A stretch of DNA of 54,400 nt, taken from positions 1 to 54,400 of the forward strand of contig JAKQKQ010000028.1 in NCBI GenBank assembly GCA_029560585.1, given 5' to 3'. The notes under the pieces are model-generated. The model ran no database searches and was not told the DNA's origin. It saw only the letters and a program-made list of their open reading frames with translations. Made by a program: the position numbers and the translations under genes. The DNA comes from Verrucomicrobiota bacterium (GTDB lineage: Bacteria; Verrucomicrobiota; Verrucomicrobiia; JADLBR01). This document shows, in pieces, positions 1 to 54,400 of this stretch (positions are counted from its first letter, which is position 1; every line of letters begins with the position of its first letter).

Positions 1-2
1 TC

Positions 3-386
3 CACAAACCCAAGCGCTTCTTCGGCGCCGCCCGCAACATCGAGGAGGGCGGCAGCATCACCATCATCGCGACCGCGCTCATCGAGACGGGCAGCAAGAT
101 GGACGAGGTCATCTTCGAGGAGTTCAAGGGCACCGGCAACATGGAGATCAACCTCGATCGCGCCCTGTCCGACAAGCGCGTCTACCCCGCCGTCAACATC
201 GCGAAATCGGGCACCCGCAAGGAAGAGCTCCTCTACCATCCGGACGAATTGACCCGCATCCACGCCCTGCGCAAGGCGCTCAGCAGCGTCCCCCCCGTGG
301 AGGCCATGGAACTCCTGCTCGAGCGTGTCCGCAAGACGAAGACCAATGCGGAATTCTTGATGACGATGAACCTCAAGGACGCCTGA
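3..386 (+). CDS. rho: Transcription termination factor Rho, C-terminal 127 residues (5' end outside window)
   Basis: This is the end of the hexameric RNA helicase that terminates transcription. The reading frame is already open at the left edge (base 3) and stops at TGA 384-386. Visible residues match the Rho ATPase core: [31 protein letters not shown] and [14 protein letters not shown], followed by [19 protein letters not shown], the usual Rho C-terminal signature containing the R-loop region. Roughly the first two thirds of the protein (RNA-binding domain and Walker A) lie outside. It is a housekeeping gene unrelated to the polysaccharide locus and marks its chromosomal edge. Identity is near certain; only the missing start is unknown. 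Confidence 0.97.
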
Positions 387-426
387 ACGTCCCGCCGGTC
401 CGCCGGCTGACCCCGCGGGTGAAACC

Positions 427-1935
427 ATGCGCGCAGCGCTGGCCGCACTGACCAAGGGATGCCTTGGCGCACTGTCGCTCTGGTGCGCCGCGCTCGGACT
501 CCTCTTGGCCACGGCGGCGATCGCCGCCTGCTCCTTCGCCGCGGGATGGTGCTACGGCGAGCATCGGCGCAGCCGCGCAGCACTGGAATCCGTGGTCGCC
601 GGACTCGCCGCCAGGGGCGAATTCGTCGGCGTGGCGCCCGCGCCAGCCGATCCCGGATCGACGAATCCAGATCTTGCCGCCAATGCGGAAAAGCTGCGCG
701 GCCTCGCCCGCAGCTGCGCCATCGGACGCAAATGGCCCAAGTGCCGCGAACTGCTCGGCGGAAGACTGGCCCGCGTCGGCTGGAGGTCCGATGCGGCCCC
801 GTCACACAACGGCGGACTCGCGTGGGTTGACGTCGCCTGCCAACTGGAGATGGCCTTCGAGGTACTCGAGGATGTCCACGCCATCCTGGACGCGGGCCGA
901 TGCGGCCCGGCGACCGCGGTCGATGAAGCCATCGATCGCGCCATCGTTCCCTGGCTCGCCTGGTCCGCCATGGAAAGCCTGCACGACCTTGATTCCGCCG
1001 GGGCGATCCGCGAAATCGCCCGCATCCGACGCCTCGCCGATCGCCACAGCCATATCCCCAGCCTCGATGCACAACTCTGGCGCTGCGCGCTCCTGAAGAG
1101 TGCCATCCGCCTCTCTTGGGAGGTCCTCCAGACCCCGGCCCTCGACGGAAAAACCCTGGAGGCTCTCGCCACGCTCTGGGCGGAGGATCAGCCGCTCGCC
1201 GGAATCTCCGAGACGCTGCGCCGCGAGCGCTCCATCGGCATCGGCGCCTTCGCCGCCCTCGTTCGCTCGATGGAGACGGACGCCGGATGGAGAACGAGGC
1301 TGTGCGAACTGGGCAGCGCCATGGCCGAGCGCCGCGATGCCGTCGGCTGGATCGGCGAGGCCACCGCATGGATGCGCTATGGCCTCTGGCGCGTCCTCTG
1401 GGCCGACGAGGAACTCGCCTGTTTCCTCAGTTCCTTGCAGATCGTGATCGATCACATCGACGGCAACGCCAGCAAACTGTCGTGGTCCGGCATCCGCGGG
1501 GCATGGGCGACCGCCGAATCCAGTCTGGCCGGCCGGTCAAACCGCATGGGGCTCGATCGCCTGATCATCGGGTCCGTCGGTCTCAACGGGGGCCGCGCCG
1601 CCTGTCAGGTGATCCTCGAGTACGAGGCCGAACGGCGCATGCTGCTCATCGACATCGCCCGCTGCCGCTACGATCTCGACCACGGCGACACCCCCGCCGA
1701 TCTCGGACAACTCGTTCCCGCCTATCTCCCCCGAATCCCCCTCGATCCCATGGACGGAATGCCCCTCCGCTATCGTCTCGATCCCTGTGGCGGGCCGATC
1801 CTCTATTCGGTGGGTCCCGACTGCAGGGATGATAATGGCAGCCCCGAGAAACCTGACTCGCAACCGGCTGCGGCCCTCTCGCATGGGCGCGACATGGTCT
1901 GGCCCATCGCAGATTTTCCCAGATCCGTCGAATAG
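427..1935 (+). CDS. Hypothetical membrane-anchored protein with pseudopilin-like C-terminal motif
   Basis: I do not recognise a named family for this 502-residue protein. Residues about 14-42 form one hydrophobic N-terminal segment rich in Ala, Leu and Cys, probably a membrane anchor or uncleaved signal. The long middle is soluble and mostly helical by composition. The last 70 residues read DLGQLVPAYLPRIPLDPMDG, then PLRYR, LYSVGPDC and DDNG. This resembles the tail seen in many PVC-group proteins related to type II secretion pseudopilin G (a P-x-DP-x-G pattern followed by YSVG and DD). It starts 40 bases after rho on the same strand, so it may be co-transcribed. No link to the polysaccharide genes is apparent. 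Confidence 0.75.
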   Translation: MRAALAALTKGCLGALSLWCAALGLLLATAAIAACSFAAGWCYGEHRRSRAALESVVAGLAARGEFVGVAPAPADPGSTNPDLAANAEKLRGLARSCAIGRKWPKCRELLGGRLARVGWRSDAAPSHNGGLAWVDVACQLEMAFEVLEDVHAILDAGRCGPATAVDEAIDRAIVPWLAWSAMESLHDLDSAGAIREIARIRRLADRHSHIPSLDAQLWRCALLKSAIRLSWEVLQTPALDGKTLEALATLWAEDQPLAGISETLRRERSIGIGAFAALVRSMETDAGWRTRLCELGSAMAERRDAVGWIGEATAWMRYGLWRVLWADEELACFLSSLQIVIDHIDGNASKLSWSGIRGAWATAESSLAGRSNRMGLDRLIIGSVGLNGGRAACQVILEYEAERRMLLIDIARCRYDLDHGDTPADLGQLVPAYLPRIPLDPMDGMPLRYRLDPCGGPILYSVGPDCRDDNGSPEKPDSQPAAALSHGRDMVWPIADFPRSVE

Positions 1936-1936
1936 G

Positions 1937-2030
1937 CCCCGGGGCACCACCGGGGATGAAAATGAGACGTAGGAGCGCGCTTGCGCGCGATTCGCGCATG
2001 GGATCGCCCGCAAGCAGGCTCCCACTGCCC
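1937..2030. repeat. Composite dispersed repeat (family C): hairpin element after the rho-side genes
   Basis: The segment holds CACCACCGGGGATGAAAATG, then GTAGGAGCGCGCTTGCGCGC, then the inverted partner GCAAGCAGGCTCC. The same ordered blocks recur in reverse orientation around 39204-39322, and the GTAGGAGC part alone at 30345-30418. Each block can fold as a short GC-rich stem-loop. It looks like a REP-type extragenic palindrome. The rest of 1936-2196 shows no gene. Confidence 0.75.
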
Positions 2031-2196
2031 GGCATCTGAATTTTCGGATCAGTGAAAACGGTTTTGCGAGATCACTTTCGCGCGAGCCCACCCTGAGCGC
2101 GTCGGGCCACTGCGCCACGTATCGGACGGACCCATTATGGAACCGGACCGAGCGGGCACCCGCGATATCCGTGCGATCCGGCGTTGGCGTCTCGGC

Positions 2197-2583
2197 TCAG
2201 AGCAGCCCCTCGCCTTCGAGTTCCGAGAGCCGCGCCTCGTCGTGATCCGCCACGACCTCCTTGAGCCCGGGCAGATCGACCAGTAGTTCGAGGCAGAGGC
2301 TCGCCTCGCCGCCCCCCGGCATGCCCGTGGTCTCCATCACCCGCGAATCCTGGGTCACGTATACCCACGCAAACTCGTCCCCGTTCAACACCCGAAATTG
2401 CAAATTCTTCTCCCATCGCACCTCGCCTGCCCCCCCCACGCGCGTGGTCGCCACATCGCGCTCCAGGACCTGCTCCAGCCCCTCATAACGCTCCAGCCAC
2501 AGGTCGACAATATACCTGAGCAGCACCTCGCCCAGCGGCTCCTCAAAAACCGCAACGAAACCTATGGAAAACGGATTGACCAT
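2197..2583 (-). CDS. Hypothetical protein (128 aa)
   Basis: This is an unrecognised acidic protein with no signal peptide or membrane span. It starts MVNPFSIGF and ends [10 protein letters not shown]. The composition (alternating charged and hydrophobic residues, [20 protein letters not shown]) suggests a small alpha/beta domain. It is divergent from gmd, which begins 117 bases away on the other strand, and isolated from the neighbouring genes. It is the longest plausible frame here and carries no repeat-like sequence. Coding status is likely but not proven. Confidence 0.55.
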
Positions 2584-2700
2584 CTTCGGAAAAACTTAGT
2601 CGATCATCGGCCGGAGGGCAACCACGCGCCCTTCACCCTCGAAGTCTCCCCGCCATTCTTGGATTGCCGTGATCGGTCGCCCGACTACCCTTCAACTCTC

Positions 2701-3711
2701 ATGCCCAAGGCACTTGTCACTGGGATCACGGGGCAGGACGGTTCCTACCTCACCGAACTCCTGCTCGGCAAGGGTTATGAGGTGCACGGGATCATCCGCC
2801 GCGCCAGCACCTTCAACACCCATCGCCTCGACCATCTCTATCAGGACCCCCACGCCGAAAAGCCAAAACTCTTCCTGCACTATGGCGACATGACCGACCC
2901 CGTCATGCTCGTCAGGCTGCTATACAGCCTCCAACCGGATGAGGTCTACAACCTCGCGGCCCAAAGCCATGTCCGCGTTAGCTTCGATGTGCCGGAATAC
3001 ACGTGCGACGTCACCGCGGTAGGGGCCCTGCGTCTCTTGGAGGCGATCCGCGAATCCGGCCTGAAATGCCGGTTCTATCAGGCCTCCAGCAGCGAGATGT
3101 TCGGGAAGGTCGCCGAAACGCCGCAGCGCGAGACGACGCCCTTCCATCCCCGGAGCCCCTACGCCTGCGCCAAGGTCTTCGCCCACTACGCGATGATGAA
3201 TTACCGCGAGGGCTATGGCATGTTCAACTGCTCCGGGATCCTCTTCAACCACGAGTCGCCCCGGCGCGGTGAGACGTTCGTCACCCGAAAGATCACCCGC
3301 GCCGTCGCCCGCATCAAGGCCGGCCTCGACAAGGCCCTTTTCCTCGGAAATCTCGACGCCAAGCGCGACTGGGGTTACGCGCCCGAGTACGTCCAGGCCA
3401 TGTGGCTCATGCTCCAGCAGGACAGGCCCGACGATTATGTCGTCGCCACCGGCGAGACACATTCGGTCCGCGAATTCCTCTCGGAGGCCTTCGGCTGCGT
3501 CGGGCTCGACTGGCGCCAGTTCGTCAAACACGACCCGCGCTACGAGCGCCCCGCCGAGGTTGATCTCCTGCTCGGCGATGCCGCCAAGGCCAGGCGCGTG
3601 CTCGGATGGCAACCGCAAACCACCTTCAAGGAACTGGTGCGCATCATGGTCGAGGCCGACATGGCCACCGTCCAGCGGGAGATGTACGGCACGCACGGGG
3701 GGCCCACTTGA
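2701..3711 (+). CDS. gmd: GDP-mannose 4,6-dehydratase
   Basis: It converts GDP-D-mannose to GDP-4-keto-6-deoxy-D-mannose, the first step towards GDP-L-fucose and related deoxysugars, in the cytoplasm. The 336-residue protein is an extended short-chain dehydrogenase: NADP-binding [10 protein letters not shown] at residue 7, the family-typical [27 protein letters not shown], the SSSEMFG active-site strand, the catalytic pair in YACAK, and [18 protein letters not shown]. The frame is open back to 2398, but homology starts at ATG 2701 (MPKALVTGI), so that start is chosen. The stop overlaps the start of fcl, which completes the pathway. Confidence 0.95.
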
Positions 3712-4646
3712 GCTTCTGGACGGACCGGCGGGTCCTCGTCACCGGCGGCAACGGCTTTCTCGGCAGGCACCTGCTCGCCGAACTCCGCCGCGCCGGATGC
3801 GCGCGCATCGATGCCCCGCGCAGCGCCGAATTCGATCTCACCCGGCCGGACGACGCGGCCCGCATGATCGGTGCCGCGAAACCCGAGATCATCTTCCACC
3901 TCGCGGCCGTGTGCGGCGGCATCGGCGCCAACCGTGCCGAGCCAGGGAGGTTCTTCTACGCGAACGCCATGATGGGCCTCCACCTCCTCGAGGCCGCATG
4001 TCGCGCGGCCGTGCCAAAGACCGTGCTGGTTGGCAGCATCTGCGCGTACCCCAAGTTCGCGCCCGTACCCTTCCGCGAGGAGTCCCTCTGGGACGGTTAT
4101 CCCGAAGAGACCAACGCACCCTACGGCCTCGCAAAAAAAATGCTGCTGGTCCAGGCGCAGGCCTACCGGGCCCAGTACGGGACCAATGCCATCTACCTGC
4201 TGCCCGTTAACCTCTACGGCCCCCATGATAATTTCGACCCGGAGACATCCCACGTCATCCCCGCCATGGTCCTCAAGTTCGAGACGGCCCGCCGGGAGAA
4301 TCGCCCGTCGGTGCGCCTCTGGGGCACGGGATCCGCATCCCGGGAATTCCTCTACGCGCCCGACTGCGCCGAGGCCCTCAGGCTCGCCGCCGAACGCTAC
4401 GATGGCCCCGCCCCCGTGAACATCGGCGCCGGCTTTGAAATCACAATCCGCGATCTTGCGGAGAAAGTGCGCCGCCTGGTCGGTTACACGGGGGAAATCC
4501 AGTGGGACGCCTCAAAGCCCGACGGCCAGCCCAGGCGCATGCTCGACACTTCGCGCGCGAGGGAGTTGTTCGGGTTTGAGGCGCGGACGCCCTTCGAGGA
4601 AGGGCTGGCCAGGACGATCGCCTGGTACCGCGAGGCCTATTCGTAG
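3708..4646 (+). CDS. fcl: GDP-L-fucose synthase (GDP-4-keto-6-deoxy-D-mannose 3,5-epimerase/4-reductase)
   Basis: This NADPH-dependent epimerase/reductase uses the Gmd product to make GDP-L-fucose. I propose the TTG at 3708, which overlaps the gmd TGA by three bases (TTGA) and follows a G-rich stretch that could bind the ribosome. The upstream ATG at 3606 would add 34 non-homologous residues lying inside gmd. Motifs: [14 protein letters not shown] near residue 8, [14 protein letters not shown], the SICAYPK strand and catalytic YGLAKKM, then NLYGPHDNF and [12 protein letters not shown]. The 312-residue length is normal for the family. Translational coupling to gmd is likely. Confidence 0.93.
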
Positions 4647-4647
4647 A

Positions 4648-4663
4648 AGCCCGCTTGCGGGCT
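4648..4663. terminator. Short GC hairpin between convergent fcl and the UbiA gene
   Basis: AGCCCGC-TT-GCGGGCT is a perfect 7-bp stem lying one base after the fcl stop and 12 bases before the stop of the converging minus-strand gene. It could act as a bidirectional terminator. No long T-run follows on either side, so intrinsic termination would be weak. The sequence also resembles the family C repeat arms. Confidence 0.45.
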
Positions 4664-4675
4664 ATTTCTCGGCGT

Positions 4676-6118
4676 TCACCGGGCCAGAAAGATCGCCGCC
4701 ATGGCCGCGGCCGCGGAGACGTAGCTGGCGGGATCGTGCGTCACAAATCGCACCGGATCCTCGTGCAGTTCGCCCCGGTGATTGATGAGCCAGAGTCGGC
4801 CCACCCAAAAGACAATCACGAGGCACAGTGCCCAGAGCATGGTGCGATTTCCGTAGCTGGCCGCCGCCTCCGCACTGCCGATGTAGATAGCCACGACGAA
4901 GACCGACAGGAGGCCGCTCGCCACGCCGAGGAACCCGACCTCCTCCAGATCCGCGCTCCGGTAGCCCCTGCCCTCCGCGTTGTCCCTCTGCGCCTCCCGC
5001 AGCGCCCGCAATTCAGCGTACCGCTTGGCCAGCGCCAATGAGAGGAACAGGAAGAGAGCAAACCCCATCAGCCAGTTAGACACCCCGATGCCAGCGGCCC
5101 AACCACCCCCCACGATCCGCAACAGGAACATCACCGTCAGCGCCAATGCGTCCACGACCACGTAGCGCTTCAGGGCCAGCGTGTAGAAGATCGAAAGAAT
5201 CCCATAGGCGACAAGCACCCAGCGAAATCCCGCGGGCAGCAGCGCCGCGGCCGCGACAGCCCCGGCTATCAGCAATGGCATCGCAACCAGCGCCTCGCGC
5301 ATGCCGAGCACCCCCGAGGCCAGCGGCCGCCCGCACTTGTCCGGATGTCGCCGGTCAAACTCAAGATCGACGATGTCATTGAATACGTAGAGCGCCGAGG
5401 CCAGGAGGCTGAAGCACGCCGCCCCCACCAGACACGAGAGGAGGACCCCCGTCTCCTCAAACTTGTAGGAGGTGAACGCGGGCGCCAATACCACGAGGTT
5501 CTTCAACCACTGCCGGACCCTAAGTTCCTGCATCCACGCGCCAATCCCCGCCCGCCCTGCCTCATCCCACACCCGCACCCGGAGAGCCACCTCGCGCGCC
5601 GCCCCCTCAAGCCGCCGCGGCACGTCCACGAGAATGGCCTCCCTCGCACGCCGCCAGACCCGCAGATCGACGCCGCGATCCCCGGCATAGTCAAACCCGC
5701 GTTCGCCAAACCTCGCCACCAGCCACTCGGCCTTCGGCCCCCCTGACAGATTCACACCGCGGCGGGTGCCCTCGGCGCCCGAGAAAAATCCGAATCGCCG
5801 CGCCATCCGCCTGACCAGCCAGTGGTGCGAGCCACTGACCAACAACAGTTGGCGCCCCGATTTCGCCTGGGAACGCAGCCATTCGATCAGGCGCCCCCGG
5901 ACCGGGAGACAATCCAGATCGGGGCGCGCTTCGCGCGCCAGCCTCGCTTTCAGATACGGCCGGCCCCTTGACCACCACACCGGCAGCAGCAGCACGCACC
6001 AAGGCCGCCGCCGCAAAAGGGCGGTGATGCATTCCCACATGAGATCCGTCCGCAGGACGGTCCCATCCAAGTCAACACACAGGGGCACCGCATCGGACGA
6101 CTGTTCTGATTCACTCAT
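4676..6118 (-). CDS. HAD phosphatase-UbiA prenyltransferase fusion protein
   Basis: This is a two-domain membrane protein of 480 residues. Residues about 11-170 form a HAD-type hydrolase: motif I CVDLDGTVLRTD, motif II VSGS, and a late GDRGVDL acidic motif. Residues about 200-480 are a polytopic UbiA-family prenyltransferase with LRVRQWLKNLVV, the Mg-diphosphate motif NDIVDLEFDRRHPDKC, a second YTLALKRYVVVDAL motif and 7-9 membrane segments. The C-terminal half resembles decaprenyl-phosphate phosphoribosyltransferases. In this setting it may move a phosphoribosyl or similar group onto a polyprenyl phosphate for lipid-linked sugar synthesis, with the HAD domain removing a phosphate; this is inference. 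It is the last gene of the minus-strand array. Confidence 0.85.
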   Translation of the reverse strand: MSESEQSSDAVPLCVDLDGTVLRTDLMWECITALLRRRPWCVLLLPVWWSRGRPYLKARLAREARPDLDCLPVRGRLIEWLRSQAKSGRQLLLVSGSHHWLVRRMARRFGFFSGAEGTRRGVNLSGGPKAEWLVARFGERGFDYAGDRGVDLRVWRRAREAILVDVPRRLEGAAREVALRVRVWDEAGRAGIGAWMQELRVRQWLKNLVVLAPAFTSYKFEETGVLLSCLVGAACFSLLASALYVFNDIVDLEFDRRHPDKCGRPLASGVLGMREALVAMPLLIAGAVAAAALLPAGFRWVLVAYGILSIFYTLALKRYVVVDALALTVMFLLRIVGGGWAAGIGVSNWLMGFALFLFLSLALAKRYAELRALREAQRDNAEGRGYRSADLEEVGFLGVASGLLSVFVVAIYIGSAEAAASYGNRTMLWALCLVIVFWVGRLWLINHRGELHEDPVRFVTHDPASYVSAAAAMAAIFLAR

Positions 6119-6563
6119 GGAAGCAGATCCATACTACCATTTTGAGTCGAAGGAAAAAAGTCCTCGTCCCACCGGCATGCGCGGCGGGCACCACCGGGGC
6201 GGCAAATTGTAGCGAAGCCGATCGCCAGAGGCGATTTTACGAACATTCCGGCTTCGGCGTTCGCTCAGCCAGCGCCACGGGCGGGACGCCCGTGCCACGA
6301 AACCGTGGCATGGGCATCTTTCCCATGTCCCTCGCCGGAGGGCGCAAGCCCTTTGCAACTTGGTCGTTACGCCCCATTTTCGAGCTAGCGCCGCCGACGA
6401 CACCCGAGGACGCCACATCATTCTGGGGGAAACTCGGCGCCCGTCGCCGCCTGACACAGGCGGCCCACAAGACTTGTGGGGCGTCTCTCCGAGACGCCAA
6501 ACACGCGCGAGACTTTGGGCCAGATGCCGCCGAGCGGGACACGGGCCACTCGCCACGAGCCCA
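6119..6563. repeat. Gene-free stretch with palindromic repeats (families D and J)
   Basis: I see no credible gene. At 6274-6327 there are nested palindromes: GCCACGGGCGGGACGCCCGTG, then CCACGAAACCGTGG, then CATGGGCATCTTTCCCATG. At 6448-6500 there is CCGCCTGACACAGGCGG followed by GGCGTCTCTCCGAGACGCC; close relatives of this pair occur at 8880-8946 and 40685-40742. Short frames in both directions are translations of these palindromes. Confidence 0.65.
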
Positions 6564-7217
6564 TCACTTGCTGATTTCGGCTCCACCCTCCACACGACGC
6601 GAGCCCAAGACTGCCATGAAATGCAGGCGCCCCCCGAATATCCACTCAAAGGGCTGATGGTAGAGCCGCAGGGGTGATTCCAACGATCTCCACTCGAATC
6701 CGGCCCCGGCGACCAGCGCTTGCCATGACTCGGGACTCCCATACCGATACAGGCAACGGACGCCCGCCGCATAGTTCGCGGCCCAGTCCAGCGCGCAGAT
6801 GCGGAGGTACTGCAGCCTGGACCGATGCCAGTGATCCTTCAGCAGCACCTCCCGCCGCGCCACCCGACGGCACTCCCGCAACAGCTCCAACGGCCGCGCC
6901 TCGTGATGCACGACATCCGCCAGTAAAACCACGTCGAACGCCCCGTCCTCGAAAGGAAATCTGTCGCCCTCGAGCCGCGTCACCGGAATCGCTTCGCCCC
7001 CGCGCGGCGCCCGCTCCAGACCTTCGAAACGGACTCCCGGCAGCGCCATCATGCACGCACCGGCCAACGCGCCAACGCCACAACCGACATCCAGGACGCG
7101 GTCTCCCTCCCGAAGGCGCGGCACAATAAGTCGGCATAGCCCCTGCACGCGGGGGCGATATGCGACCGCCATGTGCGCCGAACCGATCAGGCGCTTGCAC
7201 AAAATATCAATGGCCAT
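6564..7217 (-). CDS. Class I SAM-dependent methyltransferase
   Basis: It is predicted to transfer a methyl group from S-adenosylmethionine to an unknown acceptor, probably a sugar or lipid-linked sugar. Motif I is VLDVGCGVGALAG, followed by acidic LERAP (motif II region) and FDVVLLADVVHHEA (motif IV/V region), then a C-terminal half typical of Methyltransf_11. The frame is open to 7292, but the first 25 residues are Pro/Gly-rich and unlike the family, so ATG 7217 (MAIDILCKRL) is preferred, giving 217 residues. It lies just downstream of a GT39-like membrane glycosyltransferase, about 90 bases away. Confidence 0.82.
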   Translation of the reverse strand: MAIDILCKRLIGSAHMAVAYRPRVQGLCRLIVPRLREGDRVLDVGCGVGALAGACMMALPGVRFEGLERAPRGGEAIPVTRLEGDRFPFEDGAFDVVLLADVVHHEARPLELLRECRRVARREVLLKDHWHRSRLQYLRICALDWAANYAAGVRCLYRYGSPESWQALVAGAGFEWRSLESPLRLYHQPFEWIFGGRLHFMAVLGSRRVEGGAEISK

Positions 7218-7310
7218 GGTAATAACGCATGGCTGCACTCGCGCGCCTCCGGGAGGGGGACCGGACGGGCCAGAGGTCCCCGACCGGCGCACTGGCGCGG
7301 TTTCGGCGGC

Positions 7311-8741
7311 TCACTCCGCCCTCCGGTACGCGACGAGGCGATAGGGCGCCGCCGCGCCAAACGGCATCCGGTCCGCGCCATCGCCCAATGAACCGAGCGA
7401 GACCCACTTTCCGCCAAGGATCGATGCCAGGCTTCCGGCGTCCACCTCCGGTCGCACGCACGCGGCCGTGATCGACCGGCGCACATCATCGGGGATCTCT
7501 GCAACCATGTCCGACGCCCGAGGATAGACGCCCCCGGCGATCGGCCTCAGCGCGAAATATGCGGAAGGATCACACAGCACGCGATCCCCCCCATGGAACT
7601 TCCCCGCCACAAACATCTCCACGCGCCGATAGTCGCGCTCGCCCCACTCCAGCACACACACGCACAGGCGCGCGGGCGCACCCGCGACTATCGCCCCCGC
7701 CGTGCAAATGATGGCGGCGCCCCGCGCGAGCGAGGGGCCATCGACCGACATCAGTTGCGCCAGGGAGAGAACCGCCGGAAAGAACGCGAGCCAACTGTAG
7801 TACGAGGGCCATTTGCCCAAAAGCGCCTGCAGCACGCCCACGGTCAAAATCCCCATCAGGGCAAGAACCGCGATGCGGCGACCGCCGGGACGGCCCCTGA
7901 AGAAGAGGGCCGCGACACCCAACCCAAGGCACACCAGCAGGAGGCTCGGATCGCGGAAACCATCCAGTCTGAACTGGAAATGTGGCGAGAAGATGCCGTT
8001 CTGGTAGAGGCGCGAACAGAGCACGAAAGACTCCCAGCTTCCCGTCGCGCGATAGAATCCCACCATCGATACCGCCCCCACCCCGAATCCCGTCCACGCC
8101 ATGGCGACCGGCCCGATCCAGCCCCGGCCCAACAGAAAGACCAGAAACACGCCCACCACCGCAAGATACGGCCCAAGGAACAGCCCGCACCACGGCGCGG
8201 CCGCCCCCAGAAAGAAGAAGGCCACGAGCCGCTCCCGCCCACGGTCCGCGGCGAGCACCGCGTAGTTCGCCGCCCACCAGAGCATCGCCAGCGCATCCCC
8301 GCGCCCACTCCGATAACTGAAAACCACACCGGCCGCGCACAACAGTGCCCCCAGCAACAGCAACCCCACACCCGATGAACGCGCGTGACCCCGCCGTCGT
8401 GCCGTCCACCAGATCCACCCCGCCGCGCAGGCCGCCATCAGGATCGGCAGCACCCTGACCTGCCAGAGTCCCACCCCCATGATCTTCAGCCATCCACCAA
8501 GCGCAAAGCCATAGGCGGGAACCAGCCCCGGCCAGAAGACGTGCTCCCCCACCAGCGTCCAAGCGGTCGTCCGAAACCCATCCCCCGCCGCAAAGTGGAT
8601 CGCCGGATCCGCAAAATACACCTCGTCGTGCCACGCGGTCGGCGAGCGCGTCACCGTCGCCAGGTTCGCCACCAGCACGACCAGCCACAGCAGTGCCGCA
8701 AACAGCATCTCGCGCCTGGTGATCACTTCATTCCGCGCCAT
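7311..8741 (-). CDS. GT39-like (ArnT/PMT type) membrane glycosyltransferase
   Basis: This 476-residue polytopic inner-membrane protein is predicted to use a polyprenyl-phosphate sugar as donor on the periplasmic face. After a first membrane span (residues about 11-30) comes a periplasmic loop with HDEVYFADPAIHFAAGDGF, the Asp-Glu motif expected of GT-C enzymes. About 10 further hydrophobic helices follow, for example LWWLVVLVAN-like and FLVFLLGRGWIG segments. A hydrophilic C-terminal domain of about 130 residues follows the last helix (VLEWGERDYRR onward). Its UbiA neighbour could supply a lipid-linked pentose or similar donor, which is inference. The acceptor is unknown. Confidence 0.78.
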   Translation of the reverse strand: MARNEVITRREMLFAALLWLVVLVANLATVTRSPTAWHDEVYFADPAIHFAAGDGFRTTAWTLVGEHVFWPGLVPAYGFALGGWLKIMGVGLWQVRVLPILMAACAAGWIWWTARRRGHARSSGVGLLLLGALLCAAGVVFSYRSGRGDALAMLWWAANYAVLAADRGRERLVAFFFLGAAAPWCGLFLGPYLAVVGVFLVFLLGRGWIGPVAMAWTGFGVGAVSMVGFYRATGSWESFVLCSRLYQNGIFSPHFQFRLDGFRDPSLLLVCLGLGVAALFFRGRPGGRRIAVLALMGILTVGVLQALLGKWPSYYSWLAFFPAVLSLAQLMSVDGPSLARGAAIICTAGAIVAGAPARLCVCVLEWGERDYRRVEMFVAGKFHGGDRVLCDPSAYFALRPIAGGVYPRASDMVAEIPDDVRRSITAACVRPEVDAGSLASILGGKWVSLGSLGDGADRMPFGAAAPYRLVAYRRAE

Positions 8742-8961
8742 TCGTCAAATCCAACGCCGTCGCCGCAGAAAGTCGCGCCCGTGGTGCAGCCGGGCAGGGC
8801 CGACCCACCCCGTGCATCCCCTATTCTCGGGCCAGACATCTTGCCCGCCGCGACGGCCACCACCGGGGATGAAAATGCGGTTGTGGGGCGTCTGTGTCAG
8901 ACGCCGTCCACCCACCTCTGCCGTCTCACAGGGACGGCCTACAAGATCCGCGATTCTCGAG
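8742..8961. repeat. Intergenic repeats (families C block and D)
   Basis: Between two genes, 8859-8877 holds CCACCACCGGGGATGAAAATG-type sequence (shared with 1945-1964). 8880-8946 holds GGGGCGTCTGTGTCAGACGCC, an inverted pair, then GCCGTCTCACAGGGACGGC. These match the D-family palindromes at 6448-6500 and 40685-40742. No gene is seen here. Confidence 0.6.
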
Positions 8962-10689
8962 TCAGCCTTTCCGCGTCACGAAATGCCGCCCGAGCACAAG
9001 CGCGTCCATCTGCGTCCGGAGGAAACACCTGATGGCCTCATTCGGCGTCCGCACGATGGGCTCGTTCTCGTTCAGCGACGTGTTCAGCACGATCGGCACC
9101 CCGGTCCGATCCTCAAACCGTTTGATCAGCGCCCAGTATCTCGGGTTGGTGCGCCGCGATACCGTCTGCAGCCGCCCGGAACCATCGACGTGCGTCACGG
9201 CGGGAATCACGGCCCTCTTCTCCGGCCTCACCTGGAATACCTTCTCCATGAACGGCGATGGCGCATCGACCTCGAAGTACTCGGCGACTCGCTCCTCCAG
9301 AATGCTCGGGGCAAACGGCCGAAATTTTTCTCGAAACTTGATCTTCAGATTGATGATGTCCCGCATGTCCTCGCGCCGCGGATCGGCGAGCAACGAGCGG
9401 CTGCCGAGCGCGCGGGCGCCGAATTCCATCCGACCGCAGAACCACCCGATCACGCGACCCTCGCAAAGGGCGGCAACGACGCGATCCATCAGCGCGTCAT
9501 CCCCCATGGACTCGTGCTGCACTCCTTCCGCCCGGATGGCGTCGAGGCATTCGGCGTCCGTGACCTCGCAACCCCAATAGGCGTGATCCAAAACAAAGCC
9601 CCGCGGCTTGCCCAGGACCCGGTGCCACACGTGGAACGCCGCGCCAAACGAGGTCCCGTTGTCCGCCGCGCCGCCCGGCACGTACACGCTCTTGAAAGGC
9701 GTCCGCAGCGTCACCTTGCCATTTGCCACGGAATTCATGGCCACCCCGCCGACGATGCAGAGATTGTCGCATCGCGCGCGCTCGTGCAGTCGCCCCAGGA
9801 GATGAAAGATGATCTCTTCGGTGACGGCCTGGAGCGAGGCCGCGATGTTCTGGTGCTTCTCGGTGACGTCGGCGCGCGGTTCTCGTGGCGGTCCCAGTTC
9901 CCGCTCCAGCCGGCCGCTGTGGAACGGCTGCACCACCGGCGCGCCGTCGTTCCACGTCATCGTGATCCCGCGCTTATGGTGCGTGAAGTAATCCATGTTC
10001 AACTCGAAACCATCGCCCTTGGGAAAAACGATTCTCCGAAAGAGTTCGAGATACTCGGGCTTGCCGTAGGGGGCGAGGCCCATGACCTTATACTCGTCGC
10101 CGTAGGCCGGAAACCCCAGGTACAGCGTGATCGCATTGTACAGGAAGCCCAGCGAGTGCGGATAATAGATGCGCCTAAAAACCCCACAGCCCGTGCCCCG
10201 TCCTCGGGCGGTCAGCGTGCTCACGAAATCCCCCATGCCGTCCACCGAGAGAATCGCGGCCTCCTCGAACGGCGAGACGTGGAAACCCGAAGCGACGTGT
10301 GCCAGGTGATGCTCGACCCGATGGACCGGCGCCCGGATGTCGACCTCGCAGCAGTCACAGGCCTCCGCCAATTGCGAGCGCAGGCTCGTCACGCGCCGCT
10401 GCCGCTTGAGCCGGTTCCAGACCGCCGACAGGGATGGCCGCTGCGCCAGCACGAAGCCGATCCGGCGATGCAGATTCGCGCGCGGATCAAACGAGATCGC
10501 CACGTGGTCCACATCCCGGATCGTCAGCCCGGCAAAGCCCAGGCAGTAGCGTATCGATTCCGCGGGGAAACCGGCCCAGTGCTTGATCCGGTTGAAGCGC
10601 TCCTCCTCGACCGCGACAGCCAGGCGGCCATCCACCAGCAGCGCGGCCGATGCATCCCCGTGATAGGCGTTGATCCCCAATATGTTCAT
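8962..10689 (-). CDS. Carbamoyltransferase (NodU/CmcH/TobZ family)
   Basis: It is predicted to carbamoylate a hydroxyl of a sugar, using carbamoyl phosphate and ATP. The 575-residue length and layout match the two-domain family: an N-terminal Kae1-like ATPase domain starting MNILGINAYHGDASAAL with VEEERFNRIKHW, the HHLAHVASGFHVSPF metal-binding motif, SVDGMGD, LYLGFPAYGDEYKVMGLAPYG and CIVGGVAMNSVANG. The C-terminal YrdC-like half has REKFRPFAPSIL and TSLNENEPIVRTPNEAI. O-carbamoylated sugars occur in Nod factors and some O-antigens. It stands alone between two repeat-bearing gaps. Confidence 0.93.
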   Translation of the reverse strand: MNILGINAYHGDASAALLVDGRLAVAVEEERFNRIKHWAGFPAESIRYCLGFAGLTIRDVDHVAISFDPRANLHRRIGFVLAQRPSLSAVWNRLKRQRRVTSLRSQLAEACDCCEVDIRAPVHRVEHHLAHVASGFHVSPFEEAAILSVDGMGDFVSTLTARGRGTGCGVFRRIYYPHSLGFLYNAITLYLGFPAYGDEYKVMGLAPYGKPEYLELFRRIVFPKGDGFELNMDYFTHHKRGITMTWNDGAPVVQPFHSGRLERELGPPREPRADVTEKHQNIAASLQAVTEEIIFHLLGRLHERARCDNLCIVGGVAMNSVANGKVTLRTPFKSVYVPGGAADNGTSFGAAFHVWHRVLGKPRGFVLDHAYWGCEVTDAECLDAIRAEGVQHESMGDDALMDRVVAALCEGRVIGWFCGRMEFGARALGSRSLLADPRREDMRDIINLKIKFREKFRPFAPSILEERVAEYFEVDAPSPFMEKVFQVRPEKRAVIPAVTHVDGSGRLQTVSRRTNPRYWALIKRFEDRTGVPIVLNTSLNENEPIVRTPNEAIRCFLRTQMDALVLGRHFVTRKG

Positions 10690-10704
10690 ATCCGGAAGAT
10701 GAAA

Positions 10705-10803
10705 AGGGCTTCCCGCGGAGACGCGGAGAGGCGGAGTTGATGGGAATGCCCCAGTCGCCCCTCGTCACAATCCCTGCACCCCTGCGTCTCTGCGGGAGAA
10801 ACT
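10705..10803. repeat. Inverted repeat of family F (CGCAGAGACGC type)
   Basis: The arms are TTCCCGCGGAGACGCGGAG on the left and CCCCTGCGTCTCTGCGGGAG on the right, about 60 bases apart, so a long imperfect hairpin can form. Related blocks recur at 35461-35490, 40600-40625 and 41022-41050. It fills most of the gap upstream of the carbamoyltransferase. Confidence 0.65.
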
Positions 10804-10842
10804 GAAATCATCTCCATCACGTCCTCAATAAACCATGCAACG

Positions 10843-11649
10843 CTAGCCCTCCCCGCCCCCTTGGCCAGACCGTTCTCCCGCTTCGCCCCACCGCGCCTCG
10901 ATCAGAAAAAGGCCCAGCAGCAACTCCGCGATCAACCGCTGGAAGGCGTAATACACCCCCCGCCAGCCATCGAGGATGCCCCGCTTCAATAGCAGGCAGT
11001 AGGGAAGCACGAGGATGGGCCCGAGAAAGCCCGTGCGCCGAATGCGATCATTGCGGGAGAGGGATCCCCGATCCCGCGACAGTAGTTTGTTTGCCTCCAA
11101 TCGCGCGTACCGCACCTGATTGGCGGCCCATGCCGCGATGGACTTCCGGTCATCGTGCCAGATCAATCCACGCAGAAATGCCGTCGGGCCCCGCGCTTCC
11201 AACAATTGCGTGTGACCATCGTCGATATAGCGCGCCCGATCTTTGCGAAACAGGGCCGCCCTCGGAGGATAGAGACTGCCCCGCAGGGGACGCCCAAATA
11301 CGCAGTAGCGGAAAGAAATGAAGTATGCGGCGATGTCATCCGGGGGACTGAGGTTCTGGAGTTCTGCGACCAGCGAGTCGTCCAACAGGTAATCGGCGTC
11401 CAGCGACAGCACCCAGGGGGTCTCCACCAACCCCACGCCGTGATTCCACTGATCGGTGTGGTTGTCGAATGCGCGATGGTGCACGCTGACGTTAGGAAAC
11501 GCCCGTGCGAGGGCCACGGTGTCGTCGGCACTGCCGCTGTCCAACACGACGACCCGCCGCGCCCACTTCAGCCGTGCCAGGCATCGACCGATATTCGGCG
11601 CCTCGTCGCGCGTCAGCACCAGCGGGCTGATATTTTTGAATATGCCCAT
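10843..11649 (-). CDS. Glycosyltransferase family 2 (WaaE/KdtX-like)
   Basis: This GT-A fold sugar transferase resembles the LPS core beta-1,4-glucosyltransferase group. The N-terminus SPLVLTRDEAPNIGRCL leads to VVVLDSGSADDTV, a QWNHGV acceptor-side loop and LSLDADYLL, the metal-binding DxD. HTQLLEARGP and LIWHDDRKS follow near residue 150. A C-terminal hydrophobic helix (LGPILVLPYCLLLKRG) suggests membrane association. ATG 11649 (MGIFKN) is chosen rather than 11676, because the first nine residues of the longer form fall in flanking sequence. Donor and acceptor cannot be read from sequence. Confidence 0.85.
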   Translation of the reverse strand: MGIFKNISPLVLTRDEAPNIGRCLARLKWARRVVVLDSGSADDTVALARAFPNVSVHHRAFDNHTDQWNHGVGLVETPWVLSLDADYLLDDSLVAELQNLSPPDDIAAYFISFRYCVFGRPLRGSLYPPRAALFRKDRARYIDDGHTQLLEARGPTAFLRGLIWHDDRKSIAAWAANQVRYARLEANKLLSRDRGSLSRNDRIRRTGFLGPILVLPYCLLLKRGILDGWRGVYYAFQRLIAELLLGLFLIEARWGEAGERSGQGGGEG

Positions 11650-11665
11650 CACAATATGTTCTCCG

Positions 11666-11760
11666 TCTCGCGCCAAGACGCCAAGGCTCCAAGGGGTCCC
11701 TCTTGGAGCCCACTCACCGCACGGGTGATTCCGTCTTTCTTTGCGTCTTGGCGCGAAAGA
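11666..11760. repeat. Inverted repeat with CGCCAAGACGC arms
   Basis: The left arm TCTCGCGCCAAGACGC and the right arm GCGTCTTGGCGCGAAAGA are nearly perfect inverse copies about 60 bases apart. The loop contains a second pair (CCAAGGGGTCCCTCTTGG). Related text occurs at 35456-35485. It fills the whole gap between two glycosyltransferase genes and ends 6 bases from the stop of the upstream gene. Confidence 0.7.
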
Positions 11761-11766
11761 ATCGAC

Positions 11767-12957
11767 TCAAATTGATCGGCGTGCGAGAATCCCCTCGTAC
11801 ACCGAAACAAGTCCCCGCGCGATCTCGTCCCACGAATAGGCCGCGGCGGCAGCATCCCGTATCCTCTGGCGCTCGCCCTCGGCCGGTGGATTCCCGGCCA
11901 GCAGGCAACGCAGGGCGGCCTCCAGCGCATCGGGCATGGGATCCACCACCACGCCCGCGCCGATCTTGCGGACGAAGCCCTCCAGCGCCACGCCGGGGGT
12001 CACGACCACCCGGAGCCCCGCCATCAGCGCCTCCAATACCGCGATTCCGAAATTCTCGTGCTCCGATGGAAGGACGAACAGATCAGAGCCCTGCAGCAGG
12101 AGATCCTTATCCCGGCCCGCCACGAAGCCCGCAAAATGCACGCGCCCCCCGAAACCGGGCGCTGCCGCGCGCTCCCGCAACCGCGCCTCGTAGCGGTCCT
12201 CGCCCGATCCGGCGATGACGAGCGCGAAACCCCTCGCCGGCAAACGGGATGTCGCGTCCAGCAGCAGCTCGATCCCTTTCTTCGGATGCAATCGCCCCAG
12301 ATAGAGAATGACCATCTCGTCGTCGCGCACCGAGAACCGCCGACGCACCGCTTCGCGCGCCCCCGCCTGCCGCTCCGGCGGCTCCATGCCGATCGGCGAA
12401 ACGAAGGCCGGGAGATCCGGGGCAAAGTCCAGAATATCGCGCCGCTCGGCGTCCGACGTGCAATGGACCCCGCAAGCCCCCGCGATATTCCGCCTCTCCG
12501 CCAGCGCGAGATACAGTCGCTTCTTCGCGGCCTTCTGCTGAAGCGACCATGGCGAAAGTTGTCCGATCGGCCGAACGACGTAGGGCTTGCCGCACCGCCT
12601 CGCGATCCCCATCGCGCGCGTCGATGCGTAGGAGAAGATCGCATGCACGTGGACCAGGTCATGCGAGGGAATGCACCGGCGCAGCCACGGCCCCAGCGCC
12701 GCGGCATACTGGAACTCGCGCAGCGCCCCGATCGGCGGCGAGAACCTCGGGAAGAAATGGACGCGCGCACCCTCCCATTCGATCGGCGCGCCCAGTGGCA
12801 CCCTCAGACGCCCGGGCCCGTCATCGTCGGTGCAGGCGATCTCAGCATCGCAACCCGCCGACCGCAGGGCGCGCACCATCCCCAGCACCGCGCGGCTCGG
12901 CCCCCCCCGCAGGGGCGAAACGGATGGAATGACGTGCAAGACCTTCACAAAAACCAC
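11767..12957 (-). CDS. Glycosyltransferase family 4
   Basis: This retaining GT-B enzyme of 396 residues is cytoplasmic or peripherally membrane-bound and transfers a nucleotide-activated sugar to a lipid-linked chain. The N-terminal domain has VLHVIPSVSPLRGGPSRAV (the GGP acceptor-side loop), VHVHAIFSY and a GKPYVVRPIGQLSPWSL segment. The C-terminal Rossmann domain has VILYLGRLHPKKGIELLLDA and the E-x7-E donor motif in EHENFGIAVLEAL. The start MVFVKVLHV at 12957 sits at the edge of a repeat. Specific sugars are unknown. Confidence 0.88.
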   Translation of the reverse strand: MVFVKVLHVIPSVSPLRGGPSRAVLGMVRALRSAGCDAEIACTDDDGPGRLRVPLGAPIEWEGARVHFFPRFSPPIGALREFQYAAALGPWLRRCIPSHDLVHVHAIFSYASTRAMGIARRCGKPYVVRPIGQLSPWSLQQKAAKKRLYLALAERRNIAGACGVHCTSDAERRDILDFAPDLPAFVSPIGMEPPERQAGAREAVRRRFSVRDDEMVILYLGRLHPKKGIELLLDATSRLPARGFALVIAGSGEDRYEARLRERAAAPGFGGRVHFAGFVAGRDKDLLLQGSDLFVLPSEHENFGIAVLEALMAGLRVVVTPGVALEGFVRKIGAGVVVDPMPDALEAALRCLLAGNPPAEGERQRIRDAAAAAYSWDEIARGLVSVYEGILARRSI

Positions 12958-13105
12958 GGATCAGACAAATGAATTCTAACCACGGAGGGATACGGATGAA
13001 CACAGATGGCTTCTGTCGATATGGTTTCTCTGTGGTCGATGTAGTCCGCGGCTCACCAAGAATCCGTGTTGATCTGTGTCCATCCGTGGTCAACCTCAGT
13101 CCCAC
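12955..13105. repeat. Family A repeat (CCACGGA/TCCGTGG inverted repeat)
   Basis: Motifs AACCACGGAGGGATACGGAT and GAACACAGAT lie on one side, and TCCGTGTTGATCTGTGTCC with ATCCGTGGTC on the other, giving a long interrupted hairpin of about 130 bases. This is the same family as the tandem array at 54031-54400 and about a dozen other intergenic copies in the window. The right end runs to within a few bases of the asparagine synthase stop. Confidence 0.75.
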
Positions 13106-13108
13106 CAG

Positions 13109-14929
13109 TCATCCGCGGTCGTCCTGCGCCACCACGCCATTGCGCCGCATCCAATGCTGCAACACCGCCAGCGCCCAGCCCCGATACCATGTGTCCACGA
13201 TGACACCCGGCGGTGGCGCCGCCTCGCGCAATAGGTCCCGCCAGCGGTCCTCGAACCACCGCTCGAACGGAAATGTGAAACCGCGCTTTGGCTGATCCAA
13301 TACCCACGATGGCAATTCCGGCACGGCCTCGATCAGCATCCTCTTCCCAGGCCGGAGGCGCAGGGAGGCGGGGATCCGGCCAACCTTCTCCAACAGCGCA
13401 GAATCGACGAACGGCACGCGAAGCTCCAATCCCCATCGCATGCTCATCACATCACTATCCCGAAGCAACTGGTTGCGCATGTATGTCGTCAGCTCAAGAA
13501 GGCTGACCGCATCGCGCAGCGTTTCATCACTGGCCGGGTTCGCCGTGCGCGATCCGCGGCCCGGCGCCACGGCGTACGGCAGCAATCGCGTCGCCAGGCC
13601 CGCCGCCTCCGCATGCGCATACACGCACCGAAAGCTCCGGTAGAATGCCCCGCACGACGCGCCCTGCTGCAGAAAATCGCCCATGCGCCTCGTCTTGCTT
13701 GAGGTGCTGTGTCCCTCCAGCCACGCTCCCGCCGCCCGGTACAGCGGCGCGGCCAACGAGGTGGCGCGCATCCACCGGACGACCCGGGGCAGCGTCACGA
13801 ATGACCGATAGCCCGCGAACAACTCATCGCCGCCCAGCCCCGAAAGCACCACCTTCGCACCCGACTGGTGCGCGACCTTCGAAACACAGAATGTGTTGAA
13901 TCCGTCGATCGTCGGCTGATCCACCGAATCGAGGAACTCCTCAAGCCATCCGCGGCCGATGTCGGCGGTGATGGTGACCTCGTGGTGCCGCGACCCAAAA
14001 TGCTCCGCGATCCGGCGCGCCAGCGGGCCCTCGTCCCACTCGGGTTCCTCAAATGCTATCGAATACGTGGAGACTTTTCGGGCTCCGGCCTCGGCCGCCA
14101 GGGCCAGCAGCGTCGTCGAGTCCAGGCCCCCGCTCAGAAAGATGCCCACGGGCACGTCGCTGACGAAATGGTGGCGCAGGGAATCCACGAGCGCCTCCCT
14201 GGCCAATCGTGCGGCCTCCTCGCGCCCCATTCGTTCTGGTGCAAACGAGACGCCCCAGTACCTCTCCGATCGGATGCGCCCCTCACGCCACTCCAACCAG
14301 TGACCCGCCCCAAGCATCTGGACGCCACGCAGCATCGTCGCCGGCTCCGGCACCGTGCCCGTTGTCAGATAGCCGTAGAGCCCCACCATCCCGAGCTGGC
14401 CCTCTACCGCACCCCCGTTCAGGAGGGCCCTTATCTCTGAGGCGAACGCGAGCGAGTCCGCCGATCGGCAGAAGTACAGGGGCTTGATGCCCAGCGGATC
14501 ACGCGCGAAGAAACATCGCTTCTCGATATCATCCCAGATCGCAAAAGCGAACATCCCGCGCAGGCGCCGGACGCAGGCGGTCCCTTCCCGCTCGTAGAGG
14601 CGAAGGATCACCTCCGTATCCGACCGGCTCGTCAGGGGGACGCCGGCGGTCTCCAGCTCTCGCCGCAGCGCCATGAAATTGTAGATCTCGCCATTGAAGA
14701 CGATCGTGTAACGACCGTCGGCCGTGGACATCGGCTGGTGCCCGGCGGGACTGAGGTCCAGGATCGAAAGCCGGGTGTGGGCGAAGGCGGCACGGCCGTC
14801 GCGCGCCACGAACAACCCCTCGTCGTCGGGACCACGGTGTTGCAGGCAGCGACGCATCCGCCCCACCGTCTCAAGGATGGAATCCCGCGGCCCCTCGGCC
14901 ACCCTAACGATTCCCGCTATGCCGCACAT
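13109..14929 (-). CDS. Asparagine synthase-like glutamine amidotransferase (AsnB family), copy 1
   Basis: This 606-residue enzyme uses glutamine-derived ammonia and ATP to amidate a carboxylate. It begins MCGIAGIV, so the glutaminase nucleophile Cys2 is intact. Further class II amidotransferase marks are HRGPDDEGLF, FNGEIYNF and RSDTEVILRLYE. The synthetase half has the ATP pyrophosphatase loop FLSGGLDSTTLLALA and SGLGGDELFAGY. In polysaccharide clusters such proteins probably amidate uronic acids rather than make free asparagine; that is inference. A second paralog lies at 30418-32337, alike in design but clearly diverged. Confidence 0.92.
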   Translation of the reverse strand: MCGIAGIVRVAEGPRDSILETVGRMRRCLQHRGPDDEGLFVARDGRAAFAHTRLSILDLSPAGHQPMSTADGRYTIVFNGEIYNFMALRRELETAGVPLTSRSDTEVILRLYEREGTACVRRLRGMFAFAIWDDIEKRCFFARDPLGIKPLYFCRSADSLAFASEIRALLNGGAVEGQLGMVGLYGYLTTGTVPEPATMLRGVQMLGAGHWLEWREGRIRSERYWGVSFAPERMGREEAARLAREALVDSLRHHFVSDVPVGIFLSGGLDSTTLLALAAEAGARKVSTYSIAFEEPEWDEGPLARRIAEHFGSRHHEVTITADIGRGWLEEFLDSVDQPTIDGFNTFCVSKVAHQSGAKVVLSGLGGDELFAGYRSFVTLPRVVRWMRATSLAAPLYRAAGAWLEGHSTSSKTRRMGDFLQQGASCGAFYRSFRCVYAHAEAAGLATRLLPYAVAPGRGSRTANPASDETLRDAVSLLELTTYMRNQLLRDSDVMSMRWGLELRVPFVDSALLEKVGRIPASLRLRPGKRMLIEAVPELPSWVLDQPKRGFTFPFERWFEDRWRDLLREAAPPPGVIVDTWYRGWALAVLQHWMRRNGVVAQDDRG

Positions 14930-14940
14930 ATCTCAGCAGC

Positions 14941-15018
14941 CAACCACGAAGGGTACGAAGCTCACGAAGCCATACAACTGGGCAAACCTTCGCGCCCTTC
15001 GTGTCCTTCGTGGTTCAA
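14941..15018. repeat. Family A repeat (CACGAAGG/CCTTCGTG inverted repeat)
   Basis: AACCACGAAGGGTACGAAG and CTCACGAAGCC are mirrored by CCTTCGTGTCCTTCGTGG-TTCAACC about 50 bases later. This makes a long hairpin that fills the 85-base gap between the GT4 and the asparagine synthase. The right arm overlaps the last codons of the GT4 gene (NAHG then stop at 15015). Confidence 0.75.
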
Positions 15019-16160
15019 CCATGCGCATTCAATTGTCCGAGGTGCTCCCTCAGCTGCGCCTCAAACCGCGCGTACCCGTATTTCGCCACCACCGCGTCCC
15101 GCAGCGCCTGCGGGCGATGGATCAGCGCGTGCCGGTACTCGCCCAGCAGGATCTCGGCGAGGGTCTTCGCGATCTGTCCCACGTCATCCGGGTCAATCAG
15201 CGCGCCGAGCTCCCCATCGCACAGCGCGTCGCGCGATCCATCCAGATTGCCCGCAACCACCGGCTTGCCACACGCCAGTGCCTCAAGAAACACGATGCCA
15301 AATCCCTCCCCCTTGCTCGGCATCGCAAACACATCGCACAGGTTGTAGTGGTCGCACAGTTCGGACTCTGGAACGAAACCCGCCAGCGACACGTGATCCT
15401 CCAACCCCATGTCCCGGACGCGGCGCTCCACCCGCCCCCTGTCGTCACCCTTGCCCACAAGCAGGTAGTGCACCTGCGGCACGCGTTCCAGTATCGATGG
15501 CATCGCCTCGATGATCTTGTCGTAGCCCTTGTACCGCTCCGGGCTGGAGAGCCGCGCCACCGTGAGTATGACCGGCTGGCGCGCCGATATCCCGTATCGC
15601 CGAAGCAGGTATTCTGGCTTGGGGCCCGGCGTGAGGCCCCCCTCGTCGAATGTGTTGGGCAAGAGGCTCAACCGGTCTGGGGGGAGATCCAATTGTTCGA
15701 CCAACCGGTCCCGCGTGAATCGGCTCACCGCCAGGATCCGCTGCGAGCCGCGCACCGCCTCGCGCATCCCGGGTCGGCGCAGGTTCCACGCCTCGATGCC
15801 GTGCGCGATGATCCAATACGGAATCCCCCTCCATCGATGCACCCAATGCGCCGCCAGCGCGAAATTCATGTGCCCGCAGATGATCAGATCGGGGCGATCC
15901 CGCAACGCAGCCGGTACGATCTGCCCCACGAACGCCACCGTCCGCGTCACCCCGGGCCAATCGCCCGCACACACCGCACCGACCCCGTTGGGCAATGCGC
16001 CCCCCAGCGAATCGGCCCGGTCATTCTTGCATAACAATCGCAGCCGCCCACCGCCGAGACTCGCCATCAAGGCCCTCAGGAAAAACCCGGAGAACACCTG
16101 GATGCCCCCCTTCGTTCGACCCAAGTCAGGAAGCCAGAGATGAATTTTCGCAGCGCTCAT
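15015..16160 (-). CDS. Glycosyltransferase family 4 (PimB/MshA-like)
   Basis: This is a 381-residue GT-B retaining glycosyltransferase. The N-terminal domain has LPDLGRTKGGIQVFSGFF with the Gly-Gly acceptor loop, DLIICGHMNFALAA and a WIIAHGIEAWNL strand. The donor domain has PVILTVARLSSPERYKGYDK (conserved Arg and Lys for nucleotide diphosphate) and KGEGFGIVFLEALACGKPVV with the E-x7-E pair. The 'YKGYDK' form resembles GDP-mannose-type GT4 enzymes, but the donor is not certain. It starts at ATG 16160 and lies between two repeat-bearing gaps. Confidence 0.88.
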   Translation of the reverse strand: MSAAKIHLWLPDLGRTKGGIQVFSGFFLRALMASLGGGRLRLLCKNDRADSLGGALPNGVGAVCAGDWPGVTRTVAFVGQIVPAALRDRPDLIICGHMNFALAAHWVHRWRGIPYWIIAHGIEAWNLRRPGMREAVRGSQRILAVSRFTRDRLVEQLDLPPDRLSLLPNTFDEGGLTPGPKPEYLLRRYGISARQPVILTVARLSSPERYKGYDKIIEAMPSILERVPQVHYLLVGKGDDRGRVERRVRDMGLEDHVSLAGFVPESELCDHYNLCDVFAMPSKGEGFGIVFLEALACGKPVVAGNLDGSRDALCDGELGALIDPDDVGQIAKTLAEILLGEYRHALIHRPQALRDAVVAKYGYARFEAQLREHLGQLNAHG

Positions 16161-16304
16161 GGCGCGAGATGCGGGGCTGGCCTAAAACTTCGGGCGCCGT
16201 TCGCGGGCGCGCGGCCGCACCGCTTTGGCAGCGTGCGAAGCGCGAGCCTTGGCCATCGGCCTCGGCTCCGCCGGAAGCAAAAGACTGCCGTCTTCCGCCG
16301 GCAA
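16161..16304. repeat. Partial family B repeat
   Basis: GGGCGCCGTTCGCGGGCGCG, CACCGCTTTGGCAGCGTGCG, AAGCGCGAGC and CGGCTCCGCCGGAAGCAAAAG match, in order, blocks of the fuller copies at 29180-29395 and 32350-32575. The outer TTTTGGACTGCGGTGG arms of those copies are missing, so this looks like a decayed or 5'-truncated copy. No gene is seen. Confidence 0.65.
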
Positions 16305-17882
16305 TCACTTCCCCCGTGGCCCATCCCATCGCCGAAAGCCATACGGCGGTACCTTCTGGACGGAAAATGTCGACGCCGGTCGCACGCCCGCAAGCATCCT
16401 CGGTGCGGCGACCGCCCCACCAGCCCCCGCCATCGCCCCGGCAACGGCGGGTTCATGTACCTCACCCGTCACGATCACCCGAAACGCCTTCTTCTTCGGG
16501 TCCAGGGGCGTGAGGAAATCTTTGTTGAACCGCATCGTCTTGCGCAGGTTCTCGATCACCTTGCTCGCGATCCATATCCCGACCAGGCCCGGGACGAGCT
16601 TCATCACCGTCAGCGCCAGATTGGAACCCGTCGTGCAAAGCACCATGCAGAACACGAATTGGCGAAGCAGCTTGGTGATGTCGCGCAAATCCCGACGGAA
16701 CAGCGCCACCTCCAACCTGGCGCACGCATAGCCGAACACACCCAGCAACAGCGACGCCCCAATCGGTCCAAAATTCGCGTAGAATTCCAGGTTGATCGGC
16801 GTGTTGACGCTGACGCTGCCCTCCTCACTGTCCTGATACAATCCCGTGAACCGGCTGATGAACTGCGCCCCACCGAATTTTATCGGCTTGTCGGGCCAGA
16901 GAATCCGGGGCACCAGAACCACCAACAGGTTCTCCGTCAGCGTCCTTCCATACGCGTAGGGCTCGTTTGTCGGCTGCCAGCGCACCTGCGCCGCATAGAT
17001 CTCACTCATGTCAAAACGCAGGAACAGCACCTCGCGCAACTCGTACGGATCGATGCGGAACGGATTATAGTATATCCCGAACAGGTCGATGAACGTCATC
17101 ACCCGTTGTATGGGGTTGCCCTGGATGGCGCCCTCGCGGATAAAGCCGCGCACCTTGAACCACGTGCTCGCCAGCGGCCCCATGAAGAGGAACAGCAGGC
17201 CCAGCGCGATCATGTGCTGAAGCCTGACCCTCCGAGACATGAGGAAGACAAGCCCGAACTGCACCAGGAACAATCCCAGCGCGCCCGCGTGCCCATCCGA
17301 CACGACCCGGATCAGGCCCAGGGGCAGGAAGACCGCCAGCGACACCAGCACGACTTTGTACCGGCGCGTGACGCTCGAATAGAATCCCGCGATGAGGATC
17401 CCGACGTTCAGCCAGTCGAAAAAAATCGTCCAGATCGCGTGGACCGTCGGGATCACAGAGGTGATGGGCGTCAGGAGGTAGCCCGCCGCGCCGATCCACA
17501 TGCACAACAGCACGAATTGGGGCGTCAGCCACGGGGGCAACCGTTCGCCGCTGATCGGGTTCTTCTGCCCCGACGGGTCGGCCGCCGCACTTTGCCGCAA
17601 TGGCTTCCAGGCGATGAATACCCCAATCGCATACAGGAGCAGCCCGAAACCGACGTACTGGAAAACTTGGATATGCTCATGACTCACCCACGCAAAATCC
17701 AGCCCAAAGAGGCTGGACCACAGGAGCGCCGAGTGTGACGCCATCAGCACGTTGAATGCCGCCCACATAGTGAATCCCAGTAGCGCGGTTCGGTGTACCA
17801 CGAGGATGGCCAGGAACGCCGCCACGGCCGTCCAGCCCAGCAGGAGCTGGAGAAGTAAGGCGTTATGATCTACGACATCCAT
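16305..17882 (-). CDS. Wzy-like oligosaccharide repeat unit polymerase / O-antigen ligase-type membrane protein
   Basis: This 525-residue integral membrane protein has about 11-12 hydrophobic helices, the first being LLLQLLLGWTAVAAFLAIL. A large periplasmic loop about residues 290-370 contains RFDMSEIYAAQVRW, TLTENLLVVLVPRILWPDKP and FTGLYQDSEEGSVSVN. It is followed by TPINLEFYANFGPIGASLLL, a pattern shared by oligosaccharide repeat unit polymerases. It would join or extend lipid-linked polysaccharide on the periplasmic side. A Wzy-type polymerase next to a Wzt-type ABC exporter is unusual; it could instead be a ligase. The C-terminal 45 residues are soluble and Ala/Gly rich. Confidence 0.75.
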   Translation of the reverse strand: MDVVDHNALLLQLLLGWTAVAAFLAILVVHRTALLGFTMWAAFNVLMASHSALLWSSLFGLDFAWVSHEHIQVFQYVGFGLLLYAIGVFIAWKPLRQSAAADPSGQKNPISGERLPPWLTPQFVLLCMWIGAAGYLLTPITSVIPTVHAIWTIFFDWLNVGILIAGFYSSVTRRYKVVLVSLAVFLPLGLIRVVSDGHAGALGLFLVQFGLVFLMSRRVRLQHMIALGLLFLFMGPLASTWFKVRGFIREGAIQGNPIQRVMTFIDLFGIYYNPFRIDPYELREVLFLRFDMSEIYAAQVRWQPTNEPYAYGRTLTENLLVVLVPRILWPDKPIKFGGAQFISRFTGLYQDSEEGSVSVNTPINLEFYANFGPIGASLLLGVFGYACARLEVALFRRDLRDITKLLRQFVFCMVLCTTGSNLALTVMKLVPGLVGIWIASKVIENLRKTMRFNKDFLTPLDPKKKAFRVIVTGEVHEPAVAGAMAGAGGAVAAPRMLAGVRPASTFSVQKVPPYGFRRWDGPRGK

Positions 17883-17919
17883 CGATGCATGGGGTGTTTC
17901 GAACGAATATTATCGCACC

Positions 17920-18831
17920 TTATGGCCTCTCCCGCAAGAGGGGCGGTAGGCGCATCCCGATCAGTCGGGCCGCCCGGGGCACACCCTCTTCGACGAACAG
18001 GAACCGGCTCGGGGTGGTGTAGTGCCTGGCGATGCGATCCTCCAACCCGGGTTCCTTCACGTAGTTGTATTCGCGGGTCGGCAGAAGCGTCGCATCCGCG
18101 GCTCTCGCGGTGATGGCGGCATGCACCACCTGGTCGTTGACGGGCTCTGGCACTCGCTCCAGCACCCGCTCCGCTGTCGCCGGGTCGAACAGCCGTCGCT
18201 CGATGCGCCCAACCCCGGTGTTGATGGGCATCAGCGGCCGAAGACCCAGAAGATCGAGACCTGCCTCGGGCGGCAGATCAAGCGCGTAGTTCCCATCCTC
18301 CATCCAGACCGCCGAAGGCGTGTCGCCAAACAATGACGTCGGCGGACCAAAGAACAACACGTCACAGTCAACCGAAATCAACCATCTGGACTCGCCCAGC
18401 AAATAGGTGTCCACCGCCTTGATGGCCCAGGGACTCGAATCCACCCATCGTCTCAGCCGCGGGAATCCCGCAATGGCGGGCGCAACCCTCGCGCGCGCCT
18501 CGGCATACGAGATGACCCGCGCATCCGGGAACTTCTCCGCCAGCTTGGCCGCCGTGCCGGGGCGCACGGTCGGATCCAGATGCAGTGCGACGGACAGGGG
18601 CGCTGGAGCGCACTGGTGCAGCGTCCGCAACATCCAATGGGCCATGGCCGCGTCGCGCTCACGGACCACGGTGTGCACCGCGTGCGTCGTGTTGCCCGCG
18701 AACCGGATCGGCGGCAGTTTCAGCACCGAAGGGTACACGATCAGCCGCTGCAGCAGCGGCCAAGTTCCCTGCCTCAGCGCCCGCTTGAAAAACCGGCGCG
18801 CCGCCAGCCGATCAAAATCTTTTCGTTTCAT
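17920..18831 (-). CDS. Putative GT-A glycosyltransferase (unclassified)
   Basis: This 303-residue protein looks like a nucleotide-diphospho-sugar transferase: HTVVRERDAAMAHWML near the N-terminus, DARVISYAEARARV, SSPWAIKAVDTYLLGES, then SVDCDVLFFGPP, whose DCD is the probable metal-binding DxD. MEDGNYALD, NTGVGRIERRL and PVNDQVVHAAI follow, consistent with an acceptor pocket. It is not a clear member of GT2 or GT8. A GTG at 18843 would add four residues; ATG 18831 (MKRKDFDRL) is preferred. It lies 37 bases downstream of nothing but a short spacer before the polymerase gene, so the two may be co-transcribed. Confidence 0.72.
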   Translation of the reverse strand: MKRKDFDRLAARRFFKRALRQGTWPLLQRLIVYPSVLKLPPIRFAGNTTHAVHTVVRERDAAMAHWMLRTLHQCAPAPLSVALHLDPTVRPGTAAKLAEKFPDARVISYAEARARVAPAIAGFPRLRRWVDSSPWAIKAVDTYLLGESRWLISVDCDVLFFGPPTSLFGDTPSAVWMEDGNYALDLPPEAGLDLLGLRPLMPINTGVGRIERRLFDPATAERVLERVPEPVNDQVVHAAITARAADATLLPTREYNYVKEPGLEDRIARHYTTPSRFLFVEEGVPRAARLIGMRLPPLLRERP

Positions 18832-18885
18832 GGCGAAGCCCACGCGCGGGGTTCTTGGAGCAAGGCACTAGATCTCGAGATTCCA

Positions 18886-18945
18886 ACCACGAATGAGCAC
18901 GAATGGCCCAGAAACGTATTCGTGTTCATTCGTGGTTGCCAGGCT
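18886..18945. repeat. Family A repeat (ACCACGAATGAGCACGAATG)
   Basis: The left arm ACCACGAATGAGCACGAATG is mirrored by CGTATTCGTGTTCATTCGTGG, a near-perfect hairpin with a short loop. It occupies most of the 120-base gap between two glycosyltransferase genes and ends 8 bases from the GT4 stop. Confidence 0.75.
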
Positions 18946-18952
18946 GTCCTGT

Positions 18953-20137
18953 TCAAGTTTTTCGATTTGCGGTTTCCCTCAGTACCGCAAGCAGCTTTTC
19001 CGCCTGACGGTCTAAATCGAAATCCCGCTCCACCCGTTCCCGGCCTGCCACCACCAATCTCTCCCGGAGCGCCGCGTCATCGCACAATCGCGCCAACGCT
19101 GCCGCGAGCTGGTCGGGCGCGCACCGATCCACCAGCAGCCCGCTGACGCCATCCTCCACCACGTTTACCGCCCCCCCGCTGCGGGTCGCCACCACGGGCA
19201 CCCCCACCGCCATCGCCTCCGCCAATACCAATCCAAACCCCTCCTCATGACGCGAGGCCAAGACAAAGGCATCCACATTCTCGTGAAACTCCCGCGCGTG
19301 CTCCATCCACCCGCAAAAGCCAACCCGCCCCCCGAGGCCCCGCTCCGTCACAAATGTCCGCAATTGCTCGTAATACGCGCCCTGTTGCCTGCCGCCGATC
19401 ACCACGCGCAACGATGGGACGCGATCGCGGAGCAGATCCAAAGCCCCCAGAACATCGAGATGCCCCTTCCGGTCGTGCATCTGCCCCGCGATCCCAGCGA
19501 TGAACACATCGCCATCCCACCCGAACTGCCGCGCAAAGCGATCCCCTCGCCTCGCCCTGGGCGCGAATTCGGCCCGATCAATCCCATTGTGTATCACGGT
19601 CACCCGCGAGGGATCCACCGGGAACTCCAACAGCCGGTCCCGCACGCTTTCCGCAATCGCCACGAATCGGGTCACCGGCCGTGCCCACACCCTAAAGCTC
19701 GCCAGCTGGAAAGGAATATTCGGGGGCGGATCATGCATGTGGCAGACCACCGGAATCCCCATCGCCCAAAGCATCGGATGCAGCAGGATCAACTCGTGGT
19801 TGTTCGAGGTGTACACGACGTCCGGCCGGAACCGGCGCACGAGCCGATGATAGCACAAGAACAACTGGGGCGCCCTGAAGACGCATTCCAGCGTCATCTT
19901 CAGGTTCCGCGGATCGAGCTTTCTCGAGAACATCCCCATCCACGCCGTCGCGTACGGGATCCCCAAGCCATCCAGCCGCCGACCGAATTCCCCATCGCTC
20001 CACTTCGTGAGGAGAAAATGGCAGTCGGCCGATGCCCGCAGCCGCGAGAAGAAGTCCAGCGTCACCACCTGCAGACCAAACACGTACGGCGCCGGCACCA
20101 CGGCCAAGACCCGCAGCCGATTCGAGCCAGAATTCAC
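18953..20137 (-). CDS. Glycosyltransferase family 4
   Basis: This is a 394-residue GT-B enzyme. The N-terminal domain has VLAVVPAPYVFGLQVVTLDF, DVVYTSNNHELILLH and VVCHMHDPPPNIPF. The donor domain has VFIAGIAGQMHDRKGHLDVL, a RVGFCGWMEHAREFHENVDAF segment and RHEEGFGLVLAEAMAVGVPVV with the E-x7-E donor-binding pair. The stop lies just before a family A repeat and the start just after another one, so the gene is framed by repeats. Donor and linkage cannot be predicted. Confidence 0.87.
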   Translation of the reverse strand: MNSGSNRLRVLAVVPAPYVFGLQVVTLDFFSRLRASADCHFLLTKWSDGEFGRRLDGLGIPYATAWMGMFSRKLDPRNLKMTLECVFRAPQLFLCYHRLVRRFRPDVVYTSNNHELILLHPMLWAMGIPVVCHMHDPPPNIPFQLASFRVWARPVTRFVAIAESVRDRLLEFPVDPSRVTVIHNGIDRAEFAPRARRGDRFARQFGWDGDVFIAGIAGQMHDRKGHLDVLGALDLLRDRVPSLRVVIGGRQQGAYYEQLRTFVTERGLGGRVGFCGWMEHAREFHENVDAFVLASRHEEGFGLVLAEAMAVGVPVVATRSGGAVNVVEDGVSGLLVDRCAPDQLAAALARLCDDAALRERLVVAGRERVERDFDLDRQAEKLLAVLRETANRKT

Positions 20138-20151
20138 GTTCTTCTCAATTC

Positions 20152-20270
20152 CTAAACCACGAAGATCACGAACTTCACGAAGCCAACCCGAACGCAGCCA
20201 TCAGAAATTCGATTCCTCTCGAAGAAAATCCGAAAACCTTCGTGTTCTCTGTGCCCTTCGTGGTTCAACC
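20152..20270. repeat. Family A repeat upstream of the GT4 gene
   Basis: AAACCACGAAGATCACGAAC and TTCACGAAGCC are mirrored by CCTTCGTGTTCTCTGTGCCC and TTCGTGGTTCAACC, so a long interrupted hairpin spans about 110 bases. The middle contains an AGAAATTCGATTCC piece reminiscent of family E. No gene is seen. Confidence 0.7.
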
Positions 20271-20285
20271 CCACCTCTGTAGCGG

Positions 20286-20515
20286 CTAGCCCGGATATTT
20301 CACAGCCTTGCGGGCTGTGAAATTCCGGGCTCTGGGAAAACCGCGCCATGAGAGCCATTTATTGGGAAAGGTCTGGCAAAGACTGGGATTTTTCGCGGTT
20401 GCAGAGTGTGTTTCGCGCATCGGTGGCACCAGACCCTCCAAAATCGCGTTTTTCGGAGCGCGGTTTTCCTTTGAGCCTGCATGTTTCACGCGGAAGCGTG
20501 AAATATGCAGGCTAG
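20286..20515. mobile_element. Candidate MITE-like element with terminal inverted repeats
   Basis: The 230-base segment starts CTAGCCCGGATATTTCAC and ends with the inverse of CTAGCCTGCATATTTCAC, 16 of 18 positions matching. Each end is also a strong hairpin: AGCCCGG...CCGGGCT at 20288-20331 and AGCCTGCAT...ATGCAGGCT at 20474-20513. The interior has no convincing gene and is less GC-rich than its surroundings. The structure suggests a non-autonomous transposon remnant. No clear target-site duplication was found. Confidence 0.55.
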
Positions 20516-20594
20516 TCGCTGCCCCCTCAGACCCAGCACCCCGCCCCTCCCAAGCCTCAAATCCTCCGAACTCCGCCTTCCCACTTCAAAACTA

Positions 20595-21434
20595 TCACTC
20601 AATCCATCCGTCCGGCCACTTCGCCTCCCGGATGCTGCGCGGCAGTTCGGCCGTGGGAACCGAGACCCAGGGCAGCGCATCGACCTCCGCCAGCCACGAA
20701 CTGCGCCTCGCGGATTCGTGTGGCGACTTCCGCGCCTTGGCCATCAATCGCTCGTCCGAGCCCAGCCAGCACCCGTGATGAAATATCCCAACCTCCGGCG
20801 GGCACGTGATGAACCCAAACGCCTTCGCCGCAAAATCCGGTAGGCGCAATATGCCCAGGAGCTTTCTCAGGCGATGCTCGTTCCACGTCACCTCTCTCAA
20901 ATGCGTGAATCGGACGCCGGGCTTCAAAAATCCAAACTGGCAAAACCGCACGACGTTCGATGGCAGGCGCCGGTTCCAAGTCCGCAAGTAATTGCATCCC
21001 CACACCCGCATGCCGCGCGGCCGGGACTTCCGGAGGTGCTCCAAGATCGCTGGCACCGTTTCCGGATCATAGATCTCATCCGCATCCACGACCCAAAAAT
21101 AATCTGGCGGCTCGTGGAAATTCCGGATCTCTTCCGGCGGACAGCCGTGGCTCTGGACACCCTTGGCCGGCCAGGCGGACAGCGCGCCCATTTCCGAGTT
21201 CAGCGCCGGGGACTGGTCCCGCCATCGGCGCAGCACCAGATGGATCTTCCCCTCGGGATCCGGAAAATCTGCCGCCGTCTGAAGCATCCGGTCCGGGGTC
21301 ACGCGATTCCCATACCAGTCTCTGTCGTACTGCGTCAGCACACTGATCCCGCAGCAGAATGGGTACAGCGTCTGCAACAGAGGCGTGATGAACACCTCCT
21401 CGTTCAGCGCCAAACATATGACATGGACACGCAT
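20595..21434 (-). CDS. Glycosyltransferase family 2-like protein
   Basis: This GT-A type protein of 279 residues begins MRVHVICLALNEEVFITPLL, the ALNE pattern of GT2-like enzymes. The DADEIYD motif in YFWVVDADEIYDPETVP is the expected metal site. The family context also fits GVQSHGCPPEEIRNF, FTHLREVTWNEHRLRKLL and FHHGCWLGSDERLMAK. ATG 21434 is preferred to 21464, because the extra residues are not homologous. It lies 10 bases downstream of the next gene, an FkbM methyltransferase, so coupling is likely. The acceptor is unknown. Confidence 0.78.
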   Translation of the reverse strand: MRVHVICLALNEEVFITPLLQTLYPFCCGISVLTQYDRDWYGNRVTPDRMLQTAADFPDPEGKIHLVLRRWRDQSPALNSEMGALSAWPAKGVQSHGCPPEEIRNFHEPPDYFWVVDADEIYDPETVPAILEHLRKSRPRGMRVWGCNYLRTWNRRLPSNVVRFCQFGFLKPGVRFTHLREVTWNEHRLRKLLGILRLPDFAAKAFGFITCPPEVGIFHHGCWLGSDERLMAKARKSPHESARRSSWLAEVDALPWVSVPTAELPRSIREAKWPDGWIE

Positions 21435-21444
21435 AGCCTTCCCC

Positions 21445-22494
21445 CTATCCGGCGGAGATCCCATCCCGCTTCGGGCCTGCGCCGCATCCGCCGGCTTGCA
21501 CCTGTGCTTGCCGTTCCCGCGGCCACGCGAAAATATTCAGCTGGTCCCGAAGGAAATACCGTTCCCAGTCTTCGATCTCGATGACCGCCATCCGCGCATG
21601 CTCTTTCTCGTCCCACGACACTTCGTACCGGTACCCGCCACTTCCAGGCGATCCCCCCTCGAATGCCGCGAACCCCACCCCGTAGTCCAATTCCCGCAGC
21701 AATTCAAAGATCTTTCCGAATCCCTTGCCCTCGATTTCGCGCAGCCAGCTCTCAAACACCAGAAATGGTCGTTGCTCCGCGATCACATCCCGCGCGCCCG
21801 CCAAGACCTGCCACTCGTGCCCCTCCGCATCGATCTTCACAAAACTGGGCGCCGGGAGAGTGCTGTCCCAAAGGGGCCTGGTTTCCACCCGGATGCCCGA
21901 TTCCTCTTCTGAGACGCGGGCCTGCCCGCTGTGGATGCCGTCGGGAATCGCCATGCGACACACGCCGGCTCTCTCGGAAACGGCCGCGTTCACGCACGAG
22001 ATCATCCCCTCGAGTCCGGTGGCCCTCACCAGATCCCGCAGGTCCGAGAACGAGCCTGGCATCGGCTCGTATGCGACGACCTTTCCCCGAAAACCGGCCC
22101 GGCTCGCCGCATAGAGGGAAAAATATCCCCAATTGCTGCCCACATCGAAAAAGGCATCCTCCGGCCCGAGAAACGAATCGATCAGGCCGCGCACCTCCGG
22201 CTCGTATCCCGCGCTGAACTCTGGAAGGAACAGGCTGTGGAACTGCGTGTTATTCGCGTCGAAACTCCAGACGGTCTCCCCGCCCTCTCGCTGGTACAGC
22301 GCGCGCCCGTGCTGCCTCACGCCATGCCGCTTGAGCGCGAAGAACGTCCTCCTCGCCGCACCCTGCTTCAACCGGTGCCACAGCCCCATCGGGGGACCGC
22401 CATATCCATACCTGTATAGTCGCGCCGCCCACGGCATCGATAGCACACGGAACGGTTCGCGCCGCGTGACTTGCAGAACTCCCACGATCTTCAC
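21445..22494 (-). CDS. FkbM family methyltransferase
   Basis: It is predicted to O-methylate a sugar or a related group using S-adenosylmethionine. It shows FFDVGSNWGYFSLYAA (SAM motif I), VVAYEPMPGSFSDL (acidic residue after strand 2) and VKIDAEGHEWQVLAGA (the family signature near the C-terminal half). The 349-residue length includes about 100 N-terminal residues before the fold. The start is GTG 22494; AAGGGGAC lies about 9 bases upstream and could be the ribosome site. Two other FkbM genes occur at 23623 and 38042 but are strongly diverged, suggesting different targets. Confidence 0.88.
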   Translation of the reverse strand: MKIVGVLQVTRREPFRVLSMPWAARLYRYGYGGPPMGLWHRLKQGAARRTFFALKRHGVRQHGRALYQREGGETVWSFDANNTQFHSLFLPEFSAGYEPEVRGLIDSFLGPEDAFFDVGSNWGYFSLYAASRAGFRGKVVAYEPMPGSFSDLRDLVRATGLEGMISCVNAAVSERAGVCRMAIPDGIHSGQARVSEEESGIRVETRPLWDSTLPAPSFVKIDAEGHEWQVLAGARDVIAEQRPFLVFESWLREIEGKGFGKIFELLRELDYGVGFAAFEGGSPGSGGYRYEVSWDEKEHARMAVIEIEDWERYFLRDQLNIFAWPRERQAQVQAGGCGAGPKRDGISAG

Positions 22495-22600
22495 TCGTCT
22501 TGTCCCCTTCTAATTATCCCCCGGCACCGGCAATCGGGCGGCGCCTATCCCCCGTGCGACCTCTTTCCTTCCGCCACGCCGACATCCCACCAGGAATCCG

Positions 22601-23623
22601 TCAGTCCGGCAACGCCTCCCGAACAGCGTCGAACAGATCGTTCGCGTCTATAGCTCCGCGGAAATCACAAAACCCCTCGTGATCCTGCGCCCATGCCTCA
22701 CAGCTCGCCCGGGGCGGAGTCAGATGCAGGGCATTCGCATTCGGATTCCCCCAGACCTCGGCGCAGAGATAGCGCCTCTCGCAGAAGGGCGATACCGTCC
22801 GCGTCCCAAGCGCCGCGGCGATGTGCAGCGGTCCGGTCGATGGCGCGACCAGGAGATCCATCTCGCCGATGAGCGCCGCCAATTGCCGCAGCGTCAATTG
22901 GCCTGTGGTATTGACCAGGCGCGGATCCCGCGATCCGGCATCCCAATCCTCCGTGAGACGCCTTTCATGCGCTCCGCCCGTGACGATGACCACGCTCTCC
23001 GTCTCTGCCAGCAATCGCAATGCGAGTCGCCTGTATTCCGACGGCGGCAGGTTGCACGTGTTTCCCCCGCTGCCGGGATGAATCCCGATCAGGGGCCGCC
23101 GGTCGGGATTCTTTTCACGGACAAAGCCCTGCGCCCAGGCCCGCTCGTCATCCTGAACGATCCAATCCAAAGCACTTCCGTCATCGGCGTACCCCAGCGC
23201 CGCGGCAAAATCCAGGTGGGCCTCCGCGTAATACCTCGGCACGTCGGGCAGGCCCGTCCTGACTTGCCGGAACCCACAGACGCGAGTCCAGATCCCGCCC
23301 CCAGCCGTCAATCGATATCGTGCGCCCCCCAGTAGACCGGCCCAGATAAGACTCCTGGATGACGGAAAGGGGAGAATGTAGACACCGAATCCCTGTCGCC
23401 TGATCCACCCCGCGAATCTTGAAGGCGAGCGATCGACGTCACCCCCGACATCCTCGATCGCATGGCACGCCGCGACATGCGGATTGCCGAACAGCACGGG
23501 CTGAACGGCCCGTCGGCACGCGCAGGTTACGGAGGCACCGCCCTTGGCCAACGCCCGGATCAGGGGCGTCATCAGCAAGACGTCCCCCAAATGATCCTGC
23601 CGCACTAGAAGGATCTTCACCAT
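22601..23623 (-). CDS. Glycosyltransferase family 9 (heptosyltransferase-like)
   Basis: This is a GT-B enzyme related to ADP-heptose:LPS heptosyltransferases. MVKILLVRQDHLGDVLLMTP is the usual N-terminus (Asp and Gly-Asp in the acceptor site). GIHPGSGGNTCNLPPSEY and VAPSTGPLHIAAALG are the two donor-site signatures. The length of 340 residues is normal. The upstream frame extends to 23728, but ATG 23623 is at the homology start and overlaps the preceding stop as ATGA, so coupling to the FkbM gene is strong evidence for this start. The actual sugar may not be heptose. Confidence 0.88.
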   Translation of the reverse strand: MVKILLVRQDHLGDVLLMTPLIRALAKGGASVTCACRRAVQPVLFGNPHVAACHAIEDVGGDVDRSPSRFAGWIRRQGFGVYILPFPSSRSLIWAGLLGGARYRLTAGGGIWTRVCGFRQVRTGLPDVPRYYAEAHLDFAAALGYADDGSALDWIVQDDERAWAQGFVREKNPDRRPLIGIHPGSGGNTCNLPPSEYRRLALRLLAETESVVIVTGGAHERRLTEDWDAGSRDPRLVNTTGQLTLRQLAALIGEMDLLVAPSTGPLHIAAALGTRTVSPFCERRYLCAEVWGNPNANALHLTPPRASCEAWAQDHEGFCDFRGAIDANDLFDAVREALPD

Positions 23624-24336
23624 CACTTGCCACCCCCGTGCGGGCTCCGCGGTCCCTCCCGCAACCCGTGCAACAAACGCCGCGCATGGATCCTCAACAA
23701 ACAGCCGATCCACCTTGGCAAGGGCCAAGTTCTGTTGGCCGCCTTGGCCCTGTCCCGTCCCAACCGCGACCAGACCGTGTCCGCCGCGTCATGCCCCACG
23801 AGTCGGTAACCCCCGCGGATCATCCAACCGACTATCTGCCTGATTCGCGGATTGATGTATCGATGGCCATGAGTCTCCACGACAATCACGTCGGGCAGGC
23901 TTTTCAGGCGGCTGATCACCTGCCACTCCGCCCCTTCGATGTCACAGAAAAGCAGATCGATGGTGCCGTCGTCGATCGAATCGAACGTCACCGCCGGCAC
24001 AGTTTCCGACCCCGCTGCGTCACCCGCGCCCGCGGCCCCCGCCGGTGCCTCGCTCGCCGTCACCGTGTGCGACGACGCACCGCGCGACACCAGCAAGACC
24101 GAGCCCGGCTTGTCCGCGATCGCCACGGCATGGATCACCACATTCGACCGGTCGCCATAGGTCGCCCGAAGACTCTCCACGGCCGCCGCCTGGGGTTCGA
24201 TGAGTTCCACCCGTGCGCCCGCCTCGATGAATCGCTTCGACTGCGCCACCCCCGCCTCATACACCCCGACCTCCACGATATGCCGCGGTTGAAAACCAGC
24301 CGCGCACAATCCATGGACGATGTCTGGGGAGGTCAT
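23623..24336 (-). CDS. FkbM family methyltransferase
   Basis: This is a 237-residue SAM-dependent methyltransferase: IVEVGVYEAGVAQSKRFIEA (motif I), VELIEPQAAAVESL, then LLFCDIEGAEWQVISRL, the FkbM signature with the DxEGxE pattern, and VIVVETHGHRY. Between them lies an Ala/Gly-rich stretch (ASEAPAGAAGAGDAAGSE) absent from the other two FkbM copies. It may be a low-complexity insertion in a surface loop. The basic C-terminal tail (RRLLHGLREGPRSPHGGGK) is unusual. The TGA overlaps the downstream GT9 start. Confidence 0.85.
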   Translation of the reverse strand: MTSPDIVHGLCAAGFQPRHIVEVGVYEAGVAQSKRFIEAGARVELIEPQAAAVESLRATYGDRSNVVIHAVAIADKPGSVLLVSRGASSHTVTASEAPAGAAGAGDAAGSETVPAVTFDSIDDGTIDLLFCDIEGAEWQVISRLKSLPDVIVVETHGHRYINPRIRQIVGWMIRGGYRLVGHDAADTVWSRLGRDRAKAANRTWPLPRWIGCLLRIHARRLLHGLREGPRSPHGGGK

Positions 24337-24367
24337 GTCGCCCCTGTTCTTTCTCGGTCGGCAGAGG

Positions 24368-25132
24368 TCACGCGCCCTTGGCCCTGGCCATCACGCAGAG
24401 ATCCTGTTCCGGTCGATTGTGCGTGAACGGAATACAGGCGAGCGGATGGAGCAACCCGATCCTCCGGATGTCCCCGAAGGTGCCACCCTTGCGCAACAGA
24501 TGTTCCAGGCCCGTGAAATCATAACACCATTTGTGCTGGTCGCGGTGAGCGCGCGAACCAGCAATTTCTATCTCCGGGCTGTACCCGAAACTGTGCGCGA
24601 AGACAGAGAAATAATAACTGCCGGGGGCATCGGGCGGAATCCGGCCCGCGGCGAAACCGCGGAAGCTCTTCAGGAGTCCAAAGGCGTGCCCGAGATAGGC
24701 CCGCGCAAAGAGATCCAGGTCGGGCACCGTGATCAACAGGACCCCCCCCGGACTTAATAGCCTCTCGCAATTCGCGAGGACCCGCGGGCCCTCTTCCAGA
24801 CTGAAATGCTCAAATACATGCTGCATCCGGATCAGATCGAATTTTCCGAGGCTCGCAAACTCCCCTTCCGCAAGATTTAAAATGTCTGCCTGATGGCAGC
24901 GACTTCGAATGGCCGGATCGATGTCCGTCCGCACCAGCCAGTCGAGGTACTCGAACCCTTCCTCAAACCGATCCCCATTGCCAACGTCCAGCCAGCGGGT
25001 CCGCCTTTCAGCGATCAGCTTCTTCTTGAGTCCCATGGGGCCCGCGCCCGGCGTCTCCCGCCGAAACCACCAGGCGAGCTTCACCTCGATGCGCCGCCAG
25101 AACACGGCCAACCATGACAGGGCGCGAGTCAT
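24368..25132 (-). CDS. Class I SAM-dependent methyltransferase
   Basis: This is a 254-residue protein. RWLDVGNGDRFEEGFEYLDW binds SAM, FDLIRMQHVFEHFSLEEGPR is the active-site strand with the usual HxxEH form, and LSPGGVLLITVPDL follows. The C-terminal part has a HKWCYDFTGLEHLLRKGGF-like pattern typical of polysaccharide-cluster methyltransferases. The frame is open to 25171, but the first residues VVECWLLGVEKG are translation of a dispersed repeat (family G), so ATG 25132 (MTRALSW) is preferred. The substrate is unknown. A paralog with different detail lies at 27166. Confidence 0.83.
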   Translation of the reverse strand: MTRALSWLAVFWRRIEVKLAWWFRRETPGAGPMGLKKKLIAERRTRWLDVGNGDRFEEGFEYLDWLVRTDIDPAIRSRCHQADILNLAEGEFASLGKFDLIRMQHVFEHFSLEEGPRVLANCERLLSPGGVLLITVPDLDLFARAYLGHAFGLLKSFRGFAAGRIPPDAPGSYYFSVFAHSFGYSPEIEIAGSRAHRDQHKWCYDFTGLEHLLRKGGTFGDIRRIGLLHPLACIPFTHNRPEQDLCVMARAKGA

Positions 25133-25225
25133 TCCCTTCTCAACTCCCAACAACCAACATTCAACCACCAAAGTCCACGGATTCCGAACCCCCGCTCACT
25201 TCGCGACCTTCGTGGTTAGGTCTGG
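25133..25225. repeat. Repeats of families G and A
   Basis: CTCAACTCCCAACAACCAAC and ATTCAACCACCAA (25139-25172) match, in inverse, GTTGGGTGTTCCGTGTTGGG at 40800-40835. At 25197-25225 CACTTCGCGACCTTCGTGG is a half copy of family A. These fill the gap between a methyltransferase and a GT4. No gene is seen up to 25260. Confidence 0.55.
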
Positions 25226-25260
25226 TGATTAAACATCGAAAAGCACCTAAATCCCCATGC

Positions 25261-26493
25261 TCATCCATGATTCCAGACTCTAACGACGGCATCGACGGTC
25301 CTTCCCAGATCAAAACCCTTCACGAGTTCGCGGCATCGCGCCGCCAGTGCTTCATGGTGCCCCATCGTATGGGCAATGCTCTTTGCCAGGGCATCTGTAT
25401 CCCCGCAGGGGTAACTCAGCGCGGGATCCACGGGCACCACCATATCCTCCGCACATCCGCAAGCATCGCTGACCACGCAGGGCAACCCGCAGGCCATGGC
25501 CTCATTCACCACGAGCCCCCACGTCTCCCCATGATCGCTGGGCAGCACGAGGCAGTCCGCCGCGGCGTAGGCGCGCGGGATCTCGGTCTGGTTCAAGAAG
25601 CCGGTGAAAGAGGCGCGAGGGCGCGCCTTAAATTCGGAGCTCGGAATTCGGAAATGGAAGTTTTGATTCTCTAAGTCGAAAACCACCTCGCACTGAGAGC
25701 GCAAGACATCGCTGAGTTCGCCACTACCCACGAACAATAGGTGTGCCGTTTTCGGAATTCGAATTCCGAACTTCGAATTACCAAGTCGCCGCACCGCGGC
25801 GACGAGGTCCATGGGCCTTTTCTTCGCGATGAACTTCCCACAGAACATCACGCAGAAGGCGTCACCGGGGATTCTCCAAAAATTTCGAATTTCGAATTTC
25901 GAATTTCGAATTTCCTCCGCCTGCGCCGCGAAGCGAGCGTTGTCCACGCAATACGGCGCCATGTGGAGGCGATCCCCCTGCACGCCCATGCCCTCGTACA
26001 TGCGCCGGTTGGCCGACCCGATGCAGAGGAAGTGATCCACGCGGCGGAAGAGTTGTCCCAAAACCGCGCGGCGCAGCCGGCGCTTCCACGCGGGTCGCGG
26101 CGCCATGTCGTTGCTCTCCCCGCGCAGCCACACCGATGCCCCGGCCGCCGTCACCTGCCGCACCGCCTGCCAGTAAGCCGCCACCTGCCAGCCCTGCAGC
26201 CAGACCGCGCGCACGCCCTTTTCGCGAATCATTGGCCCCAGCGATTCCGCCAACCGCACGCCCCAGAATCGATTGACGTCCCAGTTCTCATTCACCTTCA
26301 GAAACCGATGCGGGTAGCCCTTTAGCGGATCCACATCCCAGGCAAAATCCCTTCCGAACTCCTTGTCGGGTGTCACGTCCGCCCCATGCCGCGTCAGGAA
26401 CCACACCTCGAAAGGCACTCGGCCATCGGCGGCCAGCACCCTCCAGAGGGGAACCTGGTATTGGATGGGGTGGGTGGTCAGGATGGCTAACAC
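25261..26493 (-). CDS. Glycosyltransferase family 4 with three repeat-derived in-frame insertions
   Basis: This 410-residue GT-B enzyme is longer than related sugar transferases. The N-terminal domain has ILTTHPIQYQVPLWRVLA and VWLRGESNDMAPRPAWKRR. The donor domain has VMFCGKFIAKKRPMDLVAAV, HLLFVGSGELSDVL and HGETWGLVVNEAMACGLPCV, with the E-x7-E donor pair intact. Between these conserved blocks are three pieces encoded by TTCGAA-rich repeat DNA: residues about 194-206 (EEIRNSKFEIRNF), 238-248 (GNSKFGIRIP) and 274-292 (ENQNFHFRIPSSEFKA). They keep the frame open and probably lie in loops. Codon and base use there is AT-rich, unlike the rest of the gene. Activity may or may not survive. Confidence 0.86.
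   Translation of the reverse strand: MLAILTTHPIQYQVPLWRVLAADGRVPFEVWFLTRHGADVTPDKEFGRDFAWDVDPLKGYPHRFLKVNENWDVNRFWGVRLAESLGPMIREKGVRAVWLQGWQVAAYWQAVRQVTAAGASVWLRGESNDMAPRPAWKRRLRRAVLGQLFRRVDHFLCIGSANRRMYEGMGVQGDRLHMAPYCVDNARFAAQAEEIRNSKFEIRNFWRIPGDAFCVMFCGKFIAKKRPMDLVAAVRRLGNSKFGIRIPKTAHLLFVGSGELSDVLRSQCEVVFDLENQNFHFRIPSSEFKARPRASFTGFLNQTEIPRAYAAADCLVLPSDHGETWGLVVNEAMACGLPCVVSDACGCAEDMVVPVDPALSYPCGDTDALAKSIAHTMGHHEALAARCRELVKGFDLGRTVDAVVRVWNHG
25630..25917 (-). repeat. Family E (TTCGAAATTCG) repeats inside the GT4 coding sequence
   Basis: Three AT-rich blocks lie inside the gene at 25630-25680, 25744-25790 and 25878-25917. The last reads as four direct copies of TTTCGAA in a row. Each keeps the GT4 frame. 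The same sequence lies outside genes at 26494-26560 and 26935-26975. In the GC-rich surroundings they are conspicuous. Confidence 0.8.
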
Positions 26494-26560
26494 AGGTCGA
26501 ATTTCGGATTTCGAATTTCGGATTCTGGGCTTCGAATTTCGGATTTCGGAAGGGGAAGAA
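26494..26560. repeat. Family E repeat, left flank of the four-helix-bundle gene
   Basis: GAATTTCGGATTTCGAATTT, CGGATTCTGGGCTTCGAATT and TCGGATTTCGG are direct copies of an 8- to 10-base unit. The block spans the whole gap between the GT4 start (26493) and the small gene's stop (26563). Confidence 0.75.
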
Positions 26561-26562
26561 AC

Positions 26563-26913
26563 TCAGCGTCGGCGCAGCTTTCGGCCGATGGCGCAGAAGA
26601 TCGCGAGCAGCTCCGAGGCTTCCGCTTTCATTTCCTCAATCATGCCTTCGGATGCGACCATCTTCCTGGAGCAGATTTCCATCCAATATACCGTCTCGGA
26701 CGCTTCCTTCTCGCAGAGGGCAATCTTGTGTTTGAAGTCGTCGCGGGATTCCGCCCGATTCGCCTCCCTGTAGTTCGCCCCGACCGATGTGCTACTCTTG
26801 AGAAGCTGCTTCCCAATCACATCCCGCAGAATTCCGTTCCGGATCCCTGAAACCAATCCAACGACGTCGCAAGCAAACCGCAGTGTCCTTTCTTCGAGTT
26901 CGTTCTTTCCCAT
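26563..26913 (-). CDS. Four-helix bundle protein (23S rRNA intervening-sequence / S23 family)
   Basis: This 116-residue helical protein of the family is also encoded in intervening sequences of 23S rRNA of some bacteria, where it assembles as a pentamer of helical bundles. Seen here: ELEERTLRFACDVVGLV, then LRDVIGKQLLKSSTSVGANY, REANRAESRDDFKHKIALCE, KEASETVYWMEI and EGMIEEMKAEASELLAIF, the usual order of conserved blocks. Its cellular role is unknown. It is flanked on both sides by TTCGAA repeats and interrupts the polysaccharide genes, so it may have arrived as a small cassette together with them. Confidence 0.9.
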   Translation of the reverse strand: MGKNELEERTLRFACDVVGLVSGIRNGILRDVIGKQLLKSSTSVGANYREANRAESRDDFKHKIALCEKEASETVYWMEICSRKMVASEGMIEEMKAEASELLAIFCAIGRKLRRR

Positions 26914-26925
26914 TTCCTATCCCTT

Positions 26926-27144
26926 TTATGTTCTATTCCCATTTTCCGCTTTCCGAATTCCGAATTCGGCGATCGCCTCATTTAAGATGACTTTCCAGCG
27001 GTCCCCATACGCCCCCCACGTGAACCGCTCCGCGGTCGTGCGCGCGGCCGCACCCATCTCCGCCAACCTGCCCCGGCTCTCGATGCACCAGCGCATCCTC
27101 GCCTCACGACTATCGACGTCTTCAGCAGAAACCAGAGACCACAC
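26926..27144 (-). pseudogene. 3' fragment of a GT4 glycosyltransferase gene
   Basis: The 72-codon frame reads VSAEDVDSREARMRWCIE, then SRGRLAEMGAAARTTAERFT and WGAYGDRWKVILNEAI. It is nearly the same as the C-terminus of the full GT4 at 27911-29158 (MRWCIENRGSLAEMGAAARTTAERFTWGAYGERW region), also at DNA level (27000-27110 versus 27985-28095). It lacks the N-terminal domain and donor site, so it cannot be an active transferase. Its tail runs into a TTCGAA repeat, which supplies the stop. It lies directly downstream of the methyltransferase whose other neighbour is the intact GT4. It probably marks a duplication followed by deletion. Confidence 0.75.
26935..26975. repeat. Family E repeat, right flank of the four-helix-bundle gene
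   Basis: ATTCCCATTTTCCGCTTTCC and GAATTCCGAATTCGGCGATC, overlapping the 3' end of the GT4 fragment, where it encodes its last residues (FGIRKAENGNRT). Confidence 0.65.
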
Positions 27145-27165
27145 CCGCCCACCAAAAACCTCCTT

Positions 27166-27894
27166 TCACTTCACCGCCTCAAGACACAGTGCAAACTCAT
27201 TATTTCTTGACGGATCCTCCAGAACCTCGATGTCAGGGATTCGACTATCATGACACCCCTTCCTGAGAACATCGCGGAATCCCGCCCATTCGAATACAGC
27301 TCGGAGAGATGCCTCGTCGTATGCCCACCTGTGGTAATGCACGCTCAGCCACGAGAGGAAAGGAAACCTCAGCTCCCAAGGTTTCACTCCATCGCCATAA
27401 TTATTGATTGCTGCCAGATCGGGTCGCGAATCGAAAACGGAACCATCGAACAGGCTTTCGAGAGAAATCGGGGAACATTGGCCACGCAAGACCGAGTTTG
27501 TTCCGTCCGGGACAATGATTCGCAGTATTCCGCCTCGCGCTAAAATCCGATAACAATCCTTGACCAGCTCAGCCGCTTTCCGCAACTGAAGATGTTCCAA
27601 TGTGTGCGAAGAGAATATGGCATCTACGCCGCAAGGCGGAAATGGCAGCGGTTTTGCTAGATCGTAGCATAAGATCCCTTCGGGCCACTTGCCAACCCTT
27701 ACGGAAATCGCCCGCAAGAGCGAAAAACGTGACAGACGCGCTGAAATCGAAAAGTCGATGGAAAGCCAGCCCGGAAGAACAAATGGCCCAGAGCCCAAGT
27801 TCAGGCAAACTGGCTGATCATCCTCGCGGACTCTAGCCACTGCTTTGGCTTCCCCAATAACTCGACTCTTCCCCAGTGTCTCTTCCCTGCTCAT
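27166..27894 (-). CDS. Class I SAM-dependent methyltransferase
   Basis: This is a 242-residue methyltransferase: CLNLGSGPFVLPGWLSIDF (SAM motif I and the acidic residue that follows), DAIFSSHTLEHLQLRKAAEL (active strand) and LARGGILRIIVPDGTN. HYHRWAYDEASLRAVFEWAGF near the C-terminus is common in polysaccharide-cluster methyltransferases. ATG 27894 (MSREETLGK) is chosen over 28053, because an AAGAAGGTG ribosome site lies 5 bases upstream and the extra residues would overlap the GT4. It is 16 bases from the GT4 stop, so co-transcription is likely. Confidence 0.85.
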   Translation of the reverse strand: MSREETLGKSRVIGEAKAVARVREDDQPVCLNLGSGPFVLPGWLSIDFSISARLSRFSLLRAISVRVGKWPEGILCYDLAKPLPFPPCGVDAIFSSHTLEHLQLRKAAELVKDCYRILARGGILRIIVPDGTNSVLRGQCSPISLESLFDGSVFDSRPDLAAINNYGDGVKPWELRFPFLSWLSVHYHRWAYDEASLRAVFEWAGFRDVLRKGCHDSRIPDIEVLEDPSRNNEFALCLEAVK

Positions 27895-27910
27895 CTCTAC
27901 ACCTTCTTTC

Positions 27911-29158
27911 CTAAGCGGAATCGTATTTTTGTGGCGCGCTGGTGAGGTCGATTGCTCCCTCGAGAATCTCCGCCCACCTCTCTCCATACGCCCCCCATGT
28001 GAACCGCTCCGCGGTCGTACGCGCGGCCGCACCCATCTCTGCCAAACTGCCACGGTTCTCGATGCACCAGCGCATCTTCGCCTCCAGCGCGTCCACGTCG
28101 CCGGCCGGAACCAGAAACCCGTCGCGTCCTTCGCTGATGAAATCAGGCCCGCCCGTGGCCTCGGTCGTAATCGCCGGTAACCCGCTTGCCATCGCCTCCA
28201 GGATCACCAGACCAAAACCTTCGAAGAGACTCGGGAACACGAACACGTCGCAGTCGGCAAACAGCCGCGGGAGTTCCGAGTTTGGGACAGATCCCCGGAC
28301 CGAAAGCCCGGGCAGGCCGGGGATCAGCTTTCGGACGTCGGGCGCCGCCGGTCCCACGAGCCGCAGCTCGGCATCCGAGGATTTGAGCCGCCGCCATGCC
28401 TCGAGCAGCAAGGGCAGGCCCTTGCGCGCCTGAAGCGCACCGACGAAAATGAATCGCAGTGGCCGATTCGCCGCGTCGCGATCGCCCATGCGGAAGCGCT
28501 CGAGGTCCACGCCATAGGGATTCACACGGATCTTGGCGCCACCCACCCCATGCTCGATCAGGGTCCTCCTCGTGAACGTGCTCGCGACAACGATCCGTTT
28601 GGCCTGCGCATGCTCCTCTCGCTCTCCCGCCAGCACATCCGCTCGGCGCACCTGATAGGTGTCCGACCAATCGGGATAGCTCTCGGCCAATGTTTGGTGC
28701 AACCGCTCCCTCGCCAATGGGTGCGCGATGCTCTGGTCCAGTATGAAAGGAATGCCGAGCGCGCCGCACCGTTTCGCAAGGATCCAAGAGGCGGTGTCGA
28801 ATCCGACGACGGCATCCGCCCCGGCCAGGACGGCATCCGGTATCCCCCGCTGAAATGCGGCATTGCGCCGCCAATAAAGTTCCTCGCCCCCGCCCAACCA
28901 AGACTTCCACAGGAGGGCCCACAGCTCAACCGATGCCAAACACCGAAGCTTCGCGGATGGCACACCCGCCAGCGCACGGCTCGACAGCTTCCTCCGAATC
29001 CCGGCTGAGGGAATAGACGTCCGCAAGAATCTCCCAAGGCGAGAATCCGCCGGATAGGCGAATCCGGTCCAAAACATCTCCAAGAGGCCCAGGCGTGACA
29101 GTTCTGCCGCAAGCCTGAACGCGTGCTGCGTCCCGGGATGGGTGACGATGACCCTCAT
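27911..29158 (-). CDS. Glycosyltransferase family 4
   Basis: This 415-residue GT-B enzyme begins MRVIVTHPGTQHAFRLAAEL. GFDTASWILAKRCGALGIPF and DQSIAHPLARERLHQTL form the N-terminal domain. RFIFVGALQARKGLPLLLEA, VRGSVPNSELPRLFADCDVF and LFEGFGLVILEAMASGLPAI (E-x7-E) form the donor domain. Its last 60 codons have a near copy at 26926-27144. It is the upstream partner of the methyltransferase at 27166, so a glycosyl/methyl pair acting in sequence is plausible. The donor is not known. Confidence 0.88.
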   Translation of the reverse strand: MRVIVTHPGTQHAFRLAAELSRLGLLEMFWTGFAYPADSRLGRFLRTSIPSAGIRRKLSSRALAGVPSAKLRCLASVELWALLWKSWLGGGEELYWRRNAAFQRGIPDAVLAGADAVVGFDTASWILAKRCGALGIPFILDQSIAHPLARERLHQTLAESYPDWSDTYQVRRADVLAGEREEHAQAKRIVVASTFTRRTLIEHGVGGAKIRVNPYGVDLERFRMGDRDAANRPLRFIFVGALQARKGLPLLLEAWRRLKSSDAELRLVGPAAPDVRKLIPGLPGLSVRGSVPNSELPRLFADCDVFVFPSLFEGFGLVILEAMASGLPAITTEATGGPDFISEGRDGFLVPAGDVDALEAKMRWCIENRGSLAEMGAAARTTAERFTWGAYGERWAEILEGAIDLTSAPQKYDSA

Positions 29159-29179
29159 GTCCTTTCCCGACTAACCATA

Positions 29180-29395
29180 ACCTTCAGGTGCTGTTCGCGG
29201 GCGCGGCTCATGCCCCAACAACCCAGGATTCGGGCCGGGAGGGCTTTGGACTGCGGTGGCAGAGCCCCGGATCGGGGCAGCGCCACCGCTTTGGCAGCGC
29301 GCGAAGCGCGAGCCGTGGCCATCGACCTCGGCCTCGGCCGAGGCAAAAGCGGTGTCGTCGCTTCGCTCCGCCACCGCAGTCCAAAACGGCCGCGC
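29180..29395. repeat. Family B composite inverted repeat, copy 1
   Basis: Outer arms are TTTGGACTGCGGTGGCAGAG at about 29248 and the inverse CCACCGCAGTCCAAAA at about 29370. Inside lie CCACCGCTTTGGCAGCGCGC, GAAGCGCGAGCC and AGGCAAAAGCGGTG with its own inverse arms, and outside GTTCGCGGGCGCGGCTC. A near-identical copy lies at 32350-32575; partial copies are at 16161-16304 and 38998-39127. No gene is seen. Confidence 0.75.
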
Positions 29396-29404
29396 CCAAA
29401 CCGA

Positions 29405-30310
29405 TCACGATGCGGACCTGCCAGTTTCCCGCACGCCGCCCGGGCTCAAGGGCCTCGGCCCGGACCTTGCCCGCCGACCATAGCGACGCCACGTCTCCCA
29501 CCGAACAGGCGCCCGTGACACCACCAAGCCCGGAAATTCCAATGCGATCCGCCACAGGCCACTTAGGCAGGGCCGCAGCAATCGGCGCCTCAGCGAAAAG
29601 ACCAGATGCCCCATCACCTTCGCGGGCAATAGCCATGGCAGCGCCACCGCCGGCGCCCTTCGGCACACGAACACCAGATCATTGCATACGCCCGAGGCGT
29701 GCTGGCCCTCCGCGTCACGCGCCATGTCGCTCTTGTCGTGCCAGACATGCGCGCCCGGCAATAGGACGACTTCGTGCCCGGCATCCAGCAGTCTCAGGCA
29801 AAGGTCCTTCTCCTCCGATCCGTACCAGCCCGGACCCGGGGCATACATTCCGGCCTCGCGCACTGCGCTCATCCTCAGCATGTGCGCGCAGCCCTGAAAG
29901 GTGTGCCACGGACGCGGCGCGCCACGCTCGCGCTTGACCTCGCGCCCCGGCGAGATCACGTCAAAAGCCAGCGCGCCAATCCGCGGATCGGCGGCCATGG
30001 CCGCCACCCCGACGGATATCGCCCCGCGATCGAGGAACCACGCGTCGTCGTCCAGGCCCACGAACAGATCGGCATCGCACGCCATCATCAGCCTGTTTCG
30101 GGCGACCGGTATCCCGAGGCGGCGCTCGGAGCGCTCCCAACGGACCGTCGGAAAATCTGCGGCCAAATCGGGCGTCGCATCCGCCGAGGCGTCATCCAGC
30201 ACGCGGACAACCTTCGCGGCGTAATCCTGATCCAGCGCCGACCCGATCGCGCGCGGCAGGATCGCGGCACGGTCGCGCGTTACAATGCCAATGCAGACGG
30301 ACGGAGACAT
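29405..30310 (-). CDS. Glycosyltransferase family 2
   Basis: This is a 301-residue GT-A enzyme: SVCIGIVTRDRAAILPRAIG, VVRVLDDASADATPDL, the metal site in FVGLDDDAWFLDRGAI, and a FQGCAHMLRMSAVREAGMYA block. WYGSEEKDLCLRLLDAGHEV contains the ED pair expected of the catalytic base. It resembles rhamnosyl- or glucosyl-transferase-type GT2 enzymes, but the donor cannot be named. The C-terminal 25 residues (RRYGRRARSGPRPLSPGGVR...) are Arg/Pro-rich and lie close to a family B repeat, so the tail may be derived from flanking DNA. Confidence 0.87.
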   Translation of the reverse strand: MSPSVCIGIVTRDRAAILPRAIGSALDQDYAAKVVRVLDDASADATPDLAADFPTVRWERSERRLGIPVARNRLMMACDADLFVGLDDDAWFLDRGAISVGVAAMAADPRIGALAFDVISPGREVKRERGAPRPWHTFQGCAHMLRMSAVREAGMYAPGPGWYGSEEKDLCLRLLDAGHEVVLLPGAHVWHDKSDMARDAEGQHASGVCNDLVFVCRRAPAVALPWLLPAKVMGHLVFSLRRRLLRPCLSGLWRIALEFPGLVVSRAPVRWETWRRYGRRARSGPRPLSPGGVRETGRSAS

Positions 30311-30344
30311 TGACCCACCTGAAATGGCTAAAACTCTCAGGCCG

Positions 30345-30418
30345 ACACTCGCAGGAGCCTGCTTGCAGGCGACGCCATGCGCGAATCGCGCGCAAGCGCG
30401 CTCCTACACCGGGATCCT
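30345..30418. repeat. Family C repeat between GT2 and the second asparagine synthase
   Basis: GCAGGAGCCTGCTTGCAGGC, then the inverse partner AATCGCGCGCAAGCGCGCTC and CTACACC, fill most of the gap 30311-30417. The same arms occur in reverse orientation at 1969-2023 and twice at 39204-39297. The right end overlaps the last codons of the upstream gene. Confidence 0.75.
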
Positions 30419-32337
30419 CATGCCCGGGATGCCCCCTCCGCGGAGCATCGGATCATCGCAGCTTTCCACTCCGAGAAACAGATCAGCCTCCAGAGGAACT
30501 GCAGGTGGCGATCCTCCAGTCGCGCCGCGCATTCCTCCCAAGAGCGACAGCCGCGGGGCAACGCGATCGGATCGAGTTCCCCGCGCTCGAATCGCTCGCG
30601 CGCCGTTCGTGCGACATCGGCGAGCGGCCCATTCAACCACGCCCTGAGCGGCGGGGTGAAACCCCTCTTGGGCCGCTCGAACAGTTCTGGCGGCACGCGC
30701 CGCGCGAGGGCGCGTCGCATCAGGGTCTTGGATTTCCGCTTGCCCTGGTCTGCTCGCGAGGCCACTGGCAATGACAGCAGCCACGAGGTCAATTCGTGAT
30801 CCAGAAAGGGTTCCCGGAGTTCGAGTCCCACACTCATGCTCGCCCGGTCGGCCTTTACCATGAGATCGTCGGGCAGATAGGTCGCCAGGTCCATGCGGCA
30901 TGCCCAGTCGAGCGGATCCGGCACATCGCCCAGCGCCGCGGCGGCGGTCTGAAAGTGGGCGATGACGGCTCCCATCGACCCGCCTCGCACCGGGAGTGCC
31001 GGCTGATCCTGCGGTCGCAGGCCCGTACGAAGAACCATCCAGCGCTCCACGCGGTCCCGTGCCGCCAGCGCCCACCCCCGATACCGGCCCTCAGGACCAA
31101 GGTATTGCACGACCATGGCGGCGGCGTTGCGGACTGAGCTCGGCCAGCGACCCGCGCGCTCCAGACGATGCAGTGCCCAGTGCCACGGATACCCGCAGGC
31201 CGTCTCGTCCCCCCCATCCCCGGAGAGCGCGACCTTCACGTGCCGCCGGACGCCAGAACAAAGGGCCACCATCGGCAGCGCCGAGGAATCTGCGAACGGT
31301 TCATCGTACACCCGCCAAAGCCGGTCCCAGACGCCCATGACATCCGAGGCCCGGATCTGAAACACCTCGTGCTTGCCGCCGACGTGGGCCGCGATGGCGC
31401 GGGCGAATCCCGATTCGTCGGCCTCGGCCTCCTCGAATCCCATCGTGAATGCCGTGACGTCTGTCCCGCCGACCTGCCGGGAGAGGGCGGTGGCGAGGCT
31501 CGAGTCGATGCCACCGGAAAGCAGGCTTCCGACCGGCACGTCGCTGATGAGCCGGTAGCGGAGGCTCTCCTCGGCCCGCCGCTCGTACTCGTCGCAAAGG
31601 GCGCCGGGATCTTCGCCCCCGCCTTCGCCGGCCGTCGGCACCTCGGCGAGCGTCCAATAGGAACGTTCCTGCAGGACGGGCGACTCACCCAAACCACATC
31701 GGATCTCGATCCAATGACCCGGGCACACCTTGCGATAGCCCTTGAGGATCGAGTGTGGCGCCGGCACATAGCCGAGGGCAAAATAGAGCCGTGCCGCATC
31801 CGCATCGATAGCGGCGTCACCCCCTCCCGGCATCGCGCGGAGCGCGAAAAGATCCGAGGCGAAACGGACGTCCTCACCCGACGTCCGATACGTGAGCGGT
31901 TTCACACCGTACCGATCGCGCGCCAGCAGCAGCCTGCGCTCCGTCGCGTCAAACCACGCGAACGCAAACATGCCCCGCAGCCGCGGGAGACATTCGGACC
32001 CCCAGACGCGCAGCGCGTGCAACAGGACCTCGCTGTCGCCCGTCGAGTGGAACACGATGCCGCGGCCCTCGAGTTCACGGCCCAATTCCCGAAAATTATA
32101 TATCTCCCCATTATAGACCAGCCAACCGCCGCGCCCGTCGCCCATCGGCTGCGCCGCGCGCTCGCTCAGGTCCAGCACGGCGAGCCGCGTGTGGCCCAGC
32201 GCCCAACCCTCGCCCAGCTCGAGGCGCAGATCATCCGGACCCCGTGGCCGCAATGCATCGAGCGCGGCCCCGAGCCGCGCCCGCGATCTCGGCGAGGCGT
32301 CTACCTCAGGCGAAATCCAACCGAAAAAACCGCACAT
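30418..32337 (-). CDS. Asparagine synthase-like glutamine amidotransferase (AsnB family), copy 2
   Basis: This is a 639-residue enzyme of the same type as the one at 13109. It begins MCGFFGWISPEVDASPRS with nucleophile Cys2. HTRLAVLDLSERAAQPMGDG, VYNGEIYNF and TGDSEVLLHALRVWG mark the glutaminase half. LLSGGIDSSLATALSRQV and ALSGDGGDETACGYP mark the ATP-using half. ATG 32337 is chosen; the open frame continues 60 codons upstream, but those are translation of a family B repeat. It probably amidates a sugar carboxylate. The two copies are alike in design but well diverged, so they may act on different residues. Confidence 0.92.
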   Translation of the reverse strand: MCGFFGWISPEVDASPRSRARLGAALDALRPRGPDDLRLELGEGWALGHTRLAVLDLSERAAQPMGDGRGGWLVYNGEIYNFRELGRELEGRGIVFHSTGDSEVLLHALRVWGSECLPRLRGMFAFAWFDATERRLLLARDRYGVKPLTYRTSGEDVRFASDLFALRAMPGGGDAAIDADAARLYFALGYVPAPHSILKGYRKVCPGHWIEIRCGLGESPVLQERSYWTLAEVPTAGEGGGEDPGALCDEYERRAEESLRYRLISDVPVGSLLSGGIDSSLATALSRQVGGTDVTAFTMGFEEAEADESGFARAIAAHVGGKHEVFQIRASDVMGVWDRLWRVYDEPFADSSALPMVALCSGVRRHVKVALSGDGGDETACGYPWHWALHRLERAGRWPSSVRNAAAMVVQYLGPEGRYRGWALAARDRVERWMVLRTGLRPQDQPALPVRGGSMGAVIAHFQTAAAALGDVPDPLDWACRMDLATYLPDDLMVKADRASMSVGLELREPFLDHELTSWLLSLPVASRADQGKRKSKTLMRRALARRVPPELFERPKRGFTPPLRAWLNGPLADVARTARERFERGELDPIALPRGCRSWEECAARLEDRHLQFLWRLICFSEWKAAMIRCSAEGASRA

Positions 32338-32349
32338 GGTTCTAGCTCG

Positions 32350-32575
32350 AAATTTCAGGCGGCGTTCGCGGGCGCGGCTCGTGCCCCGACCCAGGATCCG
32401 GGCCGAGAGGGTTTTGGACTGCGGTGGCAGAGTCCGGCAACCGCCGGACGGCGCCACCGCTTTGGCAGCGCGCGAAGCGCGAGCCGGGACCATCGGCTTC
32501 GGCTCCGCCGGAGGCAAAAGCGGTGACGTCGCTTCGCTTTGCCACCGCAGTCCAAAACGGCCCCGTCCTAGAAAG
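32350..32575. repeat. Family B composite inverted repeat, copy 2
   Basis: This is a near-identical counterpart of 29180-29395: GCGTTCGCGGGCGCGGCTCG, TTTTGGACTGCGGTGGCAGA, CACCGCTTTGGCAGCGCGCG, AAGCGCGAGCC and the inverse arm CCACCGCAGTCCAAAA. It lies immediately upstream of the asparagine synthase start (32337), and the frame reads through it for 60 codons. It could form a large hairpin in the leader. Confidence 0.78.
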
Positions 32576-32606
32576 TTTCACCCTGAACAATCCGGCGCGT
32601 TCGCGA

Positions 32607-33524
32607 TCAGATCGGCCCCGCCAACCGAAACCCGAAGCGCCGCTCCAATTCACCCAGATCCGTCACGATCTGCCGATCCACGAGGCGCATAAGCCGCCAC
32701 GTCGCCATCCGCATGGGCCGCCGGTACGACAGGGCCGATGGCGCGTGACATATCGCGCTGAGCACCGCCGGCAACCACACGACCGCCATGCCCTTCCGCA
32801 TAAAGAAAAGCGCGCTTCGAACCAGTTTTGACAACAGCACCAGCGGGATCATCGGCAGGGGGTCTCTCATCAGCGCGCACAGCAATTGGCTGCGCAACCC
32901 GAAAAAGTACTGGTCCCGCCGCGACCGCCCCGTCCCGGCCCACTCGTGATACATTCGGACGCCACTGACTTTCTTCACGGGCCGCCCTTGGTCCCACAGC
33001 GCCGAACAGACATAGGTCTCCCCCCCGGAACGAAAGAACAGATCCGGATAAAACCCCACCCAGTCCGTGAACACCTGCCGGGGCATCATCGTGAATCCCG
33101 TCGTGAATTCCCTGAAGTAGCGATCCGGCCCCTCGACCGGCACCTCGCGCGGCCCCTCCAGATTGCAGGTGACCGCCCCGAGCGCCGGCTCGTCCACAAA
33201 GCAATCCAGCAGCCTGGACAGAGCGTCGTCCGCCAGGAATCGCGCATCGTCGTCCACCGTCATGATGTAATCGCCGGTGGCGTTGGCGATCGCGATATTG
33301 AGAGCGGGGAAAAACCCGATGTTGCGGTGGGTCCGGACCATGCGGACCGCCGGGAATCGGGCCGCGATTTCCGATTCCACCGCCGGCTCGCCGGGATTCA
33401 GCACCACCACGATCTCCTTCCGGTGATGATCCTGGCGGGAACACGACTCCAGGCACCGGAGCAGCAGCTCCCGCCGCCCATGGCTGACGCACACGATGGA
33501 GACAAGGGGCGCCTTCATCTGCAC
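32607..33524 (-). CDS. Glycosyltransferase family 2
   Basis: This is a 305-residue GT-A enzyme: LVSIVCVSHGRRELLLRCLE, VVVLNPGEPAVESEIA, RNIGFFPALNIAIANATGDY, and TVDDDARFLADDALSRLL with the metal-binding aspartates. TGFTMMPRQVFTDWVGFYPD and GGETYVCSALWDQG follow. A hydrophobic stretch (MIPLVLLSKLVRSALFFMRK) near residue 235 suggests membrane association. Family and order are typical of rhamnosyltransferase-like GT2 proteins. It starts MQMKAPLV at 33524; the donor is unknown. Confidence 0.86.
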   Translation of the reverse strand: MQMKAPLVSIVCVSHGRRELLLRCLESCSRQDHHRKEIVVVLNPGEPAVESEIAARFPAVRMVRTHRNIGFFPALNIAIANATGDYIMTVDDDARFLADDALSRLLDCFVDEPALGAVTCNLEGPREVPVEGPDRYFREFTTGFTMMPRQVFTDWVGFYPDLFFRSGGETYVCSALWDQGRPVKKVSGVRMYHEWAGTGRSRRDQYFFGLRSQLLCALMRDPLPMIPLVLLSKLVRSALFFMRKGMAVVWLPAVLSAICHAPSALSYRRPMRMATWRLMRLVDRQIVTDLGELERRFGFRLAGPI

Positions 33525-33841
33525 ACCGTGCGATCAAAGCGATTCAGAAGGAAAGCCGACACAAAGACCGTCATTTTAACCTCAAACAGAGAACCAAATC
33601 CCCTCCGTTACCTCTGTTCCCTCCTGTTCAAATCCCGCATCACACGCACCGAGGCCCGCGCACTTCCCAACAGGAGCGAACAGCGATTCCCCCATTCCCT
33701 CGTGAGAGGAACCACGAAGGGCACGAAGCGCACGGAGGGCGCAAGAAGCCTATGGGTTCCCCGCGGTGGTCCGGCTTCGTGTACTCTGTGGTGAAAATCC
33801 GTCCCACCGGTGCCCGCGCTGTCCAATATCCATCCCACCGG
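33525..33841. repeat. Gene-free gap with a family A repeat
   Basis: The only clear structure is at 33705-33797: GGAACCACGAAGGGCACGAA with GCGCACGGAG is mirrored by CCGGCTTCGTGTACTCTGTG and TGGTGAAA, a broken family A hairpin. The rest, 33525-33700, shows no gene, repeat or terminator. Confidence 0.65.
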
Positions 33842-34399
33842 TCACTCGCGTCGTCGCACGACGCGCGCCGGGGTGCCGACTGCAATGGCGTTATCCGGGA
33901 TATCCTTGTTCACGATGCTGCCGGCGCCGATCACCGCGCCCCGGCCGATCCGCACGCCGGGCAGGATCACGGCGTGTCCCCCGACCCAAGCCTCCTCACC
34001 GATCACCACAGGCGCCGGTCGCATCGGCTGGTCCATGACAGCCCTCCCCGGCTCGAAGGAGTGGTCGGCGTCCGTGATGTAGCAGTATGGCCCAAACATC
34101 GCCCGCGGCCCCACCTCGATATGCTCGTGGGCATCGAAGATGGTGTAGCGGTTGACATAGCACTCCCGCCCGAGCACCAGCTTGTCGGGCCTCCGTTCCC
34201 CGCTGCACAAGAGCACGACGCCGTGATCCAAGCCAGCGCCTTTCTCCAGCCGGATGTCCTCCCACTGCCGGGGGATGCGGATGTCGCGCAACCAGCAATA
34301 GCCCTCGATCCGCACGCCGAGGGCGCGATACCAGAGATTGCGCCGACGCGAGGCCAGGCCACCGCCGATGCGCACACACCACTGAAGGATCGATCTCAT
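33842..34399 (-). CDS. Acyltransferase with left-handed beta-helix (WcaF/LacA-like)
   Basis: This 185-residue protein is built of hexapeptide repeats: DKLVLGRECYVNRYTIFDAH, IEVGPRAMFGPYCYI, VVIGEEAWVGGHAVILPGVR and IGRGAVIGAGSIVNKDIPDN, ending AVGTPARVVRR. It is the trimeric sugar O- or N-acetyltransferase fold. TDADHSFEP contains the probable catalytic His. It would acetylate a sugar of the polymer, using acetyl-CoA. The N-terminal 20 residues are basic. It is bounded on both sides by family A repeats, so it may be an autonomous unit inside the locus. Confidence 0.88.
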   Translation of the reverse strand: MRSILQWCVRIGGGLASRRRNLWYRALGVRIEGYCWLRDIRIPRQWEDIRLEKGAGLDHGVVLLCSGERRPDKLVLGRECYVNRYTIFDAHEHIEVGPRAMFGPYCYITDADHSFEPGRAVMDQPMRPAPVVIGEEAWVGGHAVILPGVRIGRGAVIGAGSIVNKDIPDNAIAVGTPARVVRRRE

Positions 34400-34421
34400 A
34401 GGGAGTTTTAGAATGCGCCCA

Positions 34422-34500
34422 GCCTAACCACGAAGGGCACGAACGGAAGGGGCTTCCGCCTCTGGTTACGCTCACTTCGTGTTCTTCGTGGTTAAAAAAT
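34422..34500. repeat. Family A repeat between acyltransferase and GT2
   Basis: AACCACGAAGGGCACGAACG on the left is mirrored by CACTTCGTGTTCTTCGTGG-TTAAAA on the right, with a GGGGCTTCCGCCTC inner hairpin. It fills the gap almost completely (34400-34510). Confidence 0.75.
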
Positions 34501-34510
34501 CCACCAGCCT

Positions 34511-35455
34511 CTAGCCCTGGCCGCGCGCCCCGTTCCCCGCGCCCAGAATCCGGAAGATCCCCCTCAGTTTTCCCCAAACAACCGCGGGCAATCTCGCCCA
34601 ACCGCTTGCCGAGCGAAGACCCGACGCGATTGAAAACAATTCCCACGCGACGAGCCTCGAATAGTCACCAAACCGCTTCATTCCCCGGATTCTTGTCATG
34701 ATGAAATGGCGATTGACTAACTCCATGGCGGCACCGCGCGCGACTCCCAATCTGCCCCGTCCCGCACCGGTGTCATGAAATATGCGGGCCTTGCGTGCGC
34801 TCGCCAATCGCCATTTCCGCGCGACGGTCAATGACAGCGCGAGATCCTCGCCAAGCGAATACCCGATGAAGTGCGGATGAAACGGCGGATCTGGCAGGGC
34901 CTCGCGACGATAGAGGGTGACACCCAGATTGAGCCAATCCACGGGCGACACCTCGGGCAGATCATCGCGACTGTCGGGCAGGAAATTGAGTCCCGGCCCA
35001 ATGCAACGTCCCGCATAGCTGGGCAGCCGTGCGCCATTCAGCCAGGCATAGAACGCACCGCTCACCCGGCCCGGGGCATGATACTCCTGATTGGTGATAA
35101 CCGCATTCACGCCGCCGAGCCCGGGATCGCCCGAGATCGCATCCCAGAGCGCCCGGAGGCACCCCGGCTCCAAGACCACGTCATCATCCGCAAACAGGAT
35201 GAAGGGCTGCGTCGAGGCGGCCACCCCCTCGTTGCGCTGGCTCGCCGCGCCAACCTTCTCGGCGCACCGATGCACGCATCGGCCGGCGGCGCCCCCCGCG
35301 GCGGCGCAGAGTTCCCGCGTCCTCGCATCGCGCGATGCGTCCACCACCACCATCTCCGCGAGGGCCAGCTCCTGCGCCCGGAGGGAGGCGAACAGGTTGG
35401 CCAGCTTCTCCGGCCGATCCTTCGTCGCGATGACCGCCGTTACAGGTATTTTCAT
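34511..35455 (-). CDS. Glycosyltransferase family 2, paralog of the gene at 37071
   Basis: This is a 314-residue GT-A enzyme: KIPVTAVIATKDRPEKLANL, MVVVDASRDARTRELC, SQRNEGVAA and FILFADDDVVLEPGCLRAL (metal site), then VITNQEYHAPGRVSG, GRCIGPGLNF and YSLGEDLALSLTVARKWRL with the ED pair. It shares these blocks in order with the gene at 37071-38012, so the two arose by duplication. The frame is open to 35632, but the first 59 residues are repeat translation, so ATG 35455 (MKIPVTAV) is preferred. The donor sugar is unknown. Confidence 0.86.
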   Translation of the reverse strand: MKIPVTAVIATKDRPEKLANLFASLRAQELALAEMVVVDASRDARTRELCAAAGGAAGRCVHRCAEKVGAASQRNEGVAASTQPFILFADDDVVLEPGCLRALWDAISGDPGLGGVNAVITNQEYHAPGRVSGAFYAWLNGARLPSYAGRCIGPGLNFLPDSRDDLPEVSPVDWLNLGVTLYRREALPDPPFHPHFIGYSLGEDLALSLTVARKWRLASARKARIFHDTGAGRGRLGVARGAAMELVNRHFIMTRIRGMKRFGDYSRLVAWELFSIASGLRSASGWARLPAVVWGKLRGIFRILGAGNGARGQG

Positions 35456-35527
35456 TCTTTCGTGCCAGGACGCAGGGGCGCCAAGAGACCTTGAGAGAAT
35501 TCGTGCTTGTTCGTGTTCATTCGTGGT
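35456..35527. repeat. Family F/A repeat at the end of the next GT2 gene
   Basis: TTTCGTGCCAGGACGCAGGG, GGCGCCAAGAG and TTCGTGCTTGTTCGTGTTCA-TTCGTGG follow one another. The TTCGTGTTCATTCGTGG arm is inside the coding frame of the upstream gene, where its inverse spells KNHE and the stop TGA (35517-35519). Confidence 0.72.
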
Positions 35528-36449
35528 TCTTGAAATACGCCGCCAGCGGATCGGGCACGGCCATGGCCCGCAGCATCGACTTTGCCCGCCACCACAGGAA
35601 TCGCGACAGTGGCACCGATGGCATGCGGACACCGATATACCCCAAGCTCTCCTCCAGCCGCGCGGCCCTGCCAGAAATCCGCGCGACCTCTAAGAGATCG
35701 GGCAGAAGTCCCGGGCCATACCGGCGCCAAATCTGCCGGTGCAGCCTCTGGCGCCCGCGGGAAAGCGCGCGCCGCGGGCCGGGCTCGATGGCCAATCCCT
35801 CGCCCTGCGGCGCGGACCACACCGCGAGCGGCTCCGCCGCGAAATACACCGGTTCCTCGATCTGCAACGTCCGACAGTGCTCCTGTAAAACCGTGTCCTT
35901 CACGGACGGTCCCACCCGCAGGCGGCTCTGCGCGTCCGTCCGCCAGAACAGTGCCCCGTTGGCGACGCCCAACCCAAAAAAGAGCCGCGCGTGGAGCGCG
36001 CGCGGTTCCTGGCGACCTTCGGCGTACAGCGCGCCCAGTGTGGTCTCTCCGCCGATGGCGCCGTCCCGCCAGATGCACTGATTGCGCATGAGCAGGGAGC
36101 AACCCGAGTCGGCCAAGGCACGCAGGTTGGCCTCAAGGCATGTGGGCAGGAGCCAATTGTCATCCTCCAAGACGCAGGCAAACGCCCCTCCCGCCATCGG
36201 CCCCTCGGTGAACGCCTGATCGATATTGCCCGCGGCCCCGAGTGGATCGCGGTTCACCGCGTATCGGATCCGCCCGTCCCCCAGCGCTTGGACCACCGCC
36301 TCGCCCTCGCGCTCAGACGAATCATCCAGCACCAGCGCCACCCATTCGCCGTGCGTCTGCGCGATCAGGCTTTGCAGCGCCCGGCGCAACCATTCCGGCC
36401 GACGGTGCGTCGGAACCCGAATTTCGCACAAGTCGGAGAGAGTTACCAT
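35517..36449 (-). CDS. Glycosyltransferase family 2, stop codon provided by a repeat
   Basis: This is a 310-residue GT-A enzyme: CEIRVPTHRRPEWLRRALQS, ALVLDDSSEREGEAVVQAL, AAGNIDQAF and CVLEDDNWLLPTCLEANL, where EDD is the probable metal site. MRNQCIWRDGAIGGETTLGA and FGLGVANGALFWRTDAQSRL follow. It differs from the two paralogs either side of it. The last residues FKNHE and the TGA are encoded by a family A repeat, so the natural end may have been a few residues different. The start MVTLSDL at 36449 lies right beside another repeat. Confidence 0.82.
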   Translation of the reverse strand: MVTLSDLCEIRVPTHRRPEWLRRALQSLIAQTHGEWVALVLDDSSEREGEAVVQALGDGRIRYAVNRDPLGAAGNIDQAFTEGPMAGGAFACVLEDDNWLLPTCLEANLRALADSGCSLLMRNQCIWRDGAIGGETTLGALYAEGRQEPRALHARLFFGLGVANGALFWRTDAQSRLRVGPSVKDTVLQEHCRTLQIEEPVYFAAEPLAVWSAPQGEGLAIEPGPRRALSRGRQRLHRQIWRRYGPGLLPDLLEVARISGRAARLEESLGYIGVRMPSVPLSRFLWWRAKSMLRAMAVPDPLAAYFKNHE

Positions 36450-36494
36450 GGATTCTGCCCCGCCGGACCCTCCGTCCTCCGGTCAGACTCGATC

Positions 36495-36620
36495 ATCCGC
36501 CACAAAGAGGCCCAAGAAACACGAAGATACGAACCCCCTCTACGACTCCTGTGCCTCCTCGTGGTCATCCGTCCTCCCGTCACTCGCGATCATGCGCCAC
36601 GAAGAAGCAAAAATGTCACT
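36495..36620. repeat. Family A relatives, left flank of the GxxExxY gene
   Basis: GCCACAAAGAGGCCCAAGAA and ACACGAAGATACGAA are mirrored by CTCCTGTGCCTCCTCGTGG at 36545-36563, then GCGCCACGAAGAAGCAAAAA at 36595. The pieces form an interrupted hairpin. Together with 37028-37068 they bracket the small gene. Confidence 0.6.
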
Positions 36621-36636
36621 ATCGCACCGCTACGTC

Positions 36637-37020
36637 CTAGATCGCATCGAGAATGTACTTTTTAATATGGAGTTTTGGTGCTCCGAAGTTGACCAAGAGA
36701 CCATGTTCGATTCGCGAACACCTGAGGTATCCAAGCAATTGTGTAACGTGATCGTCTGTCACAAGTCGACACGCCTTGAGTTCGACAATGAGCAGCCCTT
36801 CGACAAAGAGATCCGCAAAGAACTCGCCCAAAATCATTCCATCCGCATCCCTGACGGTTAGCGGCCATTGCTGAAGAACATCCAGTCCCTGCTTGCGTAG
36901 TCTGTGCGCCAGTCCGTTCTCATAAACTTTCTCCATGTGTCCGGAGCGTAGATACCGGTGCAGTTCAAAACTCGTCGTACGGATCACATCACACAGCTGA
37001 TTAATGTTTTCCCACCCCAT
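36637..37020 (-). CDS. GxxExxY protein (PD-(D/E)XK nuclease-like fold)
   Basis: This is a 127-residue protein of a family found widely in PVC and other environmental bacteria; its function is unknown. RSGHMEKVYENGLAHRLRKQ carries the eponymous G-x-x-E-x-x-Y, and LGEFFADLFVEGLLIVELKA shows an Asp...Glu-x-Lys arrangement like PD-(D/E)XK nucleases. HVTQLLGYLRCSRIEHGLLV and NFGAPKLHIKKYIL complete the usual order. AGGATAGGGT just before the ATG could bind the ribosome. It interrupts the GT2 genes and has family A repeats on both sides, so it may be a small mobile passenger. Confidence 0.9.
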   Translation of the reverse strand: MGWENINQLCDVIRTTSFELHRYLRSGHMEKVYENGLAHRLRKQGLDVLQQWPLTVRDADGMILGEFFADLFVEGLLIVELKACRLVTDDHVTQLLGYLRCSRIEHGLLVNFGAPKLHIKKYILDAI

Positions 37021-37027
37021 ACCCTAT

Positions 37028-37068
37028 CCTGATTTCTTCGTGCCTCCTGTGCCTCCTTGTGGCTGTTC
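37028..37068. repeat. Family A relative, right flank of the GxxExxY gene
   Basis: TTTCTTCGTGCCTCCTGTGC and CTCCTTGTGGCTG lie between the GxxExxY start and the stop of the upstream GT2. They are the inverse of the CACAAGGAGG / GGCACGAAGAA pattern. They resemble the pieces at 36495-36565 on the other side. Confidence 0.6.
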
Positions 37069-37070
37069 AA

Positions 37071-38012
37071 TCAATAGCATCCCATGCGCCATGCGGTCTC
37101 GATCACGCGCGGGAGCGCCTGCAGCTTCCCAACGAGCGACGGCACAAGAATCCGCCGTCCCAGGGGCGTCCTCAGCAGCGACAGCAGCATGAACGCCTGA
37201 TAGGCGGCGAACCGAAGATGATCGCCCGCGCCGTCTTTGCCAAGCACGCGCGCCATGATATAGTGCCGCCCGACCATCTCGATCGCGGCGAACTGCCTCG
37301 CCCCACACTTGATCTCACCCTTGACCCGATCGTGATAGACCCGCGCACCCCGCATATTGGCCAACCGCCAGCGTCTCGCGACGACCAGCGACAGCGCCAT
37401 GTCCTCGACAAGGGAATAGGCCTTGAAAAATGGATCGAATACCGGATCCGGCAATGCCTCGCGCCGATACATGACGCAGGTCGTCGGCGCCCAGTCGATG
37501 GGCGCAATCTCCGCACGCCCCGGCGCATCCCATGACAAGAAACCCACGGCCGGGCCGATGCACCGGCCCGAGAAATCATCCATGTCGCCGCCGTTCAGCC
37601 ACGCGAAGAACCGCCGACTGATCCGCCCGAGGGGGTGATATTGCTGGTTGGTGATGAGCGCGCTCGCACCGCCCAGTCCCCCATCCGACGCCAGGGCCTC
37701 ATACAGCGCCCCCAGGCACCCCGGCTCCATGACGACATCGTCATCCGCAAAAAGTACAAATGGTTTAGACGAAAGCGACACCCCCTGATTCCGCTGCGCG
37801 CCCGCGCCACGCTCCACGGCCCGCGCATAGGTCACCCGGGCCGCGGAATCCTCCGAGTTCTCGCAGAGCGCACGCGTCCGACCATCGGACGACGCGTCCA
37901 CCACCACCAGCTCTGCGGCGCGCCCCTTCTGTGCCCACAGGCTCGCGAGCAGATTGGCCAGCTTTTCGGGCCGATCCCCGGTCGCGATCACGACGGAAAC
38001 GGGAATGTCCAT
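37071..38012 (-). CDS. Glycosyltransferase family 2, paralog of the gene at 34511
   Basis: This is a 313-residue GT-A enzyme: IPVSVVIATGDRPEKLANLL, LVVVDASSDGRTRALC, AQRNQGVSL and FVLFADDDVVMEPGCLGAL, then LITNQQYHPLGRIS, FSGRCIGPAVGFL and YSLVEDMALSLVVARRWRL. The same blocks in the same order appear at 34511-35455, so this is a duplicated transferase that may place a different sugar. ATG 38012 (MDIPVSV) is preferred to 38027, because the first five residues of the longer form are not conserved. It is separated from the next gene by 29 bases. Confidence 0.86.
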   Translation of the reverse strand: MDIPVSVVIATGDRPEKLANLLASLWAQKGRAAELVVVDASSDGRTRALCENSEDSAARVTYARAVERGAGAQRNQGVSLSSKPFVLFADDDVVMEPGCLGALYEALASDGGLGGASALITNQQYHPLGRISRRFFAWLNGGDMDDFSGRCIGPAVGFLSWDAPGRAEIAPIDWAPTTCVMYRREALPDPVFDPFFKAYSLVEDMALSLVVARRWRLANMRGARVYHDRVKGEIKCGARQFAAIEMVGRHYIMARVLGKDGAGDHLRFAAYQAFMLLSLLRTPLGRRILVPSLVGKLQALPRVIETAWRMGCY

Positions 38013-38041
38013 GCTGCAGAACGGCAAGACTCTGGAGATGC

Positions 38042-38908
38042 TCAGCGCGGATCCGCCTTCCCGGCGCCCTTGGGCCGACGCACGGCCGCGACGATGCCCT
38101 CTCCCGAGGTAGCCGTCGTTTCATCGAGCATCACGGAGGTCGTGAATCCCTCGCGCGAGAGCATGTCGAGTGCGCCCCGCCATGATTCCCGGTTGCCGTG
38201 CCACTCGAGGAAGATGGCCGATCTCTCGGGCAGGATGGGCATCAGTCTCGGCAAGAGCTGATGCTCGGCGCCCTCCACGTCCATCTTGACAATCAACCGC
38301 CCGGCCCGCTGTCGACCGACGAGATCGTTGAGATCGACCGTGCGCACGCGGATCGAGTCACGCACTCCGTTTTCGACAAGTGCGCCGCGAAAGCTGTTCC
38401 CGGAAAAGTACGCCCATCCCTCCTCAAGTGCCGCGGCCGCGGGAACGAGTTCTGCGGCGATGCCATTCTCGCTCACGTGTGACGCGAGGCGGTCGTAGTT
38501 GTCCGGATTCGGCTCAAGGCTCACGATTCGCGCTGACGGAAACGTGACGCCCGCCAGACAGGTGAAGAAACCGACATGGGCCCCGCAATCCACGACGACG
38601 TCGGGCTCGAAATCCACGATGTCCAGAGGATAGTGGCGCCACAAAAACACCGCCTCGAAGGTGATGAAATCATCGAAGTGCCGAAACCGCACGCTCAGCC
38701 GCTTTCCCGCTTTGCCCGGCACCGCAAATTCGTGCCACGATTTCAGGAGCGCACTCCACGTGGGCGCCATGAGCCGATTGTGAAGCGCGCCGATGGCGGC
38801 CCATCGCATGCGCGACGGCAATGAGACCCCCAGTGGCGAAAACGCGATCATGCGCGATCGCGCATTCCCCGCCTTTTGCGCCAAGATTCTTAGGATGTTC
38901 TCCGCCAT
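38042..38908 (-). CDS. FkbM family methyltransferase
   Basis: This is a 288-residue SAM methyltransferase: VVVDCGAHVGFFTCLAGVTF (motif I), IVSLEPNPDNYDRLASHV (acidic residue after strand 2) and VKMDVEGAEHQLLPRLMPIL, with the DxEGxE of the family. It follows about 100 residues without a recognised domain. It probably O-methylates a sugar. A GTG at 38914 would add two residues; ATG 38908 is preferred, with GAGGTG just upstream. It is the third FkbM gene in the locus and not closely related to the other two. Confidence 0.87.
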   Translation of the reverse strand: MAENILRILAQKAGNARSRMIAFSPLGVSLPSRMRWAAIGALHNRLMAPTWSALLKSWHEFAVPGKAGKRLSVRFRHFDDFITFEAVFLWRHYPLDIVDFEPDVVVDCGAHVGFFTCLAGVTFPSARIVSLEPNPDNYDRLASHVSENGIAAELVPAAAALEEGWAYFSGNSFRGALVENGVRDSIRVRTVDLNDLVGRQRAGRLIVKMDVEGAEHQLLPRLMPILPERSAIFLEWHGNRESWRGALDMLSREGFTTSVMLDETTATSGEGIVAAVRRPKGAGKADPR

Positions 38909-39321
38909 CGGCACCTCACGTCCTCGCCTGAGTCCCCAAATTCAGCCAGCATTGCCATGCGCGCGCCGGATCATTGGCCAAAGCGGCGCGTTTGCGCGCC
39001 GCACTCCAAAAACTCCTGCCCCTCGCGTCTTGGAGTGCGGCGGCGCCGCCGCCGCTTTCCACGGCCGGCAGAGCCGGCGTTCCGCCCCCTGCCAAAGCGG
39101 TAACGTCGCTCCACTTTGCACCGCATGAGGACCAGGCATTTTCATTCCCGGTGGTCCGGCAGCCGCCGGATGGAATCTGACCCGAAAACTCAGACATCGA
39201 ATCGTAGGAGCCTGCTTGCAGGCGACGCGCATCGCGCGCAAGGGCGCTCCTACGAGGGACACCATGCCCGCATCGCGCGCAAGCGCGCTCCTACGTCCCA
39301 TTTTCACCCCAGGTGGGGCCG
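38909..39321. repeat. Gene-free gap with families B and C repeats
   Basis: 38998-39042 has GCCGCACTCCAAAA and its inverse TCTTGGAGTGCGGC, then GCCAAAGCGGTAACGTCGCT to 39127, a variant of family B. 39136-39155 is the inverse of the GGGGATGAAAATG block. 39204-39297 holds two family C copies with GTAGGAGCCTGCTTGCAGGC and CGCGCGCAAGCGCGCTCCTA. 39299-39320 again is the GATGAAAATG block in inverse. No gene is seen. Confidence 0.75.
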
Positions 39322-40536
39322 CTAGCCGTTCGCGCGCGCCCCGCCCGCCGCGATCGCATCCTCGATCCCCGATTGAAAGGCTCGGAACAGAACGTCGTGC
39401 GCAAAGGTCGAGCGCGCCGCATTGAGGGCGGCATCGATCAAGGACTGCCTCAAGGCGCCGTCCTCGCGAAGGGCGGACACCGCCCCCGCCAGCGCATCCT
39501 CCGAACTGGGCTGATCGACCCACATGGCGCGCCGGGGAGGACCCGCGGCCCAGTTGGCGGCGGCGCTCCCCCGCGGGGCAAACAGTAGAATCGGCAGACC
39601 GAAGGCCGTGTATTCGGCGAGTTTCGTGGGGAACAACAGTTTCCCGTTGAGCCCGATCAGGTGATCCACGATCGCCACCAGGACATCGGCTGACCGGCGG
39701 ATGTGCGCCGAGATCTCGCCCGCGGGCACTGGATCACGGACCTCGATCCCCTTGTGGCCGAACCGCGCGTCCTCCCGGAGCCGGGTCGCGGCGGCCGTAT
39801 AGATGATGAGGTGCGCACCCCGCTCACCCAAGCAGCGGCCGAGTTCCGCGAGTCGATCGACAATGCCATCCGAGTGGATGGAACCCGCGTATAGAAAATT
39901 CATCGGGCGTTGGCCCCGCGCGTCGGCGGGCGCCGTCATCCCGATCTGCGCGCCCATCGCCAAGCCGGGATAGAGGACCCGCGCGGGGACCCCGCAACGC
40001 TCCTCGTACTCGGATGCCATCTCGGGGCTTACACAGAATCGCACGGCAGTATCCCGATAGAATCTCTTCAGCACCCGCCCACGCCACTGCCCGAACAGAG
40101 GCCTCAACTGGTGTAAATCTGTCACGGCCTCGTCGTGGACGATGAGTGCCAGCGGCAGCCGATGACGGCGCGCCGCGCCCCACGCCCGCGCCCAGCCCGA
40201 GCCGTGCCATACGGTCACGATCACCTCCGGCCGAAATCGCCGGATAGCGCGATCGACGGCGGACGATGGCAGCCACGCGCGGACCGTTTCAAAAAGCCCG
40301 ATCGCCCCCGCCAGTCGCGTCCGCATCAGCCGCGCCCAGGCCCGCCTCACCACGATCCATTCGGCCGCGGAAACCGGCGGGCCGTCCGGCTCCACGGAAA
40401 CCACGCACAGCCTTTCGCTCGGGTGCGTCTCGAATAGCCGATACAACAAGAGGCAGCCGCCGTACGAGTTCGATGGGGCCACGTCGCCGATGTACATCAG
40501 CCGCCGAGGCGGGCATTCGTGTTTATCGGCGCTCAT
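39322..40536 (-). CDS. Glycosyltransferase family 4-like protein
   Basis: This 404-residue protein is GT-B in layout but lacks the clear E-x7-E donor pair. RRLMYIGDVAPSNSYGGCLL (N-terminal acceptor loop), VIVTVWHGSGWARAWGAARR, LALIVHDEAVTDLHQLRPLF, then NFLYAGSIHSDGIVDRLAEL and TKLAEYTAFGLPILLFAPRG in the donor domain. The N-terminus SADKHECPP before the homology comes partly from a repeat arm (AACACGAATGCCCG). ATG 40536 is chosen; an internal ATG 40497 (MYIGDVAP) is possible. The donor is unknown. Confidence 0.78.
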   Translation of the reverse strand: MSADKHECPPRRLMYIGDVAPSNSYGGCLLLYRLFETHPSERLCVVSVEPDGPPVSAAEWIVVRRAWARLMRTRLAGAIGLFETVRAWLPSSAVDRAIRRFRPEVIVTVWHGSGWARAWGAARRHRLPLALIVHDEAVTDLHQLRPLFGQWRGRVLKRFYRDTAVRFCVSPEMASEYEERCGVPARVLYPGLAMGAQIGMTAPADARGQRPMNFLYAGSIHSDGIVDRLAELGRCLGERGAHLIIYTAAATRLREDARFGHKGIEVRDPVPAGEISAHIRRSADVLVAIVDHLIGLNGKLLFPTKLAEYTAFGLPILLFAPRGSAAANWAAGPPRRAMWVDQPSSEDALAGAVSALREDGALRQSLIDAALNAARSTFAHDVLFRAFQSGIEDAIAAGGARANG

Positions 40537-41003
40537 CAATCAACACGAATCCCTTTCGGATCACCATCCGTGTGCATTCGTGTCTATCCGTGGTCCGCTT
40601 TCTCCCGCAGAGACGCAGGGACGCAGTGCCGTCACGTCCGCCGGGAGGGCCCGCGGCCTGAGCGTGTCTCAAAACCTCTGAACCGTGCCGCCTGGCACAG
40701 GCGGCCTACAAATTTAGTAGGGCATCTCTGTGAGATGCCGTGCATTGTCGCGCGCCGCACACCATTGGAAGTCCCCTCTATTATCAGATGGGCATTGATT
40801 GTTGGGTGTTCCGTGTTGGGAGTTTGAGTTTTGAGACAGCCTCGCCTCGCGGGCCGGGTCGGCCCAGGAACCGCGCATCCGGTGGGACTCATGCTTCACG
40901 CGCCGACTCCAACCACGAATGGACACCAATCAACACGAATCCCCATCCAGCGCCTTGAACAGGAGGCAACAGAGATAACGGAGCCATTCGTGTGCATTCG
41001 TGT
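40537..41003. repeat. Gene-free gap with families A, D, F and G repeats
   Basis: 40537-40600 has CAACACGAAT with GTGCATTCGTGTCTATCCGT, a family A half; 40600-40625 has TCTCCCGCAGAGACGCAGGG. 40685-40742 has CCGCCTGGCACAGGCGG and GGGCATCTCTGTGAGATGCC (family D). 40795-40845 has GTTGGGTGTTCCGTGTTGGG (family G). 40910-41003 has AACCACGAATGGACACCAAT mirrored by TTCGTGTGCATTCGTGTCTA. I see no gene; the frames here are repeat translations. Confidence 0.7.
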
Positions 41004-42230
41004 CTATTCGTGGTTCGCTTTCTCCCGCGGAGACGCAGGGGCGCAGAGAGTTCCACCTGGTATCCCCACCTTCTCCCAACCCGCGCGCCATGTGGCCCGA
41101 GCCGCCTCGACCGACAATCGCGTCGCCACCAGGCGCCGCGCATTCGCCAGCACGCGTCGCCGCAGTCCGGGGTCCCGCACGGCCTCCACCCCGCGTCGCA
41201 TCGCCTCGGTCGCGGGCGACGTGACAACCACCGCGGCATCCTCCGGCGCGAGGTAATCCACCATCGCGCTGTCGGACGGCCCGATCGCCAGCGTCATCGT
41301 CCCGCTGGCGAGGCACTCGGACATCTTGGTCGCGATATTGAAATGCGACATGTTTGCCAGCGCCTCTTTGAAACTGATGGGCAGCAGGACGGCGTCATAC
41401 TCGCGCATCTTGGCCACCACGTCCTCGGGGGCCGCGGCGCCGCGCGCGCTCACGCCCGCCACTTTGATCTCCTCTGGGAGATCCTGTCGTGACCACACAT
41501 CGAGGGTTGCGCGACGCGGGCTCACGGCCGCATTCACGAAGGCCTCCAGAGCATCGACCTGCCACGGCCCCACGTGCCCGAAATACCCGCACCGGATCGG
41601 GCCACCCCCCGACGAGATATCCCACCGCGGTTCCCCAACGGGGTCCGCTGGACCGAACAGGACCGTCGCTTCCACGCCAAACCTCTCCCGGTAGAATCTC
41701 CCGAGCGCCGGGCTGATGACGAACACGTGTGCCGCGCCCTGCAGGTGCGCCCGCATCAAGTCCTCCATCTCTGGATCATAGCGCCACGAATCACCCTCTC
41801 GCCGCAGGCAGTGGTCGTCCATCATCCACGTCACATAGGGAAACGGGTTTCCGCGGCGGATATCCCCCAAGATCCGAGGAACGAAATCCCCCTGGGGGCA
41901 CGCCAAGCATCGGACCCGATCCCTCCCCCGCAGCAGCGCCCGCATCCGCACTGCCGCGCGACGACAAAACGCCCGCCTCAGACCCGGACGCCTCGCCAAA
42001 CGATCCGCCATCGTGCACCCCAGCAATCGACGGCACCAGACCGTGTCCGGCCAGAAATCGATCTGCACTGACCTCGGAGCGAAACGCCGGGCCGGGGGCG
42101 CCTGCCGCGCGAATCCACCCGGATGCACGAACAGATCGAATGCATCCAGATCGGAACCCAACACCCGCTGCAAGGTCAGACCGCCGCCGTGGCCGTCCGA
42201 GACCGCCATTTCTGAAAAGAGAAGGTTCAC
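41004..42230 (-). CDS. Glycosyltransferase family 4-like protein, C-terminus provided by repeats
   Basis: This is a 408-residue GT-B-like protein: NLLFSEMAVSDGHGGGLTLQ at the N-terminus, then VRCLACPQGDFVPRIL, YVTWMMDDHCLRREGDSWRY and AHVFVISPALGRFYRERFGV. The donor domain has IRCGYFGHVGPWQVDALEAF and FNIATKMSECLASGTMTLAI. The last 15 residues GTLCAPASPREKANHE are the inverse translation of a family F block (CTGCGTCTCCGCGGGAGAAA) joined to a family A block, ending AAC CAC GAA TAG. The natural C-terminus was probably near WEKVGIPG. The enzyme itself looks complete. Confidence 0.8.
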   Translation of the reverse strand: MNLLFSEMAVSDGHGGGLTLQRVLGSDLDAFDLFVHPGGFARQAPPARRFAPRSVQIDFWPDTVWCRRLLGCTMADRLARRPGLRRAFCRRAAVRMRALLRGRDRVRCLACPQGDFVPRILGDIRRGNPFPYVTWMMDDHCLRREGDSWRYDPEMEDLMRAHLQGAAHVFVISPALGRFYRERFGVEATVLFGPADPVGEPRWDISSGGGPIRCGYFGHVGPWQVDALEAFVNAAVSPRRATLDVWSRQDLPEEIKVAGVSARGAAAPEDVVAKMREYDAVLLPISFKEALANMSHFNIATKMSECLASGTMTLAIGPSDSAMVDYLAPEDAAVVVTSPATEAMRRGVEAVRDPGLRRRVLANARRLVATRLSVEAARATWRAGWEKVGIPGGTLCAPASPREKANHE

Positions 42231-42268
42231 GGTCGCGAGTTCTACGTCAGCCTTTGCAACCCCCTCGA

Positions 42269-43480
42269 TTACTGCTGTGATCGGCCGACGGCCTCGCGGG
42301 CCGCATTTAGGAAGGCCTTGGCAAATCCGCGGCGCCGGCCCGGCAGGGCCTCACGTGCAGCGGTTTCGAGCGCCTCATCCGGTCCTGCCTGCCATGTTTC
42401 CCAGACGCGCGCCAGGCAATCCGCTAGGCATTCGGAATCGTTTGGATCGAAATAGACGGCGCCGGGAGGGTTTTGCTCCCGGTGCACGGCAAGATCCGAC
42501 AGCACCGCGCGTTTTCCCAGCGACTTGCACTCCTCGATCGCGGTGTTCCAGCCTTCGAATCGCGAAGGATTCAGCACAGCGACACTCTGCCGCATCAGCA
42601 GATAGACATGATGGTGCGGGACCAGCCCAAGGAAAGCGACCTGATCTCTGACGCCGAGGCGGGACACGAGTTGGATCAGGTCAGCAAAGTGCATGGGGGC
42701 CCTGTAGTCGTTGAGAAGGCCGGTGCAAACCACGAAAGGTCGGATCCGGCGTTGGTGCAATCGTTTCAGCGCTTCAAACACAGCACGGTGATTCTTGTGC
42801 ACCCAAAACTGGTTGGGCAGGTACAGAAAACGCTCCGGCAGATGATACTGACGGCAAACCGGCGACGGATCGTTCTTCATGGCCTCGTCGGGGACGTGTG
42901 CCACAAAACGGAGGACGCGCGCCTTGGCCGCCAGTTGCGGATCGAACGCCCGGAAGTCGCGTAAGGCATCCTCGCTGCTCAGAAGCACGATGCGGGCGTT
43001 CCGGGCAGTGTTTTGAAACCAACGATCGCGGAACGCCCTGTCCTGATCCGAAAAGAAGGCCGGAAGGTGGACGTGTTGAAAATCCGGTATCCACCCGATT
43101 CGCGGCACACGCGTAGGGGTGTCCACAAAACGGCTGAAAAAGACATCCAGGTTCAGGTCCAGGCAGACGCGCTCGATGGGTCCGGGCCACATGCGGTCGG
43201 GCACACGGCCCAGCCTGCGCAAGTGTTCCAGCGCCCAAACCGGGCTCCATCGGCGGGGCGGTGCGGCGATCCTCGCGCCCCCGGACAACCCACGGAACTG
43301 TTCCCACGCGGGCTCCGGCAGGCTCGCGGGCCGCAGGACGAGTGTCGTCGCGGATTCCGGCTCGAAGTCGCGGAGCGCGGAAAGGAGGTTCACCAGATAG
43401 GTCAATCCTCCCGTCCAGCCTTCGCCCTGCATCCATTCGAAGCCGATGCGCATGCGGGAATCGGACCCGTCACCATTCAC
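42269..43480 (-). CDS. Glycosyltransferase family 4
   Basis: This 403-residue GT-B enzyme has GEGWTGGLTYLVNLLSALRD (acceptor loop), RIGWIPDFQHVHLPAFFSDQ, a YLPNQFWVHKNHRAVFEALK donor-domain strand and FEGWNTAIEECKSLGKRAVL, where the E-x7-E pattern is present. The WIPDFQHVHLP motif is shared with mannosyl/fucosyl-type GT4 proteins. It starts at GTG 43480, which overlaps the TGA of the upstream epimerase by GTGA, so the start is supported by coupling. An internal ATG nine codons later is possible. It is the most downstream gene of the compact, repeat-poor block. Confidence 0.86.
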   Translation of the reverse strand: MNGDGSDSRMRIGFEWMQGEGWTGGLTYLVNLLSALRDFEPESATTLVLRPASLPEPAWEQFRGLSGGARIAAPPRRWSPVWALEHLRRLGRVPDRMWPGPIERVCLDLNLDVFFSRFVDTPTRVPRIGWIPDFQHVHLPAFFSDQDRAFRDRWFQNTARNARIVLLSSEDALRDFRAFDPQLAAKARVLRFVAHVPDEAMKNDPSPVCRQYHLPERFLYLPNQFWVHKNHRAVFEALKRLHQRRIRPFVVCTGLLNDYRAPMHFADLIQLVSRLGVRDQVAFLGLVPHHHVYLLMRQSVAVLNPSRFEGWNTAIEECKSLGKRAVLSDLAVHREQNPPGAVYFDPNDSECLADCLARVWETWQAGPDEALETAAREALPGRRRGFAKAFLNAAREAVGRSQQ

Positions 43481-44415
43481 GAGGCACCTCCGCCGGTGGC
43501 CTCGGCCCAGATCTCGCGCAGAGCCTGCGCGAGCGAACGCCTGGGATAGCCCGGCACGAGCGCCTGGATCTTAGCAATGTCCGCAAGCTGGCAATGCCGA
43601 TCAACGCGCCGCTTCAGTTCCGGCCGCTCATCGATCTCGACGGCCTCGCCAATGGTCTCGCCCAACAATCGCACGACATCCGCCGCCGAGTATTCCGTGC
43701 CGGATCCCACGTTGTACACTCCGAACGACGAGGGGAGCGGAGCCTCGGCTAGCGTGGCAAAGGCATCCGCGACATCCTCGACATGAACGAAATCCCTGCG
43801 GGGTGACGTATTGCCCATGGCAATCCGTCGCTTGCCCGCAACGAGCTGCGCGACCACGTCTGGGATCAGATGGCGGTTGGTTTCCCTCGTGCCCACAGTG
43901 TTGAACAGCCGCACCACTGCCACCTCGGGAAGGCCCGCCCGATGGGCATACGTCATCAGCTGCTCCCCCGCTGCCTTGCAGATCCCGTAGATGTCGCGCG
44001 GCCGCACCGACATCGTTTCCGCCAGCGGGCCCTCAAGTATGTCGTATACCGCGCCGGAGGACGCGAACACCAACCGCCGCACGCCCGCGGCGCGGCAGGC
44101 ATCGGCCACGTTCTGCGTGCCCTCGATGTTCGTCCGCAGCGCGAGGTGCGGCTCGTTTTCGCACGTGGGGATATGGTGGATCGCCGCCAGGTGCACAACC
44201 GCAACCGGTCGCCACCGCACGACCGCTTCGGCCAGATCCGTTCGGTCCACGATGTCGCATCGCCCGAACGTGACGCCCGAACAAGCAGACACATATTCCC
44301 GACGACCCGTTGCAAGGTCGTCGAGCACGTGCACGGTCGCGCCACGCTCCGCCAGCCGTTCCACCAGGTGGCTGCCTACAAATCCGGCGCCGCCAATGAC
44401 CACGATGTTGCTCAT
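43477..44415 (-). CDS. NAD-dependent epimerase/dehydratase (GalE/RmlB-like)
   Basis: This 312-residue extended SDR enzyme acts on a nucleotide sugar. SNIVVIGGAGFVGSHLVERL binds NAD, VVHLAAIHHIPTCENEP and FASSGAVYD are the family strands, and DIYGICKAAGEQLM provides the catalytic Tyr-Lys pair. RLFNTVGTRETNRHLIPDVV and RDFVHVEDVADAFATL follow. Which sugar it changes (a 4-epimerase, or a late step in dideoxyhexose synthesis) cannot be told. The start ATG 44415 overlaps the TGA of the preceding gene as ATGA; the longer frame to 44451 lacks homology. Confidence 0.85.
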   Translation of the reverse strand: MSNIVVIGGAGFVGSHLVERLAERGATVHVLDDLATGRREYVSACSGVTFGRCDIVDRTDLAEAVVRWRPVAVVHLAAIHHIPTCENEPHLALRTNIEGTQNVADACRAAGVRRLVFASSGAVYDILEGPLAETMSVRPRDIYGICKAAGEQLMTYAHRAGLPEVAVVRLFNTVGTRETNRHLIPDVVAQLVAGKRRIAMGNTSPRRDFVHVEDVADAFATLAEAPLPSSFGVYNVGSGTEYSAADVVRLLGETIGEAVEIDERPELKRRVDRHCQLADIAKIQALVPGYPRRSLAQALREIWAEATGGGAS

Positions 44416-45377
44416 AGAATCCCGCTCCTGCCGGGTGTGCCATCGCCGCACGCGGCCTTCAGGGGGTCCGCGACTTCGACGACGGGCAATGGGTCTAGGA
44501 TGTCCTGCTCCTCCCTGCTTGAGAGGAAGGCGAAGCTCCCGTCAGGATGCCTCGACTCCTGAAACTGCAGCGGCCGGAAGGCCTCGTGGCAGGTGCGCTT
44601 GGGCACCGACGCGGGGCGGAGGTCGCCGCGCACAAAAAACGCATTGTTCCCGTACGAATTGCACCCCACCAAGTCGAACCCCTTCGCGTGCCCAAGCCCG
44701 CACAGCGCTGCCAGCGAGGCCCCGTAGTAGATCATCGAGCGATGCGCCTTCGCCCGTTCGAAATCCGGCCGGTACGGCACCACCACCGCACGGTCCGGAC
44801 CGAAACGCGCATTATATTCGATCGCGACGATCGCGGGTCGCACTTCCTCGACCGCCTTCCACACCCAGTAGTCGTTCCCGTCAATGTCGATCGACAACAG
44901 GCCGATGGGCCCGCTCATCCCGTTTGCCCTCAGCAAATCGTTGATGTTCTCCGCCGTCACGAACGCTTGCGCCGCGCGCAGCCGCCGCGTCACCGAGATT
45001 GCGTCCGCACGGATCGACGCCACGTGCCCCTCGCTCCCGTCCATCACAAGACCCGACCAGTAGTCGTTCAGCAAAAGAAACCGCGTGTTCGCCTCCGTGT
45101 AGTCTTCGACCCCAAACTCGACGAACGTGCGCTCCCCCACCGGTACCTCGCGGATCAACCACTGGATGATCCCGTCGTCACCACCCTGCGAAAACACTTG
45201 GAACTCCCACCCCTCTAGTGTATTTACCCCGGCTGTCACCCGAGTTGCGACTGAGAGGTTGCCCAGGGCGCACCGCAACAGCTCCGTTTGCCGCTGCCGA
45301 ACACGCCCCCCCGCCGCCACCTGCCGCAACAACCGCACGTGCTCCATCAACGCCCGAGGCCAGGAAAAAGGATTCAT
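44412..45377 (-). CDS. Conserved hypothetical protein of polysaccharide loci, probable SAM-fold
   Basis: I know this type only as an uncharacterised protein found in surface-polysaccharide loci. FVEFGVEDYTEANTRFLLLN, SGLVMDGSEGHVASIRADAI and LLSIDIDGNDYWVWKAVEEV look like the Rossmann-fold of SAM methyltransferases (motif I variant and a D-x-D in place of motif IV), and VAIEYNARFGPDRAVVVPY is the next conserved block. It has no signal or membrane span. ATG 45377 (MNPFSWPRAL) is preferred over 45563, because the longer form starts inside the neighbouring gene. The gene is 44 bases after the GT2 and overlaps the epimerase start. Confidence 0.7.
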   Translation of the reverse strand: MNPFSWPRALMEHVRLLRQVAAGGRVRQRQTELLRCALGNLSVATRVTAGVNTLEGWEFQVFSQGGDDGIIQWLIREVPVGERTFVEFGVEDYTEANTRFLLLNDYWSGLVMDGSEGHVASIRADAISVTRRLRAAQAFVTAENINDLLRANGMSGPIGLLSIDIDGNDYWVWKAVEEVRPAIVAIEYNARFGPDRAVVVPYRPDFERAKAHRSMIYYGASLAALCGLGHAKGFDLVGCNSYGNNAFFVRGDLRPASVPKRTCHEAFRPLQFQESRHPDGSFAFLSSREEQDILDPLPVVEVADPLKAACGDGTPGRSGIL

Positions 45378-45420
45378 CGAGTCGCCCCAGTTGATCCCGA
45401 AATCATCCCCCGTCGGCCCA

Positions 45421-46419
45421 TCACGTCGGCCTCTGCGGACCGGTGCCCAGCATTTCGCGGACGTGCGCCTTGGCCAATCGTCCCATCCCACCCAGCATCG
45501 TGCGGACGGTCCGCCACTCCCATCCACACGAGCATGGCACACGGATCCAATCGAAAAATCCAAGGCGCCCTCGATAGACCGTGAACAATCGGTCGAGCAC
45601 CTGTTGTTCCAACATGTGATTCAGTGCTGCCTTGAGTTCGTGCTGCCGCACAGATGACAGGGATTTAAAACCGCGTCTCTGCGTGCATTGATCTTGAAAC
45701 CATCGCTTCATGTCCCTGGCCGAACGCGCGACATAGTGCCACGGGCACGCCAGTCCCACGCTTTCCAGATACACCCGGTAGGAAAATGTCACGGTATTGT
45801 CGAAAGCGACGAAACCTTCCAAAGCCAGCGCCAGAAATGCCGCGTTGTCCGAGTTGTTCCCAGAATATAAACTTGGGAATCCTCCTGCCTCCCGAAAAGC
45901 CTTCGTACGAACCATCATCGACAATAGGGTTTCCGATGGGAGGCGGCGCAACCACAGCCAATCGAGAACCACGTCGATGCCGGGGTACACTCCCGAGTTC
46001 CAACCGCCGGCTTGCCTCTGGACGGTTCCGATCCTGTCAATGACCAGATTCTTCCCGAAAGCGACCGCGATCTTGGGATCCTGATTCATGAGGTTCGAAA
46101 GCCTGCGTACGTAATCGCGCGAAAGGCAATCGTCGTCAGACAGGAGCATAAAATATCGCCCGCGCGCCAAGTTCAGGCACTGGTTCCAGTGCGTGATGAT
46201 ATCGACGGTCTCTGGATTTGTTCGCGCGACAATGCGGTGATCGCGCCTTTGAAACTCGGCAACGACTTTGGCGGTATCGGCGCTCGATCCATTATCGGAG
46301 ACAAGGATCTCAAGCGATTCCTCGTTCTGCGCCGTGACACTCTCGAGGGTCGTCCGGAGATACTGCGGGCGATTCAGTGTCGGCACCACTAGGGTGACGT
46401 TCAATTCTGTTTCTGGCAT
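45421..46419 (-). CDS. Glycosyltransferase family 2
   Basis: This 332-residue GT-A enzyme has NVTLVVPTLNRPQYLRTTLE, EILVSDNGSSADTAKVVAE and FMLLSDDDCLSRDYVRRLSN with the metal-binding SDDD. NPETVDIITHWNQCLNLARG and EAGGFPSLYSGNNSDNAAFL follow. This layout is common among GT2 rhamnosyl- and galactosyltransferases. The frame is open to 46491, but ATG 46419 (MPETELNV) sits one base after the upstream stop (TGA-T-ATG) and marks the homology start. The donor is unknown, possibly a furanose, given the neighbouring mutase-like enzyme. Confidence 0.86.
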   Translation of the reverse strand: MPETELNVTLVVPTLNRPQYLRTTLESVTAQNEESLEILVSDNGSSADTAKVVAEFQRRDHRIVARTNPETVDIITHWNQCLNLARGRYFMLLSDDDCLSRDYVRRLSNLMNQDPKIAVAFGKNLVIDRIGTVQRQAGGWNSGVYPGIDVVLDWLWLRRLPSETLLSMMVRTKAFREAGGFPSLYSGNNSDNAAFLALALEGFVAFDNTVTFSYRVYLESVGLACPWHYVARSARDMKRWFQDQCTQRRGFKSLSSVRQHELKAALNHMLEQQVLDRLFTVYRGRLGFFDWIRVPCSCGWEWRTVRTMLGGMGRLAKAHVREMLGTGPQRPT

Positions 46420-46420
46420 A

Positions 46421-47788
46421 TCAAGCGCGCATGCCGACGGCCCGACCGCGGAGGACACAATCATCGGTCCAAAAGTACTTCCACTGTCCAAAACGACCAG
46501 CCATGACGAGCACGGAGTCCTGCGGAACGGGTTTGGCGGCGGACCAATCCGTTAGAGGATGGGTGTCGCTTGGTTCACGCCGGAGCCCGAAAGGTTCAAG
46601 CGCCGACCAGATCGTCTCCAATGCAGCGGCTGTTTCGCGAGTGAAAATGACGTTCGCCCAGGGGACCCTATGGACGGAGGCACGAATGTCGCGGCTTCCA
46701 TTCGGGCAGAGGTCGGGACAGAGGAGGCCCATGACTGTTAATTCGTCAACCACCTTGTCGCACAATGTCCCTTCGCGGCAGGGCAGGGGTCGGTGGCGGC
46801 TGAAATAAACTTCGACCTGAACGCCGGTGTGGCCTTCCAGAGCATTGCATGGGGAAAGGCGCTCGGTGCAGTTGATCCGCGTGGAGAGCAGGTCCTCGTC
46901 ATAAACGTAGATCCAATGCTCTGGCCTCTGGGTGGGATGAGGCGCGGTGGCCTCGACAAGCCACACCGACGAGCAGTCCAGCGCCCTTGCTGCCTCACGG
47001 GCTGCATCGGGCAGGTTACCGCACATGTCGATGAAATTGGGAACGGGGAGAGTGTTGACGAGGCGCTCGTATGCAAGAATTCGACCGTCCGAGGTGCAGA
47101 CGCGCTTTTCCCGGAGATCGATGCCGACCACTTCCGTTTCCATCTGGATGCGGGCGCCTTCGGCCAAACGGGATGCGAACGCCTGATACCCGCCGCGCCG
47201 CGGATATCGGACGTGCGTGATGTAGTGCGTCTGGCGGTCGAGCGGCGCGCGGGCTCCTGCCAGAACCTCTTCCTCCGTCGGAAAGAAGAAGCGCTTCCCA
47301 ATCCAGTCCAGCCCGAGCCGGTCGGGATCAACAGTCCAATACTTCCGTGTGTACGCGGCAGGAAAAGTGCGGGCGAACACCGGCCCCAGGGCCGCGTCGA
47401 GCCATTCCGCGTAGTTCGCCGGCACCCGCATTGCCCGCCTCCGCCGTGTCTCGAGAAACGACTCGATGCAACGGGTCCGAAGAGGTTCTGGAACCTGGTA
47501 CATGTTGGATTGCGCGGGATGATCAATCCATCTGCCCCGGAACCAGTTCCCGATGCCGACCGGATACTCGAGTAACTCCTCGCCGACGGCTTCCGCAAAC
47601 ACCCCTCGGACATAATCATTTTTGGTGAAGGAGACGTGTGGCCCCTCATCCCACGTGAAGCCTTCCCGTGTCCGAGTGTGAACATGACCAAAAGCATGGG
47701 AAGCCCGTTCCAACAACAGGCACCGTTCGTGGCCCAGATGATACGAAACCGACAGGCCAGCCAATCCAGCCCCTAGGATAACGGTCAT
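46421..47788 (-). CDS. FAD-dependent oxidoreductase, UDP-galactopyranose mutase-like
   Basis: This 455-residue flavoprotein has an N-terminal Rossmann motif VILGAGLAGLSVSYHLGHER, followed by LLLERASHAFGHVHTR and FTWDEGPHVSFTKNDYVRGV, as in amine-oxidase-like and mutase-like enzymes. RYPRRGGYQAFASRLAEGAR and VLVMAGRFGQWKYFWTDDC are further conserved blocks; the last resembles the FAD-contacting end of UDP-galactopyranose mutase. It could make UDP-galactofuranose or another furanose, or oxidise a sugar. It lies between an epimerase (ATGA overlap) and a GT2. True UGM identity is not certain, because the length is greater than the usual 370-390. Confidence 0.72.
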   Translation of the reverse strand: MTVILGAGLAGLSVSYHLGHERCLLLERASHAFGHVHTRTREGFTWDEGPHVSFTKNDYVRGVFAEAVGEELLEYPVGIGNWFRGRWIDHPAQSNMYQVPEPLRTRCIESFLETRRRRAMRVPANYAEWLDAALGPVFARTFPAAYTRKYWTVDPDRLGLDWIGKRFFFPTEEEVLAGARAPLDRQTHYITHVRYPRRGGYQAFASRLAEGARIQMETEVVGIDLREKRVCTSDGRILAYERLVNTLPVPNFIDMCGNLPDAAREAARALDCSSVWLVEATAPHPTQRPEHWIYVYDEDLLSTRINCTERLSPCNALEGHTGVQVEVYFSRHRPLPCREGTLCDKVVDELTVMGLLCPDLCPNGSRDIRASVHRVPWANVIFTRETAAALETIWSALEPFGLRREPSDTHPLTDWSAAKPVPQDSVLVMAGRFGQWKYFWTDDCVLRGRAVGMRA

Positions 47789-48699
47789 GGCTGCGTCCCA
47801 ATCCCGGCGTCGATGCTCGGCGAACGGAACGGCGGTTCGCCGGCCTCGCAGATGGCACGAATGCGGGCCGACACTTCGGGGACATAGCGCATCACTTCGC
47901 CCGGCCGATAGGGCAATGCCCCGATAAGCAACCGCCCCTTAGCACCCCAGTGCCTCCACCAGGATTCCGCAAAATCTCGCAGTGTTGCCGCGCGCCCGGT
48001 TCCCACATTCTCGACCAATGGCTGGCCTGGTTTGATATCCCGCCACGAACATGCATCAAGAAATGTTCGCGCCACCGATTCCACCGGAACGAAATCACGG
48101 ACCTGTCCACCTTCCGTCATGGGAAAGTTCTTGTCGGCATGTGCGGCGGCGCGAAGCGATGGCCAGAAGTTTGACGGGTGCTGTCCTTCGCCGAAGGCGT
48201 GGAAGATCCGCAGGCAGACGAGTTCCATAGAAAACGTCCGAGCGAACCCGAGGGCGCCGCTCGTGAAGAGGTGTTTCGAGATGGCATAAGGGCCCCGGGG
48301 CTCACAACGGCCGCTGGATGGAATCTGGCACATGGTTTCGCCGGCAGCGCCATATTCCTGGCAACTCCCGGCCACAACGATCCGAGCCACCCCATGAAGG
48401 CGCGCCCTCTCCAACAGGTTGAGGCAAGCGGTCGAATTCGTGCGAATCGCATCTGCCCATGTCACTTCCTGAGGGCTCACTCCGACCGCCGAAAGCACGA
48501 TCAGAGCATCCGACCCTTGTAGGGCGCTTGCGTCGAAGGATTCCAGTTCGCCGTCAACCCACCTCGGTTCCTCGGCGATCTGGACTCGTGGATGAGAACC
48601 GGGGCGCCGAAGAGCGACGACATCGTGTCCCGCTTCCAGGGCCACGCGAAGGAAGTGGCTGCCGATGAAGCCGGTGCCGCCGGTGACGAAAATGCGCAT
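47785..48699 (-). CDS. NAD-dependent epimerase/dehydratase, probable CDP-dideoxyhexose final-step enzyme
   Basis: This is a 304-residue extended SDR protein: MRIFVTGGTGFIGSHFLRVA (NAD site), IVVAGSCQEYG, and GPYAISKHLFTSGALGF with the Tyr-Lys pair. LVCLRIFHAFGEGQHPSNFW and RDFVPVESVARTFLDACSW follow. It begins 14 bases after rfbH ends, so it is the natural candidate for the last reduction or epimerisation of a CDP-3,6-dideoxyhexose (the role of RfbJ, RfbS or RfbE elsewhere). That is inference from context. Its TGA overlaps the start of the downstream oxidoreductase (ATGA). Confidence 0.8.
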   Translation of the reverse strand: MRIFVTGGTGFIGSHFLRVALEAGHDVVALRRPGSHPRVQIAEEPRWVDGELESFDASALQGSDALIVLSAVGVSPQEVTWADAIRTNSTACLNLLERARLHGVARIVVAGSCQEYGAAGETMCQIPSSGRCEPRGPYAISKHLFTSGALGFARTFSMELVCLRIFHAFGEGQHPSNFWPSLRAAAHADKNFPMTEGGQVRDFVPVESVARTFLDACSWRDIKPGQPLVENVGTGRAATLRDFAESWWRHWGAKGRLLIGALPYRPGEVMRYVPEVSARIRAICEAGEPPFRSPSIDAGIGTQP

Positions 48700-48713
48700 G
48701 CCGTGGGAGGTTC

Positions 48714-50474
48714 TCAGGATCGCTTAACGAAGGTGCGGGCACAGCCGACAACTTGATCGAGCTGATCCGATGTCAAACCAGGAAACGTCCCAACGAAGAT
48801 GGCGCCGTTCATTATGCGGTCGGCCCCAGGGAGAAGCGAAGCGATCTCAACACTCTTGAGTTTGGCCGTGTGGGAATTTGAAAGATGGCGGACGCGAAAG
48901 GCCCCAGCCCGCTGACGCCGGAGTTCGACGAACGCCGGTTGTCGGGCGAGGTTCCCACCGAAGAGCGCGCGATTGCCGATCTTCCGCGCATCGAGGTGGC
49001 GCGCGAGATCGAACGGCGTGAAGGGCGCCGTTGGCCGGACGAGCAGCAGGAACCCGAACCACGAGGGATCGCTGCGGTGCCCGGAGTTGTCCCAGCTGAA
49101 ACCGGCAGGCGTCCATCTGGTGGCGTGGGTCGGCAAGTGGAATTCGAAGAACTCGTCGAGGTCGGCCATGCCGCGGCGCAGGTATTCCCAATTGGTGCGA
49201 CGGGCCTCGACGAAGGCGGGGAGGCGCTTGAGCTGCTCGCGGCCGATGGCGGCCTGAATGTCGAGGGGTTTGAGGTTGTAGCCGAGGTGACTGTAGATGT
49301 ACTTGTGGTCGTAACCCTCCGGGAGTTCGCCCAGCTGCCACCCGAAGCGCTTCTTGCAGGTGTTGTCCTTGCCACTGGCGCACCAGCAGTCCCGCCCCCA
49401 GTCGCGGAAACTCTCCACGAGCACTTTGAATTTCATGTCGCGCACGACATTCACCGCGCCCCCCTCGCCCATCGTGATGTGGTGCGGGGGATAGAACGAT
49501 TGCGCCGAGAGATCGCCAAATGTGCCGGTGAGTTGGCCGTCGTACGTGGAGCCAAGCGAATCGCAGTTGTCCTCGATCAGCCACAGGTCGTGGCGCCGAC
49601 AGAAGTCGGTGACCGCCGCCAGGTCGAACGGGTTGCCCAGCGTGTGGGCCAGGATCACGGCCTTCGTTTTTCCTTCGACGAACGCCCCCTCGAGCTGATC
49701 GGCACGCGCATTGAGCGTGATCGGATCGGCATCGACGAACACCGGCACTGCGCCCACCTGCACGATCGGCGCCACCGTGGTGGGAAATCCCGCCGCGCAC
49801 GTGATCACCTCGTCGCCAGGACGGAGCCGCCTGTCGCGCGGGATCTTGTGGCTCGTCAGTGCCGAGACGGCCAGCAGGTTCGCCGAGGAACCCGAGTTCA
49901 CCAGGATCGACCGCCGCACGCCGAGGAATGACGCCAGCTCATGCTCGAAGGCGTCGCCCTCGGGACCGAGCGTCAGCCAGAAGTCCAGCGTGGCGGAAAC
50001 CGCGGCCTCGACCTCGTCCTCGGTAAACACGCGCCCCGCGTAGGGCACAGAGAGGGTCGAGGGCCGAGGGTCGAGCGCCGACATGTCCGCTTTGAGGCGG
50101 AGGGCGTCGTCGCCGGGCCGGTTGGCAATATGGGCCTCCCGAGAGAACTTTCTCGCATCAAGCCGAATGATGGCTTTCCTCACTGCCAGGACGAACGCGG
50201 GCTTCACGCGGACCGCCAGACGCCGGGCAATGGACAGCCGCACTTTGAGAACACGGTCCGTGCGGACATAGGATTCCTTTGGCAGCGCGCCTTCCTCGTA
50301 GTCCGAAGCCCCGATTGGAAGAGAAGCCGGATGGACTCTTGACGATGTGACCATGGCCACATCGATATCCCCAAGCGCATCAGCCTCTGAAAGGATCAGG
50401 GCAGGGCGTATTTTGGCACGATCCAATGCCGTGTGCGGCCAATGGATTCGGCAAAATGTTCCGACAATCGACAT
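48714..50474 (-). CDS. rfbH: RfbH (CDP-4-keto-6-deoxyglucose 3-dehydrase) with N-terminal PemK/MazF-like toxin domain fused in frame
   Basis: RfbH removes the C3 hydroxyl of CDP-4-keto-6-deoxyglucose with PMP and an iron-sulfur cluster. Its part is clear: [66 protein letters not shown] (the His replacing the usual PLP lysine), [20 protein letters not shown] (cluster cysteines) and [15 protein letters not shown]. From ATG 50474 the same frame first encodes about 104 residues of a PemK/MazF-like toxin: [29 protein letters not shown] and [11 protein letters not shown]. No stop separates them. RfbH could start separately at GTG 50183 or ATG 50084; a GAGGGTCGAGGG-type repeat lies at 50049-50076. 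Usual RfbH is about 440 residues, so the extra 150 residues are abnormal. Confidence 0.88.
50049..50076. repeat. GAGGGTCGAGGG direct repeat (family H) inside rfbH
   Basis: AGAGAGGGTCGAGGGCCGAG and GGTCGAGCGCC form three near-identical 9- to 10-base units. The minus strand reads them in frame as [13 protein letters not shown], directly before the first conserved RfbH block. They replace part of the usual RfbH N-terminus. It is the only clear repeat inside the compact block 42.2-53.9 kb. Confidence 0.7.
50160..50474 (-). other. PemK/MazF-like toxin domain at the N-terminus of the RfbH frame
   Basis: Residues 1-104 of the fused frame. [20 protein letters not shown] matches the first strands of PemK/MazF toxins (a hydrophobic strand, a short loop, then K/R-R-P-A-L). 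[29 protein letters not shown] and ARRL correspond to later core strands, where Ser/Arg residues bind [16 protein letters not shown] would be the last helix. A free toxin of this family would stop near 50160; here the frame runs on into RfbH. Toxic activity is not established. Confidence 0.68.
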
Positions 50475-50512
50475 TGTGTGAGAAGGGGCAGGAAGACCAA
50501 CCGGGACGGCGG

Positions 50513-50734
50513 TCAGTCGCGATCGATCAGGAGTCGATCCAGACTGTCTCCCCAATCCTCGTCGTCCTCTCGGAAGACGCTATCGAGCTGAGCTGCCTCC
50601 CAGACATTCGGGGGGGGATTTCCAGCCATCATTTCGTCCTTGGTATAAAGAACAAGCCGGACGCCCTCTGGAATCTGTGCCGAGGCATCCAAGATCTCGA
50701 GGCCGCTTCCTTTCTTTATGACGGTGATGCTCAC
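50513..50734 (-). CDS. Small antitoxin-like protein upstream of the toxin domain
   Basis: This 73-residue protein has the features of a type II antitoxin: a short N-terminal domain ([34 protein letters not shown]) and a strongly acidic C-terminus ([21 protein letters not shown]), placed directly before a PemK/MazF-like toxin domain with a 38-base gap. It does not obviously match a named family such as AbrB or PemI. The start is GTG 50734, overlapping the rfbG TGA as GTGA, which ties its translation to the sugar operon. A 10-residue longer frame ([11 protein letters not shown]) would lie inside rfbG. Function as antitoxin is inference. Confidence 0.68.
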
Positions 50735-51804
50735 GAGATACAGTACTCCCAGATCTGCCGGCACGTCAATTCGGCGGGGTCAGCGCCCGCATTCACCCCG
50801 CGGTACCATTCGACGGTCCTGCGGATCGTCTCCGAAAAATCCCAGATGGGACTCCAACCCAGCAGATGGAACGCCTTCTCATGGGCAAGATTCAGGAGGC
50901 CCGCCTCGTGCGGCCCAGTCGGATCGGAGCGATCCTCCCACGTGCCCGGCCAATGCCTTAGGATCTCTTCGACGACCGTCCGCACGGTCCGGTTGGATTC
51001 GGGCCTGGGCCCAAAATTGAAAGCCCCGCGCAATGCCGCGGTCGACGATTCGCCCGCGAGCCGCGCCGCGAGGAGAAGATACCCACCCAGGGGCTCCAGC
51101 ACGTGCTGCCAAGGCCGCGTCGCAGCCGGATTGCGCACGGGGATCGAGGCATTCGCCGCCAGCGCCCGAACCGCGTCCGGCACGATGCGGTCCTCGGCCC
51201 AGTCGCCGCCACCGATCACGTTGCCAGCGCGGGCGCTCGCGAGCCGAACGGGATGCGCCCCCGGGAAAAACGAGCGGCGCCACGACTGAACGGCCAGCTC
51301 AGTCGCAGCCTTGCTGGAGCTATAGGGGTCGTACCCGCCCAGCGCGTCCTCCTCCCGGTAGGCGTGGACCCACTCACGGTTCTCGTAGCACTTGTCCGTC
51401 GTGACGATGACCGCGACACAGGGCCGATCCACGCGGCGAATAGCCTCTAAGATCTGCACGGTGCCCATGACGTTCGTCTCCCAGGTCAGGGCTGGCTCCG
51501 CGTAAGAGCGCCGCACGATCGGCTGGGCCGCTAGGTGAAAGACGTAATCCGGCCTCGACGCCTCAAAGGCCGCGCCCACCGCCGCCGCATCACGAATGTC
51601 TCCCCGGCGGTCCTCCATCCGTCCCGAGAGGTCCAATTGCTCAAAGAGCGACGGCCGGGTCGGCGGCTCGAGGGCCAGACCCGTTACCCGAGCGTTCAAT
51701 GCCAGCAGCCATTCGCAGAGCCAGGAGCCCTTGAAGCCGGTGTGGCCCGTCACCAGCACGCGGCGGCCGTGAAAGGCATCGGCCATTGAAGAATAAACAC
51801 TCAC
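50731..51804 (-). CDS. rfbG: CDP-glucose 4,6-dehydratase
   Basis: It removes water from CDP-glucose, giving CDP-4-keto-6-deoxyglucose, the substrate of RfbH. The 357-residue protein is an SDR enzyme with RRVLVTGHTGFKGSWLCEWL, FHLAAQPIVRRSYAEP, VIVTTDKCYENREWVHAYRE, catalytic YSSSKAATELAVQSW, and SARAGNVIGGGDWAEDRIVP and RPWQHVLEPLGGYLLLA, all typical of RfbG. A GTG at 51804 is proposed; an ATG at 51786 (MADAFHGRR) is possible. It lies 2 bases after the rfbF stop. Its own stop overlaps the antitoxin-like gene. Confidence 0.95.
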   Translation of the reverse strand: MSVYSSMADAFHGRRVLVTGHTGFKGSWLCEWLLALNARVTGLALEPPTRPSLFEQLDLSGRMEDRRGDIRDAAAVGAAFEASRPDYVFHLAAQPIVRRSYAEPALTWETNVMGTVQILEAIRRVDRPCVAVIVTTDKCYENREWVHAYREEDALGGYDPYSSSKAATELAVQSWRRSFFPGAHPVRLASARAGNVIGGGDWAEDRIVPDAVRALAANASIPVRNPAATRPWQHVLEPLGGYLLLAARLAGESSTAALRGAFNFGPRPESNRTVRTVVEEILRHWPGTWEDRSDPTGPHEAGLLNLAHEKAFHLLGWSPIWDFSETIRRTVEWYRGVNAGADPAELTCRQIWEYCIS

Positions 51805-51806
51805 TG

Positions 51807-52613
51807 TCAGGACTCCCGATTGGACGGTTTAGACCACACCTGCCAAGGTGCCGCCCCCTTGGCCCAGAGGCCGTTGAGGAAATTGAATTCAGCGAACGTG
51901 TCCATGGGTTGCCAGAATCCTTTGTGGCGGTACGCCACCAACTCGCCGTCCACAGCAAGACGCCGGAGCGGATCCTGCTCGAACATGATCTCGTCGCAGT
52001 TTTCGAGATAGGAAAACACGCGTCGGCTCGCTACGAAAAACCCGCCGTTGATCCAGCCGCCTTCCGCCTGCGGCTTCTCGTTGAACTCCGTGACTCGACC
52101 ATTACTCTCCAGACCCATTTCACCGAACCTTCCCGGAGGATGGACCGCTGTCACCGTCAATATCTTCCCGTGGGTCCGGTGAAAACGGATGGCTGAGGAA
52201 ATATCGACATCGCCCACGCCGTCACCGTAGGTCATCAAGAAATCCTCGTCCGAACCTAAGTACCGCTCAATCCGCTTGATGCGGCCTCCCGTCATCGTCT
52301 CCTCGCCGGTGTCCGCCAGGGTCACCCGCCAGTCGTGCTCCTCATGGGAGTTGTGAAATTCAACGGAGAGATTGTCGCCCAGCGCCAGTGTCACGTCACA
52401 GGTGTGCCAAAGGTAGTTTCGAAAGTAATCTCGAATTATGTCCCCTTTGTATCCTAGGCACAGGATGAAATCCCGATGCCCGTAATGGGCATACATCTTC
52501 ATGATGTGCCAGAGGATCGGGCGATTTCCTATCGGCACCATCGGCTTCGGTCGATACTCCGTCTCCTCGCGAAGACGCGTCCCCTTGCCGCCGCAAAGTA
52601 TCACGACTTTCAT
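51807..52613 (-). CDS. rfbF: Glucose-1-phosphate cytidylyltransferase
   Basis: It makes CDP-glucose from glucose-1-phosphate and CTP, the entry to CDP-dideoxyhexoses. This 268-residue nucleotidyltransferase starts MKVVILCGGKGTRLREETEY with the G-G-x-G-T-R-L loop. Then come RPKPMVPIGNRPILWHIMKM, FLMTYGDGVGDVDISSA (metal-binding Asp), GRFGEMGLESNGRVTEFNEK, and GGWINGGFFVASRRVFSYLE. ATG 52613 overlaps the wzt stop as ATGA, so the start is well supported. rfbF and rfbG are 2 bases apart and form the core of the pathway. Confidence 0.96.
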   Translation of the reverse strand: MKVVILCGGKGTRLREETEYRPKPMVPIGNRPILWHIMKMYAHYGHRDFILCLGYKGDIIRDYFRNYLWHTCDVTLALGDNLSVEFHNSHEEHDWRVTLADTGEETMTGGRIKRIERYLGSDEDFLMTYGDGVGDVDISSAIRFHRTHGKILTVTAVHPPGRFGEMGLESNGRVTEFNEKPQAEGGWINGGFFVASRRVFSYLENCDEIMFEQDPLRRLAVDGELVAYRHKGFWQPMDTFAEFNFLNGLWAKGAAPWQVWSKPSNRES

Positions 52614-53911
52614 GTTGTTTGAATCTCCAATTCTTTAAGCATCACATTTTCAAACATCACGCTTCCCCATGCGGGGTGCCAGTTGGCTGCCCAAGAGTGA
52701 TCGCCGCTGATGGGGGAGACCTCGAAGACTGGGACGCCGATGACAACATCAAAGTCCTGCCGGGAGCCGCGATGGCCGCCCTGGCCAACGCTAAAGCCTA
52801 TGTAATAGGTGCCCGGGGCCAGTTTGGCGTCATTGATGGCGAGGCGGAGGGTTTTGGTTTCTCCTGTGGCCAGGTCGAAGGTGTCGGCGGTAAAGAGGGT
52901 GCCGACACAGGTGGAGTCCATGCGGAAGATGCTGGAGCCGATGCTTAGGTTATGGAGCGTTCTGCGCGCGGAGATGCGGAGGTCGAAGGCGATTGGTTCT
53001 CCGAAATTGACGCAGCCCTTGTCGTTGGTGTCGGCGAGGCGTGCATCCAGAAAACGGGCATCACAGGGCATGCCTGGGAGGCGAAGCGCGTCGAGATCCA
53101 CGCGGGCGGCCTCTTTCCGGGTGTCAAGGTAGGCAGTCACGGCCTGGGGGGTTTTCCCGAGGAAGCGGATGTTGCCACGTTCGAGGAGGAGGGTCGAGGG
53201 GCAGAGGTTGCAGATCGCCCCCATGTTGTGGCTCACGAAAAGGACCGTGCGCCCCTCGGCGCGAGAGACGTCCTGCATCTTCCCGAGGCATTTTTTCTGA
53301 AACTGGATATCCCCCACGGCGAGGACCTCGTCGACGATGAGGATCTCGGGCTCGAGGTGGGCGGCGACGGCGAAGGCGAGGCGCACGTACATGCCGGAGG
53401 AGTACCGTTTCACCGGCGTATCGAGGAACTTCTCGATCTCGGCGAAGGCCACAATCTCGTCGAATTTTCTTTCGATCTCCCGGCGGCTCATGCCGAGGAT
53501 CGTGCCGTTGAGGTAGACATTTTCGCGGCCGGTGAGTTCGGGGTGGAAGCCGGTGCCCACCTCGAGCAGCGAGGCGACCCGGCCACGGATGCGGACCCGG
53601 CCCTCGGTGGGCTCCGTGATGCGGGATAAAATTTTCAATAACGTGGACTTGCCCGCGCCGTTGCGACCGATGATGCCGAGGACCTCGCCGCGCTTGACCT
53701 CGAAGCCGACGCCCCTGAGCGCCCAAAAACGCTCTTTGGAGGAGGGCAATGCGGGCGCCGGCTCTGCCCCCCGGCGCAGCGCGCGCAAGGGGCGCGCCAC
53801 CGCCTCGACAATCTCCTCGCTGAGGCGGCGGTAGCTGGGCCCGCCCCTCTGGTGGCTGATGAGGTAAGACTTGCCGAGGTTCTCGACGGAGATGACGGTG
53901 TCAGGATTCAT
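52610..53911 (-). CDS. wzt: Polysaccharide ABC exporter, ATP-binding subunit with C-terminal carbohydrate-binding domain
   Basis: This is the cytoplasmic ATPase of a Wzm/Wzt-type exporter that moves lipid-linked polysaccharide across the inner membrane. The nucleotide-binding domain has IIGRNGAGKSTLLKILSR (Walker A), TGRENVYLNG, KRYSSGMYVRLAFAVAAHLE (signature) and EILIVDEVLAVGDIQFQKK (Walker B), and ends near residue 250 with LLLERGNIRFLG. The remaining 180 residues are the Wzt C-terminal beta-domain that recognises the finished chain: FGEPIAFDLRISARRTL and FEVSPISGDHSWAANWHPAW are visible there. The partner permease wzm is not in the window and should lie to the right of 54400, upstream in transcription. 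Confidence 0.94.
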   Translation of the reverse strand: MNPDTVISVENLGKSYLISHQRGGPSYRRLSEEIVEAVARPLRALRRGAEPAPALPSSKERFWALRGVGFEVKRGEVLGIIGRNGAGKSTLLKILSRITEPTEGRVRIRGRVASLLEVGTGFHPELTGRENVYLNGTILGMSRREIERKFDEIVAFAEIEKFLDTPVKRYSSGMYVRLAFAVAAHLEPEILIVDEVLAVGDIQFQKKCLGKMQDVSRAEGRTVLFVSHNMGAICNLCPSTLLLERGNIRFLGKTPQAVTAYLDTRKEAARVDLDALRLPGMPCDARFLDARLADTNDKGCVNFGEPIAFDLRISARRTLHNLSIGSSIFRMDSTCVGTLFTADTFDLATGETKTLRLAINDAKLAPGTYYIGFSVGQGGHRGSRQDFDVVIGVPVFEVSPISGDHSWAANWHPAWGSVMFENVMLKELEIQTT

Positions 53912-53949
53912 GGTGCGTGGAACTTAGATCGGCGAGGGATCGCCTAAAC

Positions 53950-54030
53950 GCGGCTTCAACCACGAAGGACTCAATCAACTCCCTCGCGAGAAAACCGTAA
54001 GGCATCCGTGTTCATCCGTGGTTCCTCAAT
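53950..54030. repeat. Family A copy next to the tandem array
   Basis: TTCAACCACGAAGGACTCAA on the left is opposed by GGCATCCGTGTTCATCCGTG-GTTCCTC on the right. It leads straight into the array at 54031 and is the likely founder unit. It lies 40 bases from the wzt start, so it would be in the leader of the transcript. Confidence 0.65.
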
Positions 54031-54400
54031 GCGCCCGCCCTGGTGGGACGGGGTTCCACCACGGATGGACGCCGATGGACACCGATGCCTTCGCCGAGCA
54101 CCCCTCCCCATCCGAGTTCATCCGTGTTCATCCGTGTTCATCCGTGGTTGCTCACAGCGCCCGCCCTGGTGGGACGGGGTTCCACCACAGATGGACGCCG
54201 ATGGACACCGATGCCTTCGCGGAGCACCCGTTCCCCATCCGAGTTCATCCGTGTTCATCCGTGGTTGCTCACAGCGCCCGCCCTGGTGGGACGGGGTTCC
54301 ACCACGGATGGACGCCGATGGACACCGATGCCTTCGCCGAGCACCCGTTCCCCATCCGAGTTCATCCGTGTTCATCCGTGGTTCCTCAATGCGCCCGCCC
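54031..54400. repeat. Tandem array with 117-bp unit (three units and the start of a fourth)
   Basis: Units begin at 54031, 54157, 54274 and 54391, each with GCGCCCGCCCTGGTGGGACG, then GTTCCACCACGGATGGACGC, CGATGGACACCGATGCCTTC and ATCCGTGTTCATCCGTGGTT. Spacings are 126, 117 and 117 bases; the first carries an extra TCCGTGTTCA. Inner inverted arms (CCACGGATG / CATCCGTGG) let each unit fold as a hairpin. The unit length equals 39 codons, so the minus-strand frame repeats NTDELGWGTGA. The array continues past the window edge. It is not a CRISPR: the unit is too long and there are no unique spacers. Confidence 0.85.

Follow-up and report, generated by a model that had tools for sequence, protein, structure and literature searches.

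A heptad repeat within a Verrucomicrobiota glycosyltransferase gene probably belongs to an adjoining S23p/IVP element with inverted 7-bp arrays

The STRR heptamers of heterocystous cyanobacteria form 7-bp tandem arrays in which a single unit is used genome-wide, and REP/RAYT and MITE-type non-autonomous elements are small, carry inverted repeats and have a partner gene. Heptamers are also found in the 23S rRNA of Coxiella burnetii, where an intervening sequence (IVS) encodes S23p, has a 28-bp terminal inverted repeat and includes GACAGAT heptamers in tandem, the number of which differs from strain to strain; this IVS is removed by RNase III (PMC4990558). TAACTGA heptamers, found in Beggiatoaceae, cyanobacteria and Bacteroidota, usually precede start codons and are at times found within ORFs (PMC4679880). 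That repeats can be read in frame as peptides is established for the Rickettsia palindromic elements (RPEs; Ogata et al. 2000, as cited in PMC2229807). Here, we compare these systems with a locus in a 54,400-nucleotide stretch of Verrucomicrobiota DNA, which we call the window, where a 7-bp repeat is present in a gene for a GT4-type glycosyltransferase. We consider it likely that this repeat belongs to the adjoining S23p/IVP element, that is, a gene for a four-helix bundle with typically inverted 7-bp arrays of a locus-particular unit, and that it has spilled from there into the neighbouring DNA.

The presumed core of the element is an S23/IVP gene (23S rRNA-intervening-sequence protein family) on the minus strand at 26563..26913, directly upstream of the GT4 gene. 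Its 116-aa four-helix-bundle product matches Pfam family PF05635 (E-value of 1.1e-14) and PDB entry 2rld (E-value of 2.8e-17), as expected of an S23p ORF. A repeat search identified heptad arrays on both sides, also assigned to the minus strand. The downstream arm lies between the IVP stop and the GT start (26497..26550) in the CCGAAAT/CGAAATT orientation, and the upstream arm (26943..26967) is inverted, with the orientation AATTCGG. Copies of the repeat outside genes had already been reported in a preliminary description based on the DNA letters, and these two arrays bear that out. Both are clear and inverted, but their complementarity is weak, with a score of 11 that was reached by 49 of 944 controls. 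Folding the whole IVP element as RNA gave no significant result (z of 0.02), though the arms pair. The window has no Rfam match at the gathering threshold and no rRNA. Since it is found between protein-coding genes and outside 23S rRNA, we classify the window element as S23p by gene and architecture, not as an rRNA IVS. No empty site was found, and in L083, an uncultured Verrucomicrobia MAG, the upstream gene shows no homology to the neighbour in the window. L083 is the nearest relative without an adjoining repeat-bearing gene, and the absence of the IVP unit upstream of its GT gene suggests that the unit was inserted here.

The resemblance to the Coxiella burnetii 23S IVS consists of an S23p/IVP ORF of ~120 aa, an element of ~430 nt, terminal inverted repeats, which are clear for the class but weakly complementary in the window's own copy, and tandem heptamers upstream of the ORF (PMC4990558). 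Unlike that IVS, the window element has protein-coding neighbours and heptad arms on both sides, its unit is locus-specific and its arrays reach into the neighbouring gene. The Coxiella case was the only link between S23p and heptamers found in the literature, in a search that left most subscription papers outside its reach. The general heptad architecture and the spill-over into coding sequence thus far look new, a provisional assessment.

Other repeats also occur in the window. A 146-bp direct repeat, 84% identical between its copies, is found at 26995-27140 and 27974-28119. The first copy lies immediately upstream of the IVP upstream array and appears to be a relic of the 3' end of another GT4 gene, found at 27911-29158. 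A separate intergenic repeat with a period of 10 (CATCCGTGTT / CACCGATGGA) occupies 54060-54400 and other spots, such as 40564-40626 and 40914-41012, and a 117-bp tandem array of it runs off the contig end.

The GT4-type glycosyltransferase gene itself (25261..26493, minus strand, from the ORF and Pfam) has a GTG start, encodes 410 aa and contains three heptad sites. Its product matches PF00534 (3.7e-22) and also PF13692, and the E-x7-E pair, E323/E331, is intact and conserved, in agreement with the earlier statement that the GT4 motifs are unbroken. The motif TTCGAAATTCG, allowing at most one mismatch, has 18 matches in the window where 1.5 are expected, a count that none of 100 shuffles reached, and nearly all of them fall inside 25751-26964. 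Site 1 (25881..25914, minus strand) is a perfect 34-bp array of 4.9 AAATTCG copies with a TRF score of 68 and encodes EIRNSKFEIRNF, residues 194-205. Site 2 (25751..25784, minus strand) is an imperfect heptad array encoding LGNSKFGIRIPK, residues 237-248. Period-7 scores of 27 for site 1 and 11 for site 2 exceed the 99% level of codon shuffles, which is 10. Site 3 (25631..25653, minus strand), recognised by its period-7 score and the codon alignment, is shorter and imperfect or degenerate and encodes FRIPSSEF, residues ~281-290. The repeat is thus in frame in the GT4 gene at three places, as first described, with a smaller third block: of the proposed residues 274-292 only ~281-290 are repeat, and the remainder of the loop is present in relatives without TTCGAA. 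An AlphaFold model of the protein, based on a two-row alignment, had a mean pLDDT of 61 and cannot place sites 2 and 3 because residues 241-305 are below 50.

The AAATTCG unit contains no stop codon in any of the six frames, consistent with the proposal that the repeat can occupy coding sequence while keeping the frame, of which the DegT and Cas6 genes discussed below are stronger cases. When the 7.06-Mb genome was searched for the window's heptad unit, it was found at this locus alone, together with one weak match on another contig. One repeat family occupies intergenic DNA and, in frame, the GT4 gene. In this respect the locus resembles RPEs, short repeats with inverted ends that are found between genes as well as fused in frame in conserved genes, where the enzymes tolerate them (Ogata et al. 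2000, as cited in PMC2229807). RPEs are family-wide sequences of 105-146 bp, whereas the repeat studied here is a locus-private, IVP-linked 7-bp tandem unit. A conserved element sequence of 100-150 bp is absent here, and the 7-bp unit changes between species.

Arrays of this kind flank IVP genes throughout the class, as well as those on plasmids from four further phyla. In a first set, period-7 arrays were present at 17 of 33 IVP loci and at none of 29 GT4 control loci. When 60 IVP loci were sampled independently, each with as much as 16 kb of context, 43 period-7 arrays were found within 300 bp of the IVP gene, at 29 loci, versus 31 in the 716 kb elsewhere, a 27-fold enrichment. Among the other periods in this sample, enrichment was 12-fold for period 8 and 21-fold for period 14, which is a multiple of 7; periods 4-6 and 9-13 had zero arrays near the IVP gene. 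Inverted arms scored above the 99% level of controls with the same geometry at 38 of 59 IVP loci (p of 2.5e-28), while direct repeats between the arms gave no signal in these 59 loci (p of 0.71). Overall, 88 of 122 loci had inverted arms scoring at least 13, and across the 122 loci identity within arms was 0.72 at lag 7 versus 0.23-0.33 at lags 3-6 and 8-13. The plasmid loci come from Cyanobacteria (Nostocales and others), Bacteroidota (Riemerella), Alphaproteobacteria (Azospirillum) and Gemmatimonadota (Gemmatirosa). All 15 that were examined had inverted arms scoring at least 14, with a period of 8 in Gemmatirosa. Some cyanobacterial plasmids carry heptad-armed IVP genes within CRISPR-Cas operons (L242, L247 and L248), placed between cas10 and cmr3 or between cas6 and cas4. 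In others, IVP genes with inverted heptads lie inside a transporter gene pair or between ribonucleotide reductase genes (L246 and L255).

Arrays do not require an adjoining IVP gene, as two genomes, G039 and G031, have many without one. Dispersed elements of ~145 bp are found in these genomes (L085-L091 and L093), with two inverted heptad arrays (GAAATCC...GGATTTC), ~60-100 bp between them and no IVP gene. They are possibly non-autonomous derivatives. Such gene-less inverted heptad pairs in G039, as well as the combination of inverted repeats with a partner gene, recall REP/RAYT and MITE-type elements. Unlike in those systems, there is no transposase, IVP being a four-helix bundle, and it is the period and inversion of the arms that are conserved, not their sequence.

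The unit is private to the locus. When neighbourhood arrays were compared with the units of IVP arms, 22 matched the unit of their own locus and none matched that of another locus, so that further arrays in the neighbourhood, some of them inside coding sequence, have the local IVP unit. On the single contig of genome G027, 31 of 32 AACGAAT matches are located within 11.5 kb of the IVP gene. Not all in-ORF arrays near IVP genes share the unit of the local arms (L162). TAACTGA heptamers likewise form 7-bp tandem arrays that are mostly intergenic and in some cases in ORFs; by contrast, they have one unit genome-wide and are described as direct repeats, and we found no mention of S23p in that paper (PMC4679880). 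Among pairs of IVP proteins with at least 65% identity, 71% agree in their unit (at most one mismatch), compared to about 2-3% below 45% identity, and the Mantel correlation between unit and IVP protein similarity had a rho of -0.22 (permutation sd of 0.045). This pattern fits co-inheritance with fast turnover. We also considered recognition by IVP of its own heptad via co-evolution and rejected it. No recognition is claimed, because the unit follows the IVP protein only among close relatives, as co-inheritance predicts. Stop-free units are not favoured among the arrays (54 of 67 are stop-free on at least one strand versus 57.6 expected); selection for them would be limited to arrays that have landed in genes.

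Heptads reach coding sequences at other loci too. In G027, a DegT aminotransferase gene adjoining the IVP gene (8455-10080, minus strand, of locus L181, G027:C1:2194000-2210200) has two segments built of heptads, 55 and 101 residues long. They are clear insertions: at those two points, PDB relatives have 5 and 0 residues. In the same locus, heptads also form a segment close to the N-terminus of a GT4 gene (2474-4048, minus strand), and AACGAAT and GGACGGC-like heptads, two dialects, are interleaved across 11 kb there. In Pseudanabaena galeata, the Cas6 gene adjoining IVP contains a segment whose heptads have the local IVP unit, and the Cas6 of Anabaena sp. 90 lacks this segment; a Pseudanabaena relative (91.5% identical) has kept a degenerate version of the segment, with no IVP gene annotated there. 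Further in-ORF heptads were found in a polyketide synthase linker and a sodium:solute symporter.

To determine what the three sites add to the glycosyltransferase, we drew GT4 homologues from 57 related genomes and one scan of genome contigs. The orthologue in G001, which is of the same genus, is 74% identical, and that in L083 58-61%; the window, G001 and L083 were combined in a codon alignment. The net length relative to L083 is unchanged at site 1 and greater by 6 and 3 residues at sites 2 and 3, respectively, which makes ~9 added residues rather than the ~40 initially estimated. Site 1 has the same length in L083, L034, L025 and several distant homologues, so its array is a length-neutral replacement of an ancestral helix segment and not an insertion. 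It aligns with the RxxxR helix of relatives and is modelled as a helix in the low-confidence AlphaFold model, which contradicts the placement of all three blocks in loops. Against distant family members, the window protein is longer at sites 2 and 3 alone. In G001, longer, GC-rich segments are present at all three sites, and its two strongest period-7 tracts coincide with sites 2 and 3 (a GGGGCTA-type array and CCCCTAG, respectively; unit CTAGGGG/CCCCTAG). For this unit, matches at three mismatches were at the background level of controls, so we counted only those with at most one or two. A third array of the unit lies directly before the G001 GT start codon, in the position of the window's own array; the G001 contig stops 150 bp upstream. 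L083 has an AACYTTC heptad array at site 3 only. The window and G001, two species of one genus, have different units at the same GT sites and have kept period, orientation and arm pairing. Judging by this alignment, heptad sites 2 and 3 are old, and their unit changes from species to species.

These comparisons bear on the reading originally put forward, in which a generic, intergenic AT-rich repeat entered the glycosyltransferase in three separate insertions and added ~40 residues in loops. The repeat is indeed in frame at three places and also present outside the gene, and the additional residues of sites 2 and 3 are missing from distant homologues. We nevertheless regard this reading as very improbable. 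The net gain over L083 is too small, and the repeat is confined to the locus, where it represents the heptad of the adjoining S23/IVP gene, instead of being generic in the genome. Blocks 2 and 3 exceed L083 in length; both are already extended and heptad-periodic in G001, with another unit, and site 3 is heptad-periodic in L083. Homologues that lack the repeat and have the same residues at these positions were in part found in this same alignment. Another reading would have ordinary microsatellites, with 7-bp tracts arising by independent slippage in tolerant spots and no causal tie to the IVP gene. The plentiful heptamer tracts without IVP genes in some genomes speak for it, as do heptamers in other organisms such as TAACTGA (PMC4679880). 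It does not predict the 27-fold enrichment at IVP genes, the inversion, the single unit per locus or the prevalence of period 7 over all others, and we think it quite unlikely.

A last alternative concerns the RNA. Within the GT4 coding sequence, an inverted-repeat search and RNA folding identified a hairpin (25631..25779, minus strand) with inverted, 90% complementary arms at 25760-25779 and 25631-25650 and 109 nt between them. These arms, at sites 2 and 3, enclose conserved GT4 sequence, and the hairpin folds with -57.7 kcal/mol (z of -4.16). The orthologous hairpin at sites 2 and 3 of G001 has a z of -3.01; the arm sequences of the two species are unrelated, yet complementary within each pair. 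The heptad hairpin in the GT4 mRNA could therefore be a selected regulatory RNA structure, possibly a target of RNase III or IVP, and not spill-over. Its presence in two species despite wholly different arms would favour this, as would the processing of S23p elements in rRNA by RNase III (PMC4990558). However, L083 has the site-3 array alone without a site-2 partner, homogenisation of inverted repeats by template switching is expected to produce the same pattern without selection, and cleavage within the coding region would inactivate the GT4 mRNA. We consider selection on the hairpin unlikely.

Under the preferred reading, spill-over from the S23p/IVP element, heptad tracts would be seeded from the arms of the element into nearby DNA, and may then grow and shrink via slippage in 7-bp steps. 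Arrays within a locus may be homogenised through template switching or conversion between them, a process that would keep the arms complementary while the unit turns over. Within genes, tracts would survive only if they leave the frame unchanged (net 3n), have no stop codon on the sense strand and are located in a tolerant segment. The hairpin arms, in RNA or DNA form, are the probable target of the IVP protein.

A broader interpretation, which we offer tentatively as possible rather than probable, is that stand-alone S23p/IVP genes represent a widespread class of mobile or self-propagating elements, with period-7, inverted, locus-private arms, that actively write their own heptad into the surrounding DNA, including conserved genes in frame. 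If true, the four-helix-bundle protein would belong to a local system for writing repeats. Genes of the S23p/four-helix-bundle kind are common, and the rule of inverted 7-bp arrays with a locus-private unit would provide a handle on their role and a ready way to find them. Heptad arrays are also visible sources of new in-frame segments in conserved enzymes, as in the G027 DegT aminotransferase with its gain of ~150 residues. Within a locus, the arrays change their unit together and still pair, which makes the concerted evolution of short repeats directly testable by strain comparison.

Follow-up and report, generated by a model that had tools for sequence, protein, structure and literature searches.

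Word-repeat palindromes, GxxExxY nuclease genes and the repeat-coded ends of two glycosyltransferase genes in a Verrucomicrobiota genome

Two glycosyltransferase genes of a Verrucomicrobiota bacterium end, stop codon included, inside copies of a dispersed repeat, which raises the question of how they came by such ends. The window, i.e., the whole stretch of DNA that was analyzed (54,400 nt), is the complete contig C220, and the draft genome to which it belongs comprises 7.06 Mb. The features concerned are:

35517-36449, minus strand: GT2 gene (Glycos_transf_2, PF00535), ending KNHE-TGA, with the last residues NHE and the stop within an arm
35499-35528, minus strand: left-type arm behind GT2, three words AACCACGAAT GAACACGAAC AAGCACGAAT, the GT2 stop starting inside the first word
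41004-42230, minus strand: GT4-like glycosyltransferase gene (Glyco_trans_1_2, PF13524), with repeat-coded tail TLCAPASPREKANHE and TAG stop
40880-41055, minus strand: composite dispersed element (blastn) of a family F block, a family A arm, a CTCCGTTATCTCTGTTGCCTCCTGTTCAA block and an inverted A arm
26926-27140, minus strand: duplicate of the GT4 C-terminus (gene 27911-29158), without a start and about 65 codons long

As a preliminary description of this DNA had claimed, the stop and the last three residues (NHE) of both genes lie inside AACCACGAAT arms. Only these residues and the stop are repeat in GT2. The GT4 protein has the C-terminus CAPASPREKANHE-TAG, and its tail is repeat-derived as described, lying from T41051 onward within the 176-nt composite with its family F block. 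The composite element folds as an RNA hairpin (40905-41020, z -5.34); a second copy is found on contig C176 (L075:3475-3629, 79% identity), and a 63-nt part occurs again at 40564-40626 (92% identity). This recurrence of the F block and A arm lies 420 nt from the composite element, and a CTCCGTTACCTCTGTTCCCTCCTGTTCAA-type block (compare 33603-33631) is located inside the loop of the 40911-41015 palindrome; the repeat elements on the contig appear to nest in one another.

The word AACCACGAAT has 31 copies in the genome, against three for the pattern read backwards, and this contig, which makes up 0.8% of the genome, holds five of them. The pattern AACCACGRA occurs 147 times against 41 for its reverse. 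From these counts the repeat is therefore real, above chance and clustered on the contig. Ten of the 15 AACCACGAA copies in the window form five inverted pairs, all of which fold as RNA hairpins (z -2.67 to -5.47); a strict palindrome pattern gave no matches. Four of the palindromes are solo, i.e., gene-less, copies of family A:

14942-15015, no strand: z -4.89; the final A of the TGA stop of gene 15015-16160, minus strand, doubles as the first A of the arm
18885-18937, no strand: z -5.47; 15 nt past the stop of gene 18953-20137, minus strand
20155-20265, no strand: z -2.67
34426-34493, no strand: z -4.57; 17 nt past the stop of gene 34511-35455, minus strand

The arm behind GT2 is single, with no matching inverted partner and no hairpin (RNA fold z -0.13).

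Within the interval singled out in the preliminary description, inverted arms of the same repeat type also flank a gene, forming a cassette:

36637-37020, minus strand: GxxExxY protein, PD-(D/E)XK_3 nuclease family (TIGR04256, PF13366), with the domain residues E22, D62, E72 and K74 present
37035-37063, minus strand: left arm of the cassette, GCCACAAGGAGGCACAGGAGGCACGAAGA, 7 nt past the stop of the GT2 gene 37071-38027
36499-36527, minus strand: right (inverted) arm of the cassette, inverted-repeat score 33

This gene scores 106 bits against TIGR04256 (cut-off 35). We sought the family in the window's genome and 56 relatives and found it in 31 of these 57; 87 matches were used after two fragments on G029:C114 and one match below the cut-off on G003:C140 had been dropped. 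The consensus residue is kept at E22 in 86, D62 in 85, E72 in 76 and K74 in 85 of the 87 proteins. To score the flanks, the 200 nt upstream of each gene were compared with the reverse complement of the 200 nt downstream. At a threshold score of at least 30, inverted flanks were present at 62 of the 87 GxxExxY genes, compared to one of 236 non-adjacent and seven of 150 adjacent control ORFs from the same loci (longest-ORF picks, some of which may be counted twice in the overlapping loci L202 and L204); the other 25 GxxExxY genes have no inverted flanks at this score. An arm consists of an 8-11-nt word in about three iterations, the two arms of a cassette being inverted, and a significant self-period was detected in 31 of the 49 arms of at least 24 nt. 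The words vary by copy and include, among the cassettes listed, CACGAAG, CACGGAT, CACAGAG, GCAAAGG, ACAGGATT, CATGAAG, CAGGAAAG and CGCTTAA. The three GxxExxY copies in the window's genome carry CACGGAT; CACGGAT/CACAGAT; and CACAAGG...CACGAAG, and none of the three carries the exact word CACGAAT.

Eight plasmid records with GxxExxY from other phyla were scored as well. Two pass the flank threshold, from Bacteroides (45) and Bernardetia (36), and those from Sphingomonas (one arm only, 17), Fusobacteria (13), Persicobacter (18), Gemmatirosa (broken frame, 15), Treponema (22) and Prevotella (22) score below it. The three named genomes behind L044-L046 (two of these loci hold the GT2 relatives discussed below) gave a single GxxExxY match (L216), with a flank score of 14. 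A search of solved structures gave no match to GxxExxY by sequence, and no relative was found in viral contigs or in phages. A single-sequence structure prediction of the window protein was set aside (mean pLDDT 50.3). In the open-access literature searched, GxxExxY appears in two papers, neither of which deals with repeats, and six arm sequences gave no relevant match there.

Word and nuclease vary together. Across the 62 cassettes, similarity of the proteins correlates with similarity of the arms when the two members of a pair come from different host families (rho 0.253 over 1706 pairs; none of 500 permutations). The same holds for left arms only, a test which took in 53 of the 62 cassettes (arms of up to 60 nt; rho 0.269 over 1248 pairs; none of 1000 permutations, whether free or within families). 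In the left arms, word similarity climbs from 0.157 to 0.41 with protein similarity, and for 47 of the 53 cassettes the closest protein from another family comes with a word of above-average similarity. Within the same genome, the left and right arms of one cassette match each other (means 39.7-80.7), compared to 10-34 for the arms of other copies.

Gene-less copies are dispersed as well. It was predicted beforehand that G021, G029 and G025, where ACAGGATT cassettes had been observed, would have the most solo copies of ACAGGATT. We counted 86 copies in G029, 34 in G021 and three in G025, against a mean of 0.96 in the other 54 genomes and none for the reversed pattern; the forecast thus held for two of the three genomes, with G025 low. 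The main exceptions are G015 (19 copies), where the word is on none of the cassettes among those listed, and G013 (eight copies), where one copy lies 48 nt before a GxxExxY gene outside the cassette count. Nine of the loci read in G029 have similar arm-loop-arm units, each about 95 nt long.

The repeats could instead be ordinary intergenic hairpins, terminator- or REP-like, with GxxExxY as a structure-specific nuclease whose gene inserts into the loop of any palindrome. The strong folding of paired arms and the large number of words would fit such an origin, as would the arms that have no gene: the window's genome has more family A arms than GxxExxY genes, and G041 has 49 of these arms and no GxxExxY match. 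However, the words track nuclease similarity across host families, even against within-family permutation, which argues against insertion into any palindrome and makes this explanation rather unlikely.

Where the elements lie bears directly on the gene ends. Cassettes and solo copies sit between co-directional genes. In the 52 of 62 cassettes with a same-strand ORF of at least 100 codons ending within reach, the upstream stop precedes the left arm by a median of 3.5 nt (IQR -1 to 13), and in 58 of 62 the next start codon follows the right arm at a median of 11.5 nt. For the window's genome, 46 supported arms were classified: 20 have a same-strand gene upstream, 14 an opposite-strand gene, and the remaining 12 either lie at the end of a locus or have no assignable position. 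Seven of the 20 lie within -12 to +5 of the upstream stop compared to 2.3 expected (p about 0.004), and the GT2 and GT4 arms are the -12 cases among them.

Filled and empty versions of the same gap were identified for two sites. A Bacteroides finegoldii record has, in order after radA, an arm, GxxExxY, an inverted arm and a FAD gene; in Parabacteroides distasonis, the gap from radA to the FAD gene is 13 nt. Sphingomonas parapaucimobilis has one arm and GxxExxY between fabD and fabG, which in S. paeninsulae are about 31 nt apart. The neighboring genes are intact at these sites. The pairs span species or genera and by themselves neither date nor polarize the change, and no target-site duplication was found in them, the pairs being too diverged to reveal one. 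An unrelated frame of 225 codons occupies, in Phocaeicola massiliensis (L275), the radA gap that holds the B. finegoldii cassette.

The same operon gaps are occupied by cassettes in different genera; from the translated sequences we take these to be cysD-cysN and gatA-gatB. The order gatA-GxxExxY-gatB is common to two genomes of one family, and vertical inheritance explains some shared positions of this kind. In G027, the gatA-gatB gap (L218) holds the start of a GxxExxY gene followed after about 227 nt by gatB; judging from its sequence, this is a degraded cassette at the position filled in the two genomes of the same family. An exact empty gatA-gatB site was also sought: many gaps are short, and the closest pair (L225/L227) has another palindrome instead of the cassette.

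Such shared positions, together with the location between co-directional genes, are what would be expected if the arms were kept for a host function, e.g., as hairpins in operon mRNA, and GxxExxY were a vertically inherited passenger; the arrangement common to one family and its remnant in G027 point the same way. Against this, copies within one genome are diverged and have different words, sites filled in one genus or species are empty in a related one, and similar nuclease-word pairs are found in different host families. A host function of this type is, in our view, quite improbable as the main explanation.

The ends of GT2 and GT4 were compared with those of their relatives. The GT2 relatives L044 and L045 (41-42% identical; from an Acidobacteriota MAG and a Leptolyngbyaceae MAG) are in register with the window protein through NPLEDYL and NPLESYL, where the window reads DPLAAYF, and then finish in unrelated short tails; from that Y to the stop there are 12 residues in L044, seven in L045 and five in GT2. 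For GT4, four of six loci were used in the alignment (L128 and L129, which have no usable frame, were left out). The relatives L127, L032 and L033 and the same-genome paralog L035 end about where the window reads GWEKVGIP, and GGTLCAPASPREKANHE after this motif is extra in the window. Because the relatives stop at approximately WEKVGIP, the tail of the window GT4 is an addition, and the gene is intact and extended by about 15 repeat-coded residues. No GT4 orthologue near enough for a DNA comparison was found among 57 and 387 genomes. The proposal that the two genes had lost their own ends does not agree with these comparisons: relatives align within a few residues of the end of GT2, both genes reach the ends of their relatives, and the repeats abut intact genes. 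The repeat-coded tails themselves were confirmed.

The repeat was also said always to give NHE-stop in this orientation. This is not the case: among the 31 AACCACGAAT copies in the genome, NHE is followed by a stop in nine and by Trp in 12 (codon after AACCACGAA: TGG 12, TGA 8, TGC 3, TAG 1, others 7). Over all AACCACGAA sites in the fetched stretches, NHE-stop occurs at nine of 85. Around the 122 AACCACGRA sites in these stretches, GT2 and GT4 are the only predicted genes that end in NHE-stop, and three further predicted genes have one or two bases of their stop codon in an arm. The stretch at 26926, which had been listed as a third gene fragment ending in a repeat, does end AEFGIRKAENGNRT-stop within TTCGAA-type repeats; being start-less and duplicated, it is a remnant, not a gene. 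The duplication is partial (26995-27140 versus 27974-28119, 84%) and lies within a glycan gene cluster. The idea that dispersed repeats stand ready to provide stop codons and so rescue genes without ends of their own thus retains the last codons and stop of two genes and a start-less remnant that ends in another repeat, yet with both genes reaching their relatives' ends, NHE-stop in a minority of copies and no further gene ending in this way, it is very improbable. Repeats as a source of stop codons have already been described for GTAG REPs, and in-frame fusions of small mobile repeats have been reviewed (PMC2229807).

We favor, at a probability of roughly two in three, an explanation in which the arms are the ends of a nuclease-linked palindromic element working like REPIN-RAYT. 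The AACCACGAAT blocks would be arms of small palindromic elements, which hold between the inverted arms either a short loop (solo copy) or the gene of a GxxExxY PD-(D/E)XK nuclease (cassette). As nuclease lineage and word are matched, we infer that the nuclease recognizes its own word and moves the element: it may cleave at the word and move or copy the cassette, and solo copies may be moved in trans. The CACGAAT arms of the window would likewise have come from a GxxExxY-type element. The elements would occupy gaps flanked by genes of the same direction, the left arm lying at the upstream stop codon; this stop would usually be kept or overlap the arm by one or two bases (TGA or TAA plus ACC). 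An arm landing a few bases before the stop would code for the last residues and a new stop, as in GT2 and GT4. Since arms start near the upstream stop and occasionally a few bases before it, this fits the two gene ends better than a loss of ends does, and we read the odd C-termini as a by-product of element placement.

The proposed element has several known counterparts. PD-(D/E)XK homing endonucleases such as I-Ssp6803I have the nuclease fold, and a homing gene may spread by its own cleavage; in contrast to these, there is no intron or intein host here, and homing genes are not known to have such arms or solo copies. Closer is the resemblance to REP/REPIN-RAYT systems, which have palindromic solo copies, a repeat-flanked gene and a repeat class matched to its cognate gene, and whose repeats seem to need the cognate RAYT gene to reach high abundance (PMC3686654). 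The enzymes differ, RAYT being a Y1/HUH tyrosine transposase, whereas the flanked gene here matches PF13366/TIGR04256 only and not the Y1 (HUH) transposase. So do the repeats: the arms are iterated 8-11-nt words that begin with AACC, GCC, TTTTTGAC, etc., and lack GTAG or CGTC tags. The element would therefore work like REPIN-RAYT without being a member.

Bacterial MITEs (Correia/NEMIS, ERIC, RUP, RU-1/2/3) are also short inverted-repeat elements, and some are fused in frame to ORFs, including at the C-terminal end (PMC2229807). The solo copies of the window and the units of about 95 nt in G029 share with them terminal inverted repeats on a short non-coding element. The GxxExxY cassettes, which have arms of this kind, may be a parent element. 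No parent insertion sequence was identified here, nor a target-site duplication in the diverged filled and empty pairs; the arms consist of repeated words, and the gene linked to them encodes a nuclease. Rickettsia palindromic elements are likewise read as parts of proteins (reviewed in PMC2229807), but these are reported within ORFs, in contrast to the arms at ORF ends described here.

A wider proposal is that GxxExxY nucleases and their word-matched arms form a class of autonomous mobile elements across bacterial phyla, with several repeat families frequent in environmental bacteria (e.g., those of the words CACGAA, CACAGA, GCAAAG, ACAGGATT and CATGAAG) as its arms and gene-less copies settling at upstream stops; at present we would put this at even odds. 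The GxxExxY family, of little-known role, would then gain a testable one as the word-specific nuclease of a small mobile element, and seemingly unrelated repeat families would be grouped as one kind. Repeat-coded gene ends would be explained as a side effect of where the element settles, and REPIN-RAYT would be joined by another, independent system in which repeat and enzyme are matched, its enzyme being unrelated.

The contig holds a second repeat class, palindromic blocks of the type GTAGGAGC... at 1968-2025, 30350-30407 and 39202-39294, which look like genuine GTAG-type REP doublets. At the contig end (53993-54400) there is a 117-bp tandem array of CACGGAT-type arms. Contig C176 (L075) begins with a similar array, and the two contigs therefore probably adjoin.
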